Shown here: positions 1-64,000 of the stretch, one piece after another
Layout: every line of letters begins with the position of its first letter
Position numbering within the stretch: position 1 is the stretch's first letter
NCBI RefSeq assembly: GCF_900009135.1
Contig: NZ_LT797701.1
Location: 600,170 to 664,169 of the forward strand
Length of the DNA: 64,000 bases
Source of the DNA: Planktothrix sp. PCC 11201
Lineage (GTDB): Bacteria; Cyanobacteriota; Cyanobacteriia; Cyanobacteriales; Microcoleaceae
Reading direction: 5' to 3'
Program-made: the position numbers and the translations under genes
The notes under the pieces: generated by a model
Told to the model about the DNA's origin: nothing
The model's database searches: none
What the model saw: only the letters and a program-made list of their open reading frames with translations

Positions 1-50
1 TCCCCTGCTCCCCCTGCCTCCCCTGCCTCCCCTGCTCCCCCTGCTCCCAG
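1..50. repeat. C/T-rich low-complexity repeat downstream of fabH
   Basis: The first 50 bases are short units of the type CCCCTGC with variants CTCCCC and CCTCC. The same kind of run occurs at 25737-25776. It lies just past the fabH stop codon on the minus strand. It is non-coding as far as I can see. Confidence 0.7.
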
Positions 51-55
51 TACCC

Positions 56-1048
56 TTATCTCCCCCATTCAAACAAAGCCGCCCCCCAGGTTAGTCCTGC
101 GCCAAAACCGGAGGTCATAATCCGATCGCCCGGTTTAATTTTTCCCTCTCGCACCGCTTCATCAAGAGCTAAGGGAATCGAAGCCGCAGAAGTATTACCA
201 TATTTTGCTAAATTACTAATCACCTTTTCATGGGGAATATTTAATCGTTCTGCGACCGCATTTAAGATGCGTTGATTGGCTTGATGCAGAATTAACCAAT
301 CAATTTGATCAACGGTTAAATTTGCCCTAAATAATGCTTTTTCAATGACTTCTGGAACCTTTTTAACCGCAAATTTATAGATTTCTTGACCATTCATCGT
401 AATCGGATGATAGGTGCCTTGACCAATGGTAACACCGGGTACTATTTCCAGGGGTTGGGGTTGATAAGATAAATTTAAAGACTGATTTTGTCTGCCATCA
501 CTTCTAATTTCAAACCCTAAAAAGCGATCACGTTCATCCGCTTGTAAAACCACCGCCCCGGCTCCGTCCCCAAATAAAATACAGGTTCTGCGATCCGACC
601 AATCAACCCAACGAGAGAGGACATCCGCCCCAATTAAAAGAACATTTTGATAAACTCCAGTGCGAATAAATTGGGAGGCGGTGACTAACCCAAACACAAA
701 TCCCGAACAGGCCGCCGTCATATCAAAAGCCACCGCTTTGGTTGCACCCAGTTGAAATTGAATAAAACTGGCACTACCAAACAAATCATCGGCCGTTGAT
801 GTGGCTAAGATAATCAAATCAATATCCACCGGGTCAATGGCTGCCATGGCGATCGCATTTTGAGCCGCCGCTATTGCTAATTGACTCAACGAGGTATCAG
901 AATCAGCTAAACGTCGTTGAGAAATTCCGGTGCGGGAAGTAATCCATTCATCGGAGGTTTCGACCCGTTGAGAGAGTCCATAATTATCAAGTAAAACCGA
1001 GGGTGTAGCCGATCCGCAACCCGTAATTGCAATGCCTGTTGTTATCAT
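56..1048 (-). CDS. fabH: beta-ketoacyl-ACP synthase III
   Basis: FabH catalyses the first condensation of type II fatty-acid synthesis, joining an acyl-CoA primer to malonyl-ACP in the cytoplasm. The 330-residue product has the thiolase-fold triad: Cys114 in TAACSGF, His255 in LILHQAN and Asn285 in KYGNTSAAS. The C-terminal GFGAGLTWG loop is also typical. The reading frame is open 24 codons further upstream, but that extension is a hydrophobic stretch unlike the family; the ATG at 1048 starts the normal MITTGIAITG N-terminus and gives the usual length. plsX lies about 180 bases upstream on the same strand, the common plsX-fabH order, so the two are probably co-transcribed. Confidence 0.95.
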   Translation of the reverse strand: MITTGIAITGCGSATPSVLLDNYGLSQRVETSDEWITSRTGISQRRLADSDTSLSQLAIAAAQNAIAMAAIDPVDIDLIILATSTADDLFGSASFIQFQLGATKAVAFDMTAACSGFVFGLVTASQFIRTGVYQNVLLIGADVLSRWVDWSDRRTCILFGDGAGAVVLQADERDRFLGFEIRSDGRQNQSLNLSYQPQPLEIVPGVTIGQGTYHPITMNGQEIYKFAVKKVPEVIEKALFRANLTVDQIDWLILHQANQRILNAVAERLNIPHEKVISNLAKYGNTSAASIPLALDEAVREGKIKPGDRIMTSGFGAGLTWGAALFEWGR

Positions 1049-1227
1049 TGATGCTCTGTTCTTTGTCTTGATCTTAAAAATAGCGAGCAGTAACCAGGAA
1101 AAAGCTGAAAACAAGAACATTTTGCTGTTTTATAGCAGTCGTGGAAACACGGTTAGAACATGGACTAATGCCCAAACCGATAGGCTGCATCCAGTGTTCC
1201 GGTGTTCCCTATTCCCTGAAATAGAGA

Positions 1228-2271
1228 TTAACCACTGATCACCTTTTCATCCGGTTGCGGGTGTTTTTGATATTGGGATTGAATCCTTTCTAGGACTTGG
1301 TTATCGATCGCTTCTTTTGCCAAACGAACCGCATTCGCAATCGTTGCCGCTTTAGAAGATCCATGACTAATAATGCAAACCCCCGCCACCCCAAGGAGTA
1401 AGGCGCCCCCATGTTCAACATGATCCACCCGTTGTTTAAACCGCATTAAACTGGGTTTGAGCAGAGTAGTCCCTAATTTAGCCTGTAATCCCGATGTTAA
1501 TTCCTCCTTGAGCATTTGTAAAACCGCTTCTCCCACTCCTTCGGCAAATTTCAAAAGCACATTCCCCACGAAACCATCGCAGACAATCACATCAAATTTC
1601 CCCGTTAGGACATCCCGCCCTTCGGCGTTTCCGGCAAAGGCAATTTCAGGATGATTTTCTAGGAGTTGATAGGTGCGAATGGCTAGATCATTACCTTTAC
1701 AGGATTCTTCACCAATATTGAGTAACCCCACTTTGGGTTCAGATGTTCCCAGAACATAACGACTGTAAATCGTTCCCATCACGGCAAACTGTTCTAAAAA
1801 TTTAGGGCGACAATCGACATTTGCCCCCACATCTAACACCAGAACCGGGGAGTCGGGCCTCATGGTGGGTAAAACGGCTCCGATCGCCGGACGATCAATC
1901 CCCGGCAGACGTCCTAAACGCAACAGGGCTGAGGCCATGGCTGCACCGGAATGACCCGCCGAGACGACGGCATCGGCTTTTTTTTGCTTAACTAGATTCA
2001 TAGCCACGTTAATTGAAGCTTTGGGTTTGCGTTTTAAGGCTCCCAAGGCTTCTTCGTGCATTTCGATCGTGCCTTCAGCCGGAATAATTTGAGACAGAGG
2101 GAGCTTGCTATGGTGGTGTTTGAGGGCTGCTTCAATTTGATCGGGGTCGCCAACCAAAAAGACTTCCACATCCCATTTTTCCTGGGCCATTAGCGCTCCA
2201 GCAACGATTTCGGCGGGAGCATGATCTCCGCCCATAGCGTCAATTGCAATTCGTGCGCGAGTTGAACTCAT
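1228..2271 (-). CDS. plsX: phosphate acyltransferase PlsX
   Basis: PlsX converts acyl-ACP and phosphate into acyl-phosphate, the acyl donor for PlsY in phosphatidic acid synthesis. The 347-residue product starts with the typical ARIAIDAMGGDHAP segment. It also contains VSAGHSGAAM, LDVGANVDCRP, NIGEESCKGN and a CDGFVGNVLLK segment, all hallmarks of the family. The start is an ATG at 2271 and the length is normal. It lies upstream of fabH on the same strand, linking chain initiation with membrane phospholipid supply. Its 5' side faces the divergent carboxypeptidase gene, so the roughly 170 bases between them must hold both promoters. Confidence 0.95.
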   Translation of the reverse strand: MSSTRARIAIDAMGGDHAPAEIVAGALMAQEKWDVEVFLVGDPDQIEAALKHHHSKLPLSQIIPAEGTIEMHEEALGALKRKPKASINVAMNLVKQKKADAVVSAGHSGAAMASALLRLGRLPGIDRPAIGAVLPTMRPDSPVLVLDVGANVDCRPKFLEQFAVMGTIYSRYVLGTSEPKVGLLNIGEESCKGNDLAIRTYQLLENHPEIAFAGNAEGRDVLTGKFDVIVCDGFVGNVLLKFAEGVGEAVLQMLKEELTSGLQAKLGTTLLKPSLMRFKQRVDHVEHGGALLLGVAGVCIISHGSSKAATIANAVRLAKEAIDNQVLERIQSQYQKHPQPDEKVISG

Positions 2272-2370
2272 TGACCAACTTTTGAGAAACCTTCAGGATT
2301 TTACCAAAAAAACGGCTCTAAAGCCCTGTCTTTTCCTCGCTTATGCGGGGGATGGCTTTTTAATTGGCGT

Positions 2371-2389
2371 GATCAAGTCAATCTTGATC
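2371..2389. promoter_or_regulatory. inverted repeat between plsX and the divergent carboxypeptidase gene
   Basis: GATCAAG at 2371 and CTTGATC ending at 2389 are perfect 7-base arms separated by 5 bases. A weaker hairpin with outer arms AAAGCC (2320) and GGCTTTTT (2354) lies beside it. The position between two divergent genes suits an operator, but no regulator is identified. Confidence 0.3.
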
Positions 2390-2441
2390 TGGCACTGGTA
2401 CGATCAATCTGGGTTTATTTGATAGTGTTTAGCGATTTACA

Positions 2442-3752
2442 ATGATTGATATTCTGAGTTCGGGATTAGTTAGTGTTTGGTTGCAAATGGCGGGGATGGA
2501 TCGGGCGGGACTCAATACTTCTGTATTGGAGAATTTGGAAACGGAGTTATCCCAGGTGGTGTTTCCCCAACAGCCTGATCCCGTGGCGGAAGCGGTGGTG
2601 CAGCAATATTTGAATCGGTTAGCGGCTAAGGGACTTTCTAAGGATGTCCAAGGGGTTTGGGTTCAGTCAAGTTGGGTTCCTTTGGCAAAGAATTCCGGGA
2701 CTACACCCCTGCCTGCGGCTTCTCTAACGAAGATAGCCACTTCTTTGGCTTGTTTACAGGTTTTTCCCCCTGAACATCGGTTTGAGACGATTATAGGGGT
2801 GACTGGGCCGATTGTTGGGGGTGTGGTACAGGGGGATTTAGTAGTTACGGGAAATGGTGATCCGTTTTTTATTTGGGAAGAAGCGATCGCTTTGGGAAAT
2901 AGTTTAAATCAAATGGGAATTCGTGGGGTCGCGGGGAATTTAATTATTACGGATCGTTTTTATATGAATTATGAAGTTGAGCCGCTGAAAGTGGGTCAAT
3001 TATTAAAAGAGGCATTCAATTCTCAATCTTGGAAGGAAGAAATTATTGGTCAGCATTCTCGGATGGCACCCGGAACAGCTAAACCTCAAGTTGTGATTTC
3101 AGGAAATATTATTGCTCAACCTGGGGCGGTAAATTCAACCCCAATTATTCGTCATCAGTCTTTGGCTTTAGTTGAAATTATCAAACAAATGAATATTTAT
3201 AGTAATAATCTCATGGCTGAAATTTTAGCTGCCAATATAGGCGGGGCTGCGAATGTTAGACAATTAGCATCACAAGCGGCGGGAGTTCCTATCGATGAAA
3301 TTCGGTTAATTAATGGTTCGGGTTTAGAACCGGAAAATCAAATTTCTCCCAGGGCAGTTGTAGGAATGTTTATGGCCTTAGCCCGATATTTACAAGATAC
3401 AAATATTACCGTTGCTGATTTATTTCCGATTGCCGGGATAGACACTCAAGGTACATTAGAAGATCGCAAAATTCCCGTTTCTACTCCAGTGAAAACTGGA
3501 ACTTTATCGGATGTGAGTGCGTTAGCGGGTGTTCTACCAACCCGTGACCGAGGTTTAGTTTGGTTTGCTATTATTAATCGGGGAACGGATTTAGATGGGT
3601 TAAGGGCGGATCAGGATTTATTATTACAGCAATTGTTGAGTAAATGGGGTTCTCCTGATAGCTTGCCAGAATTAATTCAACCTCATATTGATGGTCGTCG
3701 TCCGGGGATTGGTGATCCAAATCGCAATCAGATCTTAGTACAAACACCTTAA
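2442..3752 (+). CDS. D-alanyl-D-alanine carboxypeptidase, PBP4/DacB (peptidase S13) family
   Basis: This is a penicillin-binding protein of the S13 family, which trims or cleaves D-Ala-D-Ala peptides of peptidoglycan in the periplasm. The three active-site motifs are present in order: SxxK (SLTK) with Ser94, SxN (SNN) at 253-255 and KTG at 350-352. The segment INGSGLEPENQISPR before KTG is typical of the family. The length of 436 residues is normal. No convincing signal peptide is visible at the N-terminus, which is mildly odd for a periplasmic enzyme; an upstream alternative start was not found. It is transcribed away from plsX. Confidence 0.85.
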   Translation: MIDILSSGLVSVWLQMAGMDRAGLNTSVLENLETELSQVVFPQQPDPVAEAVVQQYLNRLAAKGLSKDVQGVWVQSSWVPLAKNSGTTPLPAASLTKIATSLACLQVFPPEHRFETIIGVTGPIVGGVVQGDLVVTGNGDPFFIWEEAIALGNSLNQMGIRGVAGNLIITDRFYMNYEVEPLKVGQLLKEAFNSQSWKEEIIGQHSRMAPGTAKPQVVISGNIIAQPGAVNSTPIIRHQSLALVEIIKQMNIYSNNLMAEILAANIGGAANVRQLASQAAGVPIDEIRLINGSGLEPENQISPRAVVGMFMALARYLQDTNITVADLFPIAGIDTQGTLEDRKIPVSTPVKTGTLSDVSALAGVLPTRDRGLVWFAIINRGTDLDGLRADQDLLLQQLLSKWGSPDSLPELIQPHIDGRRPGIGDPNRNQILVQTP

Positions 3753-3874
3753 TTTTTCCTCGTTCTAATGGTCTGCATTGGAATGCTAATTTTGAGGCTC
3801 TGCCTCAAATTATATCAGGAGGCAGAGCCTCCTTAATATCATTTCTAGGTAGAACCTAGAAACGAGGGAAAAAT
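3753..3874. repeat. composite palindromic repeat element
   Basis: The outer arms TTTTTCCTCGTT (3753 on) and AACGAGGGAAAAA (3861-3873) are complementary apart from one mismatch or gap. Inside are perfect 13-base arms at 3794-3806 and 3819-3831 (GAGGCTCTGCCTC) and an 8-base pair at 3843-3850 and 3854-3861 (TTCTAGGT). The element sits directly at the end of the carboxypeptidase gene and could act as a transcription terminator. A decayed relative of the right arm is at 21324-21339. Confidence 0.75.
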
Positions 3875-3946
3875 CGTCCCAACGTATTCGGTAACATCTG
3901 TAAATCAATTAGGATTAATTTATTTCATAAACTTCCTATAAAAAAT

Positions 3947-4582
3947 TTATAAGAAGTTTTTCCAATTTTCACCATACTTGATAAAAGCAGCTTTCCATCC
4001 ACTCGGAGGAGGCCAATCTACACCTATTATTTCTAGGTCTTTTCTTGTCCATCCTCCTTTAGAAGTTTGCAAAGAATTAACTAATTTTTCTCTAGCTTCT
4101 GGAGTAATAGGAAGTTCTAATTTTTTTTGTTTTTCTACTAATTGTGAAGGAATTTTATCAGGATTTACTTTTTTAGTGTTTTCTGTCTCAGGATTTCTTG
4201 ACCACGAATATAATCCTGTTTCTTGATCGAATGTAAAGTGAATTCCTTTAGCTTTTAACCGCTTGCGATGGCTATGGTTATAGACTCCAAAATAAACGCA
4301 AGTAAGATAAATATCTTTTAAATCATTCAAATATTGATTATCAACTATTTCTTCTGAGGGAATAATTTCAAAAACTTGGAAAACAAAATTTTCTTTGCCA
4401 TACTTAATAACATCTTTAACTAGGTATCGATTGCCAGGATTGCCATTATTTTCAAAAGCACGAGCATGATTTTTATAAGCATTATATAAATTGGCTGTTT
4501 GACCGATATAAAATTTTTTTGTCAATTGATTAATAATTCCATAAATTCCGGGTTGACGAGGAATTTTGTGTTGAGGACTCAT
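3947..4582 (-). CDS. GIY-YIG nuclease-domain protein
   Basis: Residues 10-100 form a GIY-YIG catalytic domain. GIYGII and FYIGQT give the name-giving motifs, and a VIKYGKENFVFQVFEI stretch with a conserved Glu follows. Such domains cut one DNA strand and occur in homing endonucleases, repair enzymes and solitary accessory proteins. The C-terminal part ends with a region (KDLEIIGVDWPPPSGW) that looks like a short DNA-binding tail. The product of 211 residues is much shorter than UvrC, so it is a stand-alone member. It sits alone between two intergenic gaps and is likely an accessory gene. Its role is unknown. Confidence 0.8.
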   Translation of the reverse strand: MSPQHKIPRQPGIYGIINQLTKKFYIGQTANLYNAYKNHARAFENNGNPGNRYLVKDVIKYGKENFVFQVFEIIPSEEIVDNQYLNDLKDIYLTCVYFGVYNHSHRKRLKAKGIHFTFDQETGLYSWSRNPETENTKKVNPDKIPSQLVEKQKKLELPITPEAREKLVNSLQTSKGGWTRKDLEIIGVDWPPPSGWKAAFIKYGENWKNFL

Positions 4583-4834
4583 TGTTAAATAGCTTTAATC
4601 TATACCTACAAGAATAATAATAACTTAAAAAGTGGCTTTAGTGGGTTTAAACTGATCAGTATTGATTATGTAAAATGGTACATTTCTGTTAAATTCATTT
4701 CTTGCCTGGAGGATATAGAAAAAATTGAATCAATCTAATTATAGCAAAATAATTAAATTTTGTATCAAAAGACGTAAGGATTTTTCTAAAATATGCTAAA
4801 CTTGTTTATATTGTGAATACTTATCTCTGATAGT

Positions 4835-5491
4835 ATGGTATCCTCCTTAATAAATCTACCGTTAGAAAACGGTGATCAATTGACTCGGATTGAATTTGAA
4901 CGTCGTTGTGCAGCGATGTCTGATGTAAAAAAAGCAGAATTAATTGAAGGAATTGTCTATATGGCGGCTGCATTACGTTACAAAAGTCATGGAAAACCCC
5001 ATGCTTCTATTATGACTTGGTTGGGAACTTATGAAGCCGCAACACCAGGCGTCGGTTTAGCAGATAATACAACTGTTCGTCTGGATAATGATAATGAACT
5101 TCAACCGGATGCTTTATTAAGAATTGAACAGGGGGGACAATCTATAATTAGTGAAGATGATTATGTCGAAGGTGCGCCGGAATTAATTGTTGAAATTGCC
5201 GCTTCTAGTGCTTCTATTGACTATCATCAAAAGTTAAAGGTTTATCGTCGTAATCATGTCCAAGAATATTTAATTTGGCGAGTTTATGAACAACAATTAG
5301 ACTGGTTTAGATTAAGAGAAGGACAATATATTAAACTTTTAGCAGATTCAGAAGGCATCCTAAAAAGTGAAATATTTCCGGGTTTATGGTTAGATGAACA
5401 ATCATTATTAACTGGAAATATGGCGCAGGTTTTAACTATATTACAACAGGGAATTGCTACTGTTGATCATCAAGATTTCATTAAAAGTTAA
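4835..5491 (+). CDS. Uma2 family (DUF820) putative endonuclease
   Basis: The 218-residue protein has the PD-(D/E)xK-like core of the Uma2 family, which is greatly expanded in cyanobacteria and of unknown biological role. Recognisable pieces are AELIEGIVYM near residue 30, LQPDALLRI near 90, the core strand ELIVEIAASSAS near 125, and a YLIWRVYEQQLDWFRL segment. The ATG at 4835 follows a 250-base gap in which I see nothing else. Two further intact members and one broken copy occur in this window, so gene-family turnover is active here. Confidence 0.85.
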   Translation: MVSSLINLPLENGDQLTRIEFERRCAAMSDVKKAELIEGIVYMAAALRYKSHGKPHASIMTWLGTYEAATPGVGLADNTTVRLDNDNELQPDALLRIEQGGQSIISEDDYVEGAPELIVEIAASSASIDYHQKLKVYRRNHVQEYLIWRVYEQQLDWFRLREGQYIKLLADSEGILKSEIFPGLWLDEQSLLTGNMAQVLTILQQGIATVDHQDFIKS

Positions 5492-5617
5492 TCTAATAAA
5501 AAATAATTGCAGTGCGAATTGCCATCAAATTTTAGTACAAACCCTTGCACCGTCTTAATCAGATATTCTTAATTTTAATAGTAGTTATCCCACATCTAAC
5601 AAGTTACTCACTGTAAA

Positions 5618-6739
5618 ATGCCAATTCGAGTTCTCCTAGTTGAAGATTCCGCCGTTGCTTTAATTATTCTGAAACGAATTTTATCGACATCTCCAGACAT
5701 TACTATTGTGGGAACTGCTCGAACAGGTAAGGAAGCATTAACATTAGTTCCCACTGTCCAACCGGATGTTGTTTGTACAGATTTTCATATGCCCCAAATG
5801 AACGGACTGGAATTTATCCAGGAAGTCATGGTACTTTATCCTCGTCCGATTTTGGTGATCAGCGCTTCGGTTCAATCCGATGATACTCAAAATGTTTTTC
5901 AACTGTTAAATGCTGGGGCCGTTGATGTATTTCCTAAACCGAAAACGGGTTTAGCCTCCGATTATGAATTGATCGGACAGGAATTAATTCAAAAAATCAA
6001 AGTGCTTGCGGGTGTCAAAGTTTTTACTAAACATCGTAAATCCCAACCCAATGTCAGCAATAACTATTTGTCGATCACCTCACCTCCACTAATCAGTAAA
6101 ACTCTTTTGTCCTCACCCCAGCCCAAAGTTGTAGTAGAACCCTCAAGGGTTTTCGGTGCATCTTCTCAAACAATTAAAATTCTGGCAATTGGTGCTTCTA
6201 CGGGTGGCCCCCAAGCTTTACATACAATTTTGACACAATTTCCCAGTAATTTTCCCGTTCCTATTGTTTGTGTTCAGCATATTAGTGAAGGATTTCTGCC
6301 CGGGTTAGTCAGTTGGTTAAATGGGGAATGTCATTTATCCATTAAAATCGCCATGGTCGGTGAACTTCCCCAGGCGGGATCGGTTTATTTTGCCCCAGAC
6401 GGACACCATTTAGAATTTAGCCATACGGGTCGCTTTGCCTATTCTAATGCCCCTCCACTGGCGGGTCATCGTCCGGCGGTGACAACTACTTTAAAGTCTG
6501 TTGCTGACTGTTATGGAGCCAGTGCGATGGGAGTTTTGTTAACCGGAATGGGCCGGGATGGAGCCGATGGAATGAAAGCTATTTCCGATCAGGGTGGATT
6601 AACGATTGCCCAAAATCAGGATAGTTGTGTAGTCTTTGGAATGCCCGCAGAGGCGATCGCTTTAGGGGCAGCCCAACATATTCTATCGGTCAATGATATT
6701 GCTCCTTTTATTCTTAATCGGGTGAAGGGGTTAATTTAA
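5618..6739 (+). CDS. cheB: chemotaxis response regulator protein-glutamate methylesterase
   Basis: CheB removes methyl groups from (or deamidates) chemoreceptors, and its activity is raised by phosphorylation of its receiver domain. Residues 1-120 are a receiver domain with phospho-acceptor Asp55 (VCTDFHMPQ) and conserved Lys107. After a variable linker, residues 185-365 are the methylesterase domain with the triad Ser194 (GASTGGPQ), His221 (VQHISEGF) and Asp314 (GMGRDGADG). Length 373 is normal. No cheA, cheR, cheW or receptor gene is adjacent, so it works with partners encoded elsewhere, for example for twitching, gliding or phototaxis. A FecR-domain gene follows 54 bases downstream. Confidence 0.93.
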   Translation: MPIRVLLVEDSAVALIILKRILSTSPDITIVGTARTGKEALTLVPTVQPDVVCTDFHMPQMNGLEFIQEVMVLYPRPILVISASVQSDDTQNVFQLLNAGAVDVFPKPKTGLASDYELIGQELIQKIKVLAGVKVFTKHRKSQPNVSNNYLSITSPPLISKTLLSSPQPKVVVEPSRVFGASSQTIKILAIGASTGGPQALHTILTQFPSNFPVPIVCVQHISEGFLPGLVSWLNGECHLSIKIAMVGELPQAGSVYFAPDGHHLEFSHTGRFAYSNAPPLAGHRPAVTTTLKSVADCYGASAMGVLLTGMGRDGADGMKAISDQGGLTIAQNQDSCVVFGMPAEAIALGAAQHILSVNDIAPFILNRVKGLI

Positions 6740-6793
6740 AGGCTATGGATGGTTGACTAAAAGTAATGTATTTTTGAATCAAGGACTAGAAAA

Positions 6794-7543
6794 ATGAAGT
6801 TCAAGTTGGATTTAAAACCAGAAGTTAATCATCATAATCGGCTGTTAGAGCTATGCAAAATTGTGAGCTTAATTGGAGGACTTTATTTAGTTAATTTTCC
6901 AGCTTTAGCGCAAATTAATCTGGCTATTTTGACGGATATTATTGGTAATAATAATCAAGTATTTATTGAAGATCAAGTGGCTGAAGTCAACGAAAAAGCG
7001 ACATTAGGACAGGAAATTAGAACCGAAAAAGCCCGCGCTCAAATTGATTTTAATACGGGTGCTAATGGCAGAATGGGAGAAAATTCTAAGATTACGGTTG
7101 GTCAATGTGCGGAAGTCCAAGAAGGGGTTTTAATTGCTTCTGGCCCTGCTAATGGTTGTATTTTAGGGTTTGCCACCGGAGTTCAAGGGACAACTTATGT
7201 GTTAAATGTCGATAAAAATAATCAAACCAATGTTAGTACGGGAACGATTCGGGTTTTAGAAGGTAAAATTAAATTATTATCAAAAAATGATCTGAATAAT
7301 CCTAACCCGCTCACTATTGAAGCCGGACAAAAAGTTTCCAGTTTAACGCCTGATTTAACCTTGTCCCAAATTTCGATTGAAAAAATGACGAAACAAGAAT
7401 ATGAGGCAATCATTATAGGGCCATTATTCCAAGGGTTTAAAACTCCTCTGCTCCATCAAGATAAAATTAACGATGTTTGTAAAGTCCTCTATGGTAACTG
7501 TCGCCAGGTAGGAGGAGAGAAACCCGTACGAGGGTTATGGTAA
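6794..7543 (+). CDS. FecR-domain secreted protein
   Basis: The N-terminus has a charged start, a hydrophobic run (IVSLIGGLYLVNF) and an ALA-Q cleavage site near residue 39, so the protein is exported. The next 150 residues resemble the FecR beta-domain: ATLGQEIRTEKARAQIDF, LGFATGVQGTTYVLN and TGTIRVLEGKIKL. In Gram-negative iron systems FecR transmits a signal to an anti-sigma factor. Stand-alone secreted FecR-domain proteins in cyanobacteria lack that context and their role is unknown. It follows cheB closely on the same strand and could be co-transcribed. Confidence 0.75.
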   Translation: MKFKLDLKPEVNHHNRLLELCKIVSLIGGLYLVNFPALAQINLAILTDIIGNNNQVFIEDQVAEVNEKATLGQEIRTEKARAQIDFNTGANGRMGENSKITVGQCAEVQEGVLIASGPANGCILGFATGVQGTTYVLNVDKNNQTNVSTGTIRVLEGKIKLLSKNDLNNPNPLTIEAGQKVSSLTPDLTLSQISIEKMTKQEYEAIIIGPLFQGFKTPLLHQDKINDVCKVLYGNCRQVGGEKPVRGLW

Positions 7544-7547
7544 GAAT

Positions 7548-7607
7548 CAGTTATCAGTTAACAGTTAACAGTTATCAGTTAACAGTTAACTAACAACTGT
7601 TAACTGA
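7548..7607. repeat. 21-bp tandem repeat plus inverted copy between converging genes
   Basis: The 21-base unit CAGTTATCAGTTAACAGTTA-A occurs twice in tandem (7548-7568, 7569-7589), then an inverted partial copy AACTGTTAACTG follows. The whole can fold into hairpins and lies between two convergent genes, so it may act as a two-way terminator. Repeats of this TTAACAGTT type are common in filamentous cyanobacteria. Confidence 0.75.
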
Positions 7608-9092
7608 TTAATCCATTTCCTGTTGTAATACATTGGCGATCGCTTGTTTGGCTGTTTCGTTGAATTCTCGAATATTCACCCGATTTAATAATACAATTGC
7701 CAGAATCATACCAACAGCTTGTACCGCAAAAACTGAACCATAGGCTAGGAAAGGAACCTGAAATATTGCCCGTCCTAAATCTAAAATAGCTCCCCCTAAA
7801 ACCGTGGCTAACCCCCGCGCCATGGCCTGTGCCAAACCCCAGGCTCCAATAAACGTTCCGGCAGTTTCAGCTAAGGTTAAATCTAACATTAAATTAATCG
7901 CCCCTGCCGTCAAAATACCCGAATTTAAACCAAACAATAATAACGCTCCTTTTAAAAATCCAGCATTAGCATAAAAACCCGCCACAATAAAAAACAATAA
8001 ACAAATTGCGACTCCAACACACCCAATTTTGACCGTATTTTTTTTACCAAACCGAGGAATAATTAAAAATCCCGTTGAGGCAATCCCAATTAAAGTTCCG
8101 ATGCCAAAAAACGCATTTAATTTGGTGGTTTCAGAGACACACATTCCAAACACTTCACCGCCATAGGGTTCTAATACAGCATCCTGCATAAATAAACTAA
8201 CAGTCATCACCAATAAAAAGCTAAAAAATAATCCGGTTTGTCGGCTGGCGGTGAGAACTTTAAGGGCACGACTAAAGGTAATTTGATCTTCTCGTTCAAC
8301 AATAATTGAGCGCAATTTGTAGCGAGAAAACTTGCGTTCAATACCAATTGTTGCCAGAAAAGATAAACCAATGACTATTAATGGGATAACAATAAATAAC
8401 AGATTAACAGAGGTTTGTAATTGGGTTAAATTTGTAGTGGTTGGTGTGGTGATGGGATTATCAACTAAAAGATCTGCACCACAGAGTTCGGGACGATGGA
8501 GAATTTTAGAACTAATAATCGCCCCAATCACAATTCCTACCATTAGCATTGACCAAACAATACTGACTAATTTAGAGCGATTATTTTCATCGGAAATATC
8601 AAATAATAGGGCAGTAAAGGGGGTGGAACTCGCGCTTAAAGCTAAACCATATCCGGCAAAAATTAATGCCAATAAACCCGCCCATAAATAGGCAATCCCA
8701 TTGAATCCATTGCTTTGAATACTTGCACCTAATGGCCAAACTACTTGCAGGGCTAAAAATGCCATACTGGTAAATAAAATTAACCCAATCCAAACATAAC
8801 TACTGCGATGATATCCCCATAGGGGTTTTGCATCGGACATCTGACCAAACCATACCCTAGCAGGAGAAACAAATTGGTGCATAGCGATCGCCCCTGCTGC
8901 CACCAGCGCCGGAACTTTTAACTCATCAATCATGATCCGGTTAATTACCCCCAGGGTCAACAAAGACATAATCCCTAACCCCATTTGAAACAGACCTAAC
9001 CGAAACATGGTCAATACGTTAATCGAAGGTAGGGGTTGAGCATTCAGGGTATCGGTAGAGGGCAATTGATCCGAGGAATCACTACTTTTCAT
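7608..9092 (-). CDS. BCD-family (PucC-like) MFS transporter
   Basis: The 494-residue integral membrane protein has about 12 predicted hydrophobic segments and the N-terminal signature of the bacteriochlorophyll-delivery family: FRLGLFQMGLG, VINRIMIDELKVPA and SPARVWFGQMSDA. In purple bacteria PucC helps assemble light-harvesting antennae. Cyanobacterial homologues are thought to handle chlorophylls or related pigments in the thylakoid or plasma membrane, but the substrate is not established. The length matches the family. It is transcribed alone, away from the CNB-domain gene. Confidence 0.85.
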   Translation of the reverse strand: MKSSDSSDQLPSTDTLNAQPLPSINVLTMFRLGLFQMGLGIMSLLTLGVINRIMIDELKVPALVAAGAIAMHQFVSPARVWFGQMSDAKPLWGYHRSSYVWIGLILFTSMAFLALQVVWPLGASIQSNGFNGIAYLWAGLLALIFAGYGLALSASSTPFTALLFDISDENNRSKLVSIVWSMLMVGIVIGAIISSKILHRPELCGADLLVDNPITTPTTTNLTQLQTSVNLLFIVIPLIVIGLSFLATIGIERKFSRYKLRSIIVEREDQITFSRALKVLTASRQTGLFFSFLLVMTVSLFMQDAVLEPYGGEVFGMCVSETTKLNAFFGIGTLIGIASTGFLIIPRFGKKNTVKIGCVGVAICLLFFIVAGFYANAGFLKGALLLFGLNSGILTAGAINLMLDLTLAETAGTFIGAWGLAQAMARGLATVLGGAILDLGRAIFQVPFLAYGSVFAVQAVGMILAIVLLNRVNIREFNETAKQAIANVLQQEMD

Positions 9093-9431
9093 AGAATATG
9101 AGTTGGTACAACAAAAGGGGAAAACTAATCTTTGACAATTCCGATTAAAGTTTAGACAAAACTCTAATCTAAGATTATAATGGAACGGATTCTTCTTTAG
9201 ACCGTTTAAGGGAATTTATGGCTATTTCTCCGATTCACAAGACCTTAGATATCAGAAGATGTGCCATAAATTTATTATCTGATAGTCGCGATCTAGGGAA
9301 AGTAATGATAGAATTGTTCCGTGGGATTATCTCGCGTTACCTTAACATTTTATGTTAAGTGGGCAGACTATTTTCTGAGAAAAAACGGGTTGTATCTACT
9401 TCATAAAAGACACTATAAATATCATTAAAAA
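9093..9431. other. intergenic region with a perfect palindrome upstream of the CNB gene
   Basis: This 339-base gap separates the divergent PucC-like and CNB-domain genes. I see no gene in it. At 9341-9359 there is a perfect inverted repeat, CTTAACAT-TTT-ATGTTAAG, about 70 bases before the CNB start, suited to be an operator. The rest is AT-rich promoter-like sequence without a clear further motif. Confidence 0.5.
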
Positions 9432-9971
9432 ATGACTCACAAAACAGAAAAAGCACTGTTTCTTATCGGTGGATTAAGCGATGATGATCTACATTGGGTT
9501 GTCCATAAAGCCAAGGTAGAAAAAATTCCCCCCGGGGAAAGGCTAATTTATGAAGGCCGTCCGATTAATGCGTTATATTTTGTATTAAGTGGATTGTTAA
9601 GTGTGGTGATCGGTACGAATGAAGATCGAGAATTAGCCCAAATTACAAAGGGGGAAGTGGTGGGAGAAATTTCTTTTATTGATAGTCGGCCTCCTTTGGC
9701 AACGGTTAAAGCCTTAGAAACTACTCGGGTTTTAGCTATTTCTCGATTTGAACTTAATAGTAAAATACACAGTGATTCTAAATTTGCTGCCCGATTTTAT
9801 CAAGGTTTATCCCTGTGTTTAGCTAGTCGGATGCGAGGAACAATTCGGCGTTTGGGTTACGAAGATCTGATGGAATATGAACCGGAACCCGATGAATTAA
9901 GTTCACAAACACAGGAATTTCTAGCCCTAGCTCAAGCGAAGTTTAACTGGTTGGTTCAAAGTTTTAAATAA
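9432..9971 (+). CDS. cyclic nucleotide-binding domain protein without HTH
   Basis: Residues 10-125 are a CNB/cupin effector domain as in Crp: IPPGERLIYEGRPINALYFV, GEVVGEISFID, PLATVKALETTRVLAI and a FAARFYQGLSLCLASRM helix. The phosphate-binding cassette (GEISFIDSRPPLATV) lacks the usual Arg-Ala pair of strong cAMP binders, so ligand binding is uncertain. No helix-turn-helix follows; the 179-residue protein ends after a helical tail. It is probably a regulatory subunit or sensor acting by protein contact. No ribosome-binding site is evident before the ATG. A palindrome at 9341-9359 may control it. Confidence 0.8.
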   Translation: MTHKTEKALFLIGGLSDDDLHWVVHKAKVEKIPPGERLIYEGRPINALYFVLSGLLSVVIGTNEDRELAQITKGEVVGEISFIDSRPPLATVKALETTRVLAISRFELNSKIHSDSKFAARFYQGLSLCLASRMRGTIRRLGYEDLMEYEPEPDELSSQTQEFLALAQAKFNWLVQSFK

Positions 9972-10011
9972 AAGGAATAGGAATTACTGATTTAATTTGA
10001 TACAGAGGCGA

Positions 10012-10410
10012 TTAGTGATTCTCTGTCACCATAATCCACTTCCAAAGCGGATGACTTGGCCCCTGTTTCAAGATTTTAAAAATCTGCTGTTCTAAACGTT
10101 TTTGATAGGCAGGAGAAACCCCGAATAAAATGTTACGACTATGCCAAACTAATGTGGCTGTTGTTGTACCAATACATAACCCTAAACCCATCGCCGCAAA
10201 ACGGTTATAGGCTAAACCATAGCGCACCGCACTCCAGGTAAAATAGATTTGCCAAAGGGCGATTTCTTCCCGCAGTCCCCACAAACTTAAGGGTGCAACG
10301 GTTATCCACAAAAGTCCAATTACCAGCCATCGCGTGCCAACGGTAATTTGATGTAATTTTTGTACTTGATTCTTAAACTTTGAATCATCCGGCGCAGGAT
10401 TTTGTTCCAT
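10012..10410 (-). CDS. small conserved membrane protein
   Basis: I do not recognise a named family. The 132-residue protein has two hydrophobic segments (WLVIGLLWITVAPLSLWGL and a second around residues 75-95, AAMGLGLCIGTTTATLVW) with basic residues around them, so it is likely a two-span membrane protein. GGAG six bases before the ATG is a good ribosome-binding site. It starts 14 bases after the stop of the ABC exporter gene on the same strand, so it is in that operon and may work with the exporter. Confidence 0.65.
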   Translation of the reverse strand: MEQNPAPDDSKFKNQVQKLHQITVGTRWLVIGLLWITVAPLSLWGLREEIALWQIYFTWSAVRYGLAYNRFAAMGLGLCIGTTTATLVWHSRNILFGVSPAYQKRLEQQIFKILKQGPSHPLWKWIMVTENH

Positions 10411-10424
10411 TTATGGCTCCTATT

Positions 10425-12191
10425 TTAAATTGATGAATCAAATTGTTGAGCATAAAATTGAGCATAGCGATCACCTTTTTCTAAGAGATCTTGATGGGTT
10501 CCTGATTCCACAATTTTACCCTGTTCTAAGACAAGAATGCGAGTCGCCCGTCTGACGGTGGCTAAACGGTGGGCAATAATAAATACGGTTCGATCCTGCA
10601 TTAGTCGTTCTAAGGCTTCTTGAACTAGGGCTTCTGACTCGGAATCTAAGGCGGATGTGGCTTCATCTAAGATTAAAATTCTAGGGTCTAATAATACGGC
10701 TCTGGCGATCGCAATTCGTTGTCTTTGTCCCCCCGATAAATTAACGCCCCTTTCCCCCACTAAGGTCTGATATCCATTAGGAAACTGCATAATAAAGGCA
10801 TGGGCATTAGCAATTTTAGCGGCATTTTCCACGTCATTTAATTCATAATAGGATTGACCAAAGGCAATATTTTGGGCGATAGTTCCTGAGAATAAAGTAA
10901 TATCTTGGGGGACAATGCCAATTTGTCGCCGCAGGCTTTTTAAGGTGACATCTTGAATATCAATATCATCAATTTTAATGGTTCCCGATTGGCGATCATA
11001 AAATCGAGGTAATAGGGTTACTAAAGTCGTTTTTCCGGCTCCTGATGGCCCCACTAAGGCGACCATTTCCCCCGATTTAACGAATAGATTCAAATTTTCT
11101 AAAACAGGTTTATTCTCCTCTGAGCTTTGGGAAAAATCGGTTTTAGGATAGGTAAAACTGACGTTAGCATATTCAACTTTTCCGGTGACATGGGGTAAAA
11201 CAAAAGCATCGGGTTTTTCTAAAACCGTTGGTTGCACGTCTAAGAGTTCAAAAATGCGATCGCACGAAGCCTGACCCTGTTTAAAATCACTATAATTACT
11301 GGTAGTTAATGAGATCGGATCAATTAATAATGCTACCGCCGCAATATAGCTAATAAATCCCCCTCCCGTTAAATTCCCTTGGGAAATTTGCCATCCCCCC
11401 AAAAAGAATAATAAAATCACACTCATGGCTTCTAAAAAGCCCACGACTACAAATTGTAAAGCCTTAATTTGTTCGGCTAAATATTTAGCTTTGCGGTTTT
11501 GTTCGGCTTCAAGACTAAAGCGATGAATTTCATATTCTTCGGCGGCAAATGCTTGGACTAAGCGAATACCACTAAAGACTTCCGTTAATAAAGAGGCTAA
11601 ATTAGAAACTCGGTTTTGACTATGGCGAGTAAAGGTTAATAATTTTTCCCCAAACCAACCAATTAAGACCGCCATAAATGGGGCTATAATTAGAGTTGCT
11701 AAGGTTAATTGCCAGTTGAGATAAATCATATATCCCAAAACCACAATTAACTGCAAAATACAGGGAATAAATTGATGAAAAAATTTATTAATCACTTCCC
11801 CAATGCGGTCAATATCTTCCGTGAGGCGATAGGAAAGATCCCCGGTTTTGGCGGTTTCAAAATACCCAATATTCAGTTGTTGTAAATGACGATAAACTTG
11901 TTTTCTTAATTCTAAAGAAATCGTGAGGGCGGCTCTCGCCATTAGGGTATCTTGACCATATTGTACCGTTCCTCGGACGAAGAAAACCACCGCAGCTACT
12001 CCTGCTAATTGAGCAATAGCGTTCACATCTCCCCTAGCAATATAACCCGCCATTTGTCCGGCTAACCAGGCTAATAACGGCCAAAATACAGTAAAAGCAA
12101 TCGTACAAATTAAGGCTTTAGTAATCGTTTGACCTTGGGTACGAATATAGGGAATTAATTTTTTGTAACTAGAGGGTTGTTTCTGTTTCAA
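10425..12191 (-). CDS. ABC exporter, fused permease and ATPase (MsbA-like)
   Basis: A 588-residue half-transporter of the type I exporter fold. Residues 20-310 carry six membrane segments. The nucleotide-binding domain follows with Walker A GPSGAGKTT near residue 380, signature LSGGQRQR, Walker B ILILDEATSALD and the switch His in IIAHRLAT. It works as a dimer and exports lipids, peptides or drugs; the substrate cannot be read from the sequence. The start appears to be TTG at 12191; the next ATG would remove the first membrane segment. The small membrane protein gene follows at once. Confidence 0.9.
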   Translation of the reverse strand: MKQKQPSSYKKLIPYIRTQGQTITKALICTIAFTVFWPLLAWLAGQMAGYIARGDVNAIAQLAGVAAVVFFVRGTVQYGQDTLMARAALTISLELRKQVYRHLQQLNIGYFETAKTGDLSYRLTEDIDRIGEVINKFFHQFIPCILQLIVVLGYMIYLNWQLTLATLIIAPFMAVLIGWFGEKLLTFTRHSQNRVSNLASLLTEVFSGIRLVQAFAAEEYEIHRFSLEAEQNRKAKYLAEQIKALQFVVVGFLEAMSVILLFFLGGWQISQGNLTGGGFISYIAAVALLIDPISLTTSNYSDFKQGQASCDRIFELLDVQPTVLEKPDAFVLPHVTGKVEYANVSFTYPKTDFSQSSEENKPVLENLNLFVKSGEMVALVGPSGAGKTTLVTLLPRFYDRQSGTIKIDDIDIQDVTLKSLRRQIGIVPQDITLFSGTIAQNIAFGQSYYELNDVENAAKIANAHAFIMQFPNGYQTLVGERGVNLSGGQRQRIAIARAVLLDPRILILDEATSALDSESEALVQEALERLMQDRTVFIIAHRLATVRRATRILVLEQGKIVESGTHQDLLEKGDRYAQFYAQQFDSSI

Positions 12192-12256
12192 GTTGCGATC
12201 GCCAAAATACTTTTTTTAACTTATCATATTTTTGCACAACATTTTCATAATTTTAT

Positions 12257-12877
12257 TTAAAGCTGACCCGCCTGAAAAACCTGCGAAGCAGTTAAACTTA
12301 ATTCTGGAAAAATTAGCGATTCAATCCGTTGATGGTCTCGAAATTGTTGGACTTGATACTCTCCTTCCCTAAGCTGGTAAACAGAAAGAGTCGGTTGTTT
12401 AGGATTACCAATAAATCGTCTTCCCCCCAGCCCCAAATAATCCACAATCCAGTATTCATCAATCCCCAAGATTTCATATTCTTCTAGTTTTAACGCATAA
12501 TCATCACTCCAATTAGTTGAAACTACCTCCACAACTAAAGGGATAGAATTACCTTGAGTAATAATCGATTCTTTTTCCCAGCGAGAATTATTATTAACCC
12601 GTTTTTCATCAATAATAATCAAATCTGGTTCATACCCAGACTGATCACGGACAGATTTAATCACACATTCTTTAGGAATGAAATAGGGAAGTTGGAGCCG
12701 TCTGATTTCAAAGTTAAGTTCAGCTATCAAAAAACCAGCAATTCGTGAATGTTTGCCCGTGGGTTTAGGCATTTCTATAATAGCTCCATTATGTAATTCA
12801 TAGTGACATCCTGAACTTTCTGGATACCAATTAATAAACTCATCAAAGGTTACGGTTTTGGGGATAGCTTGAATCAT
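12257..12877 (-). CDS. Uma2 family (DUF820) putative endonuclease
   Basis: A 206-residue Uma2 protein with the core elements PKTVTFDEFINWYPE at the N-terminus, EMPKPTGKHSRIAGFL, YEPDLIIIDE, the catalytic-type strand IPLVVEVVSTNW, and YEILGIDEYWIVDYLGLGG. It belongs to a different subgroup from the members at 4835 and 39013. GAGG precedes the ATG at a good distance. Biological role unknown. A strong hairpin lies immediately upstream, separating it from the GH116 gene on the same strand. Confidence 0.87.
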   Translation of the reverse strand: MIQAIPKTVTFDEFINWYPESSGCHYELHNGAIIEMPKPTGKHSRIAGFLIAELNFEIRRLQLPYFIPKECVIKSVRDQSGYEPDLIIIDEKRVNNNSRWEKESIITQGNSIPLVVEVVSTNWSDDYALKLEEYEILGIDEYWIVDYLGLGGRRFIGNPKQPTLSVYQLREGEYQVQQFRDHQRIESLIFPELSLTASQVFQAGQL

Positions 12878-12911
12878 AGGAAAACCTCATCTCGAAAAAG
12901 ATTTATTTATC

Positions 12912-12968
12912 GTAGGGGTTTGGTCTCTAAACCCTATTCGGCGTTGGGTTTGGAGACCAAACCCCTAC
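12912..12968. repeat. 23-bp-arm hairpin repeat
   Basis: Arms at 12912-12934 and 12946-12968 (GTAGGGGTTTGGTCTC and its complement, continuing to AAACCC) match with a single mismatch around an 11-base loop. The GTAGGGG motif recurs at 59928-59934. This is a palindromic intergenic repeat between two co-oriented genes and may terminate or attenuate transcription of the GH116 gene. Confidence 0.8.
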
Positions 12969-12980
12969 AGTTTTTTAAAC

Positions 12981-15380
12981 TCAATTAGGATTGTTATATT
13001 GATTATAAATTGCCCAAATTGCCATCGCCCTTAAATAGTGACTGGCGCGAAAAGTTCCGGCGGCGGTTATGGCTTCGGGGGTACGAAATTGTAAGCCATT
13101 ATCATAAATTTGTTTAACCACAACTTCGGTTAATTCCCAGGCTTCGGCTTCCATTCCCATTTGCAGAAAAAAGGCAGCTAAACCAAAATTAATTCCTGTC
13201 CAAACTTCTAAGGGGTGGGTATCTTTGGGATTAACCGCTTCTCCATTGGGTCTGACTCCATTGGCGGCTCCAAATTGTCCGTTATGAAACTTTTTGAAAC
13301 AGGAATTATAAACGGTTTTTAAAGCTGAAATCGTACAATCTGGGGGAACAATATCGGGTAATCCTAATAGTTTAGCATAAAATTGACCACAGAGTTGATC
13401 AGTCATTACCACATCGGAACCGCTCCCACTATCTAAACGATAATATTCACCATTCCAGAGGGTTTTTTGATACAAGGGTTTTGCCGTTTCTAACCATGTT
13501 TTATAGATAGGAATAACCGTATTAGGATGGGGTGTAACCGCTTCTTTTTCTAAGAGTCTTCCCATGGCAATCATGGCTTCTAATGCCGCTAACCATAAGC
13601 CCCCACAATAAGCACTAATTCCCTGTAATTTCCAATCATCAAAAGTTTGATCCGGTGCGCCACTATTTTCGGGAATTGAATCTTGATCTAAATCAAAAGT
13701 TTTGAGATAATTGAGGGTTTCAACCATTGCTGGCCAACAATCGCTTAAAAACTCAAAATCCGTTGCCCCTGTTAATAGAAAATCTCGATAAACTTGTAGT
13801 ACAAAATCACAGGGTAAATCCTTCCATAAATTACAATCTTGATAACTGGTGTAGTTTGTTTTCTCCCAGGGATGTTCATTGGGCGCACCTAAATCATGGG
13901 GGGTTGCACCTGCGGCTTTTCTAATAGCTGAAGCCTGATTATAACCAATAATTCGGGGGGTATCATCCCCTTGAGAAACAGCCCGGGCATAGGCAATTAA
14001 GATAGATTTTTCCAACTCCGGCCACAACATTAATAGAGAAAATGATCCATATAATCGCACATCTAAACTTTCATACCAGCGATAATCTAAACATTCTAAA
14101 ACCCCAAATTGTCCCATGGGATCTCGCTCATCCGCCGCGCTCCAAATTGCGCCCCCATCGGTTAATAAATATAACTCATTAAATAGTGCCATTTTAAACC
14201 AATTCGGTAAATCTTGACGCTGTAAAATGGGGTTTTGCCATGCTTGAATATTTTCTCGCCAGGTGTCAGAATGTTTCATCGCTGTACGAATCATTGACCA
14301 AGCATTGCGACCATTGCGACCAAAAAAGTCAGTATAACGACGATAATAATTAACTCCCGATGCAAATTGAGTAATCGGTAAATCCCAAGCTAAATAAAAG
14401 GGAATCTTTCTGGTTTTCCCTGGTCTAATGGTAAATTTAACTGCTAAAGCCACCGCAATTCGTTCGCCTTCTTTGGCGGGTTGATCACTTTCTTGATCTA
14501 AAAGTGTGCCATCTTCTGAGAAACATTGCCAAATATCTTCCCCATTTCCGGTCGAATTCCAACGGGTTTGATCATACACTTCAACGGCGGGATTTGTAAT
14601 CGTTGCGATCGCAATTTGTCCGTCTCCTTCTTGGATTTCTTCATTGACACTGAGGCGAGTCATCAAACACCCAATCCGATGAAAGTCTTCAACTAAATGA
14701 TTACAACATCCGACACTATTTCCCCAATTTGGTTCATATTCATATACCGGACTTCCATCATCTCTAACCTTTACTTCAGGACTCGATAAAGTATTAGTAA
14801 ACCAGCCGATAGTATTTTCCCAAGTTAATAATATACTTAAGGTAATCGGTTCATCCGTGGGGTTGTGGGCAGTCCATTCAAAAATTGCGATCGGATAACT
14901 ACTTTCTTGATAATTTTTTGCCCAAACGGGAGAGAATTGTTCACAAGTTAATTGGGCGGAAAAGACATTTTCATAGACAAACCAACTGCGAGGATATAAA
15001 GCATTATAAGTTCCCGTTGATTCTCCAGAAGTTGTGGTTTTAGGATACCAATTCCAAGCCGATAAACTACCATCTTCTGGGGATTCTGTTGATAAGGAAT
15101 ATGCTTTTTTCTTGCCATTTATTTCTTCATAAACGCTAAATTGACAAGCAGGAAGTGTCTGAAAAATATGTTCTCCCCCGTCCAAATGCCAAAGGTTAAA
15201 ATCCCCCCGAGAGGAGCGTCCAATACAACCCGCACCCAACCCCCCCAGAGGCATTCCGTGCCAAGGGCCATCATCTAAATTACTGGCGTAGCGGACGGTA
15301 TATGGTTTTTCCCACCCTAAACCAATGGGGCGACTCCAGGTAGACTCAGGAATATTGTTAATCGGGCTAGAATGGGTCAT
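12981..15380 (-). CDS. GH116 family glycoside hydrolase (GBA2-like)
   Basis: The product resembles non-lysosomal glucosylceramidase GBA2 and bacterial GH116 beta-glucosidases or xylosidases. An N-terminal beta-sandwich domain (GLGAGCIGRSSRGDFNLW; AIFEWTAHNPTDEP) precedes an alpha/alpha barrel. The barrel has FNELYLLTDGGAIW, where the family nucleophile Glu lies, and GAPDQTFDDW, where the acid/base Asp lies (assignments from family knowledge). The frame is open upstream to a TTG at 15467, but the ATG at 15380 begins the usual N-terminus and gives 799 residues. There is no signal peptide, so a cytoplasmic enzyme on glucosides is likely; the natural substrate is unknown. Confidence 0.87.
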   Translation of the reverse strand: MTHSSPINNIPESTWSRPIGLGWEKPYTVRYASNLDDGPWHGMPLGGLGAGCIGRSSRGDFNLWHLDGGEHIFQTLPACQFSVYEEINGKKKAYSLSTESPEDGSLSAWNWYPKTTTSGESTGTYNALYPRSWFVYENVFSAQLTCEQFSPVWAKNYQESSYPIAIFEWTAHNPTDEPITLSILLTWENTIGWFTNTLSSPEVKVRDDGSPVYEYEPNWGNSVGCCNHLVEDFHRIGCLMTRLSVNEEIQEGDGQIAIATITNPAVEVYDQTRWNSTGNGEDIWQCFSEDGTLLDQESDQPAKEGERIAVALAVKFTIRPGKTRKIPFYLAWDLPITQFASGVNYYRRYTDFFGRNGRNAWSMIRTAMKHSDTWRENIQAWQNPILQRQDLPNWFKMALFNELYLLTDGGAIWSAADERDPMGQFGVLECLDYRWYESLDVRLYGSFSLLMLWPELEKSILIAYARAVSQGDDTPRIIGYNQASAIRKAAGATPHDLGAPNEHPWEKTNYTSYQDCNLWKDLPCDFVLQVYRDFLLTGATDFEFLSDCWPAMVETLNYLKTFDLDQDSIPENSGAPDQTFDDWKLQGISAYCGGLWLAALEAMIAMGRLLEKEAVTPHPNTVIPIYKTWLETAKPLYQKTLWNGEYYRLDSGSGSDVVMTDQLCGQFYAKLLGLPDIVPPDCTISALKTVYNSCFKKFHNGQFGAANGVRPNGEAVNPKDTHPLEVWTGINFGLAAFFLQMGMEAEAWELTEVVVKQIYDNGLQFRTPEAITAAGTFRASHYLRAMAIWAIYNQYNNPN

Positions 15381-15475
15381 GGGGTTAAGGGATAATGCTA
15401 TTTTAATAAAACTAAATTCCCCGGTTGGGATGTTTTGAATTTTCTCACAATTAAGTTGAATAAGCAAGGGTAATT

Positions 15476-15877
15476 TTATTCCCTCAGTCTTTTTTTATGA
15501 TAAAAAATCCATAATTCTGCCAAATAATAAAATAGAATAATCCCAATTAAACTGGCATTCAAATCAATGATACTGAAGGTACGATGGGGTAAATGAATTT
15601 GTGAGATTTCTTCAGCAATGGTTACCAGGGTAAATAAAAACGGCCCTAGGGGAATGAAAATCTGAGCAGTTACAATCTTTTTTCCTCCCAAGGCTAAATG
15701 GCTTAAAAAAGAGGCTATTCCATATAAAATAAAATGTCCATAAATATCATAATTGGGAATTTTCCCTAAGAAATTGTAGGGTAAATTTCCCCCATTGGCT
15801 GTAATTACAATTAAAAATAATAACAGAAAATAGAGAAGAAAGGCAACTTGCCAAGGTTTTTTAGCGGGTTTTTTCAT
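15476..15877 (-). CDS. VanZ-like family membrane protein
   Basis: A small membrane protein with four hydrophobic segments. The VanZ-like signature is seen in YDIYGHFILYGIASFL, TIAEEISQIHLPHRTFSIID and the following DLNASLIGI. VanZ gives low-level teicoplanin resistance in enterococci, but the wider family has no defined function. The ATG at 15877 (133 residues, starting MKKPAKK before the first membrane segment) is preferred over the longer frame to 15946, whose extra residues look non-coding. It lies just upstream of the GH116 gene on the same strand. Confidence 0.75.
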   Translation of the reverse strand: MKKPAKKPWQVAFLLYFLLLFLIVITANGGNLPYNFLGKIPNYDIYGHFILYGIASFLSHLALGGKKIVTAQIFIPLGPFLFTLVTIAEEISQIHLPHRTFSIIDLNASLIGIILFYYLAELWIFYHKKRLRE

Positions 15878-16041
15878 GGTTTTAAAAGTTGTGATTGGGT
15901 GATTAGACCTTATTCCCAAGATATAAGGGCTAACACCTAACAACAATTCCTACTTCATTACTTCCGTAAATTTCGGAATATAATCCTATCCGTAGGGGTA
16001 ATTCATGAATTATTCCTATATAGGTCAGTCCTGTATTCAAT

Positions 16042-18930
16042 TTATTTGGCTTCCTTCCAATTCTGTCCAGCATGAATATCCACAACCAAAGGCACACTTA
16101 AGGGCAGCACTTGTTCCATAATAGTCTTAATTTTGGGTTGAAGTTCTTCCCATTCCGTTTCAGGAATTTCAAAAACTAATTCATCATGAACTTGTAACAC
16201 TAATTGAGATTTATAGGGGTTTAAAAGTTGATGAACTTGTACCATCGCCATTTTAATAATATCAGCACTAGAACCCTGTATGGGGGCATTAGCGGCGGAT
16301 CTCAAGAGTTGGGAATCATTTTGACCTATTTTTTTCTTCAATTGGGTTAAATCAATTTCATTAATATCAACTCCTTTTAAGGTTTGTAGACTCTCGCCTT
16401 GAAAATTAAAATAGCGTCTTCGTCCTAATATTGTTTCGACATATCCTTGAGCAATGGCTTGTTTTTTGACCCGTTCTAAATAGTCAAAAACCCGAGAATA
16501 CCGTTGGTTAAATCGTTCAATAAATATCTTACCCTCCGCACTACTAACTTTAGCTTCCCGGGCGAACCTTTGCGCCCCCATTCCATAAATTACCCCAAAA
16601 TTAATGGTTTTTCCTAACCGTCTTTCTTCTGGGGTAACAGTTTCTTTTTCAAATAATAATTTAGCGGTAACAGTATGAACATCTTGATTATTTTGATAGG
16701 CTTCTAATAAAATCGGTTCTTGACTTAAATGAGCTAAAATTCTCAGTTCAATTTGAGAATAGTCGGCTGCAACTAATAGCCAGTTGGGTTGAGTAATAAA
16801 GGCTTTTCTAATTTTACTCGAAAATTCGGTTTTAATCGGAATATTTTGTAAATTAGGATTAGAAGAAGATAGCCGTCCCGTGGCGGTAATAGTTTGGTTA
16901 AAACTGGTATGAATGCGTTGGTTTGCATCGACTAATGTGGGTAAAGCATCGACATAAGTGGACTTGAGTTTGGCTAGGGTTCGATGTTCTAATATAATAT
17001 CAATAATCGGATGATCTCCTTGTAATTTTTCTAAAACATTCACATCCGTTGAATATCCGGTTTTAATTTGTCGGGTTTTTTTTGTACTTAATTCTAGGGT
17101 TTCAAATAACAGTTTACTCAGTTGCTTGGGAGAAGCTAAATTAAATTGTTCTCCCGCCACTTGATAGGCTTGAGTTTCGGTAATTTCTAACTGTTTATCT
17201 AATTGTTCGGCTAAGGTGTGTAAATAGTCAATATCCAGATGTACACCCCAATATTCCATATCGGCTAAAACCGGTTCTAAGGGCTGTTCAACTTCTATTA
17301 AAAGTTTCATTAATTGGGGTTTATCGCTCAATTTTGCTTTAATTTTATCGACTAATTGAAAGGTAACATACACCTGCATTCCGCAATATTCGGCCACTTG
17401 AGCAATATTAATATCAGCAATGGTTTTTCCTTTAGGAACTAATTCCGTGTAACTTGGGGCGATTAATTCTGAACCTAAATAATTACGAGTTAAATCAATT
17501 AAATTATGCGTGTTTTCAGGATTTAAGACGTAACTTGCTAACATCGGATCAAAAACCACGCCTTTTAATTCTATTCCCTGAACTCTAAAAATTAATCGAT
17601 CATATTTGGCATTTTGAAAGGTTTTCGGATAGCGATCGCTTTCTAAAATTGGACGTAAAATATTTAAGGTTTCGGCTTTATCTAAATTGGTTCCTTGGGT
17701 ATGATTTAAAGGAATATAAGCCACCTCTGTTGGTGCTGTTCCCCAACAACAACCTATTCCGACTAATTCCGCTTTTCTAGGCTCTAAAGAGGTGGTTTCC
17801 GTATCCCAAGCCACGGGATAATTAATATCAGTATGATCTTGTAAAATATCAACTAATTGTTTTAGGGCTTCTGGGGTTTGAATTAAACGCAGTTGAAGTT
17901 GAGATACGGGATGATTGGCTATTTTTTGTTGTTGATCAATTTCGGTTTCTTCCCGGGTAAAAAAACTGGCATCTTCGTCGGTATCAACTGAAATTTCTGA
18001 TGTTTGTACTGGAATATTTCCTTTAAATTGTTTTTGAATTTGATTAACTTTATCTAAAAAAGTTTGTAATTGTAAATGTTCTAAAATCGGTTGAATTTTA
18101 GCTTGATCAAACCCTTGTAATTTAAAATCTTCTAAACCCACTTCTAAGGGAACATCTTGAATAATTCGCGCTAAGGTTTGAGAATGATCCGCATCCGGTT
18201 TTCCTTCCTCTAATTTCTTGCGAGTCGCTCCTTTAATATCTTCAATATGGGCATAGATATTTTCTAAAGACCCATATTCTCCTAATAACTTAACCGCCGT
18301 AGTTTTCCCAATACCTTTTACCCCCGGAATATTATCGGATTTATCCCCACATAATGCCTTATAATCAATCACTTGATGGGGATAAATTTGTAATTTCTGA
18401 TAGACCTGTTCAGCTAAAAATTCCGTAGGGTTGCTACCTTTACCTGGTTCTAAATGTAAAACACTAATATTTTTTTCAATATCAATTAACTGAAATAAAT
18501 CCTGATCTCCCGATAGGATTTTAACTCGATAGTTTTCCCGACTTCCCCTATAAGATAACGTCCCTAAAATATCATCGGCTTCATAACCTGGGGCGGTAAT
18601 AATTGTTAGATCAAAGGCTTGTAATAATAGTTTTAAATTCTCTACATCCTCAATAAAATCTTGAGGAGTTTCTGTCCGATCTGCTTTGTAATTTTCATCA
18701 GATTCATGGCGAAAAGTGGGCTGTTTTAAGTCAAATGCGATCGCTAAATAATCGGGTTTATGACTCGCCATCACATCCAATAAGGACTTAAAAAACCCAA
18801 AACAAACACTGGTGGGAATACCCGTCGAAGTTCGTAACCCCCCCTGGCGACTTTTGCCAAAGGCATAATAGGAACGAAACGCCAACGAATGACCATCAAC
18901 TAAAAGCAAAAGGGGATATTCCAACACCAT
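16042..18930 (-). CDS. polA: DNA polymerase I
   Basis: PolA fills gaps and removes RNA primers during replication and repair. The 962-residue product has three domains in order. The 5' nuclease covers roughly residues 1-290 (LLVDGHSLAFRSYYAF; LSGDQDLFQL; GDKSDNIPGVKGIGKTTA). The proofreading exonuclease, roughly 340-530, keeps the acidic motif WDTETTSLEP. The polymerase has motif A VAADYSQIELRILAH, motif B RRLGKTINFGVIYGMG and motif C LQVHDELVFEIP. All catalytic acids seen are intact. The start is an ATG at 18930 and the length is normal for a cyanobacterium. Confidence 0.96.
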   Translation of the reverse strand: MVLEYPLLLLVDGHSLAFRSYYAFGKSRQGGLRTSTGIPTSVCFGFFKSLLDVMASHKPDYLAIAFDLKQPTFRHESDENYKADRTETPQDFIEDVENLKLLLQAFDLTIITAPGYEADDILGTLSYRGSRENYRVKILSGDQDLFQLIDIEKNISVLHLEPGKGSNPTEFLAEQVYQKLQIYPHQVIDYKALCGDKSDNIPGVKGIGKTTAVKLLGEYGSLENIYAHIEDIKGATRKKLEEGKPDADHSQTLARIIQDVPLEVGLEDFKLQGFDQAKIQPILEHLQLQTFLDKVNQIQKQFKGNIPVQTSEISVDTDEDASFFTREETEIDQQQKIANHPVSQLQLRLIQTPEALKQLVDILQDHTDINYPVAWDTETTSLEPRKAELVGIGCCWGTAPTEVAYIPLNHTQGTNLDKAETLNILRPILESDRYPKTFQNAKYDRLIFRVQGIELKGVVFDPMLASYVLNPENTHNLIDLTRNYLGSELIAPSYTELVPKGKTIADINIAQVAEYCGMQVYVTFQLVDKIKAKLSDKPQLMKLLIEVEQPLEPVLADMEYWGVHLDIDYLHTLAEQLDKQLEITETQAYQVAGEQFNLASPKQLSKLLFETLELSTKKTRQIKTGYSTDVNVLEKLQGDHPIIDIILEHRTLAKLKSTYVDALPTLVDANQRIHTSFNQTITATGRLSSSNPNLQNIPIKTEFSSKIRKAFITQPNWLLVAADYSQIELRILAHLSQEPILLEAYQNNQDVHTVTAKLLFEKETVTPEERRLGKTINFGVIYGMGAQRFAREAKVSSAEGKIFIERFNQRYSRVFDYLERVKKQAIAQGYVETILGRRRYFNFQGESLQTLKGVDINEIDLTQLKKKIGQNDSQLLRSAANAPIQGSSADIIKMAMVQVHQLLNPYKSQLVLQVHDELVFEIPETEWEELQPKIKTIMEQVLPLSVPLVVDIHAGQNWKEAK

Positions 18931-19401
18931 TTTCCTACCAACTGCAATACAATCCCTATTTTAAACCCTGTATAGGATAATCTGTGCCAAGATTGTAATA
19001 TTTCAGGGTAGAAATTTATTGTCCTTGACTTCCCTCGGTGAACCCTTGGGAAGATTCGACTTAATTCTCAAGGGATTTATCCTTATAAAATGATTATTTG
19101 GATCTCCCTTCCTTGGATTTAGAAATTGAGCTTATTTGGTAAATAGCGAGAAATGAGGAAAATTTATGACCGATTCAAATTCGGTTTCTGTGTGCATGGT
19201 GTTCAAAAATTAGATCCGTAGAGTGTGTTATGGCGCTAGGGAACAGGAAATGGTTTATAATTATCTTTAATGAAGTCTAGACTGATCACCTTGTAATCCG
19301 GTATACTTCCAGGTGCTTGGGTATCCTGCTAAACCTTTTAAATATTTAGGTTCACAAGTAAAATTCAGATCAGCCAGCGAACTTCTCAGGAAAAGTAAAA
19401 A
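18931..19401. other. 471-base intergenic region with a small candidate ORF and a hairpin
   Basis: The region separates divergent polA and the next gene. Two things stand out. A hairpin lies at 19043-19074 with arms CCCTTGGGAA and TTCTCAAGGG. A 15-codon ORF lies at 19166-19213 (MTDSNSVSVCMVFKN) with GAGGA a good distance before its ATG, which could be a leader peptide or chance. No tRNA or known riboswitch is recognised. AGGAA at 19389-19393 is a plausible ribosome-binding site for the gene at 19402. Confidence 0.45.
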
Positions 19402-19713
19402 ATGCTACATCGCAAGATTTATCAACTTTGTTGTGACGGTCGGGAAATCTCCATTTTCTTACGAGATCAGCAACGTTGGATTGAGAAAGCTCGAATTACA
19501 GACATTGAGGGAGATCTAGTCACGCTACGTTATGAAACAGATGAGGAGGATGAGGTCTGTTCTTGGGAAGAAATGATCCGCATAGATAGTATTGGATCAG
19601 TGAGTCAGAAATTAGCCTCTGTTCCCAAGTGCTATTTTGATCTGCCCATTTCTGAAGACTGCCCCGAAGCGGAACAAATTCGTAATCCGACTTCCGAATC
19701 TAGTCCTGAATAG
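19402..19713 (+). CDS. small conserved cyanobacterial protein (possibly DUF6679)
   Basis: The 103-residue protein begins MLHRKIYQLCCDGREISIFL and contains a compact beta-rich core with WIEKARITDIEGDLVTLRYE, EEDEVCSWEEMIR and DSIGSVSQKLASVPK. I recall this as a small family conserved across cyanobacteria, possibly DUF6679, but I am not certain of the number. The core resembles an SH3- or Sm-like barrel. The C-terminal tail is acidic and variable. AGGAA precedes the ATG at a suitable distance. The function is unknown. Confidence 0.7.
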   Translation: MLHRKIYQLCCDGREISIFLRDQQRWIEKARITDIEGDLVTLRYETDEEDEVCSWEEMIRIDSIGSVSQKLASVPKCYFDLPISEDCPEAEQIRNPTSESSPE

Positions 19714-19889
19714 GTTGGACAATTTTTGTTCAATCCAATTTCCCAAAAATGGGGGAATAAAGCTCCGTCCTTATCTCGACAGGCTTAGTGGCTTGATGGG
19801 GCGGATTTTTGTCTTAGCTTGGGATGCGGCGGTTGCAGCTAATAACTGATATGATGGGGATTGGAAAGTTTAACAAACACGCAGAAATC

Positions 19890-20357
19890 ATGCCCAAGAC
19901 TGTTGCTGAGGTGATGACCCTGAATCCCATCCTGGTTAAGCCAGAGATGCCACTCAGAGAAGCGCTGCAACTGATGGTGGAAAGACATATTGGTTGTTTA
20001 CCTGTGGTAAATGAATCCGGTCATTTGGTGGGTTTTATCTCGGGAACGGATTTGATGTGGCAAGAAAGTGGTGTGACTCCACCTACTTATATTACGTTCC
20101 TTGATAGTATTATCTACCTGGAAAACTTTTCCCGGTATGAACAGGAATTGCATAAGGCATTAGGCCAAACCGTCGGGGAAGTGATGACTCCTGCCCCGAT
20201 TATTACGATTACCCCCCATAAATCTTTATCCGATGCCGCCCGGTTATTGAATGAAAAGCGCATTCATCGTTTACCTGTGGTGGATGATTCCGGTCAAGTG
20301 ATTGGGATTCTTACCTGTGGCGATATTATGCGGGTGATGGCAACGGCACAGAGTTAA
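19890..20357 (+). CDS. CBS-domain pair protein
   Basis: The protein is a single Bateman module of two CBS domains. CBS1 is about residues 8-65 (TVAEVMTLNPILV; HIGCLPVVNESGHLVGFISGTDL) and CBS2 about residues 95-150 (TVGEVMTPAPIITI; KRIHRLPVVDDSGQVIGILTCGDIM). Such modules bind adenine nucleotides and regulate partner proteins; in cyanobacteria and plants, single-pair CBS proteins modulate thioredoxins. The frame is open to 19824, but the ATG at 19890 starts the usual PKTVAEVM N-terminus and gives 155 residues. No close operon partner. Confidence 0.85.
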   Translation: MPKTVAEVMTLNPILVKPEMPLREALQLMVERHIGCLPVVNESGHLVGFISGTDLMWQESGVTPPTYITFLDSIIYLENFSRYEQELHKALGQTVGEVMTPAPIITITPHKSLSDAARLLNEKRIHRLPVVDDSGQVIGILTCGDIMRVMATAQS

Positions 20358-20538
20358 AATTTAATCGGATTTCGTTAATAAAAACAGGGCTGGTCGGGAC
20401 AGGAGGTTTCGACTCCGGCTTGATATTGGTTTTTGCCAAGTTTTCAAGAAAATATTGATCTATTCATATCAAAAAATATGATATTATCCTGATCATTTCA
20501 AAACTATTTAGAGTCTTCATTTCAAAACCTTAATTTTT

Positions 20539-21195
20539 ATGACAATTACCCCTGAATCTGTTCAGCAGTTGTTAAGTTCTGACGATTTTGGCGATCGCTT
20601 ACGCGGTGTCAATCAACTCCGAGAACTGCCTCCGGTGATCGCTTTTGAGTTAATTCAAGTCCCGATTAAAGATAGTAATAGTCGGGTACGATATGCTGCG
20701 GTGAGTCAGATGGCAACTTTGGGAGAGCAGAATTTAGAAACCTCCTATCAAATCCTACACCATCACCTATTAAATGATCCTGAAATTGATGTGCAAGCAG
20801 CGGCGGCGGATGCGTTAGGGGCTTTAAAACTTAAGGATGCCTTTGATGATTTACAAAACCTCTATAATACTACGCCAGAATGGTTAGTTAAACTGAGTAT
20901 TGTGGCGGCGGTGGGAGTCATAGAAGAACCTCGGGCTTTTGACTTATTAGAAATAGCCCTTCAAGATGATAATACTTTAATTCAAACCGTTGCTATTAGT
21001 GCATTAGGAGAATTAGGTGACCGACGGGCAGTTCCTTTATTAGTTCCCTATATCACCAATTCAGACTGGCAAATTCGTTATCGGGTCGCTCAAGCGTTGA
21101 GTCGTTTAGGGGGGAGGGAAGTTGAAACTCTGTTAAAACAATTAGCAGAGGATGAAGTCGAGATTGTTGCTAAAGAAGCTCGGGCTCAGTTATAA
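20539..21195 (+). CDS. nblB: phycobilisome degradation protein NblB-type HEAT-repeat protein
   Basis: A 218-residue protein made almost entirely of HEAT-like repeats (VRYAAVSQMATLG; VQAAAADALGALK; IQTVAISALGELGDRRAV; IRYRVAQALSRLGG). The N-terminal SDDFGDRLRGVNQLREL segment is what I associate with NblB, which is related to phycobilin lyases and takes part in phycobilisome breakdown during nutrient starvation. HEAT proteins are easily confused, so a general HEAT or lyase-like protein remains possible, but length and N-terminus fit NblB. The gene stands alone. Its upstream gap of about 180 bases is AT-rich and featureless to me. Confidence 0.75.
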   Translation: MTITPESVQQLLSSDDFGDRLRGVNQLRELPPVIAFELIQVPIKDSNSRVRYAAVSQMATLGEQNLETSYQILHHHLLNDPEIDVQAAAADALGALKLKDAFDDLQNLYNTTPEWLVKLSIVAAVGVIEEPRAFDLLEIALQDDNTLIQTVAISALGELGDRRAVPLLVPYITNSDWQIRYRVAQALSRLGGREVETLLKQLAEDEVEIVAKEARAQL

Positions 21196-21269
21196 CTTTA
21201 GGGGATAAAATACCCCCACAAATCTAGTGAAATAAGAATAAACACAAAGAAATTAAGAGGCTAATAAAT

Positions 21270-21345
21270 GGAGGAGGGAAGGCATCAAGGGATTATTTCC
21301 TCCTTCACAAACTTTCCGGGTTAAACCTAGAAGTGAGGGGGAAGT
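21270..21345. repeat. degenerate copy of an intergenic palindromic repeat
   Basis: GGAGGA at 21270-21275 pairs with TCCTCC at 21298-21303. The segment AACCTAGAAGTGAGGG at 21324-21339 resembles the right end of the element at 3753-3874 (AACCTAGAAACGAGGG). It looks like an eroded member of the same repeat family. Confidence 0.5.
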
Positions 21346-21432
21346 ATTTGTTTTTAGCTTTTCCCTTCTACTATGGAATATAGGGTAATAGATATAAGTT
21401 CTAAAGAGGGATATAAGGAATTAACAATACCC

Positions 21433-22503
21433 ATGAATTCAATAATATTTGATGTCGCGGTCATTGGTGCGGGAGTTTCGGGTTTAACCTGCGCTCAACA
21501 ATTACAAAAAGCCGGATATAACGTTATAGTTTTAGATAAATCAAGGGGGGTGGGAGGACGGATGGCGACTCGACGAGTATCAGGAACTCGTGCAGATCAT
21601 GGGGTGCGTTATTTGGAACCGAAAGGAGAACTATTACAAGAGTTAATTCAACAATTAATCACCTGTGAACCCTTAGAAAATAAGTTACAAGTTTGGACAA
21701 ATACTCTCTATGAGTTTAAACAAAATCAACTCCAACCTCAAGCTATTTCTCAACCATATTATATCATGCCTTCTGGTATGAGTACCGTTGGCAAAATTAT
21801 GGCTGATGGCTTAAATATTCAGTTGAATAGTCGAGTTGAATCTGTGACAATTACAACGGAAAATAATTGGCAATGTCATATAGAATTAACGGATAAAAAC
21901 AATCCAGAATTACCTGAAATAGTAACGGCAAAATCTCTGGTTATTGCCATTCCTGCCCCCCAAGCATTGATGTTATTAGAATCCTCTAATATTGAGTTTA
22001 AATCTATTTTTTTAAATCTGATAAAATCCGTTGATTATGAGCCTTGTATTACGGTAATAGCAGGTTATTCTAAAGAACATAATCCAGATATTCCAGATTG
22101 GAAAGCAGTGACTTTATCCGATGATCCTATATTAGCTTGGGTGGGAATAGATAGCAGTAAACGCTTGCATCCTACCCAGCCTGTTTTTGTTATTCAAAGC
22201 AATAGTAATTTTGCTCAACAATATTTAGAAGCAAGTGATTTAAACGCCGTCGGACAAAAATTAATTGATCAAGCTGCAAATACCTTGTTACCATGGTTAG
22301 ATACTCCTGAATGGATGCAAATTCATCGCTGGCGTTATGCTTTTTGTCGAACACCTTTAAGCATTTCTTGCTTAACCAATACAACTCCATTACCCTTAGT
22401 TTGTGCGGGGGACTGGTGTGGCGGAAATCAAATTGAAGGGTCGTTAAAATCGGGAATAGATGCCGCAAATTGGTTACAAAATCAACCCCATTTAAAACGG
22501 TAA
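21433..22503 (+). CDS. FAD-dependent oxidoreductase (renalase/amine-oxidase-like)
   Basis: The N-terminus carries a dinucleotide-binding fold, VAVIGAGVSGLTCAQQL, followed by the acidic end of strand 2 (VIVLDKSRGVGGRMATRR), the pattern of the renalase and monoamine-oxidase-like flavoproteins. The C-terminus has LVCAGDWCGGNQIEGSLKSG, which closes the FAD site. Length 356 with the ATG at 21433 fits the family; the open frame runs 20 codons further up to 21373 but has no better ribosome-binding site. Substrate unknown. In cyanobacteria such proteins are annotated only as NAD(P)/FAD-dependent oxidoreductases. Confidence 0.82.
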   Translation: MNSIIFDVAVIGAGVSGLTCAQQLQKAGYNVIVLDKSRGVGGRMATRRVSGTRADHGVRYLEPKGELLQELIQQLITCEPLENKLQVWTNTLYEFKQNQLQPQAISQPYYIMPSGMSTVGKIMADGLNIQLNSRVESVTITTENNWQCHIELTDKNNPELPEIVTAKSLVIAIPAPQALMLLESSNIEFKSIFLNLIKSVDYEPCITVIAGYSKEHNPDIPDWKAVTLSDDPILAWVGIDSSKRLHPTQPVFVIQSNSNFAQQYLEASDLNAVGQKLIDQAANTLLPWLDTPEWMQIHRWRYAFCRTPLSISCLTNTTPLPLVCAGDWCGGNQIEGSLKSGIDAANWLQNQPHLKR

Positions 22504-22569
22504 AGACATAGACAGATGGAGCAACTGCCATAACTCAAGTCCCTACCATTACCCATTACCTCTTACCCA

Positions 22570-22597
22570 TTCGTAATTCGTAATTCGTAATTCGTAA
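22570..22597. repeat. 7-bp tandem repeat (TTCGTAA x4)
   Basis: Four exact copies of TTCGTAA lie between the converging oxidoreductase and CDF genes, flanked by CCCATTACC repeats. Such short tandem repeats are typical of filamentous cyanobacterial genomes and vary between strains. Confidence 0.85.
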
Positions 22598-22610
22598 TTA
22601 CCCATTACCC

Positions 22611-23531
22611 TCAAACAAGATTGTCAGGCTCCAGGGGACAGGGATACTGCTCATCCCCGGTTTCCACTTGTAGGGTAGGATGGTCGATATCAAAGTGATG
22701 ATGCAATTCCTCACTGATATGGGCTAAAAAGCCATCTCCTGGACAGCCTTCGGGCATCACCAAATGGGCAGTCAGGGCTGTTTCTGTGGTACTCATGCCC
22801 CAAATATGAAGATCATGGACTTGTGCTACCCCAGGTAACTCTTGCAGAAAAGTCCGTACTGCCAGGGGTTCGATGTGCTTGGGAACCCGATCTAAAATTA
22901 ATCCTAGGGCATCCCGTAGTAGATTCCAAGTCCCTGCCACAATCACGACCACAATCACTAAACTGATGGCGGGATCGAACCATAGCCACCCCGTGAGTAA
23001 AATAGCTATGCCCGCGAACACCACCCCCACGGAAACCAGCGCATCAGCCGCCATGTGCAGAAACGCACCCCGAATATTAATGTCTTTCTTACCCCCGGAG
23101 AAAAACAAGAGGGCGGTCAGGGTATTGATCACGACCCCCACCCCAGCGACCCAAATTAGGGTCATACCCGGCACGGGAGTGGGTTCTTGGAGTCGGCGCA
23201 GGGCTTCCCAGGTAATGCCTCCCATCGCCAGCAGCAGCAGAATTCCATTGAGTAGGGCGGCTAAAATTGATGATCGCCGCCAACCATAGGTATAGGTTTG
23301 ATTGGGCGGACGCTGGGCCAGGTAACTAGCACCCCAGGCCAGTAACAGCCCCAAAACATCACTCAGGTTGTGTCCGGCATCGGCTAGTAGTGCCAGGGAT
23401 TGGGTAATTAATCCAAAGGCAACCTCTATCAACACAAAGCCAATATTTAAACCAATACCGATTTGAAACGCCCGGGTATAGGTTTTTGGAGCATGACTGT
23501 GGGAATGATCATGGGAGTGATGATGAACCAC
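22611..23531 (-). CDS. cation diffusion facilitator (Zn/Co/Cd exporter)
   Basis: A 306-residue CDF protein that exchanges divalent metal ions for protons across the plasma membrane. The N-terminus is His-rich (HHHSHDHSHSHAP), then six membrane segments follow. The metal-site motifs HNLSD in the second helix (ALLADAGHNLSD) and HMAAD in the fifth (LHMAADALVSVG) match the ZnT/CzcD subgroup. The C-terminal cytoplasmic domain is about 85 residues with HDLHIWGMSTTETALTAH. The start is GTG at 23531 with AGGA about 8 bases before it. No metal-responsive regulator is adjacent. Confidence 0.92.
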   Translation of the reverse strand: MVHHHSHDHSHSHAPKTYTRAFQIGIGLNIGFVLIEVAFGLITQSLALLADAGHNLSDVLGLLLAWGASYLAQRPPNQTYTYGWRRSSILAALLNGILLLLAMGGITWEALRRLQEPTPVPGMTLIWVAGVGVVINTLTALLFFSGGKKDINIRGAFLHMAADALVSVGVVFAGIAILLTGWLWFDPAISLVIVVVIVAGTWNLLRDALGLILDRVPKHIEPLAVRTFLQELPGVAQVHDLHIWGMSTTETALTAHLVMPEGCPGDGFLAHISEELHHHFDIDHPTLQVETGDEQYPCPLEPDNLV

Positions 23532-23549
23532 AACAGATATCCTAAATGA

Positions 23550-24755
23550 CTATTTATTCATAATATTAACACGGGGAAGTCGATGTTTAAATCCACAAAG
23601 AATTTCCCATGAAATTGTACCAATGGTGTTCGCCCAATCATCGGCAGAAATCGCATATTCTCCATCTTGACCTAATAGGGTGACAACTTCCCCGACTTGT
23701 AAATTGGGAATTTCACTCACATCTAACATAATTTGATCCATGGTAATTGTGCCGATTTGATTAACCCATTGACCCCGAATTAAAACTTTAATTTTATTAG
23801 AAAGATTGCGAGGAATTCCGTCGGCATAACCAATTCCAATCACGGCAATTTTGGTTTGTTTTTTGGCAATAAATTGATAGCCATAACTGACTCCTGTTCC
23901 GGCTTCGATGGTTTTAACTTGTGTGACCCGGGCTTTAATTTGCATCGCGGGTTTTAAAGTAACTACAGATGCTAAATGAGTTGCAGGATAAAGACCATAA
24001 AGACTTAATCCAATTCGCACCATATCATAATGCAAATTCTGATCGGCTAAGGTCGCCGCCGAGTTGGCAATATGTAATAAAGGGAATTTCAGATCGGAAT
24101 CCGATTGCCAATGATCTCGTATTTCATTAATTACATTTTCATAACGATAATGTTGTTGGCGCATCACCGTGGGATCGGGACTATCGGCTGTGGCAAAGTG
24201 GGAATAAATTCCAGCTAATTCTAAATTAGGTAATCGTTGAACTAATTTAAAAAATTCTAACCCTTGTTGCCAAGGAGTTCCTAACCGTGACATTCCGGTA
24301 TCAATCTTAATTTGAACTGCTAAAGATTGCTCTAATTGATTTAAAGTTTCTGAAAATAATAATGCTTGTTGGGGTGTGCATAAAGTGGGTTGAAGTTGCC
24401 AATGGGCGATCGCTTGCACTTCTTCGGCCGTATGGATCGCCCCCAAGAGTAATATCGGTTGCTTAATACCCGCTTCCCGCAATTCTATCCCTTCTGGGAG
24501 GGTGGCAACGGCTAACCACTCCGCCCCCGCCTGACCAACGGTTTTCGCCACGGAAACCGCCCCATGTCCGTAGGCGTCGGCTTTGACCACCGCCATCAAT
24601 TTTGTTTGGGGGGATAATAACCGTTTAAGCTGACGGATATTTTCGGCGATCGCCTCTAAATCCACTTCCACCCACGCCCGTTGACGAATCCCAACTTCTA
24701 TCTCCGAATTGAGCAAAGTCGTGTTTCCAATAGAAATAGATTTTCCACTCACCAT
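23550..24755 (-). CDS. alr: alanine racemase
   Basis: Alr makes D-alanine for peptidoglycan using pyridoxal phosphate. The N-terminal barrel carries the cofactor lysine in AVVKADAYGHGA. The C-terminal beta domain supplies the second catalytic Tyr region (GTGVSYGYQF) and GIGYADGIPRNLSN; MRIGLSLYGLYP-type sequence (VRIGLSLYGLYP) is also present. At 401 residues it is slightly longer than average because of an N-terminal extension of about 25 residues. It lies upstream of the CDF gene on the same strand with an 18-base gap, so the two are probably co-transcribed despite unrelated roles. Confidence 0.95.
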   Translation of the reverse strand: MVSGKSISIGNTTLLNSEIEVGIRQRAWVEVDLEAIAENIRQLKRLLSPQTKLMAVVKADAYGHGAVSVAKTVGQAGAEWLAVATLPEGIELREAGIKQPILLLGAIHTAEEVQAIAHWQLQPTLCTPQQALLFSETLNQLEQSLAVQIKIDTGMSRLGTPWQQGLEFFKLVQRLPNLELAGIYSHFATADSPDPTVMRQQHYRYENVINEIRDHWQSDSDLKFPLLHIANSAATLADQNLHYDMVRIGLSLYGLYPATHLASVVTLKPAMQIKARVTQVKTIEAGTGVSYGYQFIAKKQTKIAVIGIGYADGIPRNLSNKIKVLIRGQWVNQIGTITMDQIMLDVSEIPNLQVGEVVTLLGQDGEYAISADDWANTIGTISWEILCGFKHRLPRVNIMNK

Positions 24756-24828
24756 ATTTTTGCCGTTTAACCCCTGAAGGCGTTAAGCTGTGTTAATATC
24801 GGTCAAATCTTATCGCAAAATCCAGCCA

Positions 24829-25326
24829 ATGGGTAGTGTTTTGGTATTGAACGCCTCCTATGAGCCACTCAATATTACGACTTGGCGACGGGCGGTTGTC
24901 TTATTACTCAAAGAAAAAGCCGAGCAGGTTGAGCATAATGGAAAATTCCTTCTCCCCGATTTTCCACTGCCCACCGTGATTAGACTGCGCCACTATGTTC
25001 GGGTTCCCTATAAAGACATTCCCCTCACCCGAAGGAATATATTGCACCGAGATAGCCACTCTTGTCAATACTGTGGTCACGGCGGCGAGGATTTAACCCT
25101 AGATCACATTATTCCCCGATCTCGTGGGGGCGGGGATACCTGGGAAAACTTGGTTTCCGCCTGTGTTTGCTGTAATGTCAGAAAGGGCAGTCGCACCCCC
25201 AAAGAGGCGGGAATGACTTTGCGTACCCCACCGCGTAAACCCCATAGCAGCCTCTATTTTGAGGTGACTCGGCACGTTAAAAGCGGTATGAATAAAGAGT
25301 GGCAAAAGTATGTAATTGGTCTTTGA
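24829..25326 (+). CDS. HNH endonuclease-domain protein
   Basis: A 165-residue member of the widespread cyanobacterial HNH family. The N-terminal part (SVLVLNASYEPLNITTWRRA) is typical. The HNH motif is complete, with zinc-binding pairs CQYCG and CVCC and the catalytic segment LTLDHIIPRSRGG. The ATG at 24829 begins the conserved MGSVLVLN; a GTG at 24790 would only add poorly conserved residues. The role is unknown, although conservation suggests a housekeeping DNA function rather than a mobile one. It diverges from alr. Confidence 0.87.
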   Translation: MGSVLVLNASYEPLNITTWRRAVVLLLKEKAEQVEHNGKFLLPDFPLPTVIRLRHYVRVPYKDIPLTRRNILHRDSHSCQYCGHGGEDLTLDHIIPRSRGGGDTWENLVSACVCCNVRKGSRTPKEAGMTLRTPPRKPHSSLYFEVTRHVKSGMNKEWQKYVIGL

Positions 25327-25349
25327 TTTTGTATTCAGTTGAATGGGGA

Positions 25350-25744
25350 GCAGGGCAGGGCTGTTTCATGTTTGAAAATTATAGCCTACTTTTGGGCCAT
25401 AATTCTCAAACATGATAGCTATTTTCTGAATAATTAATATTTCATATAATTGCTATATTAATATTAATTACAGGAGATATCATTTAAGTAGCATAAATAT
25501 TCTTATTCCCTACTGAGTAAGACTTGCATACCCGATTTTTGTCTATTTTTCCTAAATTAATTGCTCTTAAACTATATCTTTTTCCCTGACTTTTTCGGAA
25601 ATCCTTGACTTCTTTTGAATTTTCTATTAAACTTGTTAGCATCTTTATTTTAGAAAAAAATGGCGATCTCTCTCCATTTTATCAGGTGGCGATCGCTCTT
25701 TCTTTACTCTTTTTCACCCGACTTTGAAACAGCCCTGCCCCTGC
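25350..25744. mobile_element. probable MITE-like element with terminal inverted repeats
   Basis: The gap between the HNH gene and ycf46 is 455 bases without a gene. Its ends match: GCAGGGCAGGGCTGTTTCA at 25350-25368 is the reverse complement of 25725-25744 apart from one extra C. Inside, 25366-25386 pairs with 25395-25415 (TCATGTTTGA and TCAAACATGA ends) in a long hairpin. A C-rich run at 25737-25776, like that at window position 1, follows. No transposase is encoded, so it would be non-autonomous; a simple repeat cluster is the alternative. Confidence 0.5.
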
Positions 25745-25781
25745 CCCCCCTGCCCCCCCTGCCTCCCTACTCCCCCTTTCT

Positions 25782-27287
25782 ATGAGTAAATTCAATGAAG
25801 AATTGAAACTGCTATTGCGATCGCGCTACGCTATTATCTATATTCCGACTTTAGAAGAAGAACGAGTCGAAACCCTAATTAAACAAGCCGCAAAAGATCA
25901 GGGCAACCGTGGGGTTTATGTCTGGGATTTTGTGGAAGGATATCAGGAGGGAAATCCCAATGATTTAGGAGCCGGAAAACGCAATCCGTTACAAGCCTTA
26001 GAATTTGTAGAAAAACTACCCGAGGCGATGCCAGCTGTCTTGATTTTAAGAGACTTTCATCGATTTTTAGAAGATATTGCTATTTCGCGAAAATTAAGAA
26101 ATTTGGCGAAAAAATTAAAATCTCAACCTAAGAATTTGGTGATTATTTCTCCCCAAATTTCGATTCCTTCTGATTTGAGTGAAGTGTTAACGGTTTTAGA
26201 ATTTCCCCTACCTAATCTAGCAGAAATTAAAACGGAAGTTGAACGGCTATTAATCACAACAGGAAATCCTTTAGATCCTCGTTTGTTAGATGAAATGGTG
26301 CGTTCGTGTCAAGGACTTTCGATGGAAAGGATTCGCCGAATTTTGGCTAAGGCGATCGCTACCCATGGAGAATTACAGGCTGATGATATTGAATTAATAT
26401 TAGAAGAAAAACGCCAAACCATTCGTCAAACTCAAATTTTAGACTTCTATTCTGCCCAGGAAAATATCTCGGATATTGGGGGATTAGATAATTTAAAAGA
26501 TTGGTTATTACTCCGGGGAGGAGCCTTTTCAGAACGGGCCAGACAATATGGCTTACCCTATCCCAGAGGGTTATTATTAGTAGGAATTCAAGGAACGGGA
26601 AAATCCTTAACGGCAAAAGCGATCGCCCATCATTGGCATTTGCCCCTATTAAGATTAGATGTGGGGCGTTTATTTGCGGGACTGGTTGGAGAATCGGAAT
26701 CTCGCACCCGACAAATGATTCAATTAGCCGAAGCCCTAGCCCCTTGTGTGTTATGGATTGATGAAATTGATAAAGCCTTTTCGGGATTAGATGGTAGAGG
26801 AGATTCAGGAACCAGTAATCGAGTGTTTGGAACATTTATTACTTGGTTAGCTGAAAAAACCTCCCCGGTTTTTGTGGTCGCAACGGCAAATAATATTCAA
26901 TCTTTGCCCCCGGAAATGTTAAGAAAGGGACGATTTGACGAAATTTTCTTTGTGGGATTACCCTATCAAGAAGAACGAAAAGCCATTTTTGAAGTGCATT
27001 TGTCTAAACTACGTCCCCAAAATATTAGAAACTATGATACAGAACGATTAGCCTATGAAACCCCGGATTTTTCTGGGGCAGAAATTGAACAGACCTTAAT
27101 TGAAGCCATGCACATTGGTTTTAGTCAAAACCGAGATTTCACAACCGATGATATTTTAGAAGCAGCGAGTCAAATTGTCCCCTTAGCCAGAACTGCTAAA
27201 GAACAAATTGAGTTTCTGCAAGAGTGGGCGGCGGCGGGGAAAGCCCGTTTAGCTTCTCGACAGAGTAGTTTACATCGTCGCTTATAA
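25782..27287 (+). CDS. ycf46: AAA-family ATPase Ycf46-like
   Basis: A 501-residue ATPase also found in algal plastid genomes as ycf46. The N-terminal 230 residues form the family-specific domain (RSRYAIIYIPTLEEERVE; VWDFVEGYQEG). The AAA core follows: Walker A GIQGTGKSLTAKAIA near residue 268, Walker B CVLWIDEIDKAF, sensor 1 VVATANNI and an arginine-finger region LRKGRFDEIFFVGLP. In cyanobacteria a Ycf46 homologue has been linked to regulation of photosynthesis, especially inorganic carbon use. It starts close to the right end of the repeat element, so its promoter may lie in that element. Confidence 0.88.
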   Translation: MSKFNEELKLLLRSRYAIIYIPTLEEERVETLIKQAAKDQGNRGVYVWDFVEGYQEGNPNDLGAGKRNPLQALEFVEKLPEAMPAVLILRDFHRFLEDIAISRKLRNLAKKLKSQPKNLVIISPQISIPSDLSEVLTVLEFPLPNLAEIKTEVERLLITTGNPLDPRLLDEMVRSCQGLSMERIRRILAKAIATHGELQADDIELILEEKRQTIRQTQILDFYSAQENISDIGGLDNLKDWLLLRGGAFSERARQYGLPYPRGLLLVGIQGTGKSLTAKAIAHHWHLPLLRLDVGRLFAGLVGESESRTRQMIQLAEALAPCVLWIDEIDKAFSGLDGRGDSGTSNRVFGTFITWLAEKTSPVFVVATANNIQSLPPEMLRKGRFDEIFFVGLPYQEERKAIFEVHLSKLRPQNIRNYDTERLAYETPDFSGAEIEQTLIEAMHIGFSQNRDFTTDDILEAASQIVPLARTAKEQIEFLQEWAAAGKARLASRQSSLHRRL

Positions 27288-27407
27288 GACAGGTCTGGGA
27301 GATTGAAAACTCAGCGTCTTCAGATCTGAGAGTGTCAACCGGTTGATGGTATTATAGGTATCTTTGATCGGGGTTTAAAACCTATGTATAGAACGGTTCC
27401 AAAAACT

Positions 27408-27866
27408 ATGAGTCTTTATGGTGTTTTTAAATTTATTGTGGGTTTTTTCCTGGCAATTTTGATTTTAGCGGGTGCAACGGTCGCTACCGCCTTATATTTT
27501 GCAGCCCGTTTATCAGAACTTCCAGAACGTCCGACCTTTCCCAATGATAACCCCCAAACAAAAATAGCAGCAAATCCAGTTACTCCCCAAGCAGCGGTCA
27601 CGCCAACCCCGATCCCAACTCCAGAGGCAGAAAAACTTGAACCCGGTGCTTATCAGGCGATTGTCACCCAGCCGATTGGTTTGATTTTACGCGATACTCC
27701 CAGTACGGAGGCTAACCGAATTGGTGGCATTGCCTATCAAGAAAAAGTGGTTGTCTTGGGAGAAAGTGATGATAAACAATGGCAAAAAGTGCGGGTTATT
27801 ACTGATAGAGATCGCACGGGATGGATTAAAGGTGGAAACACAGAAAAAGTTGAATCTGAAAACTAA
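27408..27866 (+). CDS. membrane-anchored SH3-domain protein
   Basis: The protein has one N-terminal membrane segment (VGFFLAILILAGATVATALYF), a Pro/Thr-rich linker (residues 45-75, including TPTPIPTPEAE) and a C-terminal bacterial SH3 domain: PIGLILRDTPSTEANRIGGI, EKVVVLGESDDKQWQKV and GWIKGG. SH3 domains of this type usually bind cell-wall peptides, so the domain probably faces the periplasm. The ATG at 27408 gives 152 residues and puts the family-typical MSLYGVFKFI first; the ATG at 27384 adds eight residues. Function unknown. Confidence 0.75.
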   Translation: MSLYGVFKFIVGFFLAILILAGATVATALYFAARLSELPERPTFPNDNPQTKIAANPVTPQAAVTPTPIPTPEAEKLEPGAYQAIVTQPIGLILRDTPSTEANRIGGIAYQEKVVVLGESDDKQWQKVRVITDRDRTGWIKGGNTEKVESEN

Positions 27867-27930
27867 TTTTTGAGAAAAAATACCCCATAAACCAGGCGGT
27901 TTTAGGCAGAGAGTTGGAAGTTTTCAAATT

Positions 27931-30900
27931 CTATGACAATCGGCGTTTAGTTAACCAATAGGTCAGCATTTCTCCTCGACCTTTAACATCAATTAAACCC
28001 CGTTCTTCAAAATCATATTTGCCATTTAAAAGGTTTTTAGTAGCAGCTGTCACCTGAATTTTACCCACTTCTCCTTGGGATTCCATGCGCGACGCAATAT
28101 TAACGGCGTCTCCCCATAAATCATAGATAAATTTTTTCGTGCCAATTACACCCGCCACCACTGGCCCGGTATTAATCCCAATTCTTAAATTACAAGATTG
28201 ACCCATTTGTCCTTGAAATCGGCGAATTTCTGCCTGCATATCTAAAGCCATTTCTGCAATAGCTTCCACATGGTCATGGCGAGGAGTGGGTAAACCGCCC
28301 GCCACCATATAGGAATCTCCAATGGTTTTGATTTTTTCTAAATGATGTTTTTCGGCTAATTCATCAAAAGCGGAAAAAATTTGATTCAGGAAATTAACTA
28401 ATTCTGAGGGAGAAATGCGAGCAGAAAATCCGGTAAAATCTACAATATCCGCAAACATAATCGTAGCTTTTTCAAAACGTTCAGCAATAGAATGCTGATT
28501 CTGTTTCAGTTGTTCGGCAATGGACGGAGGGAGAATATTCAGTAATAACCGTTCCGATTTTTCTCTTTCTGCTTGTAATGCTTCTAAAACCCGGCGTCTT
28601 TCGGTTGTATTTCTCGCCACCCAAATCACACAATTATCCGGCATTGGAGACACCGTTGCCGCAAACCAAACTTCATCTCCCGGATTCAAAGGAGATGAAT
28701 TAGTTCCATGATGTCCGGGTTGATATTCAGCAGAAACTAAACTATATTCAATATTTAAAGTTTGCCTGGTGTTTAATACTTCTTGAATTTGATTATAAAA
28801 TAAAGTGGCATGACTAGCTGGAAAAACTTCAAACACAGTTTTCCCAAGCAGTTCTTCTGTGGGACTATATAAAACCTCTGAATTTGTGGTGACAATCTTT
28901 TTATATCTTCCTTCTGCATCAAACACTGTAATTACATCCGTCATCGCAGCAAATAAAGCTCTCAGTTCGGCTTCCGACTCTCGTAAGGCATTTTCAATTC
29001 TGGTTCTTTCGGCAACTTCTCTGACTAATTGATGGTTGGCTTCCTTCAGGGCAGCGGTGCGTTCTTCCACCCGAATTTCCAACTGTTCCATAGCCCTTTG
29101 TAGGGCGGCTTCTGCTTGTTTTCGCTCGTTAATATCTTCGACGGTTCCTTCATAATGGAGTAGGTTTCCGGCTTCATCTCGGACAGCAAAAGCATTTTCT
29201 GAAATCCAAGTTAACTGTCCATCTAAGCGTCGAATTTGAGACTCAAATCCGACAATTGCACCCTGTTCTGCTAATAGTTTAAGAAACTCTTGGCGACGCT
29301 GAGGTTGAACATAGAGTTGGTCTTGAATATTAGTTAGATTTTGGATTAATTCTTCAGGAGATTGATAACCATAAATTCGAGCTAAAGCCGGATTTGCACT
29401 TAAATAAATCCCTGTAGGTGTGGTTTGAAATATGCCTTCAACAGCATTCTCAAAAATACTCCGATAGTTAGCTTCTGCTTGTTTTAGGGCTTCTTCTGCT
29501 TGTTTACGTTCTGTAATATCAATGCCCACAAAGAAAGCCGCTTGATTTTGGTTATATTTATGGGCAACAATTAAATAATTCCGAGGTTTACCTTGAATTA
29601 CAGACATGACTTCTTGATAGGAGTCTTTTTCGGGATGATCAAAAAAGTTTTGGACGAAATTATTAAACTGAAAACTTGCTTTTAAAAACCCAATATCTTG
29701 ATTAACAAAATCTTCGGGTTTGAGGTCAAAAGTTGATGCCAAATAACGATTGACTCCCAAATAACGTAAATCTGAACTAATCCAAGAAACTGTCCCTGGA
29801 ACCACATCTAATACCGCTTCTAATTGATCTTGGGTGAGTCTTAATGCTTCTTCGGCATCCCGGCGTTCTGTAATATCAATTCCGACGACAAAGGCAGCTT
29901 GATTATCATTATATTTTTGAGCAACAATTAAATAATATCGTAACTTTTCATTCAGGAAAAATGAAACCTCTTGAAAGGCATCAATCGCAGGACTATTAAA
30001 TAAATCCTGGATAAATTCGGTAAACCCTGAATGATTGCCTAAAAAACCAATATCTTGATCAATAAAAGTTTCTCTAGGCATACTAAACATATCTGCCAAG
30101 CGTTGATTAACTTCGATATAACGTAAATCTGAATTAATCCAAGAAACTGTCCCTGGAACTGCTTCTAATACTGTTTGTAATTGATTCTTGGCATTTCTCA
30201 AAGATTCTTCAGCCTGTTTGCGATCAGTAATGTCAATTCCGACCACAAAAGCTGCTCGATTATAATTATACTTTTGAGCCACAATTAAATAATGTCGCCA
30301 TTCCCCGTTCACCTGATTTCTAACTTCTCGATAGGTGTCAATTTCAGGACTATCAAATAAATCTTGAACAAAATCTTGGAATTCCGAACTGGTTCCTAAA
30401 AATCCAATATGTTGACCGATAAAACGCTCCCGAGGGAGGTTTAACATATTGGCTAATCGCTGATTTACTTCGATATAACACAAATCGGAATCAATCCAAG
30501 AAACCGTCCCCGGAACAGCTTCTAATACTGTTTGCAATTGATTTTTAGCATTTTTCAAAGATTCTTCAGCTTGTTTGCGTTCGGTGATATCAATTCCCAC
30601 CACAAAAGCTGCTCGATTATAATTATACTTTTGAGCCACAATTAAATAATATCGCCACTCTCCATTCACCTGATTCCTGACTTCTCGATAGGCGTCAATT
30701 TCAGGACTATCAAATAAATCTTGAACAAAATCTTGGAATTCTAAACTGGTTCCTAAAAATCCAATATGTTGACCGATAAAACGCTCCCTAGGAAGGTTAA
30801 GCATATCCGCTAATCGTTGATTCACTTCGATATAACACAAGTCTGAGTCAATCCAAGAAACCGTTCCTGGAACCGCATCTAAAACCGTTTGCAGTTGATC

Positions 30901-32280
30901 TCTAGCCATGCGCAGGGCATTTTCTGATTGTTGATGCTGGACAATTTCTTGGACTAAATTATCATTCGATTCTTTTAATGCCGCGGTGCGTTCTTCTACC
31001 TTTTTTTCTAATTGTTCATTAGCCTTTTGGAGTGCTAATTCAAACTGTTTGCGAGTTTCAATTTCCTGCTGGAGTTGCGCCTTTGTCGCTTGCAACTCAA
31101 TGGATTTTTGTTCTAATTGTTCGGCTCTTTCAATGCCTTGACTCAGTTCAGATAATAACTCAAAAACAATGCCAGAGGCATTAAAATTATCTTCATTAAA
31201 CCCCAACCAAGGCAACGGTTTAATCAGTTTTTCGCTGGTATATAAAACCTCAAATTGCTGATTGGGTAATACCTGACCAATACGACAAACCTTAGCAACA
31301 TGATGATTGGATTCTAAACGAACTAACCCTCCAGGAGACAAAAAACGCTGTCCATAGGCTGCAATTCTCACCCGTTCTACATCAAAAGATTCAGCTAATT
31401 CAACGGCTTGTTTCCAGAGATGAATTTGAGTATGGGCGGTTGCCATAGAGTTATTGATAACCCGTTCTTCTCCATAAAAGCGTTTAAAAGATTGAACAAA
31501 TTGATGATTTTCTGGGGTATTTAAACTTTGAAAATAATGAAAACAACTGAAGTGACCAACGGCGGCTTCTTGAAGTCTTTGCGCTTCAGATTCCGAGAAA
31601 GAGGTGGCTAAAATCGGTAAATCAGAAGCCCTAATTCCACTTTCATAAAACTGGCGATAAAAACTTAAATTGCGATCGCCTCTGAGGGTATTAATAATAA
31701 TATCCGGTTGTGCCTGTCGAATCCGAGTAATAATAGGTTCAAAATCCATCGTTGAAGACGGAACATAGGCTTCTCCAACTACCTCCCCACCATGATGTTT
31801 GAGGTGGACTTTCATCAATTTATTCATGGTATGGGAAAACACCTGATCCCAACCCAATAAATAACATCGGGTTTTCTGGTTTCGCAATAACCAACTAATC
31901 GTTAATTCAACCTGTTGATTCGCACAAAACCCCGTGTAGAAAATTTGGCTACAATTTTCTAACCCTTCGTAGGAAGCCGGATACCAAAGTTGAGCATTAA
32001 AGGCTTCAAGTACCGGTCTAACCCCGTGACGACTGGCCGAAGTCCAACAGCCAAACAGGGTCGTAACACCATCCTGTTGAATTAATTTTTGGGCTTTTTG
32101 TTCAAAGGTGAAGCAGTCTGAGGCACCATCCTCAATCATGGGTTCAATGATTTGCCCTAAAACCCCCCCCTGATCATTGATTTGGGCAATGGTCATTAAT
32201 TCTGCTTCTAGCAACGGCTTTTCCCTATAAGCCATCGCTCCACTCAGAGAATGCAGTAACCCGACTCGTACACCTGGCAT
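27931..32280 (-). CDS. UrtA/AmiC-like sensor with multiple PAS domains and adenylate cyclase
   Basis: A 1449-residue one-piece signalling protein. Residues 1-365 match a urea/amide-type periplasmic-binding fold (VGLLHSLSGAMAYREKPL; GCWTSASRHGVRPVLE; SSTMDFEPIITRI), but no signal peptide or membrane segment is visible, so ligand sensing is cytoplasmic. Coiled coil follows (375-460). Four tandem PAS copies of about 119 residues begin near 461, 580, 699 and 818; two different PAS domains follow near 937 and 1105. Residues about 1245-1440 are a class III cyclase: metal Asp in FADIVDFTGF and TIGDSY, purine-selecting Lys in EKIKTIGD and Asp in YDLWGD, and NIASRM. The Lys/Asp pair indicates ATP, so cAMP. 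A CNB protein is encoded at 9432. Confidence 0.88.
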   Translation of the reverse strand: MPGVRVGLLHSLSGAMAYREKPLLEAELMTIAQINDQGGVLGQIIEPMIEDGASDCFTFEQKAQKLIQQDGVTTLFGCWTSASRHGVRPVLEAFNAQLWYPASYEGLENCSQIFYTGFCANQQVELTISWLLRNQKTRCYLLGWDQVFSHTMNKLMKVHLKHHGGEVVGEAYVPSSTMDFEPIITRIRQAQPDIIINTLRGDRNLSFYRQFYESGIRASDLPILATSFSESEAQRLQEAAVGHFSCFHYFQSLNTPENHQFVQSFKRFYGEERVINNSMATAHTQIHLWKQAVELAESFDVERVRIAAYGQRFLSPGGLVRLESNHHVAKVCRIGQVLPNQQFEVLYTSEKLIKPLPWLGFNEDNFNASGIVFELLSELSQGIERAEQLEQKSIELQATKAQLQQEIETRKQFELALQKANEQLEKKVEERTAALKESNDNLVQEIVQHQQSENALRMARDQLQTVLDAVPGTVSWIDSDLCYIEVNQRLADMLNLPRERFIGQHIGFLGTSLEFQDFVQDLFDSPEIDAYREVRNQVNGEWRYYLIVAQKYNYNRAAFVVGIDITERKQAEESLKNAKNQLQTVLEAVPGTVSWIDSDLCYIEVNQRLANMLNLPRERFIGQHIGFLGTSSEFQDFVQDLFDSPEIDTYREVRNQVNGEWRHYLIVAQKYNYNRAAFVVGIDITDRKQAEESLRNAKNQLQTVLEAVPGTVSWINSDLRYIEVNQRLADMFSMPRETFIDQDIGFLGNHSGFTEFIQDLFNSPAIDAFQEVSFFLNEKLRYYLIVAQKYNDNQAAFVVGIDITERRDAEEALRLTQDQLEAVLDVVPGTVSWISSDLRYLGVNRYLASTFDLKPEDFVNQDIGFLKASFQFNNFVQNFFDHPEKDSYQEVMSVIQGKPRNYLIVAHKYNQNQAAFFVGIDITERKQAEEALKQAEANYRSIFENAVEGIFQTTPTGIYLSANPALARIYGYQSPEELIQNLTNIQDQLYVQPQRRQEFLKLLAEQGAIVGFESQIRRLDGQLTWISENAFAVRDEAGNLLHYEGTVEDINERKQAEAALQRAMEQLEIRVEERTAALKEANHQLVREVAERTRIENALRESEAELRALFAAMTDVITVFDAEGRYKKIVTTNSEVLYSPTEELLGKTVFEVFPASHATLFYNQIQEVLNTRQTLNIEYSLVSAEYQPGHHGTNSSPLNPGDEVWFAATVSPMPDNCVIWVARNTTERRRVLEALQAEREKSERLLLNILPPSIAEQLKQNQHSIAERFEKATIMFADIVDFTGFSARISPSELVNFLNQIFSAFDELAEKHHLEKIKTIGDSYMVAGGLPTPRHDHVEAIAEMALDMQAEIRRFQGQMGQSCNLRIGINTGPVVAGVIGTKKFIYDLWGDAVNIASRMESQGEVGKIQVTAATKNLLNGKYDFEERGLIDVKGRGEMLTYWLTKRRLS

Positions 32281-32445
32281 AGTTGATTAACGGCTGGTAG
32301 AACTAAACTTTAAACTGCGGGTAAGATAGCTGCACCTTCAAATCCTTTACCCTTAATAGAATCAACAAGATAGGCTTGTCCCATTACAATAGTCTAAGCT
32401 GCGATGGGCTTAAATCCCTAATTCAATAATTCCTTGATCTTAACA

Positions 32446-32460
32446 TTGACATCCTCCCCC
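32446..32460. repeat. possible remnant of an IS200/IS605-type end
   Basis: TTGACATCCTCCCCC, 21 bases before the IS630 copy, is the wording commonly seen at one end of IS200/IS605 elements in cyanobacteria. No transposase or tnpB follows. The rest of 32281-32481 holds nothing I recognise beyond the promoter area of the sensor gene. Confidence 0.3.
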
Positions 32461-32523
32461 TCGTAGAGTTAGGCAGATGATTAAGTAGGTGGGCGAGAAA
32501 ATCAACAAGTATGTAACGAAAAG

Positions 32524-33177
32524 TTAACTTGGTTGTTGCTCCGAGTGAAATTTCATCCGTTGTGTGGTGTAGTTTCCTCTTTCTGCCCTAGCTTGAATAC
32601 CATTAATTACCGCATAAGCTAGGTCTAATTCATCCTCAAATGTTTGTCCTGATAGTTCATCTTTTTTGAGATGTTGCCACTCTAATTCAATCGGATTCAT
32701 TTCGGAACAATATTTAGGTAAACAGAAAATATACAAACCCATACTTTCCCATTTTGGCCAGAGTTTTTTCACCTCATGGCATTGATGTATCGGGCTATTA
32801 TCTTGGACAATAACTCTCATCCGTCCGGCTTTTTCAGCCTCTGTTGCTTCTTGTTCCATCATTTGGATATAACACTTGCGATTCACACCTCCAATCACCA
32901 AGCCGTAAACAAAACTGATTTGCTGTTGCAAAAACCCAATAATACTTAATCTTCGACCCCGACGATGTGTTTGTTCTAAACGTTTTTGTTCCCCTCTAAA
33001 ATAATAGGTGTAACCCGGTTCACTCCACAGACAAAAACCCGATTCATCTAAATACTTTAAGTCAATTTCTCCAGCCGCAGCCGATAATTCCAACATCTCT
33101 AAATCTGCCTGTTTCTGAGCACGGACTATCGGATCTTGTTTTCCTTTGTGGCTCTTTCTGGCTCGCTTCCAATTCAC
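32524..33177 (-). CDS. IS630 transposase, catalytic DDE part (ORF B)
   Basis: The 217-residue frame carries the RNase-H-like DDE domain of IS630/Tc1-mariner transposases. Asp lies in KYLDESGFCLW, Asp in VIVQDNSPIHQ, and Glu in YCSEMNPIELEWQHLK. All three catalytic acids are present, so the enzyme may be active. The nominal GTG start at 33177 overlaps the end of ORF A; translation is more likely by a -1 shift on the A7 run at 33182-33188, giving a fused protein of about 350 residues, the usual length. Confidence 0.87.
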   Translation of the reverse strand: MNWKRARKSHKGKQDPIVRAQKQADLEMLELSAAAGEIDLKYLDESGFCLWSEPGYTYYFRGEQKRLEQTHRRGRRLSIIGFLQQQISFVYGLVIGGVNRKCYIQMMEQEATEAEKAGRMRVIVQDNSPIHQCHEVKKLWPKWESMGLYIFCLPKYCSEMNPIELEWQHLKKDELSGQTFEDELDLAYAVINGIQARAERGNYTTQRMKFHSEQQPS

Positions 33178-33581
33178 CCCCTTTTTTTGAGCACCCGTCT
33201 TAATCTATCGGGACTCAATTTAATCGACCGTTCTTGTTCTAATTTTTGGGCTAATTGCTCAGAGTTGTATGTCCGGGGTTCTCTTCTGAGACATTCTTCT
33301 AAAAATACTAAGTCCTCTTCTTTCCACTTGGCTTTCCCCCCGCGACCTGGTTTTTCCCATAACCCTTCTAGCCCCAACTTTTCCCATTTGTGCAACACTT
33401 CTCTGACAGTCTGTGCCGTCCAATTGAAATAAGTTGCTATTTTTTCGACGTACCAACCTTGTGAGTTTAAGCGAATCACTTCGGCTCGGTCTTTAACTTT
33501 CTGTGGTATATCTGCTGTTCTCAGGTTGAACAGGGTTTTGTCTTGCTCACGAGTTAGAAATACCCTTAAACGAGCACCCAT
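33174..33581 (-). CDS. IS630 transposase, N-terminal DNA-binding part (ORF A)
   Basis: The 135-residue frame is the helix-turn-helix half: DRAEVIRLNSQGWYVEKIA, FNWTAQTVREVLHKWEKLG and a second Tc3-like helical unit with EPRTYNSEQLAQ. It stops directly after a run of seven A followed by five G on the coding strand. A -1 frameshift there joins it to the DDE domain, as known for several IS630 elements. On its own this half could act as a repressor of transposition. Confidence 0.85.
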   Translation of the reverse strand: MGARLRVFLTREQDKTLFNLRTADIPQKVKDRAEVIRLNSQGWYVEKIATYFNWTAQTVREVLHKWEKLGLEGLWEKPGRGGKAKWKEEDLVFLEECLRREPRTYNSEQLAQKLEQERSIKLSPDRLRRVLKKRG

Positions 33582-33718
33582 ATTTTCATGACCTCGGTAG
33601 ATTTCTTCTTCCTCTTTATTTATCTTTACATACTTTCGTTTCTTCCTGCCTACCTACTTAATATAGAATATTCCTGGGTTGAGTGGAGCAATCGCTTAAC
33701 TCAACCCACAAACATCAA

Positions 33719-35641
33719 TTAAGATTGGGAATTAAGACTCACCGTTTCTTGACGATTTCTCACCTCCAAATAAATCAATAACGCATTAATATCCGCCGGA
33801 TTTACTCCCCCAATTCTCGACGCTTGACCAATGGTTAATGGTTTAACTTTCATTAACTTTTCTCGCGCTTCCATTGACAAAGTTTCGATTTTGAGATAGT
33901 TCAAATCTTCCGATAAAAGCCGATTAGATTGGCGACTAATTTGGTCAACTTGGTTTTGTTGCCTTTGCAGATATCCTGAATATTTAATCTCAATTTCTGC
34001 CCCTTCTTTTTCCACTTGATTTAAAAGAATATTCCCTAAATTATACCGTTCTAAATCAACGTAATGGAACCCAGGACGGCGCAACAAATCCGCCAGGGTA
34101 ATTGACCCTTTAATTTTTTGTTGGGTATCATTAACAATCGCCATTCCTACTTGATCATTCTCCTTAATTCGAGTAGCATATAATCGTTCCTTTTCCGCAA
34201 TAATATTCTCTTGTTTCTGTTCAAATAACTCCCAGCGACGATCATCAATTAACCCAATTTCTCGACCCAAGGGCGTTAACCGTTCATCGGCATTATCTGA
34301 CCGTAATAATAAGCGATATTCCGACCGACTGGTTAACACTCGATAGGGTTCTCGCAGGTCTTTTGTACATAAATCATCAATTAATGTTCCGATGTAACTT
34401 TGTTCCCGGGAAAAGACAATCATCTCTTGATGTTTAACAAATCTCACCGCATTAATTCCCGCCACTAAACCCTGGGCTGCGGCTTCTTCATATCCGGTTG
34501 TACCATTAATTTGTCCGGCACAAAATAGCCCCTCAATTTTCTTCGTCATCAAGGTGGGATAACATTGAGTTGCAGGTAAATAATCATATTCCACCGCATA
34601 AGCCGGACGCAACATGGCACAATTTTCTAACCCGGGAAGACTTCTTAACATTTGCAATTGCAAGGTTTCTGGTAAGCCCGTAGAAAATCCTTGAATATAC
34701 AACTCAGGAATATCTCGACCTTCCGGCTCAATAAAAATTTGATGACTTTCTTTATCCGCAAATCGAACAATTTTATCTTCAATACTCGGACAATATCGGG
34801 GGCCTTTCGCATCCACCCAGCCACCATAAACCGGAGATAAATGCAAATTTTCTCGAATAATTCGATGGGTTTCCGCCGTAGTTCGAGTCAAATGACAACA
34901 CATTTGTTCCCGTTCAATTTGTACTTCTGGGTCGAAACTAAACCACCGAACTTCTGTATCTCCCGGTTGCGGTTCTAACTTAGAATAATCCACAGAACGT
35001 TTATCCACTCTCGCCGGAGTTCCGGTTTTTAAGCGTCCAGTTTCAAAGCCTAAACGGTTGAGGGTTTCTGTTAACCCAACGGCGGCAAATTCTCCCGCCC
35101 GTCCCGCCGCCATTGATTTATTACCAACCCAAATTATTCCCCCTAAAAATGTCCCAGTTGTTAATATTACCGCTTGACATTTAAAAGCCACTCCAAAATA
35201 AGTTTCAACCCCAATAATTTCTTGATTTTTACCTAAAATTAAATCCGTTACCATCCCTTCTCGGACAGTCAAATTATCCTGATTTTCCACAATATTTTTC
35301 ATCACGGCGGCATATTCCCGTTTATCAGTTTGGGCGCGCAAAGCCCACACCGCCGGGCCACGGGAAATGTTCAGCACCCGTTTTTGCAAATAGGTGCGGT
35401 CGGCCATTTTGCCAATTTCCCCGCCCAAAGCATCGACTTCATGGACGAGTTGGGACTTAGCAGGGCCTCCAACGGCCGGGTTGCAGGGTTGCCAAGCGAT
35501 TTTATCCAGGTTGAGGGTTAGGAGCAGAGTACGACATCCCAAGCGGGCCGTTGCTAGTGCTGCTTCACAGCCCGAATGTCCGGCCCCGACTACAATAATG
35601 TCAAATTCATCTAAAAATTCTACTGAGGGTGTTAGGGTCAT
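33719..35641 (-). CDS. mnmG: tRNA uridine-5-carboxymethylaminomethyl modification enzyme MnmG
   Basis: MnmG (GidA) works with MnmE to modify the wobble uridine of several tRNAs. The 640-residue product has the FAD-binding [19 protein letters not shown], the signature [30 protein letters not shown], and [21 protein letters not shown]. The C-terminal helical domain contains [17 protein letters not shown]. Length and motifs are normal. The IS630 copy lies about 60 bases downstream of its stop codon, with no damage to the gene. Confidence 0.96.
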
Positions 35642-35723
35642 GGGTTAGGTTAAGGTTTTATAGATTTATTTTTTGATTTTAGCGGTTAAAATTAATATCA
35701 TCTTAGACTAAGGTTTCTATTAC

Positions 35724-36167
35724 TTAACTTATCGGTCGTTTTAAAATTTGTTCAACAACCCCATAATAATTAGGATTTTCTAACCCTTGTAATTCATGTT
35801 TTATATCTTCCCAATCTCCTAATTTACTTTTCCACATACCATCTTCTTCTTGTCTGGCGGCGTGCTGTGGCTCACCATTATAGGTGTATATTGCTATCTT
35901 TTGAAAACCCGGTTCAAGGTTGCAATTATCACAACATTCATATCCCATAGTTTGATAAGCCTTGATAAAAGCGTCCAGCGTTAACTCTCTTGGCACGCCA
36001 TCAGGCCAGTAGCCATCAGGGTCTACCGGATCCCATCTACATTCATCTTCATCAGCAGCGAAAGCAAAGCAATTATAATCCACAGTTTCTTCACTTGTGA
36101 CTTCATATTCACTACGCTCTAAATTAGGAAATCTGAAGATTTTGCGGTATTCCAGTCTACCACTCAT
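35724..36167 (-). CDS. DUF7689-like protein, third gene of an overlapping operon
   Basis: The 147-residue protein contains NCFAFAADEDECRWDP, GYWPDGVPRELTLDAFIKAY, GYECC and KIAIYTYNGEPQHAARQEEDG followed by WKSKLGDWEDIKH. This pattern (a Cys near the start, then a His in the HAARQ segment and an Asp/Glu) is what I associate with DUF7689, and it suggests a papain-like or NlpC-like fold, though that is an inference. Its ATG overlaps the stop of the gene before it by 11 bases (36157-36167), which implies translational coupling. Function unknown. Confidence 0.68.
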   Translation of the reverse strand: MSGRLEYRKIFRFPNLERSEYEVTSEETVDYNCFAFAADEDECRWDPVDPDGYWPDGVPRELTLDAFIKAYQTMGYECCDNCNLEPGFQKIAIYTYNGEPQHAARQEEDGMWKSKLGDWEDIKHELQGLENPNYYGVVEQILKRPIS

Positions 36168-36762
36168 AACCGTGTTCTTTTCCCCATTGTATCCACGCTT
36201 GAGCCATAAGTTTCATTCGACCGCACTGTTCAGATTTTACTGGATTATCACCAGTAATTGCCCTCAACGCCCAAAACCAATGGTCAGGTTTTTGTTCCAG
36301 ATCGCGCAAAATTAACGGTACAACAGGCTGCCCCATGCCAATAATTCTCTGATAAGCGGAGTGCATTGACTTCTGTGTAACTAATGACAGCATTCTTGTC
36401 TCGGCACGCCATTCTTCTGCGAGGGTATTAAATTTGGCTTCGAGTTCTAGCTTACTTTCGATGGAGTAATTATCGGTAGTAATTTTGTCTATTTGCTGAA
36501 TAGACTCCAACTTCTGATAAGCTTCCTCCAAACCATTTTGAGAAAGTGTAGTTAAGATTAAGATGCACTGTAACAAGCAGGCTATTTTCTGATATGACTG
36601 ATCATTCGACTCTATTCTGGGAGATAAATTATATAGATATTCCTGAAAAATATTAGGTTTTATTGTTGCTGAAACAAAGGCAGTATCATCAATATTTTGG
36701 TATGAGCTTTTTATGGTTACAGTTGTATTTTGCAGACTAGAAAAAGTCAGTAAATTAATCAT
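36157..36762 (-). CDS. unknown protein, middle gene of an overlapping operon
   Basis: The 201-residue protein has two parts. Residues 1-110 are poorly conserved to my eye. From about 120 on comes a conserved-looking region: FNTLAEEWRAETRMLSLVT, HSAYQRIIGMGQPVVPLILR and KPDHWFWALRAITGDNP. This C-terminal module is familiar from many cyanobacterial hypothetical proteins, but I know no function for it. The ATG at 36762 overlaps the previous stop by 8 bases (ATGATTAA); the frame is open to 36864, but that part lies inside the upstream gene. Confidence 0.7.
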   Translation of the reverse strand: MINLLTFSSLQNTTVTIKSSYQNIDDTAFVSATIKPNIFQEYLYNLSPRIESNDQSYQKIACLLQCILILTTLSQNGLEEAYQKLESIQQIDKITTDNYSIESKLELEAKFNTLAEEWRAETRMLSLVTQKSMHSAYQRIIGMGQPVVPLILRDLEQKPDHWFWALRAITGDNPVKSEQCGRMKLMAQAWIQWGKEHGYEW

Positions 36763-37555
36763 TGGTGATCGGAATAGGTTCCATTGCTCTGTGGAGTTCG
36801 TCTGTAATGCTCCACCGGAATAACTGTCCTCCCGTTCGATTAAAGGTGTCAAAGACATTCCCAATCTCCTCCTTATTGATTTTGCTTTCTACAAAAAAAT
36901 CAGCATCAAACAAATAACCAGGTTCCTGAACATTACCTCTTGACGGATCTTGTGATATGACTAAACCATGATTAAAATTAACTCTGCCTGTTTCTAGTTC
37001 AATTTCCAGATTTTTAACTGAAGTCAAAATCGAACCAGATAACTCGCTACTATGTAGCTCTGAAGCAATTTGTGGACTGATTAATGCTGACCAAGGTTTG
37101 TCTTTATCCTCCATTTTCAATTTAGAGCGAAGTATCAAATTCTTATACCTTAATCCTAATCTTAGGTAAAAAGAGGGATTATATACATCTTTAAATATAT
37201 TAACAATGTTGAATAATTTTTCTTTAAATTCTTCATATCGCTTGTATTCAAAGGTGGCTAATATTAGATTTTCTTGGTCTAAAGATAACTTCCATTTTGA
37301 ATTTTCAGATAGAAAGTTATAAGTGTTATGTTTGGGCAAAATAGAGCTTATTTGTGGCAATAATGAGACTATTTCAGGTGGGAGATTTAGAGATTGAGAT
37401 CGTTGAAAAATCGGGTAATCAGAACTAATTCTCTCCTGAAATTCATAAGGCTCTTGATTATTGATTTTGAGGATTGTAGGGAAGCGTAATTGTCCCACAA
37501 CCTCGATCAAGGGAGTGCGCTGATAAATAACTCGCAGGTAATCAGGCAGTTTCAT
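36755..37555 (-). CDS. TIGR04255-family protein, first gene of an overlapping operon
   Basis: The 266-residue protein begins with a pattern I recognise from the sporadically distributed TIGR04255 family: YQRTPLIEVVGQLRFP, then EPYEFQERISSDYPIF. Later come LRLGLRYKNLI and a C-terminal FDTFNRTGGQLFRWSITDELH. The family is of unknown function and is patchily distributed, which suits accessory or conflict-related genes. The start ATG at 37555 is followed by an operon of three genes joined by overlaps of 8 and 11 bases. Upstream there are 270 bases with no recognised gene, then a methyltransferase fragment. Confidence 0.72.
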   Translation of the reverse strand: MKLPDYLRVIYQRTPLIEVVGQLRFPTILKINNQEPYEFQERISSDYPIFQRSQSLNLPPEIVSLLPQISSILPKHNTYNFLSENSKWKLSLDQENLILATFEYKRYEEFKEKLFNIVNIFKDVYNPSFYLRLGLRYKNLILRSKLKMEDKDKPWSALISPQIASELHSSELSGSILTSVKNLEIELETGRVNFNHGLVISQDPSRGNVQEPGYLFDADFFVESKINKEEIGNVFDTFNRTGGQLFRWSITDELHRAMEPIPITND

Positions 37556-37827
37556 TTGAAGACGTAATTATTTCACCGTTACAAGATATACCATGTTGAT
37601 CGGGATAATCCTTCTATCCCTTACAATCTTATACTACCATTCAATCTTCTGAAGTTTTAGGGTGTGTAAGCATTCTTCGCACGCACCGCCTGTATAAATA
37701 TCCCCGATAGCGAGAACGCAAGCTGTTGCTGCTTATACAATCGGACAATTTACAGTCAGTTCAACATTACAGGGTTATATTCGGGTAAGTCCACTCAAAT
37801 ATCTGGGAGATTGCTGGCTTTTTTACT

Positions 37828-38097
37828 CTACTGACTGAGTTCTTGCTGGATGTTTTCGCTATCTTCGAGACTATCATCATGCTTTTTGCCATATTTTTTC
37901 CCTAAATTAAAGGGAGGATCAGCAAAAATAACATCAGCTACACTGTTATTGATCTGTTTTAAAAGCGTTAGACAATCTTCTTCAAAAAGCACTCCCTGTT
38001 TTGAAATAAAGCAAGGTTTTTGATCTGATTGATTAGAAATATAGTTGTGATAAGGAAATTGATCAATATTTTTGAACGATATAGAAAGTTGCTGCAT
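37828..38097 (-). pseudogene. truncated site-specific DNA methyltransferase
   Basis: The 89-codon frame has the N-terminal part of an adenine-type DNA methyltransferase: GVLFEEDCLTLLKQI (the usual start of the domain) and the catalytic motif IV as FADPPFNLGKKYG. It stops shortly after, where a whole enzyme would continue for 200 residues or more, and the SAM-binding motif I expected at the C-terminus of this class is missing. The 272 bases downstream contain no obvious remainder. I read it as a deletion remnant of a restriction-modification system. Confidence 0.75.
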
Positions 38098-38310
38098 GAT
38101 CAGTTAATTAAGATTCTAAACTTACTTTAATTGTAAGACGGTTAAGCTGTTGAGCATTTAAACTGTATATTTTAGAGGCTGAAACCCCTTACTGGCTTGG
38201 ATCGTCTCGAAAATTTAGATAATTAACAGCTTATCAGATTTGTGACAACTCTCTAAAAAATGTTAATATAGTAACAACTCAATTCTATCACGAAAACAGG
38301 TAATTCTGCC

Positions 38311-38477
38311 ATGAAGACGTTAGCAAAATGGTCTGTAGAGGATTATCACCAGATGTGATTGATGCTGGGATTTTGTGCGATCGCCAAGTTAAACTATTAA
38401 TCAGGTGAAATCATTGAAATGAGTCCAGAAAGTCCGATTCATTTTAAAAAACAAAGTAAATAGTATCTTGAATTACA
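38311..38477 (+). pseudogene. broken duplicate of the Uma2 gene at 39013
   Basis: The sequence follows the first part of the Uma2 gene at 39013 almost base for base (MKT-LAKWSVEDYHQM, then ILCDRQV, GEIIEMSPESPIH), but has a frameshifting insertion near 38355, another near 38400 and early stop codons, and then ends. The 70 bases before the ATG are also duplicated (38241 on, compared with 38943 on), including CTCTCTAAAAAATGTTAATA. It is a dead partial copy. Confidence 0.85.
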
Positions 38478-38486
38478 GGAGAACCC

Positions 38487-38915
38487 ATGAACTCAACCAC
38501 CCATGAAACAGACTTTTATGCTTGGACACAGGAACAGGTACAGCTATTAAAAACCGGACAACTTAATCAAATTGATTGGCAAAACATTGCTGAAGAAATA
38601 GAGGACATGGGACGCTCGGAACAACGACAATTAGAAAGCCGATTAGAAGTCTTAATTATGCACTTATTAAAATGGCAATTTCAGCCAAACCTACGCTCTC
38701 GGAGTTGGCAATTAACGATTAAAGAGCAACGCCTCCGGTTAGAAAAGCTTCTACAAAAAAACCCTAGTCTTCAACCTAATTTGACTGAAGCGATAGAAGA
38801 TGTGTATCCTTTGGCGACTCTGAGCGCGGAAAGAGAAACCGGGTTATCTTTATTTCCTGAAACTTGTCTCTATACCTTAACAGAGATTTTATCCGATGAA
38901 TTTTTACCAGAGTAA
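38487..38915 (+). CDS. DUF29 family protein
   Basis: The 142-residue protein is a DUF29 member: ETDFYAWTQEQVQLLKTGQL, IDWQNIAEEIEDMGRSEQRQ, LLKWQFQPNLRSRSWQLTI and a final FPETCLYTLTEILSDEFLP. The family is abundant in cyanobacteria, often in many copies, and of unknown function; it is sometimes discussed as toxin-antitoxin-like. AGGAG precedes the ATG at a good distance. It is inserted between the dead and live Uma2 copies, so the duplication spanned or flanked it. Confidence 0.88.
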   Translation: MNSTTHETDFYAWTQEQVQLLKTGQLNQIDWQNIAEEIEDMGRSEQRQLESRLEVLIMHLLKWQFQPNLRSRSWQLTIKEQRLRLEKLLQKNPSLQPNLTEAIEDVYPLATLSAERETGLSLFPETCLYTLTEILSDEFLPE

Positions 38916-39012
38916 ATGATCACATAAAATTTTACTCTATTTTGTGGCAACTCTCTAAAAAATGTTAATATAGGAATAACTCAACTCTATAATTAAAATA
39001 GGTAATTCTGCC

Positions 39013-39555
39013 ATGAAAACCTTAGTAAAATGGTCTGTAGAGGATTATCACCAAATGATTAATGCGGGGATTTTGTGCGATCGCCAAGTTGAACTATTAG
39101 CAGGTGAAATTATTGAAATGAGTCCCGAAAGTCCCATTCATTATTATACTGCCAAGCAAGGTACAAAATACTTAGAAACCTTGTTAACGGGTAAAGCTGA
39201 TATTCGTTTTAATGGCCCCATTACCTTATCTGATTCTGAACCCGAACCAGATATTGCTATTGTCCGACTACCAGAGTCAACTTATCAAGATCATCATCCC
39301 TATGCTGAGGATATTTTTTGGCTCATAGAAGTGGCTAAAAGTAGTTTAAAAAAAGATTTAGAATTAAAATTATCAATTTATGCTCAAGCTATAATTGAGG
39401 AATATTGGGTTTTAGATTTATCCCAAAAACAATTAATTGTATTTATAAATCCTGAAAATAACACCTATTTGAGTCAACAAATGATTAATCAAGGGATGAT
39501 TACCTCCTTGGCTTTTCCAGATATTGAGATATCTGTTGAAAGATTACTGAGTTAA
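39013..39555 (+). CDS. Uma2 family (DUF820) putative endonuclease
   Basis: The 180-residue Uma2 protein has KWSVEDYHQMINAGILCDRQVE split as WSVEDYHQM and ILCDRQVELLAGEIIEMSPE, then EPEPDIAIVRLP, the core IFWLIEVAKSSLKKD and IIEEYWVLDLSQKQL. The catalytic-type acids and Lys are in place (EPD, IEVAKSS). It is the intact source, or sister, of the pseudogene at 38311. Biological role unknown. Confidence 0.87.
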   Translation: MKTLVKWSVEDYHQMINAGILCDRQVELLAGEIIEMSPESPIHYYTAKQGTKYLETLLTGKADIRFNGPITLSDSEPEPDIAIVRLPESTYQDHHPYAEDIFWLIEVAKSSLKKDLELKLSIYAQAIIEEYWVLDLSQKQLIVFINPENNTYLSQQMINQGMITSLAFPDIEISVERLLS

Positions 39556-39618
39556 ATAATCTTCACAAAGGCAGGGCTAGTTACGATACAATTCAATTAA
39601 AAGCTAGTATCAAGTATT

Positions 39619-40095
39619 ATGACAACTACAGAACAAGCACCATTAACGACCGAGACTGACGCAGAACTGATTGATAATGCTATGGCCACCGTCCGACCCT
39701 CAGAAGAAATTGAAAACGTCCTCGTTGGGTTAGCTCAAGACCAAAAGGTAATGGTCGGACAGTCTGAAGCGGGTAGGGTTTGGCAGTTTGAATATGGTAG
39801 TGTGGAAGTTTTTGTGCAACTCACCGGAGAAACCGATGAAGATACCTTGACGGTTTGGGCGACGGTACTAAAATTTCCCGTTAAAAATGAAAACCAGTTA
39901 ATGCGAAAATTATTAGAAATGAACTGGTTATCTACTTTAGAATCCCATTTTGCAATTACGAATGATCAAGTTGTAGTTTTATCGAACCGCACTTTAGCAG
40001 AAATATCTGCCACTGAAATCTCCCGCCTGATTACTATTGTGGCGACAATTGCCGATAATAACGATGATAGCTTACAAGCCGAGTTCGGAGTCTAA
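39619..40095 (+). CDS. YbjN-domain protein
   Basis: A 158-residue YbjN-like protein with a fold related to type III secretion chaperones: VWQFEYGSVEVFVQLTG, DTLTVWATVLKFP, LMRKLLEMNWLSTLESHFA and VVVLSNRTLAEISATEISRL. The C-terminal ISRLITIVATIADN helix is typical. The molecular function is not known; in cyanobacteria the family is well conserved. Its 3' end overlaps the start of the lipoate-ligase-family gene by about 32 bases, so the two are translated from one transcript. Confidence 0.85.
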   Translation: MTTTEQAPLTTETDAELIDNAMATVRPSEEIENVLVGLAQDQKVMVGQSEAGRVWQFEYGSVEVFVQLTGETDEDTLTVWATVLKFPVKNENQLMRKLLEMNWLSTLESHFAITNDQVVVLSNRTLAEISATEISRLITIVATIADNNDDSLQAEFGV

Positions 40096-40855
40096 TATTT
40101 GGCGTTTAATTCCTGTATTTAAAGCCTCGGGACATTTACAAATGGCAATTGACCATTGGTTGTTTCGTCAACATCAACAGGGAAAACATCCCCCCACTTT
40201 ACGGTTTTATCTTTGGGAACCTGCGAGTATTTCTTTAGGTTATCATCAGAAATCTTGGCCAGAACATTGGCAACGGTTAACTTGGCAAAACCAACCTTTA
40301 GAGTTAGTTAAACGTCCCACCGGAGGTCGGGCGGTTTTACATCAAGGGGATTTAACCTATGCGGTGATTGCTTCGGGATTGCCTGAAAATTCTAGGGCAG
40401 CCTATCAAACATTATGCCAATTTTTAATTGAAGGATGGCGATCGCTCGGCTATGAACTCCACTATGGTTCTGCTGAACGGGGATATATTCACAGCCCCAA
40501 CTGTTTTGCCACCGCCACCGCCGCCGATTTAGTCCTATCCGATGGCACTAAATTAATTGGGAGTGCCCAACTCAAGGGAAATGGGACAATTCTACAACAT
40601 GGCTCCATTCGGTTAACTCCTGATGCGGAACTATTTCGTCAGGTGTTTGGTCTGGAAATGCCCGCACCCAACTTAACCACTTTACCGTCAGCAGAGGAGT
40701 TGGTTTCAACGGTTATCGATGCTTTGGGGGTAGCAGCGCGTTGTTGCTTCGGGGGAGAATGGGTGATACAAGCCCTCTCAGATACGGAATTGCAGACCAT
40801 TGAAGCTGAGTATTCAACCCATTGGGGCGTGTTTTCTGAGACCGTGGTAGTTTAA
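40064..40855 (+). CDS. lipoate-protein ligase / octanoyltransferase family protein
   Basis: The 263-residue protein belongs to the biotin/lipoate A/B ligase fold. The N-terminal MAIDHWLF segment and [17 protein letters not shown] lead to the signature [18 protein letters not shown], followed by [26 protein letters not shown] and ILQHGSIRL. This matches the Cys-containing LipM-like or LplA-like branch, which attaches octanoate or lipoate to 2-oxoacid dehydrogenases. The ATG at 40064 is chosen; a TTG at 40037 would lengthen the overlap with ybjN. Which of ligase or transferase it is cannot be decided here. Confidence 0.82.
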
Positions 40856-40895
40856 GATCATCAATGATAATGCACCCGAGTTGAAGATTAAAAAA

Positions 40896-42098
40896 ATGGA
40901 TACAAAAGCATTTAGACGTTCCTTGCAACATTCAGAAACCTATCATCGCAAAGGCTTTGGTCATCAGGAGGAAGTGGCAAATGTCATGCACTCAGCCTAT
41001 CAAAGTTCTTTAATTCGAGAAATTAGAGAGAATAACTATAGTATTAAACGGGGAAATGTTACGATTCAAATGGCTCAATCCTTTGGGTTTTGTTGGGGTG
41101 TAGAAAGGGCTGTAGCCATGGCCTATGAAACTCGTCAACATTTTCCCACGGAAAATATTTGGATTACCAACGAAATTATTCATAATCCTTCGGTGAATCA
41201 ACATTTAAAGGATATGAAAGTTGAGTTTATTCCTGTCGAAAATGGGAATAAGGATTTTTCAGTGGTGAATTCTGGGGATGTGGTAATTTTACCTGCGTTT
41301 GGGGCGAGTATTCAAGAAATGCAAACCTTGAATGAAAAAGGCTGTAAAATTGTTGATACCACTTGCCCTTGGGTGTCTAAAGTTTGGAATAGCGTTGAGA
41401 AACATAAAAAAAGAGATTATACCTCTATTATTCATGGAAAATATAACCATGAAGAAACCGTTGCTACCATTTCCTTTGCCGATAAATATTTAGTGATTTT
41501 GAACTACAAAGAAGCAGAATATGTGTCTAATTATATTCTGAATGGAGGCGATCGTCAAGAGTTTTTAGCGAAATTTAGTCGATCCTATTCCGCAGGTTTT
41601 GATCCCGATCAAGATTTAAAACAAATTGGGATTGCTAACCAAACCACCATGCTAAAAAGTGAAACCGAACAAATCGGCAAACTGTTAGAGCATACAATGA
41701 TCAAAAAATATGGCCCCGATCAATTAAATGCTCATTTTCAAAGTTTTAATACCATTTGTGATGCTACCCAAGAACGTCAAGATGCCATGATTGGGATATT
41801 AGATCAACCGTTAGATTTAATGGTTGTGATCGGGGGCTTTAATTCTTCCAATACGACCCATTTACAAGAAATGTCGGTAGAAAAGGGGATTCCTTCTTAT
41901 CATATTGACTGTGCTGAACGAATTTCAAATAATAACCAGATTGAACATAAACCGTTAGGCAAGTCTTTAAAAATTCAAGAAAACTGGCTTCCTGATGGGG
42001 AGATTATAGTCGGAATTACTTCCGGTGCATCAACCCCTGATAAAGTCGTAGAAGAAGTGATTGAAAGAATTTTTGCACAAAAACTTTCTCAGGTTTAA
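40896..42098 (+). CDS. ispH: 4-hydroxy-3-methylbut-2-enyl diphosphate reductase
   Basis: IspH is the last enzyme of the MEP isoprenoid pathway and makes IPP and DMAPP for carotenoids, chlorophyll side chains and quinones. The 400-residue cyanobacterial/plastid type starts [21 protein letters not shown]. The three iron-sulfur ligands are in [20 protein letters not shown] and [11 protein letters not shown]. The ATG at 40896 is preferred over a TTG at 40881 because it starts the conserved N-terminus. It lies about 40 bases after the lipoate-ligase-family gene on the same strand. Confidence 0.95.
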
Positions 42099-42494
42099 AG
42101 CTAAAAATCAACAAGATTGACTCTCCCATTATTAGGGGAATCAGGCAAGGTTGTAATCATCCCGATTCAGTTTTCCCCTTTTGATTATCCCTAATAATTT
42201 TATCGATGAATAATATTTTTTGAATCAAGCATTAGGGAGAGTCTATCTTAATTGTTATCTATTGCCTAAGACGAGGGCTTTCTTAATCAGACAACTATCA
42301 CCAGTTATATCCTTTCAATAAAATCTAAAACAAAAAACATTTAATTAACTTTTTTTAATCAATTAACATTATTAGTAGACCTAACCTATTATTAACTTAA
42401 AAATATTTTTCAAGGATCATAATTCATGTTAAGATGATTCTCCAGTTAACAAAAATGCCACAATAAAAGAAATTTCAACAGGAATTATTGAGAT
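42099..42494. other. 396-base intergenic region with a palindromic element
   Basis: No gene is visible. The first third is a palindromic element (42119-42243, separate entry). The remainder is very AT-rich and leads to the ABC importer. Its promoter must lie here, but I found no NtcA-type GTA-N8-TAC site by eye. AGGAA at 42479-42483 may serve as the ribosome-binding site. Confidence 0.55.
42119..42243. repeat. palindromic element downstream of ispH
   Basis: The ends GACTCTCCC (42119-42127) and GGGAGAGTC (42235-42243) are inverted repeats. Inside, ATTATTAGGGGAATCA from 42128 pairs with TGATTATCCCTAATAAT near 42182-42198 with a single-base bulge. The 125-base unit looks like a small MITE or a repeat family member and may terminate ispH transcription. 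Confidence 0.7.
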
Positions 42495-43820
42495 ATGCGT
42501 GATTCCAAAACAGAACCTTTGATCATCCTTCAAGACGTTGGTAAATCCTATCAACAGCCCAATGGTCAAGAAATTCCAATTCTCAATAATATCAACTTAG
42601 AATTGCGCCAAGGTGAAATCATTGCCCTATTAGGGCCTTCTGGTTCAGGAAAATCCACTCTAATGCGAATTATTGCCGGGTTAATTTCTCCCACCCAAGG
42701 ACAGGTTCTCTGTCATGGAAAACCATTAATTGGAATTAATCCAGGGGTGGCAATTGTCTTCCAAAGTTTTGCCCTTTACCCTTGGTTAACTGTTTTAGAA
42801 AATGTTGAATTAGGATTAAAAGCCAGGGGATTTCCCGTAGACTGGCGACGACAAAGAGCCTTAAAAATGATTGATATTATTGGTTTAGATGGATTTGAAA
42901 ATGCCTATCCTAAAGAACTATCCGGGGGAATGCGACAACGGGTTGGCTTTGCCCGGGCTTTAGCCGTTGAACCGGAATTATTATGTATGGATGAACCCTT
43001 CTCTGCCCTGGACGTTTTAACCGCAGAAAACCTGCGAATTGAACTATTAGATTTGTGGTTAGAAAAACGGATTCCTACCCAGGGAATTTTAATTGTGACC
43101 CATGGGATTGAAGAAGCGATTACCCTAGCGGATAGAGTGATTGTTTTAGGTAGAAATCCCGGACGAATTCGAGCAAATTTACCGATTAAATTAAGCCATT
43201 ATCGCGATCGGAAAAGTCCCAGTTTTCAAGCCTTAGTCGATCAAGTTTATAAAATTCTAACTAACCCCGAGTTAGAAACCTTAGAACCTCAAAAAAACGT
43301 TACTAATACTCCCAGTAAATATCAATCTTTACCCCATGTTCGTATCGGCTCTGTTGCCGGCTTATTAGAACTTTTAGAAGGAAGACAAAACCCTGATTTA
43401 TACCGTTTGGGACAAGAACTACAACTGGAAGTTGATGATTTACTCCCCATTGTTGAAGCGGCAGAATTCATGGCTTTAATCAAAATTAGAGAGGGAGATT
43501 TGAGTCTGACGGCGATCGCCCTAGCATTTATTCAGGGAAATATTGATGATCGAAAACAAATTATTCGACAACAATTACTCAGTCATATTCGTCTTGTTCA
43601 ACAAATCTATACTCTTTGTCAATCCAAACAAAATCATCGGATTCCTGAAGATTTAGTCTTAGATATTTTGAATAATCATTTTAGTCCAAAAGAAGCTCAA
43701 AGACAGTTAAACACTGCCATTGACTGGGGACGTTATGCAGAACTCTATGCCTATGATGAACCCAGTGGCGAAATCTTTTTAGAAACATCTGATTTTAATT
43801 TAACTATACCGGAGGAATAA
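42495..43820 (+). CDS. ABC importer ATPase, nitrate/sulfonate/taurine type, with C-terminal AAA-associated domain
   Basis: Residues 1-250 are an ABC ATPase: Walker A GPSGSGKST, Q-loop VFQSFALYPWLTV, signature LSGGMRQR, Walker B LLCMDEPFSALD and the switch His in IVTHGIEEA. This is the NrtD/SsuB/TauB subgroup. Residues about 280-440 are an extra domain (VRIGSVAGLLELLEGRQNP; LGQELQLEVDDLLPIVEAAE; LTAIALAFIQG) that I match to the AAA-associated C-terminal domain of such ATPases (PF09821), thought to be regulatory. The permease gene follows after 5 bases. Confidence 0.85.
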   Translation: MRDSKTEPLIILQDVGKSYQQPNGQEIPILNNINLELRQGEIIALLGPSGSGKSTLMRIIAGLISPTQGQVLCHGKPLIGINPGVAIVFQSFALYPWLTVLENVELGLKARGFPVDWRRQRALKMIDIIGLDGFENAYPKELSGGMRQRVGFARALAVEPELLCMDEPFSALDVLTAENLRIELLDLWLEKRIPTQGILIVTHGIEEAITLADRVIVLGRNPGRIRANLPIKLSHYRDRKSPSFQALVDQVYKILTNPELETLEPQKNVTNTPSKYQSLPHVRIGSVAGLLELLEGRQNPDLYRLGQELQLEVDDLLPIVEAAEFMALIKIREGDLSLTAIALAFIQGNIDDRKQIIRQQLLSHIRLVQQIYTLCQSKQNHRIPEDLVLDILNNHFSPKEAQRQLNTAIDWGRYAELYAYDEPSGEIFLETSDFNLTIPEE

Positions 43821-43825
43821 ATAGC

Positions 43826-45553
43826 ATGGCTCGTCCTTTGATTCCTGAAAATAAAACCTTAGATCGCTCTCGCTTGACCTGGCAGGATGGCTTATTGATT
43901 TTAGCCATTATTACAGTAATTTTAGTGATTATTCGCACTGCTTCTCAATTAGTCGGGGATTATGAACCCGATGTGATCATCTCTACGAATTTAGATCAAC
44001 TGCCAAGTTATACAGCCCAAACTCTATTAAGAATGGGGTTAGCTTATTTTTTATCCTTGATTTTTAGTTTAGGTTATGCCTATTTTGCCTATCGTTCTGC
44101 ATGGGCGGCAAAAATTTTAATTCCCCTATTAGATATTTTACAATCGATTCCGGTTTTATCTTTTTTACCCGGGGTTGTTCTGGCTTTGATTGCTTTATTT
44201 CCCGGTCAAAGAATTGGAGTTGAATTTGCTGCTATTATCTTGATTTTTACCGGAATGACTTGGAATTTAGTTTTTAGTTTTTATCAATCTTTATTGAGTA
44301 TTCCCCAAGAATTATTAGAAGTCGCTCGGGTCTATAATCTCAGTTTTTGGCAACGGTTTTGGTCGGTAGAATTACCTTCGGGAATCTTAGGATTAGTTTG
44401 GAATAGTGTCATGTCCGTTGCCGGAGGTTGGTTTTTTTTGATGGCAATTGAATCCTTTACCCTGGGCGATCGCAGTTTTCGACTTCCCGGGCTGGGATCA
44501 TTTTTAGCCCAAGCTTCCGATCAGGGAGATTTCACTGCCATTGCTTGGGGAGTAGCGGTTTTAATTGGAATTATTATCATCCTCGATTTTTTGGTATGGA
44601 AGCCCTTAATTGCTTGGGCGGAAAAATTCAAGTTAGAAACCGTTGAATCCCAAAATGTTCCCCAATCTATTGTATTAGATTTCCTGCGACGTTCTCCAAC
44701 TCTGAGAATTTTAACGGAACGCTTGGGATATTTTTGGTCAGAAAAAATTGATAAGCCTATCGGAAAATCCCATCGTAATTCAACCTTAAATTTATCAGTA
44801 AAACCCAATAAACGTTGGTGGAATCGCCTATTGTTAACGGGGTTTGGATTTATGATTGTATGGGGAACTTGGGAATCGGTTTTACTCTTACAGAAATTAG
44901 AGTTTCAAGACTGGAAACACATCATGATCGGTGCTATTTTAACCGCTTTACGAGTAGTTATCGCCCTATGTCTATCCCTATTATGGACTGTCCCTGTGGG
45001 AGTTGCCATTGGGAGAAATCCTCGACTTGCCCAAAGTTTACAACCCTTAGTTCAAATTGCGGCATCAGTTCCAGCAACGGCTTTATTTCCCGTTTTATTA
45101 CTATTTTTAGCCCGTTTAGGAGGGGGTTTACAAATTGGTTCTGTGGCACTGATGATGTTAGGAACGATGTGGTATATTTTATTCAATGTAATTGCGGGTG
45201 CCCAGGCTATTCCCTCAGAGTTATTTGAAGCAGCCAGTATTTATAAACTCTCTTTAGTACAGCGATGGAAAACAGTGATTTTACCTGGAATTTTTCCCTA
45301 TTTAATTACCGGGATGATTACGGCAGTTGGTGGAGCCTGGAATGCTAGTATTGTCAGCGAATATGTTCAGTTTCAAAGCCAAACTTTAACAACACCAGGG
45401 TTAGGATCACTAATTTCTCAAGCAACAGAAACAGGGAACTATCCTCTGTTGTTTGCTTCTACTGTGGTCATGTCTTTATTAGTTGTTTTAACCAATCGTT
45501 TAGTTTGGCGCAGACTTTATCAATTTGCTCGCTCAAAATATCAACTTTTATAA
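43826..45553 (+). CDS. ABC importer permease, two fused membrane domains
   Basis: The 575-residue protein is a tandem duplication of the binding-protein-dependent permease domain. The EAA-type loops are seen as PQELLEVARVYNLSFWQRFW (half 1) and PSELFEAASIYKLSLVQRW (half 2), each followed by LPSGILG- or LPGIFPY-type sequence. About 12 membrane segments are expected. One fused permease can form the whole channel with two copies of the ATPase. No substrate-binding protein gene is adjacent. GGAGG precedes the ATG. The substrate is unknown; nitrate, sulfonate or a related anion is suggested only by family. Confidence 0.87.
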   Translation: MARPLIPENKTLDRSRLTWQDGLLILAIITVILVIIRTASQLVGDYEPDVIISTNLDQLPSYTAQTLLRMGLAYFLSLIFSLGYAYFAYRSAWAAKILIPLLDILQSIPVLSFLPGVVLALIALFPGQRIGVEFAAIILIFTGMTWNLVFSFYQSLLSIPQELLEVARVYNLSFWQRFWSVELPSGILGLVWNSVMSVAGGWFFLMAIESFTLGDRSFRLPGLGSFLAQASDQGDFTAIAWGVAVLIGIIIILDFLVWKPLIAWAEKFKLETVESQNVPQSIVLDFLRRSPTLRILTERLGYFWSEKIDKPIGKSHRNSTLNLSVKPNKRWWNRLLLTGFGFMIVWGTWESVLLLQKLEFQDWKHIMIGAILTALRVVIALCLSLLWTVPVGVAIGRNPRLAQSLQPLVQIAASVPATALFPVLLLFLARLGGGLQIGSVALMMLGTMWYILFNVIAGAQAIPSELFEAASIYKLSLVQRWKTVILPGIFPYLITGMITAVGGAWNASIVSEYVQFQSQTLTTPGLGSLISQATETGNYPLLFASTVVMSLLVVLTNRLVWRRLYQFARSKYQLL

Positions 45554-45590
45554 TATAACCCCATTTCTCCGTAGTCAGGCGTTTATGCCC

Positions 45591-45689
45591 CATCTTGATC
45601 TTTGAGTAAGATATTGAGGCGTAAACGCCGCGTAGTTAGGTGCTCACGCCTCATCTTGATCTTTGAGTAAGAATTGAGGCGTAAACGCC
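45591..45689. repeat. two direct repeats of a 38-39-bp unit
   Basis: The unit beginning CATCTTGATCTTTGAGTAAG and ending TTGAGGCGTAAACGCC occurs at 45591-45629 and 45652-45689, 61 bases apart. Further pieces (GGCGTTTATGCC before, GTAGTTAGG between, TTACTAC after) allow hairpins. It lies between converging genes and may act as a terminator. Confidence 0.8.
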
Positions 45690-45708
45690 TTACTACGAAG
45701 TTAGAAAA

Positions 45709-45969
45709 TTATTCAGTTTCTTCAACTCTTAACGCATCACAAGGGATTTTTTCTAGTTCTATCCGAGTAGGATCTCCACTAGAATAAACCTCCAAATCCA
45801 TATTAGATTCTCCGACAAATAAGCAATACTCCCCTGGAAAAATAACTCGTTCAAAATAACCTCGAACTGTGGTTTCCATCCGCAGAATTTGCACCTGTTT
45901 AGTGGGGTTTTTATAGCTGCATAAAATTTCAGTCTTCATCGAATCTACAGACAAGTTTACAGTTTGCAT
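45709..45969 (-). CDS. DUF1830 domain protein
   Basis: The 86-residue protein is a DUF1830 member: ILCSYKNPTKQVQILRMET, YFERVIFPGEYCLFVGES, DLEVYSSGDPTRIELEKIPCDALRV. The family is small, beta-rich and confined to cyanobacteria, and I know no function for it. It converges with the ABC importer across the 45591-45689 repeats. The 275 bases upstream hold its promoter and a separate AT-rich hairpin. Confidence 0.88.
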   Translation of the reverse strand: MQTVNLSVDSMKTEILCSYKNPTKQVQILRMETTVRGYFERVIFPGEYCLFVGESNMDLEVYSSGDPTRIELEKIPCDALRVEETE

Positions 45970-46141
45970 GATGTTTTATTAAAGTTAGGTTTTAAAGAAC
46001 TATTTGGAAATTTCTTAACTTTTCAGCTAAGGGTTGGGGCACTGGGTCAGTAATCTATCTTTCTGACGTTAGATAGACTTTTCCTGATACTTCTGTGCAA
46101 CCTCCATAAGAATCATTAATCTGGTAATGTTATCAAATCAT

Positions 46142-46172
46142 CATAACTTAACAATTTATAAATTAAGTTATG
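46142..46172. terminator. AT-rich hairpin between DUF1830 and RND operon
   Basis: CATAACTTAA (46142-46151) and TTAAGTTATG (46163-46172) are perfect 10-base arms around an 11-base loop. It lies about 70 bases beyond the RND stop codon on the minus strand. No long T run follows, so it may be a weak terminator or mRNA-end stabiliser, or instead an operator for the DUF1830 gene. Confidence 0.4.
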
Positions 46173-46244
46173 TTAACTCAATTATACACCCATTATCTCA
46201 GTTACAACCAAAAGTCCGTTACCCGAATTATCTATAGGATGCCT

Positions 46245-49200
46245 TTACAAATCCCGACTTTTATCAGAACTTTGTAAAGCTTTTGTAAGTTGATCCCCAT
46301 GGGGTGGGACAGTGCTCTTACCATTATTATGACCATTTCCATTAGAATAAGATCCGTTGTCTGTATTCAAAGCGACATTTTCTAAATGTTGTTTTGGAGA
46401 ATTGTGCCCCATCAAACGGGATTGAATACTGGTGGCAATCACATAAAAAACTGGAATAATATACAAACTTAGAAGCGTAGAAACAAACATTCCACCCATT
46501 ACCGCCATACCAATGGCGACCCGACTCGCGGCCCCTGCCCCCGTGGCAAAAGCTAGGGGCATCACCCCTAAAATCGTTGATAAAGCCGTCATCATAATCG
46601 GGCGAAATCGTAACCGACAGGCTTCAATGGCTGCCTTTTGAATTGATAATCCCTGTTCCCGTAATTGGTTAGCAAATTCCACAATTAAAATCGAGTTTTT
46701 TGTTGCTAATCCTATTAACATAATCAACCCAATCCGACTAAACGCATTTAACTCTAATTGTGCTATCCATAACGCCCCAAATGCCCCTAATAAAGACAGA
46801 GGAACCGCTAATAGAATAATCACAGGGTCAATATAACTTTCAAATTGGGCAGCTAAGGTTAGGAAAATAAACACTAAGGCAAGGGCAAAAATAAAATTAG
46901 TTGCTTGACCCGCTTCTTTAAATTCTAAAGATTCCCCAGAAAAAGCGGTACGCATATCCGGGGGTAGAATTTCTTTAGCTAAATTTTCCAAGGCATTTAA
47001 CGCCACGCCTAAACTAACTCCCGGGGCTGGACTGCCTTCTAAAGTGGCAGAACGAAAGCGATTAAAATGGTTAATTTGAGGGGGTGTGGTGGCGGTGGAA
47101 ATGGTGACTAAATTACTTAAAGCAATCATTTCTCCCTGTTGGGAACGCACATATAATTGCTTTAAATCCTCGGGATTTGCTCGATATTTCTCATCGGCGC
47201 GAACTACAACTTCATAACGTTGATTTCCCTGATTAAAACTGGTAATTTCCTGACCGCCCACTAAAATTTGTAAGGTTCGGGCAATATCTTGTACAGAAAC
47301 CCCTAAATTTCCGGCTTGAGAACGATCTACACTGATGGTTAATTCCGGTTTATTCAGTTTTAAATTGGTGTCAATATTAACTAACTCTGGTAAATCTCTA
47401 GCGCGAATTACAAAGTCTTGGGAAACTTGTGCCAATTGTTCTAAATCATTACCTTGTAAGACAAATTGTATGGGTTGACCTTGACCGCCTCCGGGTAATC
47501 CCCCTGGATTTGTAGCGAAGACTAAGGCATCGGTAATTGTTGAAAATTTACCCAATAATTTCTTAACAAGAGATTGTTGAGTTTGTTCGGGTTCCGGGCG
47601 TTCAGACCAAGGTTTTAAACGGGCAAAAGAGAATCCTGTATTAGCTTGGGATGCCCCTCGACTAGAACCTGCGATCGCAAAATAACTGGTAATTTCCGGT
47701 ACTTGATTGAAGATATTTTCAACCTGTTTAACCACCCGGTTAGTATAGTTAATACTTACCCCATCTGGAGCCGTAATCGTAGTAAAAATCCGACCCCGAT
47801 CTTCACTCGGTAAAAAGCCCTGGGGTAACTGTAAAAACAACCAAACTGTTAATCCTAAACTGGCAATAAATCCTAAAATAACGACGGGTTTAATTGTCAT
47901 TAATAGCCGTAATGTCCAACCATAAATAGCCGTAATTTTATGCAAAACCCATTCAAATAAATCCAAGGGGAAAGATAGAATTTTCATCAATCCTTGGGGC
48001 TGGGTTTCGTGACGCAATAAACGGGCGGAAAGAGGAGGGGCTAAAGTTAGGGCAACGATACTTGAAAAAACCACAGAAGCGGCTAAAGTTAAGGCAAATT
48101 CATTGAATAATCGTCCACTGGTTCCCCCGGCAAAGGCAACGGGAACAAATACTGCTACTAAAACAACCGTTGTGGCAATCACAGCAAATACCACCTCTCC
48201 AACGGCGGCATAGGTCGCTGGAAAGGCATCTAGCCGTTTTTCTTCCATATAACGGATGATATTTTCTAAGACTACAATCGTATCATCCACGACTAAACCC
48301 GTGGCTAAAGTTAAGGCAAATAGGGTTAAGGTATTAATCGAAAATCCCAGAAAAAACATCACACTAAATGCCCCAATTAAAGAAATGGGAATCGTGACGG
48401 CTGGAATTAAAGTAGCTCTCCAATTTCTCAAGAATAAAAAGATAATTAAAACCACCAGTCCAATCGAAATTAACAGACTGATCCAAACTTCTTCAATCGC
48501 AAGTTCTACAAACTCGGAATAATCTACCGCAATTTCATAGCTGAGTCCTTCAGGAAAACTTTTTTTGAGTTCCGCTAATTTAGCTTTAATTCCGTGGGCA
48601 ACTTCTATTAAATTCGCATCGGCAAGTTTACTAATTCCTAATCCCACGGCAGGATTGCCATTAAAACGGGCAATTACCTGATCATCTTTTGCCCCAATTT
48701 CTGCCCGTCCAATATCTCTAATTTTAACTTGCGAGCCATTATCATTACGTTTAATAATTAAGTCTTCATAATCTTGGGGAGTTTGCAGTCTTCCCAAAGT
48801 TCTCACGGGATATTCTGTTTCTTTTCCTTCAATTCGACCACTGGGAATTTCAATATTTTGTCGTCTTAGGGCTTGTTCAACATCTAAAGCGGTAATTTGA
48901 CGGGCTGCCATTTTCAGGGTATCTAACCATAATCGCATGGCATAACGGCGTTCTCCTGAAATAGAAACACTATTAACACCATCAACCGTTTCTAAAGCAT
49001 TTTTAATATAAAGATCGGCGTAATTACTTAACTCTAAAGCTGATAAAGTTTGACTAAAAAAGGCGATCCATAAAATTCGTTCATCATCTCCAGATCGTTT
49101 TTCTACCACTGGAATATCAACATCATCGGGTAATTTTCCCGCCCCCCTCGCCACCCGACTTCTAACTTCTTGGGCAGCTACTTCTAAATCTCGATTTAAT

Positions 49201-49484
49201 TCAAATTGAACAGAAATAGAACTGCTTCCTTCTCGACTACTAGAAGTTAGGGTTTTAATCCCAGCAATACCGTTAATTTGTGCTTCTAAAATCTCCGTAA
49301 CTTCTGTTTCTACTACTTGGGGACTTGCCCCCGGATAGCTGGTACTAACAGTAACAATGGGCGGATCAATTTTAGGATATTCCTGCACCGGAAGCCGAGT
49401 AAAACCGACTATTCCTAAAATAATAATTAGCAACGAACAAACCGAAGCAAAAACAGGTCTTTTAATAAAAAAATGAGTAAACAT
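46245..49484 (-). CDS. RND efflux pump inner-membrane subunit (HAE1/AcrB type)
   Basis: The 1079-residue protein is a proton-driven resistance-nodulation-division exporter. It has two homologous halves, each with one membrane helix, a large periplasmic loop and five more helices. Family landmarks are FIKRPVFASVCSLLIIILG at the start, the proton-relay Asp pair in LATGLVVDDTIVVLENI, and IGLIMLIGLATKNSILIVEF plus RFRPIMMTALSTILGVMPLA in the second half. The C-terminus is a Asn/Gly-rich tail. It is the last gene of a padR-adaptor-pump operon. Substrates (drugs, lipids, metabolites) are unknown; an outer-membrane TolC would be encoded elsewhere. Confidence 0.94.
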   Translation of the reverse strand: MFTHFFIKRPVFASVCSLLIIILGIVGFTRLPVQEYPKIDPPIVTVSTSYPGASPQVVETEVTEILEAQINGIAGIKTLTSSSREGSSSISVQFELNRDLEVAAQEVRSRVARGAGKLPDDVDIPVVEKRSGDDERILWIAFFSQTLSALELSNYADLYIKNALETVDGVNSVSISGERRYAMRLWLDTLKMAARQITALDVEQALRRQNIEIPSGRIEGKETEYPVRTLGRLQTPQDYEDLIIKRNDNGSQVKIRDIGRAEIGAKDDQVIARFNGNPAVGLGISKLADANLIEVAHGIKAKLAELKKSFPEGLSYEIAVDYSEFVELAIEEVWISLLISIGLVVLIIFLFLRNWRATLIPAVTIPISLIGAFSVMFFLGFSINTLTLFALTLATGLVVDDTIVVLENIIRYMEEKRLDAFPATYAAVGEVVFAVIATTVVLVAVFVPVAFAGGTSGRLFNEFALTLAASVVFSSIVALTLAPPLSARLLRHETQPQGLMKILSFPLDLFEWVLHKITAIYGWTLRLLMTIKPVVILGFIASLGLTVWLFLQLPQGFLPSEDRGRIFTTITAPDGVSINYTNRVVKQVENIFNQVPEITSYFAIAGSSRGASQANTGFSFARLKPWSERPEPEQTQQSLVKKLLGKFSTITDALVFATNPGGLPGGGQGQPIQFVLQGNDLEQLAQVSQDFVIRARDLPELVNIDTNLKLNKPELTISVDRSQAGNLGVSVQDIARTLQILVGGQEITSFNQGNQRYEVVVRADEKYRANPEDLKQLYVRSQQGEMIALSNLVTISTATTPPQINHFNRFRSATLEGSPAPGVSLGVALNALENLAKEILPPDMRTAFSGESLEFKEAGQATNFIFALALVFIFLTLAAQFESYIDPVIILLAVPLSLLGAFGALWIAQLELNAFSRIGLIMLIGLATKNSILIVEFANQLREQGLSIQKAAIEACRLRFRPIMMTALSTILGVMPLAFATGAGAASRVAIGMAVMGGMFVSTLLSLYIIPVFYVIATSIQSRLMGHNSPKQHLENVALNTDNGSYSNGNGHNNGKSTVPPHGDQLTKALQSSDKSRDL

Positions 49485-49550
49485 ATTATTAGGTTATTGA
49501 ATGTTTGTAGTAAGCCCTTCAAGGCTTCAATCAGCAGTAAACACCCCTCC

Positions 49551-51146
49551 CTAACGTTTACCCTTTGAAGTCTGATCGGAATTAGCAGGTAAAATATTAA
49601 TAGCCGCACCATCGGATAGTTTTTGTGTACCGGAAATAATCAATTTCTGTCCTGGTTTAAGTCCTTCTAAAATTTCGGCGCGATCATTTTGAATTAAACC
49701 TAATTTAATCGTCTGTTTTTTAGCCGTTAATTTTTCTTCCCCTTCCGCAATAAATACAAATCGCTGATCACCTTCAAATTTAACGGCGGTCATCGGAATC
49801 ACAACGGCATTTAGTTTTTGTTTCCAAACTACTTCAGCCCGCACAAATTGACCATCTTTAAATAATCCTTGACTATTATCAAAACTAGCCTTTGCTAAAA
49901 TAGTTTGGGAGTCTTGATTTACCGAAGGCGAGATAAAACTAATTCGTCCTGTTCCTAATATTTTACCTTGAGGATCAACCATTTGTACCGATAATCCTAA
50001 CTTTAAATCCTCTTTACGTTCTAAAGCTATTGGTAAGCGCAATTCTAACTGATCATTCGCAGTTAAACGGGTGAGAATATCTCCTTTACTAACATAATCT
50101 CCTACTTTAATTCCCACATCACCAACAACCCCAGTAAAGGGTGCTAAAACGGCTGTTTCTTGTAAATCCAATTCAATATTCCGCACCTGAGCCACTGCTT
50201 CAGCAACCTGGGCTTCCGCCTGTTGTATTTCTTGGATACGAGTGCCACTTTCTAATTGATTTAAAGCCTGTTGTTCCTGTTCAATAACGGCTTGACGGAG
50301 ATTAATTTCTGATTGTCGATTTTTTTGTAATTGTTCTAAACGGCGTTTAGCGGCTTGCAAATTCGCATTAGCACTATTTCTTTGAGACGATAACGCATCA
50401 AATTGATCTTGGGAAATTGCCCCGGATTCGCTTAAATCTTGAAAGCGATTCACTCGATTTTGAGCTAATTCGGCATCGGCTTGAATTGAATCAATTTGAG
50501 ATTTGGCTTGATTAATTTCTGCTAATAAACTACCGGATTCCGCATCGGCTAATCTAGCTTTTGCTTCGGCTAATTTTGCCCTTCCTTGAGCAATTTCTTC
50601 AGGACGACTTCCGGCTTGTAATTCTGATAAACGGGCTTGAGTCCGAACTAAATTGGCTTTAGCTTGATTTAAACTTGATTCTACACTATCACTTTTGAGG
50701 CGAGCGATCGCGTCTCCCTGTTCAATCACCTGCCCCGATTCCACTAAAATCTGGGTAATTCTACCTTCAATTTCTGGCTTAATATCCACTGCCCGTTTTG
50801 CCTCTAATGTCCCAACAAAATCAGAGGTTTCTTCAAAATCAAAAGTTTCTACCGCAGCGATTTTAACAGCATTTCCCCTCGGCTTACTAGCTTTTTCCGA
50901 GGTTGGGTTATCCCTATTTTCAGGGGTAGCTTGCCACCATTGTCCTCCGACGAAACCCACCCCCAACGCCATTAAAGTAACCAGTAAAATTTGGAACCCT
51001 CCGGTTTTATAAGCCGAGGGTTCTGGAGCAACTTTTATGGGTAAAGATTTAGCTGGAAAATCAGTTATTTCTTGTTGATTTTCCGACTCAATCCATTCTT
51101 GATCCTGTTCTTTCACCGTAGATTTAGGGAATTGTAAATCAGACAT
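49551..51146 (-). CDS. RND efflux periplasmic adaptor (membrane fusion protein)
   Basis: The 531-residue protein links the RND pump to an outer-membrane channel. A cytoplasmic N-terminal tail of about 50 residues precedes one membrane segment (GFQILLVTLMALGVGFVGG). The split lipoyl domain is at GTLEAKRAVDIKPEIEGRI and VLAPFTGVVGDVGIKVGDYV. Between them is a long coiled coil of about 190 residues, with a tandem AEAKARLADAES-type heptad pattern. Beta-barrel and membrane-proximal domains follow. The long hairpin and long N-terminal tail are larger than in AcrA. It starts 80 bases after padR and ends 66 bases before the pump gene. Confidence 0.92.
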   Translation of the reverse strand: MSDLQFPKSTVKEQDQEWIESENQQEITDFPAKSLPIKVAPEPSAYKTGGFQILLVTLMALGVGFVGGQWWQATPENRDNPTSEKASKPRGNAVKIAAVETFDFEETSDFVGTLEAKRAVDIKPEIEGRITQILVESGQVIEQGDAIARLKSDSVESSLNQAKANLVRTQARLSELQAGSRPEEIAQGRAKLAEAKARLADAESGSLLAEINQAKSQIDSIQADAELAQNRVNRFQDLSESGAISQDQFDALSSQRNSANANLQAAKRRLEQLQKNRQSEINLRQAVIEQEQQALNQLESGTRIQEIQQAEAQVAEAVAQVRNIELDLQETAVLAPFTGVVGDVGIKVGDYVSKGDILTRLTANDQLELRLPIALERKEDLKLGLSVQMVDPQGKILGTGRISFISPSVNQDSQTILAKASFDNSQGLFKDGQFVRAEVVWKQKLNAVVIPMTAVKFEGDQRFVFIAEGEEKLTAKKQTIKLGLIQNDRAEILEGLKPGQKLIISGTQKLSDGAAINILPANSDQTSKGKR

Positions 51147-51225
51147 TTTTCAGCCAAGATTGAGGTTGTTTTTACGGAGCAAAATGACCATTAAATTGAG
51201 ACAAAATTAGGGTTATAGTCTAAAG

Positions 51226-51795
51226 TTACAATATATTAAACTCAGTTAACATCTTTCCAGAGGTAGATGCAAAAGCACTAGATTGTTCTTTTTCTAAACA
51301 TTCCTGAAGCCAATCCATTTCTGACTTTAGCATGAACTTGGCCCGTTCCCAAGTGGCGGATTGAAAAGAGTCCGTTACTAACTTTTCCATTTCTTGACTA
51401 TCTAAATAAGTTTGTCGTTGGTGACAAACCCTTAAACGGATCTGAATCAGTTGGACTCGTTCCCCAGGTTCTAAACTTCCGAAAAAGAAATACTTCACTA
51501 AAAATCGAGCGCGACTTTTAACCCAGCTTTCTTGCGGATGTTCCAACATTTTTTCCCGCCAACGAGCGCATCCAGCGGCAGTAACGGCATAAATTCTGCG
51601 ACTCGCTCCTGCACGCCCAGACTCCTCCAACAACACCTGGACTTGACCCCGTTCTTCTAAACGTTTGAGCAAGGGGTAAATCGCTCCATAGTTAACACTC
51701 ATACAACTACTGAGAAATAACTCCAGCTGTTGTTTAAGTCGGTAGCCATGTAAAGGTTCTTGTTGTAATAGTCCGAGGGCAGATAATTCTAACAT
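51226..51795 (-). CDS. PadR-family transcriptional regulator
   Basis: The 189-residue regulator has the PadR winged helix at the N-terminus: LSALGLLQQEPLHGYRLKQQLE, VNYGAIYPLLKRLEERG and GASRRIYAVTAAG. The C-terminal half is helical and serves for dimerisation and ligand binding. PadR proteins often repress an adjacent efflux operon and themselves. Here the gene is first in the operon with the adaptor and RND pump. A perfect TATCAA-A-TTGATA palindrome starts three bases before its ATG, which supports autoregulation (inference). Confidence 0.88.
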   Translation of the reverse strand: MLELSALGLLQQEPLHGYRLKQQLELFLSSCMSVNYGAIYPLLKRLEERGQVQVLLEESGRAGASRRIYAVTAAGCARWREKMLEHPQESWVKSRARFLVKYFFFGSLEPGERVQLIQIRLRVCHQRQTYLDSQEMEKLVTDSFQSATWERAKFMLKSEMDWLQECLEKEQSSAFASTSGKMLTEFNIL

Positions 51796-51797
51796 TA

Positions 51798-51810
51798 TAT
51801 CAAATTGATA
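51798..51810. promoter_or_regulatory. candidate PadR operator
   Basis: TATCAAATTGATA is a perfect 13-base palindrome immediately upstream of the padR start on the minus strand. A bound repressor would block the operon and possibly affect the divergent regulator gene. A second palindrome, AGCCTTTAGGCT, is at 51930-51941, nearer the Crp-type gene. Confidence 0.4.
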
Positions 51811-51967
51811 GTTAATTAATGTATTGGATTGTACCCGATTATTTTTTAGGCAATCAGGTTGTATTGTAGTGCAGTATTCCTAGAAATGTCGGAGAATTTT
51901 AATCGAGACTAAACCTAAATTTAACCTCAAGCCTTTAGGCTGGGAGTAAGCATTCAAGGAATCTCCT

Positions 51968-52543
51968 GTGAATATTTCAACCCTTGTTAATCCTGCGTTA
52001 ACCTCCAGACCCCGTACCTTTAACCCCCGGGAACAAATCCCCCTCTGGTCTAATACCCTATGGAAAATCGAACGGGGTGTCGTGCGTACCCTCACCTGGA
52101 AAGAAGACGGAACCTTAATTAGTTTAGGATATTGGGGACAGAATGATATTGTCGGTAGACCCCTGTCTCAACTTGACCCATATCAAATTGAATGTGTTAG
52201 CTCCGTTGAAGTTAGCGTTATCCCCTCAACTCTTTGGTCAGATTATACCGATGGAATTTTGACCCATCTGCGCCAAATCGAGGAATTGCAAACTATTTTC
52301 CATACCCAAGGGACAGAGCAGCGTTTATTAAATTGTTTAAAATGGCTGGGAAAAAAATTTGGTCGTTTAACACCCGAAGGATTATTAATTGATTTACGTT
52401 TAACCCATGCTGATATTTCTGATTTAATTGGGATGACTCGGGTCAGTGTCACCCGCATGATGATTAAACTTGAACAGGATGAATTAATTCAACGTCCGGG
52501 TCGTCATTGTATTATTTTGAAATCATCTGTTTTTCTTTCGTAG
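51968..52543 (+). CDS. Crp/Fnr-family transcriptional regulator
   Basis: The 191-residue protein has a shortened effector domain (LWKIERGVVRTLTWKEDGTLI; GYWGQNDIVGRPLSQL) and a C-terminal winged helix: LDLRLTHADISDLIGMTRVSV-type sequence (LTHADISDLIGMTRVSVTRM) followed by IKLEQDELIQRPGRHCIIL. It lacks the four-Cys cluster of Fnr and a clear cAMP pocket, so its signal is unknown. The start is GTG at 51968 with AGGA at a good distance. It is divergent from padR and may share control of the efflux operon. Confidence 0.87.
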   Translation: MNISTLVNPALTSRPRTFNPREQIPLWSNTLWKIERGVVRTLTWKEDGTLISLGYWGQNDIVGRPLSQLDPYQIECVSSVEVSVIPSTLWSDYTDGILTHLRQIEELQTIFHTQGTEQRLLNCLKWLGKKFGRLTPEGLLIDLRLTHADISDLIGMTRVSVTRMMIKLEQDELIQRPGRHCIILKSSVFLS

Positions 52544-52549
52544 CAATCA

Positions 52550-52801
52550 TCAGAGGTTAAGAAAGTAGATTAAATATATTAAGCTGTCACGAGTAAACAG
52601 ATGAGAATGACCGCCCCCTTCTGTTTCTCTTGTTTTTACCCGAATCAATAAACTTACTTTATGATCGCCAATTTTCGGTATTAACTCAACAGAAACATCA
52701 ATCGTGTGTTTTCCCAGCTTGATTTGTTTGTCAGCAATTTCAATGTTCTTAAATTTTCCATAGTTCCCATAAATAGAATAATAATATGATATTAATAAAA
52801 A
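52550..52801 (-). pseudogene. start-less ORF remnant, possibly nuclease-related
   Basis: The frame from 52801 down to a TGA at 52550 is open for about 83 codons with coding-like composition but contains no ATG or GTG near its start. It encodes YSIYGNYGKFKNIEIADKQI, then DVSVELIPKIGDHKVSLLI and RVKTRETEGGGHSHLFTRD. The last segment has the look of a restriction or nuclease domain, but I cannot name the family. It begins at the stop codon of the HTH protein gene, so it is the 3' part of a lost gene or of a fused C-terminal domain. Confidence 0.5.
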
Positions 52802-53301
52802 TCAGAGTCTACCTGCTTAACTTCATCTAAGCTTAACCCTAGCAATTCTGCAATTTGCTCATCGCTCAAGCCAAATTGCCGTAACTTACCAACTGTTTCA
52901 ATCTTAGTTTGATACTTACCTTGCTGGAAGTCGGGAGTTACAGGCTGACTTTTATCTGGGGTATCACCACGCTGATCGAAGCAAACATTAATGTATCCAA
53001 TACTATTGCTATTAATACTATTATTACCAAAATTAATATTCAAATTTCCCTGTCGTTCTAAGACTGATTTAAGATTATATTTATCAACAGGTTCATCAAA
53101 AACATCTGATAACATTTGTAAAAGCTCGTAACCTACATCCTTAGCATGACCGAAAGAACAACCATAATTTTCTGCAATGTCCATATATTTCTGTCGTTTC
53201 AGTGTTCCCTCGATAATGCGCCGCTGCAAGTCATTTAGATGTTGGCCTGTCTTAGCATAAACAACTTGCTCTACAAATTGCAATACTTCGCGAATGTCCA
53301 T
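52792..53301 (-). CDS. vMAP-N-type HTH protein (conflict-system-associated domain)
   Basis: Residues 1-85 match the HTH domain I know as vWA-MoxR-associated protein N-terminal (vMAP_N): EVLQFVEQVVYAKTGQHLND, QRRIIEGTLKRQKYMDIAEN and YGCSFGHAKDVGYELLQMLS. In cyanobacteria this domain normally caps large AAA, NACHT, TIR or WD40 proteins of signalling and conflict systems. Here it is followed only by an Asn-rich strand region and a short helical tail (VGKLRQFGLSDEQIAELLGL) of the type found at the end of Rpn-like proteins. Total 169 residues. It is divergent from the adk-KAP-CBS run across phased repeats and may regulate it. Confidence 0.72.
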   Translation of the reverse strand: MDIREVLQFVEQVVYAKTGQHLNDLQRRIIEGTLKRQKYMDIAENYGCSFGHAKDVGYELLQMLSDVFDEPVDKYNLKSVLERQGNLNINFGNNSINSNSIGYINVCFDQRGDTPDKSQPVTPDFQQGKYQTKIETVGKLRQFGLSDEQIAELLGLSLDEVKQVDSDFY

Positions 53302-53333
53302 CAGCCAGGTATGTGAGAGAACTGAAGTTATTA

Positions 53334-53411
53334 TATCCGACTTTATCCGACTTTATCCGTCTCGATCCGACTTGTAACTAAAAGTTAAAAAGATCCGTCT
53401 TTTTCCGCTTT
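53334..53411. repeat. helically phased 10-bp repeats in a divergent promoter
   Basis: Four contiguous 10-base units lie at 53334-53373: TATCCGACTT, TATCCGACTT, TATCCGTCTC, GATCCGACTT. Two further relatives follow, GATCCGTCTT at 53392 and TTTCCGCTTT at 53402. The period equals one DNA turn, so a protein could bind all units on one face. They lie 33 bases from the HTH gene start and about 70-140 bases from the adk start. Confidence 0.75.
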
Positions 53412-53477
53412 TTAGTTTTGGAGCGATCGTTTAGGATATTGATGAGTAAAGCGATAGACTGTTGAATCATAAAAAGT

Positions 53478-54065
53478 ATGCGAATTATATTTTTAGGCCC
53501 GAATGGGGCAGGCAAAGGTACTCAAGCTGCGATCGTAGCCAAGGACTTCGGAATTCATCACATTTCAACGGGCGAACTACTGCGCGAGGAGCGAAAGGCC
53601 AAAACAGAGATAGGCCAAAAAGCACAATCTTATATAGATAAAGGGGCATTAGTCCCTGATAGCATTGTGCTAGATATTGTCAGAGAACAATTGACTAAAA
53701 AAGAAGCAAAACCAGGTTGGATATTAGACGGATTTCCTCGGAACGTCGCTCAAGTAGGGGCGTTAGATAAATTATTAAGGGATTTAGATCAGGCAGGTTG
53801 TGATTGCGTTATCAACTTTGACGTGCCAGACTCAGTTTTAGTTCAGCGACTGAGAAAGAGGGCTATCAAGGAAAATCGTACAGATGATACACCAGAAGTT
53901 ATTCGGCGGCGCATCCAAATTTTTCAGGAAGAAACTGCACCTTTAATCAACTTATATAGTGAGTGGTTGTTGCTAGAAACCATCAATGGTTTTATGTCTA
54001 AAGAGGCAGTTACATCAGCAATTAAAGAGGTTTTGTCAGAAGTAAAAAAGTCCACTAAGTCCTAA
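53478..54065 (+). CDS. adk: adenylate kinase homologue (probable paralogue)
   Basis: The 195-residue protein has the full adenylate kinase core: P-loop GPNGAGKGT (residues 7-15; Asn replaces the usual Pro or Ala), AMP site HHISTGELLREE, ILDGFPRN, and a short LID (RLRKRAIKENRTDDTPEVI) without zinc Cys. The conserved Arg residues are present, so it should interconvert ATP, AMP and ADP. The usual cyanobacterial adk lies in the ribosomal-protein cluster near secY; this one sits beside a KAP NTPase and CBS proteins, so I infer a second, specialised copy. The next gene starts 26 bases on. Confidence 0.82.
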   Translation: MRIIFLGPNGAGKGTQAAIVAKDFGIHHISTGELLREERKAKTEIGQKAQSYIDKGALVPDSIVLDIVREQLTKKEAKPGWILDGFPRNVAQVGALDKLLRDLDQAGCDCVINFDVPDSVLVQRLRKRAIKENRTDDTPEVIRRRIQIFQEETAPLINLYSEWLLLETINGFMSKEAVTSAIKEVLSEVKKSTKS

Positions 54066-54091
54066 TTAATAAATCAAGGCGTAAACAAGTT

Positions 54092-55522
54092 ATGTCTTTT
54101 AATCAAGCCGATAGAAATATCATTCGCGGCGGCCCAGGAAGTAGCAGTCAGCTTAATTATGATATTTACGCTGAATTACTGTGTGATATGGCGATCAAGG
54201 CTACACAACCACTTGACCAACAAAATCAAAATTCACATCATAAAGAAGGCGCTTTTACCATTGGTATTTTTGGTTCTTGGGGGAGCGGAAAAACCAGCCT
54301 TATGGCGCGGATGAAAGGGGATTTTGAAAAATTAGCAACTCAGAACCAAAAATATAAAACCGTTTGGTTTAATGCTTGGAAATATGACGATAAACTGGAT
54401 ATTAAAAATGCTCTGATCCAGACCATTCTTAGTCAAATATGTGAAGACAAAACTATTGCTTTAGAAGATCGTAAAAATATTAGAAAAGCGGCTTTAACCT
54501 ATTCAGTTTGCGCTATTAAATTAGCGGGAATTTTAGCAAGAGGATATGTTAATGCTCAAACAGCAGGTTTTATTAATACACAAGCCATAGCTAAACAATT
54601 TGAAATGGTAGTTAATCCTGATGAAAACCCTCACCTCATTAATCCTTATCAATTTATCAATAACTTTGAAAATGTCTTTAAAAATGCAGTGCAAAGTTAT
54701 GTGGGTAACGATGGTCGATTGATGATATTTATTGATGATTTGGATCGTTGCTTACCAGAAAATGCTTTATCTGTCCTAGAATGCTTGAAATTACATTTAG
54801 ATCAGTCTAACTGTATTTTTGTCATTGGAATTGATAAAAGAATTATTGAGCAAGCGGTGGGACAAAGATATCCTAAAGAGCTTGGTATTACTGGTAGAGA
54901 ATATATAGAAAAAATCATCAATCTTAACTTTTTTCTCTCTGATAAAGATCAAGAGGAAGTTAAAAAGAGACTGCTTCAAGGTGATTTAACTTTCGAGTAT
55001 AATAATGCTGATCAAATATGGGGAATGGTTGCTAAAGCTACTAATTCAAATATCCGTAAAATGCAGCAATTTATTACAGCTTTTTACATGATTCAAGAGA
55101 TTGTGAAAAAACACAACTCTACCCTTGCCAATAAGCTGGAGGAAAAACGATTAACCACCGAGGAGAAAAGCATAATTGAAAAGACAAAAATAGACTGGAA
55201 TACAGATAACAAGTATAAATTTTGCAAAATAATTTTACTCCAGTTAAATTTTCCTGAGTTTTATGATCGTTTAGCTAACAATCATAAACTTATGGATCAA
55301 ATATACACGGCTTGGAAAAGTAAAGGTGGAACAGATAATGACATAGATAATGGCATAGATAATTTAATCAAGTTTAAGGATGAATATCCAATATTTGCAC
55401 AATTCTTAGAAGATCGAAATTTAATAGACTTTATAGTTACCTACTATAAGGATGGCAAAATCAAAAATAGTGATGACTGGAAAGTGATTCAAAAACTATC
55501 TCAATCTGTAACTTATATGTAA
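54092..55522 (+). CDS. KAP-family P-loop NTPase
   Basis: The 476-residue protein is a KAP NTPase. Walker A is GIFGSWGSGKTSL (residues 58-70), then the family motif TVWFNAWKYDDKLD, Walker B MIFIDDLDRC near residue 212 and FVIGIDKRII after it. The C-terminal half is helical. KAP proteins often insert membrane helices into the ATPase domain; I see no strong membrane segment here, only a mildly hydrophobic stretch near residues 145-165. Bacterial members include the phage-exclusion protein PifA. The function of this one is unknown; its neighbours are an adenylate kinase homologue and two CBS proteins. Confidence 0.88.
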   Translation: MSFNQADRNIIRGGPGSSSQLNYDIYAELLCDMAIKATQPLDQQNQNSHHKEGAFTIGIFGSWGSGKTSLMARMKGDFEKLATQNQKYKTVWFNAWKYDDKLDIKNALIQTILSQICEDKTIALEDRKNIRKAALTYSVCAIKLAGILARGYVNAQTAGFINTQAIAKQFEMVVNPDENPHLINPYQFINNFENVFKNAVQSYVGNDGRLMIFIDDLDRCLPENALSVLECLKLHLDQSNCIFVIGIDKRIIEQAVGQRYPKELGITGREYIEKIINLNFFLSDKDQEEVKKRLLQGDLTFEYNNADQIWGMVAKATNSNIRKMQQFITAFYMIQEIVKKHNSTLANKLEEKRLTTEEKSIIEKTKIDWNTDNKYKFCKIILLQLNFPEFYDRLANNHKLMDQIYTAWKSKGGTDNDIDNGIDNLIKFKDEYPIFAQFLEDRNLIDFIVTYYKDGKIKNSDDWKVIQKLSQSVTYM

Positions 55523-55671
55523 TATTTGAACAATTTAAGTCAATTTTTGGCCAAGTTGTTATTTGGGTTGATGATTTTTTATCAGAAACACAAACAGAAA
55601 ATTCTAACCTAGAAAACAAAAGTAAGTCGGAGTCTCAAACTATCGAATCAACTCTTGAAATCAATGTCAAT

Positions 55672-56604
55672 ATGGAAAATAGCGATGCAGTCAGTTTAGA
55701 AGATACGAAAGTCATAACTCATGATTTTTGTATCTTGAAAGACACAGATACAGTAGCAGAAGCATTAGCTCTAGTTACTGTGCAAAATGCAAGTGAAATT
55801 GTCATTGTCGATGAGGATAAAAAATTTGCGGGTATCCTAACTGACTTATCAATTTTACAATCATTACCACCGCCAGTTTTAGATGTACCTGTTAAGTTTA
55901 GAATTAAAAACCCTAAATTTCGCAAACAATTAAATGAGGAATTAGTTAATAGTTTAAAAAAGCCGATAAAAGAGGTATTTGAACTAGAAAAAATTAAGCC
56001 TTATACATCTAAAAATCAGAGGTTAATTTATGCGATGGATAAATTGGTCGAATCCTATAAATCAACTTCAGCAATCAGAGTTTTACCTATTATCAATGAG
56101 GACGAAACAGTTTATGGCGTAGCTTCTCCCGAAACCATCTTAAGTCACATTAAATCTAATCAAAAATTTTGTCAATTGAAAGCCGAACGCTTTTTAGCGT
56201 TACCGGAAGAGAGTGGTATGGAACAACCATATACTCTATTACCATCAGATACCCTAGCTCAAGCTCGATTTGCGATGAAATATTTGCCGATAGACTATAT
56301 AACTATCTGCGATAAAGATGGCAATTTGCTAGGAATAGTTGATAAAAAGCAGGTGACGAAACTGACTCATCCGATGTATTTTAGTTTAATGGGTATATCA
56401 TTATTGAAAATAATGAAACCTTTAACTAAATTATGTTTGGTCGATAAAAGTCAACCGTTGCAAGAGTGTATTAATGCTTGCTTAAATTTGGCATTTAAGG
56501 AAGTAGTTATTATTGAACAATTGGCAGAAAAATTTTACCCAAAAATGGTAGTAACGCCAATTGAGATTTTACAATTACGCTTACAAGTTTACCGTCAAAG
56601 TTAA
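55672..56604 (+). CDS. multi-CBS-domain protein, N-terminus uncertain
   Basis: The 310-residue protein has CBS-like units at about residues 10-60 (TVAEALALVTVQNASEIVIV; FAGILTDLSIL), 95-150 (VLPIINEDETVYGVASPE), 190-235 (LAQARFAMKYLPIDY; NLLGIVDKKQV) and 255-305. Such domains bind adenine nucleotides. No catalytic domain is attached. The reading frame is open well upstream of the ATG at 55672, with coding-like sequence back to the end of the KAP gene (FEQFKSIFGQVV, VDDFLSETQTENSN) but no in-frame standard start. A second frame from a TTG at 55526 (NNLSQFLAKLLFG) hints at a frameshift. The real N-terminus may be about 50 residues longer. Confidence 0.75.
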   Translation: MENSDAVSLEDTKVITHDFCILKDTDTVAEALALVTVQNASEIVIVDEDKKFAGILTDLSILQSLPPPVLDVPVKFRIKNPKFRKQLNEELVNSLKKPIKEVFELEKIKPYTSKNQRLIYAMDKLVESYKSTSAIRVLPIINEDETVYGVASPETILSHIKSNQKFCQLKAERFLALPEESGMEQPYTLLPSDTLAQARFAMKYLPIDYITICDKDGNLLGIVDKKQVTKLTHPMYFSLMGISLLKIMKPLTKLCLVDKSQPLQECINACLNLAFKEVVIIEQLAEKFYPKMVVTPIEILQLRLQVYRQS

Positions 56605-56626
56605 ACAATAATGGAGGATTTTAATC

Positions 56627-57688
56627 ATGTCTATTAATAATATGAACTCACTTATTAGTCAGGTTTTTCCTAGACTTTCACAGAATAGACCATTATACTG
56701 GTTAAAGCCAACTGACAAAGTGGCCAAGTTAGATGCTATGATGGATATACGGAATATCAGACACGTCCCCATTATTGAGCCTATTGATCAAAGCGTTCAA
56801 CCAAGAGGAGAGTTATTAACTGTTATTAACAAAACAGATTTAGTAAAAATTTTCACTCCTCCTAATGAACTATATCCGCCCCAATTTCCTCTTACACCTC
56901 AAGAAAAATTGGCAGTAGCAAGCTTTAGTAAAGATATTAGTGCAAAACGTATTAATCAAATTCCAGAGTTTGTACAACTTATGACGATACCTGTTAAAAC
57001 TCTTTCTCTTGGCAATAGTACAGTTGGTAATGTATTTGACGCTTTAATCAATCCTGTAAAACCCGAAGGACAAAATTTTACTCGACGATATCGGACTCTA
57101 TGTGTATATGGGCACAATCAGCTTATTGTAGGAACAATATCTTACACGGATGTATTGCGTGAAATCAACGATCCAGCTCCAAGTCGTACACAGTTCTTAA
57201 TGGAAACTATAGATCAAAATAGCCTATTTAAGAAAAGAGCGGATCTTATCGTATTAACTGAGGATGAAGATTTGCTCCAAGCCCGAAAGATTTTGAACGA
57301 CAATGACTTCACTCATATTCCTATCACAACACCAGATGGTAGATTTGTGACAGGAATAGTTGATGATGTGATTGTTAATACTTTCTTACACGATAAAATT
57401 TTTGATCTATACTCAGAATTGCCGTTGAAACATATTATGCTTCCGCTAAATAAGAGGAATAGTGTAAGTCCTGGGACTGTGACATCTAGGGTGATTGAAA
57501 CATTTGTTCCACCTAATTCCAAGGATAGACCTACGGCTCTTGTAGTTTGCACAGAAGACCCTAATGGTGGGAATTTTACCTTAGACGGAATAATCAGCTA
57601 TACTGATATCTTCCGAGGCTTTCAAAACTGGGCAAATCCACACAAATCCCCAACTCCTAAACCAGAAAATAAAGTGCAAGATAATTGA
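56627..57688 (+). CDS. four-CBS-domain protein
   Basis: The 353-residue protein has four CBS units: residues about 20-80 (AKLDAMMDIRNIRHVPIIEP; LTVINKTDLVKIF), 125-185 (GNVFDALINP; LIVGTISYTDVLREI), 205-255 (LLQARKILNDNDFTHIPI; FVTGIVDDVIV) and 270-340 (VTSRVIETFV; DGIISYTDIFRGF). It follows the first CBS gene by 22 bases with GGAGG before the ATG, so it is in the same operon. The two proteins could form a heteromer that senses AMP/ATP and acts on the KAP NTPase or the kinase (inference). Confidence 0.8.
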   Translation: MSINNMNSLISQVFPRLSQNRPLYWLKPTDKVAKLDAMMDIRNIRHVPIIEPIDQSVQPRGELLTVINKTDLVKIFTPPNELYPPQFPLTPQEKLAVASFSKDISAKRINQIPEFVQLMTIPVKTLSLGNSTVGNVFDALINPVKPEGQNFTRRYRTLCVYGHNQLIVGTISYTDVLREINDPAPSRTQFLMETIDQNSLFKKRADLIVLTEDEDLLQARKILNDNDFTHIPITTPDGRFVTGIVDDVIVNTFLHDKIFDLYSELPLKHIMLPLNKRNSVSPGTVTSRVIETFVPPNSKDRPTALVVCTEDPNGGNFTLDGIISYTDIFRGFQNWANPHKSPTPKPENKVQDN

Positions 57689-57754
57689 CGCAAACCAACT
57701 CAAAAAATGCTTCCTAAATGATAGAATTAACTTGAGACAATACTGGTGAATTTT

Positions 57755-57808
57755 GATTAAAATTAGTCCGCGTAGGCGGACTTTGTTTGTGTAGCTGCGA
57801 TTTTAATC
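57755..57808. repeat. palindromic cyanobacterial repeat (AGTCCGC-GTAG-GCGGACT)
   Basis: A tight hairpin, AGTCCGC/GCGGACT, is at 57765-57782, followed by TTTGTTTGTGTAG. Outer arms GATTAAAAT (57755-57763) and ATTTTAATC (57800-57808) enclose it. This repeat is common in filamentous cyanobacteria. Between converging operons it probably terminates transcription both ways. Confidence 0.82.
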
Positions 57809-57831
57809 GCTAGAAATTGGTACTGCTACTG

Positions 57832-58098
57832 CTACAATTGAGCGCGAACCGTAAAGCAATAATCTCCACCCGGTTCTAATTGATAATCATACTTTTCTAA
57901 AAACCGTCCTAGGGGTTCTTGAATTAAAGCTCGTCCTTGGGATGGTTGAATCGTGAGTTTTTTGGTATGTCGAAATCGCCACTGAAATCGCCACTCATAA
58001 TCCCCAGCACTCACCTCCCCTTCGAGTAGACCCTGGTGCCAAGATTGTCGCGTAATTCGCACATACGCTGTTGTTTCAGGTAAACTTTTAGAACTCAC
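57832..58098 (-). CDS. DUF3146 family protein
   Basis: The 88-residue protein is a DUF3146 member: AYVRITRQSWHQGLLEGEVS, YEWRFQWRFR, GRALIQEPLGRFLEKYDYQL and EPGGDYCFTV. The family is cyanobacterial, beta-rich and uncharacterised. Its start overlaps the pth stop by 4 bases (58095-58098), indicating translational coupling with peptidyl-tRNA hydrolase. Confidence 0.9.
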   Translation of the reverse strand: MSSKSLPETTAYVRITRQSWHQGLLEGEVSAGDYEWRFQWRFRHTKKLTIQPSQGRALIQEPLGRFLEKYDYQLEPGGDYCFTVRAQL

Positions 58099-58745
58099 TC
58101 TGGGTTATCAACAAGACTGCGATTATTATATAAACTCATGGCTTTTTCCACACCTTGATGCAAACTTAAATCGATCGCTTCTCCCACCCATTTTAGAACT
58201 TGTTCCATGATTTGCATTTCCGTTGCAGAAAATTTTCCCAACACATAGGAAACCGTTTCCCGTTCCATTGTTCCAGATATTGACTTAGGTTTACCAATGC
58301 CAATTCGCAACCGAGGAAAATTTTGGGTTCCTAAATGGGAAATCGTAGATTTCATCCCATTATGACCTCCTGCGGAACCGGACAACCGCAGTCGTAACCG
58401 TCCTAGGGGTAAATCCATATCATCATAAATCACTAATACCGATGTCGGAGGAAGTTTATACCAATCAACGACAGCCCGAATTGCCTGTCCCGACAAATTC
58501 ATATAGGTCAGAGGCTTTAATAATCTAATTTTTTCGCCAGAAGATGTTACCCCTTCCCCAAATTTACCTTTAAATTTGCGATTTTCTGAAACGGGAATTC
58601 GCCAAGCCTTGGCTAAAGCATCTATCGCCTCAAAACCAATATTATGTCGGGTTTGTTCATATTTGTTCTCAGGATTTCCTAAACCCACAATTAATTGAGG
58701 CACAATTAATGTTTTAGCAGGTGTAACCTCCGTAATCATAATCAT
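58095..58745 (-). CDS. pth: peptidyl-tRNA hydrolase
   Basis: Pth cleaves peptidyl-tRNAs released by stalled ribosomes. The 216-residue protein shows LIVGLGNPENKYEQTRHNIGF (split as LIVGLGNPENKY and TRHNIGF), with the catalytic His in RHNIGF, the Asp in YDDMDLPLGRLRLR, KPLTYMNLSG and SAGGHNGMKSTI. The start is an ATG at 58745, with a second ATG two codons later. The length is slightly above average because of about 18 extra N-terminal residues. Gene order tatA-pth-DUF3146 on one strand suggests one transcript. Confidence 0.95.
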   Translation of the reverse strand: MIMITEVTPAKTLIVPQLIVGLGNPENKYEQTRHNIGFEAIDALAKAWRIPVSENRKFKGKFGEGVTSSGEKIRLLKPLTYMNLSGQAIRAVVDWYKLPPTSVLVIYDDMDLPLGRLRLRLSGSAGGHNGMKSTISHLGTQNFPRLRIGIGKPKSISGTMERETVSYVLGKFSATEMQIMEQVLKWVGEAIDLSLHQGVEKAMSLYNNRSLVDNPE

Positions 58746-58788
58746 TAATATAACTAAATAACGTTAATTTCTCTATGTTACCCATTAA

Positions 58789-59052
58789 TTAATCAAGGGT
58801 ATTTTTGATGGAATTTTCTTGAGAAGTGGATGCGACAGTTGAGTTATTTTCTGGTTTAATTTTAGCCGTTTCTTCTAACTTTTGAGCCTCTTTTTTAAAT
58901 TCATCTTCAAACTCTTTAGAAGCCTGTTGAAACCCTTTTAGGGCTTTGCCTAAACTACTGCCAATTTCCGGTAGTTTTTTCGGGCCAAAAATCAACAGTG
59001 CCAGTACCAAAATTACTGCCATCTCGGGTAAACCAATGCCAAATATATTCAC
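58789..59052 (-). CDS. tatA: twin-arginine translocase TatA/TatE subunit
   Basis: TatA forms the protein-conducting part of the Tat pathway, which moves folded proteins across the plasma or thylakoid membrane. The 87-residue protein has one membrane helix, LPEMAVILVLALLIFGPKKLP, followed by the amphipathic helix IGSSLGKALKGFQQASKEFE and a charged tail. The FGPKKLP hinge is diagnostic. The start is GTG at 59052. Cyanobacteria usually have one TatA-type protein plus TatB and TatC; I cannot rule out TatE naming. Confidence 0.9.
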   Translation of the reverse strand: MNIFGIGLPEMAVILVLALLIFGPKKLPEIGSSLGKALKGFQQASKEFEDEFKKEAQKLEETAKIKPENNSTVASTSQENSIKNTLD

Positions 59053-59108
59053 TAAAATAGTCTCCTAAATTACAAAAAAATAATCGATAGTTGTTACCAA
59101 TAGAAAAC

Positions 59109-59218
59109 CGTGAACTGTGATTTTTAACTTTCCAGAAGTAGAAATCTAGGACTTGAGTTAAGTATTTTTAGTTATTATACTTAAAACTCATTGCCTAAAT
59201 TACTCCTCACAGTTCACG
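59109..59218. repeat. inverted repeat and hairpin downstream of psbH
   Basis: CGTGAACTGTGA at 59109-59120 is repeated inverted at 59207-59218. Between them, GAGTTAAGTAT (59155-59165) pairs with ATACTTAAAACTC (59177-59189) with a two-base bulge. The hairpin is downstream of psbH on the minus strand and may end its transcript. Confidence 0.65.
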
Positions 59219-59240
59219 ATTAACTGGATTTTAAACTTGA

Positions 59241-59444
59241 TTAGCGGGTTAAATTAGCCCAGTTCACATCCACATTTTCGAGTAGCAGTGAGGAATTATA
59301 AATCTGTAAAATAATTAACAGAAACACGAAAAACAGACCCATAAACACTGCCATTAAAGAGGTAGTTCCCCAACCTGGAGAAACTTTACCATACTCGGAA
59401 TTTAAAGGTCTTAGTAAATCTCCTAACCAAGTCCGTTGTGCCAT
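59241..59444 (-). CDS. psbH: photosystem II protein PsbH
   Basis: PsbH is a one-helix subunit of photosystem II, involved in its assembly and in quinone-site function in the thylakoid. The 67-residue sequence is typical: [20 protein letters not shown], then [20 protein letters not shown] as the membrane helix, then [17 protein letters not shown]. Cyanobacterial PsbH lacks the phosphorylated N-terminal extension of plants, as here. It is divergent from psbN, the usual arrangement. Confidence 0.97.
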
Positions 59445-59675
59445 AGTTCACCTAAATTTTTTACGTCAACAAAATTTTTTCTGGATTTTGGACACTCTCA
59501 CCGCTTCAAGCCAGGGAAGAGATGGGAGGCTTAGGCTAATGTTACCCGATTTAGGTGTCCCCATCTCGGGTTAAACATAATATCCTGGCTCCAGTACCCA
59601 AACAATTGTTAAATTGTCTTAAGTTTTCTGAGTATTTTATTATAGAAGCATACGAATAACAAGGGACTAATCATC

Positions 59676-59807
59676 ATGGAACCCGCATTAACTCTGAGTA
59701 TTTCTATCGCTGTGGTTGTGATCGCCCTGACGGGATATGCAATTTACACCGCTTTCGGCCCCGCTTCTACCGACCTGCGCGACCCCTTTGAAGAACACGA
59801 GGACTAA
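59676..59807 (+). CDS. psbN: photosystem II assembly protein PsbN
   Basis: The 43-residue product begins [20 protein letters not shown] and ends [17 protein letters not shown]. PsbN is a one-helix thylakoid protein needed for photosystem II repair and assembly, rather than a subunit. Its opposite orientation to psbH is conserved from cyanobacteria to plastids. The start ATG at 59676 has AGGGAC upstream. Confidence 0.96.
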
Positions 59808-60040
59808 ATGGGCTAGGAAACCTCGCCTTGGCATAATATACCTGTGATACAGATATAAACAGCAACTATATGGGCGAGAAGACCTCGCCCCTACCAGCAA
59901 TCGGTAACGAGGTTGTAATCTTTTATCGTAGGGGTGGCGTCCCTCCAAACCCAACAGTTGAGAATGGGGGAGGGGAATTGAGGATTTTAATAGCGCGTCT
60001 GGGGTAGAATAGAAAGTTTGGCAAAATAAACACAACCATT

Positions 60041-61141
60041 ATGGGCAACACATTTGGGCATTTATTTCGGATCACGACCTTTGGAGAATCCCACGGTGGG
60101 GCGGTGGGAGTTGTGATCGATGGTTGCCCTCCCCGATTAAAACTTGATATTACAGACATTCAGGCGGAACTGGATCGACGTCGCCCCGGACAAAGCAAGA
60201 TTACCACTCCTCGCAAAGAAACCGATACCTGCGATATCCTCAGCGGCGTGTTTGAGGGGCGAACCTTGGGAACCCCGATTATGATTATGGTACGAAACCA
60301 GGATACTCGCCCCCAAGATTACAGTGATATGGCGGTAAAATATCGCCCTTCCCATGCCGATGCCACCTATGATGCGAAATATGGGATTAGAAATTGGCAA
60401 GGAGGGGGACGATCCTCAGCCCGGGAAACCATTGGACGGGTGGCTGCCGGGGCGATCGCTAAACAAATTCTCAAACAATATGCCGGGGTAGAAATTATTG
60501 GTTATGTGAAACGGATTCAAGATATCGAAGGAGTGATTGATCCCAATACCGTTACCCTAGATCAAGTAGAAAGTAATATTGTCCGTTGTCCCGATGGCAA
60601 TTGTGCCGAAACCATGATAGAACGGATTGAACAGGTTCGAGATCAGGGGGACTCCATTGGTGGGGTGGTGGAATGTGTGGCTCGAAATGTTCCTTTAGGA
60701 CTTGGATCTCCAGTATTTGATAAACTAGAAGCAGATCTAGCGAAAGGGGTAATGTCCTTACCCGCGAGTAAAGGATTTGAAATTGGCTCTGGCTTTGCTG
60801 GCACTCTGCTCACAGGCAGTCAACATAATGATGAATTTTATATTGATCCTGTGGGTGGCGTCCGAACCGTAACCAATCGATCGGGTGGAATTCAGGGTGG
60901 CATTTCCAATGGAGAAAATATTATTATCCGAGTAGCATTTAAGCCAACTGCTACAATTCGGAAGGAGCAACGCACCGTCACCCAGGAGGGAGAGGAAACG
61001 TTGTTATCGGCGAAAGGACGGCATGACCCCTGTGTTTTACCTCGGGCTGTGCCAATGGTGGAAGCAATGGTTGCCCTTGTATTGTGCGATCATTTGCTGC
61101 GTCATCATGGTCAGTGTGGAACTTTGAAGCCTGAAGAATAA
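60041..61141 (+). CDS. aroC: chorismate synthase
   Basis: AroC makes chorismate, the last step of the shikimate pathway, with reduced FMN. The 366-residue product has the signatures [20 protein letters not shown] (split as [12 protein letters not shown]), [52 protein letters not shown] and [17 protein letters not shown]. All are as expected and the length is normal. The MBL hydrolase gene starts one base after its stop codon. A GTAGGGG repeat and a GGCGAG hairpin lie in the 230 bases before it. Confidence 0.97.
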
Positions 61142-61142
61142 A

Positions 61143-62054
61143 ATGGAAACCAGCCTATCGTCTGTGGGGGCTAACCCTCAGAAGCTCTCTAATTTATCTG
61201 CTCCCGACTCTAAACCCGAGGATTTTGTGATCCAGTTCTGGGGGGTTAGGGGCAGTATTCCCACCCCTGGAAAAGAGACGATTCGTTATGGGGGCAATAC
61301 CTCCTGTTTGGAAATGCGAGTGGCTGGTAAACGCTTGATTTTTGATGGCGGAACTGGCCTGCGACTCCTAGGAGATGATTTACTCAAAGAAGCCCCGGTG
61401 GAGGCGTATATGTTCTTTACGCACTACCACTGGGATCATATTCAAGGATTTCCCCTGTTTACCCCGGCTTTTATGCGGGGCAATTGCTTTCATATCTATG
61501 GGGCAATTCCGCCGGATGGGGAGTCGATGAAACAACATTTTATTGACCGGATTTTGCATCCTAATTCTCCAGTTCCCCTGACGGGACTGCAAGGTGACTT
61601 GAGATTCTATACACTTAAGCCCGGAGACTCGATGATGTTGGATGATATTCTGATTGAAACCGGACAACTGAACCATCCGAATACGGCTATGGGATATCGG
61701 GTGACTTGGAAGGGACGCACGGCGGTTTATTGCTCCGATACCGAACATCTCCCCGATGGCTTAGATGAGAATGTCTTAAATCTGTCTCAAAATGCCGATA
61801 TTTTGATCTACGATGCTATGTATAGCGATGAGGAGTATCATAATCCTAAATCTCCGAAAATCGGTTGGGGACATTCCACTTGGCAAGAAGCCGTAAAGAT
61901 GGCTAAAGCCGCAGGAGTCAAGCGAGTGGTGATTTTTCACCATGACCCTAGCCATAGCGATGACTTTTTGGATCAGATAGAAAAGGAAGTCCAGGCCATA
62001 TCTCCCCAAGCAATTATGGCACGGGAAGGGTTAGTGGTTCCCGTGGGATTTTAG
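61143..62054 (+). CDS. MBL-fold metallo-hydrolase
   Basis: The 303-residue protein has the metallo-beta-lactamase fold: HYHWDHIQGFPLF gives the HxHxDH metal site, with GQLNHPNTAMGYRV, YCSDTEHLPDG (metal Asp) and VVIFHHDPSHSDD supplying further ligands. The N-terminal FWGVRGSIPTPGKETIRYGGN is typical of the phosphodiesterase-like subgroup related to CpdA/PDE or tRNase Z-like proteins. The substrate is unknown. It is translationally linked to aroC. Confidence 0.88.
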   Translation: METSLSSVGANPQKLSNLSAPDSKPEDFVIQFWGVRGSIPTPGKETIRYGGNTSCLEMRVAGKRLIFDGGTGLRLLGDDLLKEAPVEAYMFFTHYHWDHIQGFPLFTPAFMRGNCFHIYGAIPPDGESMKQHFIDRILHPNSPVPLTGLQGDLRFYTLKPGDSMMLDDILIETGQLNHPNTAMGYRVTWKGRTAVYCSDTEHLPDGLDENVLNLSQNADILIYDAMYSDEEYHNPKSPKIGWGHSTWQEAVKMAKAAGVKRVVIFHHDPSHSDDFLDQIEKEVQAISPQAIMAREGLVVPVGF

Positions 62055-62102
62055 AGAATCGATTAAGTAAATTCCTGCCACCATTAGACGGTGCAAATTC
62101 AT

Positions 62103-62651
62103 ATGAAATCAGCACTAAAACCAATTATAGTTGCTTTGGTAATCGGGATATCAGTCCTGAGTTTTAGCTTAAATGCGATCGCAGTTAATTTTGACCAAAA
62201 AGAGGTAGATCAGGATCGATTTGTGGCGATCGCTGTGCCTCGCGCCTTTGGACATACTTTAGTCATTGTGGAACAGGTCTCGGATAGTCGCCCCTGTTGG
62301 AGTGAAAGCGGTAGTCAGCCCACGATTGTTGATCCGTTACTGCTGAATTTTGATTTTACTGGGATTTGTGGACGGGCTACCGATAGTAATGGTTATTCGG
62401 TGAGAATGGCTGGAACGGATTTGGTGCTGTCCCATGCTTTGAGTGTTCAAAGTACGCCTAGTGATATTTTGTTAGTTGCCCAGTCCCGGGCCGATGCCTA
62501 CGCGCCACCGATTATTATTGGTAGAACCTATGGATTTACCAGTGGTTTCGCTAAAATAATTTTAGAACCCGGTTGGCGTTTAACCAAACGAGTTTATCAG
62601 GGAAAAACTTTAGGTCATATTTATTTTACTAGCGATTCTTCTGCCTTTTAA
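62103..62651 (+). CDS. DUF3747 domain secreted protein
   Basis: The 182-residue protein has a signal peptide (MKSALKPIIVALVIGISVL, then SLNAIA before the mature VNFDQKEV) and a DUF3747 domain: FVAIAVPRAFGHTLVIVEQ, CWSESGSQPTIVDPLLLNFD, GICGRATDSNGYSVRMAG and EPGWRLTKRVYQGKTLGHIY. The family is cyanobacterial and uncharacterised; it is presumably periplasmic or cell-surface. The ATG at 62103 begins the signal peptide properly; a GTG at 62091 would add four residues. Confidence 0.87.
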   Translation: MKSALKPIIVALVIGISVLSFSLNAIAVNFDQKEVDQDRFVAIAVPRAFGHTLVIVEQVSDSRPCWSESGSQPTIVDPLLLNFDFTGICGRATDSNGYSVRMAGTDLVLSHALSVQSTPSDILLVAQSRADAYAPPIIIGRTYGFTSGFAKIILEPGWRLTKRVYQGKTLGHIYFTSDSSAF

Positions 62652-62681
62652 ATAAAGGTTGAAATGGAGTTATGCGATCGC

Positions 62682-63479
62682 TTATTCCTCTAAATCAAAG
62701 GATTCTTCTAATTCTAATTCTAAAGACAACTGGGCTTCTACTGATTCTAACTTCACATCTTCCCGCTTGGAAACATAATCAACTAATTTAATCCAGTCAA
62801 TCTGATTATTTTTCATAAAATAACGCATAAATTCTTGCGTCATTTCATTGATTTTAGCAGAATAAGTTGCTTTAAAAATTTCATCTTTTTTCTTGGCTTC
62901 TATGTCAATGGGTACAATCATCTCCTGGTAGAAATTATCATCTTCTGAGATAAAATTCCAAAAATCTTGGCCAGCATATTTAAAATAGACTTTATCTGGA
63001 TCTTAATCCGCTTTCAAAGGGTTTTTATCTTTTCCATACATACAACCATTTACAGCCACAATTTCCTGAGTTATTCCTCTCTTTTTATGCCAAATATATT
63101 CTTCAGTCCATAACCATCCTTGTTGTTGCATTTCTAAAATTAACTTAATAACGTAGTTATGCCTTTCTCCATTAACAACTTTTTCTTTGATATTAATAAT
63201 AAAGGTTCCATCTTCTTTTAAAACTCTGTACAATTCCAGAGAAATAGGAAGAAACCATTGGACATAATCATCTGGATTAATCCCGCCATAGGTTTTTTTC
63301 CTGCTATCTGCATAGGGAGGAGATGTTACAATCAGATCGGCTATATTAGAAGGAATTTGCTGCAAAACTTTTGAGCAATCACCTAAAATAATTGTGTTGT
63401 ACCAATCTTTTTCAGAGGTAATTATCTCCTGCTGATTAGGATTTGATATTAGTTTTAATTCTGGGGGGTGAATACTCAA
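62682..63479 (-). pseudogene. fused remains of a DNA methyltransferase and a restriction endonuclease (PmeII-like)
   Basis: Reading down the minus strand from a TTG at 63479 (GGAG seven bases before it), the first 130 codons are the N-terminal half of a DNA methyltransferase: IILGDCSKVLQQIPSNIADL, the catalytic TSPPYADSRKKTYGG, DYVQWFLPISLELYRVL and EEYIWHKKR. The frame then changes character to VNGCMYGKDKNPLKAD, a TAA at 63003-63005, and continues in the same frame with DPDKVYFKYAGQDFWNFISE and PIDIEAKKKDEIFKATY to 62682. The second part resembles the C-terminus of PmeII-type restriction enzymes (recalled from memory). A deletion seems to have joined the two, followed by a nonsense mutation. 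Confidence 0.7.
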
Positions 63480-63590
63480 TGTAACTCTCCAAAGAAGCGA
63501 TCGCTTTTTCCCAATCAAACTCTATCAGTTGTAATGATCTCGAATCAACTTGTTGAAAGGAAGAAGGAGCCCGGTCGGGCTCACTACGGT

Positions 63591-64000
63591 TTAACGGCGT
63601 CTTCTGCTGCCACTGCCAGAGGAGGAACGACTGCGGGAACCACTGCCGAAACTGGGTTTGCGTTGTTGAGTTGAACCTTTATTCGGGGAGGTGCGTAAAT
63701 CCGTTGCTCCGAACCCCGAACCCGTTGAACGGCTGGAATTGGGGGAGTTGGGACGGTTGACGGAGGAATTCCGGTTGGAGTTGCGAATATTTCCGGTGGT
63801 GCGGAGGGTGGTGCTATTTTTTACCGCCGCTGGGGGGCTATTGTATCGAGTCCGATAGTCGTTGACGGCTTGATTATAATTGGAACCGTAACCGCCATAT
63901 CCGGTCATCATACCGCCAGGTTGATACATCGGAGGGACATAATAGCGGGGGGCAAATAAGCTATTAGCGATCGCACTTCCGGCGAAAGATGCGGCAAAGG
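63591..64000 (-). CDS. C-terminal part of a Ser/Arg/Gly/Asn-rich protein, runs off the window
   Basis: The frame is open from the window edge to a stop at 63591 and its beginning is outside the window. Visible parts are FAASFAGSAIANSLFAPRYY, a Tyr/Gly/Met-rich patch (PGGMMTGYGGYGSNYNQA), then a low-complexity tail rich in Asn, Ser and Arg ending SGSGSRRRR. The N-terminal piece looks hydrophobic and may be near a membrane segment. I do not recognise the family. It is probably a membrane or secreted protein with a disordered basic tail. Confidence 0.6.
   Translation of the reverse strand, partial: FAASFAGSAIANSLFAPRYYVPPMYQPGGMMTGYGGYGSNYNQAVNDYRTRYNSPPAAVKNSTTLRTTGNIRNSNRNSSVNRPNSPNSSRSTGSGFGATDLRTSPNKGSTQQRKPSFGSGSRSRSSSGSGSRRRR

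Follow-up and report, generated by a model that had tools for sequence, protein, structure and literature searches.

Organization of the locus

The window analysed here, a stretch of 64,000 nt from Planktothrix sp. PCC 11201 (contig NZ_LT797701.1, positions 600,170-664,169, forward strand), contains four co-oriented genes – encoding an adenylate kinase (Adk), a KAP P-loop NTPase and two CBS proteins (CBS_A and CBS_B) – from which a gene for an HTH protein diverges. Pfam E-values are 1.4e-49 for ADK, 4.6e-38 for KAP_NTPase, and 7.1e-15 (CBS_A) and 6.4e-14 (CBS_B) for CBS. Recomputation returned the genes, strands and intergenic gaps (26, 149 and 22 bases) described in an earlier note on this DNA; the middle gap has the length given there but is open in the CBS_A frame. 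The features, in window coordinates, are as follows (L numbers denote loci).

52544..57831, no strand: variable site, between a Crp-like gene and the 88-aa and pth genes; occupied by other genes in congeners
52586..52786, minus strand: relic, matching at 91% identity a portion of a gene (325 aa) that adjoins a DNA methylase in congener L080
52792..53301, minus strand: divergent HTH protein, 169 aa (ORF call; Pfam HTH_23 E 5.9e-4, under the cut-off)
53302..53477, no strand: control region between the divergent genes; exchange point between HTH module and payload cassette
53461..57710, plus strand: mobile payload cassette, its DNA 86-94% identical to L006/L007
53478..54065, plus strand: operon-specific adenylate kinase (adk), 195 aa (ORF call, Pfam/NCBIfam, trees, dN/dS 0.10)
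54092..55522, plus strand: KAP P-loop NTPase, 476 aa (Pfam; both Walker motifs, A and B, intact and separated by 144 residues)
55523..55671, plus strand: open stretch in the CBS_A frame, without a standard start codon; corresponds to the N-terminal extension that CBS_A has in L036-L040
55672..56604, plus strand: CBS_A, with four CBS motifs from which the adenosine-site Asp has mostly gone; putatively a structural subunit or a pseudo-sensor
56627..57688, plus strand: CBS_B, with four CBS motifs, of which 1, 2 and 4 retain the adenosine-site Asp; putative sensor and most variable subunit

The four payload proteins

Curated models and catalytic motifs identify the first gene as an adenylate kinase: NCBIfam cut-offs are passed for NF001381 (223 vs 187 bits) and TIGR01351 (193 vs 168), and the P-loop, TG.LLR and DGFPR motifs are invariant in six aligned rows. 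With a dN/dS of 0.10, adk is the most constrained gene of the cassette. The genome encodes three adenylate kinases and, on the trees, the operon copies are a separate clade (support 90/83 with the second housekeeping group, 100/99 without its 10 rows); the reading in which this adk is the only housekeeping copy, named in the earlier note as fatal to its proposal, was accordingly discarded. Any operon copy aside, 10 of 11 genomes have two adenylate kinases and G358 has one. The literature titles and abstract openings searched hold no link between an adenylate kinase and a defence operon.

The KAP protein scores 131.6 bits against PF07693 (curated cut-off 20); GSWGSGKT and FIDDLDRC are invariant in seven rows, in which Walker A and B lie 137-164 residues apart. 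KAP NTPases usually, though not universally, have two transmembrane segments inserted into the NTPase domain, and the usual hydropathy threshold for a 19-residue transmembrane window is 1.6; the best values in the seven rows are 1.05-1.52. Tmn, described in passages of PMC11846954 as a KAP-family NTPase with two transmembrane domains, differs in this respect from the KAP here, which has no clear one.

Kinship of the KAP protein with phage-defence NTPases, claimed earlier, is borne out, short of full-length membership. As in QatABCD, there is a match to NCBIfam QatA ('Qat anti-phage system ATPase'; E 9.9e-35), but at 120.3 bits against a cut-off of 600, and none of the five proteins matches another Qat model (NCBIfam, PADLOC). 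The model of PifA, itself a KAP protein, is matched at E 2e-24, the best stretch (profile positions 35-268 of 720) falling short of full length. The PADLOC model PDC-S20, itself only a candidate, is matched over most of its length (E 1.2e-33, positions 38-379 of 464); PADLOC holds defence models only, so that matches there cannot be to others. To our knowledge, CBS and Adk partners are absent from descriptions of PifA, Tmn and PDC-S20.

The nearest solved fold to the predicted KAP structure is RdrA of RADAR, at fold level only; the KAP profile finds no relative among solved structures at E 0.01, and a limit of E 10 lists 34 chains without RdrA among them. The likeness to RADAR is a predicted RdrA-like ATPase fold. 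The differences are the lack of a sequence match to RdrA and, among the five proteins, of an RdrB deaminase (Pfam), with Adk and two CBS proteins instead. The locus could be imagined as a RADAR-like weapon against the nucleotide pool, in which KAP burns ATP to ADP, Adk turns ADP into ATP and AMP, and the pool is run down to AMP with the CBS proteins as the switch. The predicted fold, the pairing of RdrA with an ATP-modifying enzyme (stated in passages of PMC9994260) and established Adk chemistry, which would make KAP and Adk an ATP-to-AMP engine, speak for this reading; we nevertheless regard it as improbable, given that other Adks are already present in these genomes, that L040 lacks adk and that KAP has no sequence match to RdrA.

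The open frame of CBS_A spans 375 aa, against 310 aa from the first standard start; in the window the only standard start codon lies downstream of the open stretch. Translational coupling of KAP and CBS_A is probable in five relatives (L036, L037, L038, L039 and L040), because in these CBS_A begins at the stop codon of KAP or overlaps it; L006 and L007 are without the open stretch and have a KAP-CBS_A gap of 13 bases. The adenosine-site Asp is present in three of the four motifs of CBS_B and mostly lost from CBS_A, a putative division of labour between sensor and pseudo-sensor. At synonymous sites CBS_B is the more diverged (dS 0.377 vs 0.090-0.145 in the other three genes, based on the window and two MAG loci paired at a single site); because the raised dS points to allele exchange, this variability is not proof of positive selection.

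The CBS_B profile matches archaeal MJ1225 (E 7.2e-11). AMPK gamma carries four CBS motifs in one chain, and adenylate kinase is an amplifier for AMPK. Four motifs per chain, with three of four adenosine Asp in CBS_B, are the likeness to AMPK gamma and MJ1225; the difference from AMPK is that there is no kinase subunit here, a place the KAP ATPase would fill. According to passages of PMC13092281, CBS domains bind adenine derivatives and DS-11 is a CBS-HEPN defence effector switch, before which (the same passages of this 2026 DefensePredictor paper state) CBS domains were missing from every characterised defence system. Both would use a CBS domain that responds to adenine derivatives to switch a defence effector, but DS-11 is a single protein with HEPN and is without KAP, Adk or a four-CBS pair.

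Conservation, mobility and the divergent HTH gene

Neighbourhood comparison recovered the order HTH(divergent)-adk-KAP-CBS_A-CBS_B in six loci: the set is conserved elsewhere, and the lack of conservation that the earlier note named as its other ground for refutation is not observed. Across these loci identity falls to 28% (CBS_B) and 54% (Adk); beyond them lie one KAP-CBS_A-CBS_B locus without adk and one truncated locus. The set is under purifying selection, judged from its sequences, and because the order is kept in six loci it is not a chance one. That the genes are neighbours by accident, with independent roles, might be argued from G299, which keeps the KAP-CBS core without adk; this is barely plausible, however, when the same order occurs in three distant loci at 28-64% protein identity, the cassette is transferred jointly, and the KAP and CBS_A genes abut or overlap.

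Distribution is patchy: the cassette is present in 1/10 genomes of the genus and 6/61 of the family, one of the six being a trypsin variant. That variant (L077) has the same HTH type and a homologue of CBS_B, but a Trypco1-trypsin pair stands in place of adk-KAP-CBS_A. Cassette DNA is 86-94% identical to the copies in L006 and L007; in a genome of another genus that carries such copies, the housekeeping adenylate kinases reach only 56% and 63% identity. GC content is 34.8%, against 39.7% and 42.9% in the flanks. On the payload side, homology starts at 53461 (L006) and 53458 (L007); on the HTH side it stops at about 53420 (L077) and at 53360 (L078). The same genomic sites carry restriction-modification or caspase/NACHT genes in some relatives. 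These comparisons identify the four genes as a mobile cassette, transferred as a conserved unit, and the variable sites as common to the cassette and defence genes.

A stress module unconnected with immunity – CBS_B sensing AMP/ATP, KAP remodelling a host target (growth arrest, dormancy, membrane) and Adk buffering nucleotides – is a possible but unlikely account. It would suit a set that combines CBS proteins with an NTPase and a nucleotide kinase, given the binding of adenine derivatives by CBS domains (passages of PMC13092281) and the strong constraint on adk; the patchiness, the mobility, the restriction or caspase/NACHT genes at some relatives' sites and the matches of KAP to defence models (though PADLOC holds no others) argue against it.

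KAP relatives occupy 23 loci in named genomes, with adk only in L006 and L007; the other 21 have no adk match within the stretch examined, and L013 alone among them has CBS matches, in long multidomain proteins at least 3 kb off. Carriage by phages, plasmids or viruses was considered and set aside: for CBS_A, none of 75 pattern matches in viral contigs was confirmed and plasmids gave no relative; CBS_B has no match in phages; and 12 viral KAP loci show no adk or CBS match within the stretch examined. KAP matched 149 plasmid records, every one below 60% identity.

The vMAP-N label first given to the HTH protein was abandoned: Pfam and NCBIfam, which may lack that model, give no vMAP match. It was replaced by an HTH family that caps NB-ARC proteins (5/5 scanned members of at least 460 aa) and, because it does so and is present in 166/195 genomes of the order, this family is, on these patterns, a general accessory regulator or adaptor. 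Relatives are 95% (L078) and 70% (L077) identical. Genes beside the HTH in 20 regions read by eye are mixed, so partners vary; in one of these, L132, no gene diverges from the HTH in the part read.

A divergent HTH gene accompanies all six adk-containing loci, and the exchange point between HTH and payload is sharp, as might be expected of a selfish or addiction element that propagates on its own account, its toxic cassette held in check by the HTH. We consider this very unlikely: L078 retains the HTH without the cassette, nearly the same payload faces two HTH types (hhalign probability 2.7% between their 4-row profiles), and visual inspection of the ORF lists for the window, L006, L007 and L039 showed no integrase or transposase as part of the unit.

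VMAP ternary systems differ in that no vWA, MoxR or VMAP match is found in the five proteins (Pfam, NCBIfam); shared with the VMAP/iSTAND/EAD conflict systems known from multicellular bacteria are the Trypco1 and trypsin of L077 and the capping of NB-ARC by the HTH family. Passages of PMC8195603 state that KAP may displace a STAND NTPase; neither 'CBS' nor 'adenylate kinase' occurs in the main text of PMC7159879 or PMC8195603.

A putative conflict system gated by adenine nucleotides

The composition, which the earlier note took to be undescribed, has no counterpart in the literature titles and abstract openings searched. The locus probably encodes a KAP-based conflict system gated by adenine nucleotides; its role in defence, its ligand and its mechanism we infer. 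With rather more belief than doubt, we take the cassette for a mobile, undescribed conflict system, most likely anti-phage, consisting of a KAP/RdrA-type ATPase as executor, a CBS_A-CBS_B adenine-nucleotide sensor pair that would restrain or free it, and a dedicated Adk that would couple the sensing to the ATP/ADP/AMP balance. CBS_A, made in step with KAP, would anchor the sensor to it, with the region between Walker A and B of KAP as the predicted docking site, and CBS_B would bind AMP, ADP, ATP or an adenine-nucleotide alarmone at three sites whose motifs appear intact. Infection would disturb the adenylate pool, the extra Adk amplifying a slight drop in ATP into a much larger increase in AMP, as it does with AMPK; KAP would then shift its assembly or ATPase state and halt the cell or the invader. 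The divergent HTH may control the set, or may join it to the HTH-capped NB-ARC proteins of the genome.

A stronger version makes the cassette a bacterial adenylate-charge kill switch, joining the logic of AMPK to machinery like that of RADAR: infection lowers ATP, Adk produces an AMP spike, CBS_B reads it and frees the RdrA-like KAP, and KAP and Adk burn the ATP that is left to AMP, so that the abortive response reinforces itself. In this version CBS_B is an exchangeable sensor on an HTH/CBS_B chassis that may carry a trypsin effector instead. We hold it to be improbable.

If the conflict-system reading is true, a mobile unit in which CBS proteins and adenylate kinase are tied to a KAP ATPase would allow a direct test of energy-charge sensing as an infection trigger, and at 4.2 kb the cassette is practical to move into laboratory strains. 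It would also link RADAR-type ATPases and AMPK-type sensing to the NB-ARC-rich repertoire of filamentous cyanobacteria.

Gene organization and recurrence of the set

The four operon genes and the HTH gene that diverges from them lie exactly where an earlier note had placed them, and the gaps within the operon, on recomputing, are again 26, 149 and 22 bases. The surrounding genome comprises 5.99 Mb in 103 contigs and is 99.7% complete; its relatives mark it as cyanobacterial.

52792-53301, minus strand: HTH gene (169 aa)
53478-54065, plus strand: adk, adenylate kinase
54092-55522, plus strand: KAP NTPase gene
55672-56604, plus strand: CBS_A
56627-57688, plus strand: CBS_B

Pfam matches, all above cut-off, bear out the adenylate kinase, KAP NTPase and CBS identities; Pfam HTH matches to the divergent protein are sub-threshold only. 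The 149-base gap between KAP and CBS_A is open in the CBS_A frame rather than plain spacer, and is absent from two close copies (loci L006 and L007). In five other relatives (loci L036 to L040) the KAP stop codon abuts the CBS_A start or lies within CBS_A: KAP and CBS_A are thus probably translationally coupled there.

The set is a conserved unit that recurs outside this genome; by the earlier note, a lack of conservation elsewhere would have refuted its reading. All four genes plus a divergent HTH gene occur at six loci, the window included: two close copies – L006, from an Oscillatoriales MAG whose contig is that of G625 (region L076; same family, different genus), and L007, from Microcoleaceae UBA9251 – and three far copies (genomes G448, G358 and G455). 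Among the eight loci with the CBS pair, KAP is present in all (truncated in one), and adk and HTH in six. Genome G299 has KAP-CBS_A-CBS_B, with adk and HTH both absent from the stretch read; G440 has CBS_A and CBS_B, but its KAP lacks everything before the counterpart of residue 274, where other sequence (transposase-like by eye) interrupts it at the contig start, and neither of its two adenylate kinases falls within the operon clade.

Table. Operon genes of the window compared with close copies (L006, L007) and far copies (G448, G358, G455)
Gene; protein identity, close; protein identity, far; dN/dS vs L006; dN/dS vs L007
adk; 94%; 54-64%; 0.10; 0.10
KAP; 83-84%; 44-50%; 0.34; 0.39
CBS_A; 88%; 39-44%; 0.28; 0.34
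CBS_B; 73%; 28-37%; 0.45; 0.47

Frequencies were counted with the window's own genome included and by scoring best candidates, so that each is a lower bound. Within the order, CBS_B occurs in at least 6 of 340 genomes and the joint CBS profile in at least 6 of 320, and the CBS_B profile in at least 6 of 61 genomes of the family (one being a trypsin variant) and at least 1 of 10 of the genus. CBS_A was found in at least 1 of 386 genomes drawn evenly from the phylum (the window's own genome only, among the matches listed) and at least 1 of 244 in a second count; KAP in at least 2 of 292, the second match being another KAP protein that adjoins genes resembling type I restriction (by eye). The KAP-CBS-adk set is a rare accessory system.

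Transfer, exchange of regulators and genomic sites

Of 195 genomes in the order, at least 166 have members of the HTH family, some with at least 18 matches. NB-ARC domains are present in all five scanned members of at least 460 aa (three from the window's own genome); a sixth, shorter member has pentapeptide repeats only. In 20 regions read by eye, most members that stand alone are divergent to accessory genes of mixed kinds. Given this wide occurrence, the NB-ARC fusions and the varied partners, the family is a general regulator or adaptor and not a signature of the KAP-CBS-adk system. At 272 aa the G448 HTH protein (L036 13872-14690) is longer; it has pentapeptide repeats, its C-terminal part is nuclease-fold-like by eye, and a DUF4351 gene comes after it.

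Cassette DNA is 86-94% identical to L006 over 53461-57710, a stretch that begins 17 bases ahead of adk, and 88-91% identical to L007 over 53458-57683. Between the window and G625 the operon Adks are 94% identical, and the housekeeping Adks 56% and 63%; GC content is 34.8% in the cassette and 39.7% and 42.9% in its flanks. As judged from these comparisons, the four-gene cassette moves between genomes, the window and L006 belonging to different genera. The HTH side is homologous to that of L077 (a G628 locus) up to 53420 and to that of L078 (a congener region) up to 53360, and L006 and L007 carry nearly the same payload opposite a different HTH type. The window's HTH side is part of another module than the payload, and the divergent control region is where regulators and payloads are exchanged. 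A repeated ATCCG-type motif at 53320-53420, upstream of the HTH gene and partly common to L077, is possibly the operator of the HTH protein.

At L077 an HTH protein of the window type (70% identical) diverges from three genes, which encode Trypco1 (Pfam E 1.1e-15), a protease of the trypsin type (E 6.9e-17) and a homologue of CBS_B (CBS, E 4.1e-20). Trypco1 has been named, for conflict systems, as a protein that partners trypsin-like peptidases (PMC7159879). A protease in place of adk-KAP-CBS_A, beside the same HTH and CBS_B types, is the strongest sequence argument that the system may act in conflict.

Seven congeners closely match the neighboring Crp-like gene, and the window site was read in six of them, three genes being Pfam-scanned. 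An 882-aa gene occupies it in L079, L081 and L083 (DNA methylase plus Mrr endonuclease in L079), a radical-SAM-like gene (by eye) occurs in L081 and L082, and L080 has a transposase-like gene (by eye), a DNA methylase and a gene of 325 aa that matches nothing in Pfam. L078 has an HTH and a PIN-like protein (by eye) and lacks the cassette; a serine-rich 96-aa frame (5749-6039) diverges from its HTH gene. Window positions 52586-52786 (201 bases) match, at 91% identity, a part of the 325-aa gene that lies beside the methylase in L080; a relic of an L080-type module therefore adjoins the operon, and a restriction-type module was probably once present and lost. Also adjoining the site (46245-51795) are RND-efflux-pump-like and membrane-fusion-protein-like genes (by eye) and a PadR-type regulator (Pfam); near the window end, a short DNA methylase-like frame (63003-63518; TSPPY motif by eye) is possibly another broken restriction gene.

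The L006/L007 site lies between a larA-like gene and rpsD. Ten regions from the other genus were read, two of them truncated by contig ends: nine have the same MFS-type gene (L181 by Pfam, others by eye), and G440 has additional caspase and EAD10-NACHT genes (Pfam). In L006 the cassette occupies that place. At the site of the L006 cassette, region L184 (2697-8155) has genes for a caspase and an EAD10-NACHT protein and one of 641 aa that matches nothing in Pfam.

Putative sensors, adenylate kinase and a proposed mechanism

CBS_A and CBS_B are homologous over their length (280 columns, hhalign probability 99.7). MJ1225 and AcuB are among the proteins of solved structure related to the CBS_B profile. 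In CBS motifs an Asp holds the adenosine ribose. This Asp is present in 8/8, 6/8, 0/8 and 8/8 rows for CBS_B motifs 1 to 4 (a pattern shared by the L077 homologue) and in 0/8, 1/8, 0/8 and 4/8 rows for CBS_A. AMPK gamma likewise has it in three of four motifs.

The pair L006 and L007, which share a site, are 97.5% (HTH), 95.9% (adk), 96.4% (KAP) and 96.1% (CBS_A) identical in DNA; identity falls to 80.7% beginning at the CBS_B gene (L006 10394-11407, L007 7351-8394), with surrounding genes at 88.4% (guaA), 86.3% (larA-like) and 94.4% (rpsD). On this single pair of MAGs CBS_B appears to be the variable part of the system, and the raised dS there points to allele exchange.

The operon is under selection (Table). 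Its adk is an extra copy; had it been the genome's only housekeeping one, the reading of the earlier note would have been refuted. Other adenylate kinases are present in all 11 genomes searched (two in ten, one in G358). In trees, all six Adks from the operons group together, with support of 100/99 against the first housekeeping group, and of 90/83 once the second (10 rows) is added.

Conservation as a unit, transfer, selection and genomic site are shown by the sequences, and ligand, trigger and effect are inferred. As to these three, we lean slightly towards a reading in which a CBS_A/CBS_B sensor would gate the KAP ATPase, Adk would set or amplify the adenylate signal, and the gated ATPase would act against phages or mobile elements. 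The boldest reading, a less likely one, is an ATP-to-AMP burn-down: KAP would yield ADP, Adk would turn ADP into ATP plus AMP, and the pool would end as AMP, read by CBS_B.

KAP also matches, below full-length membership, models of QatA and PifA, KAP-type defence proteins already known; Tmn is another (PMC11846954), and a paper of 2026 describes a defence protein of the CBS-HEPN type (PMC13092281). The combination of KAP, CBS proteins and adenylate kinase was not found in the titles and abstract openings listed by searches of an open-licence library, and within that scope the claim of a composition without described precedent holds. We place the system among KAP-based conflict systems as a previously undescribed variant; there is a fair chance that it is more than that.
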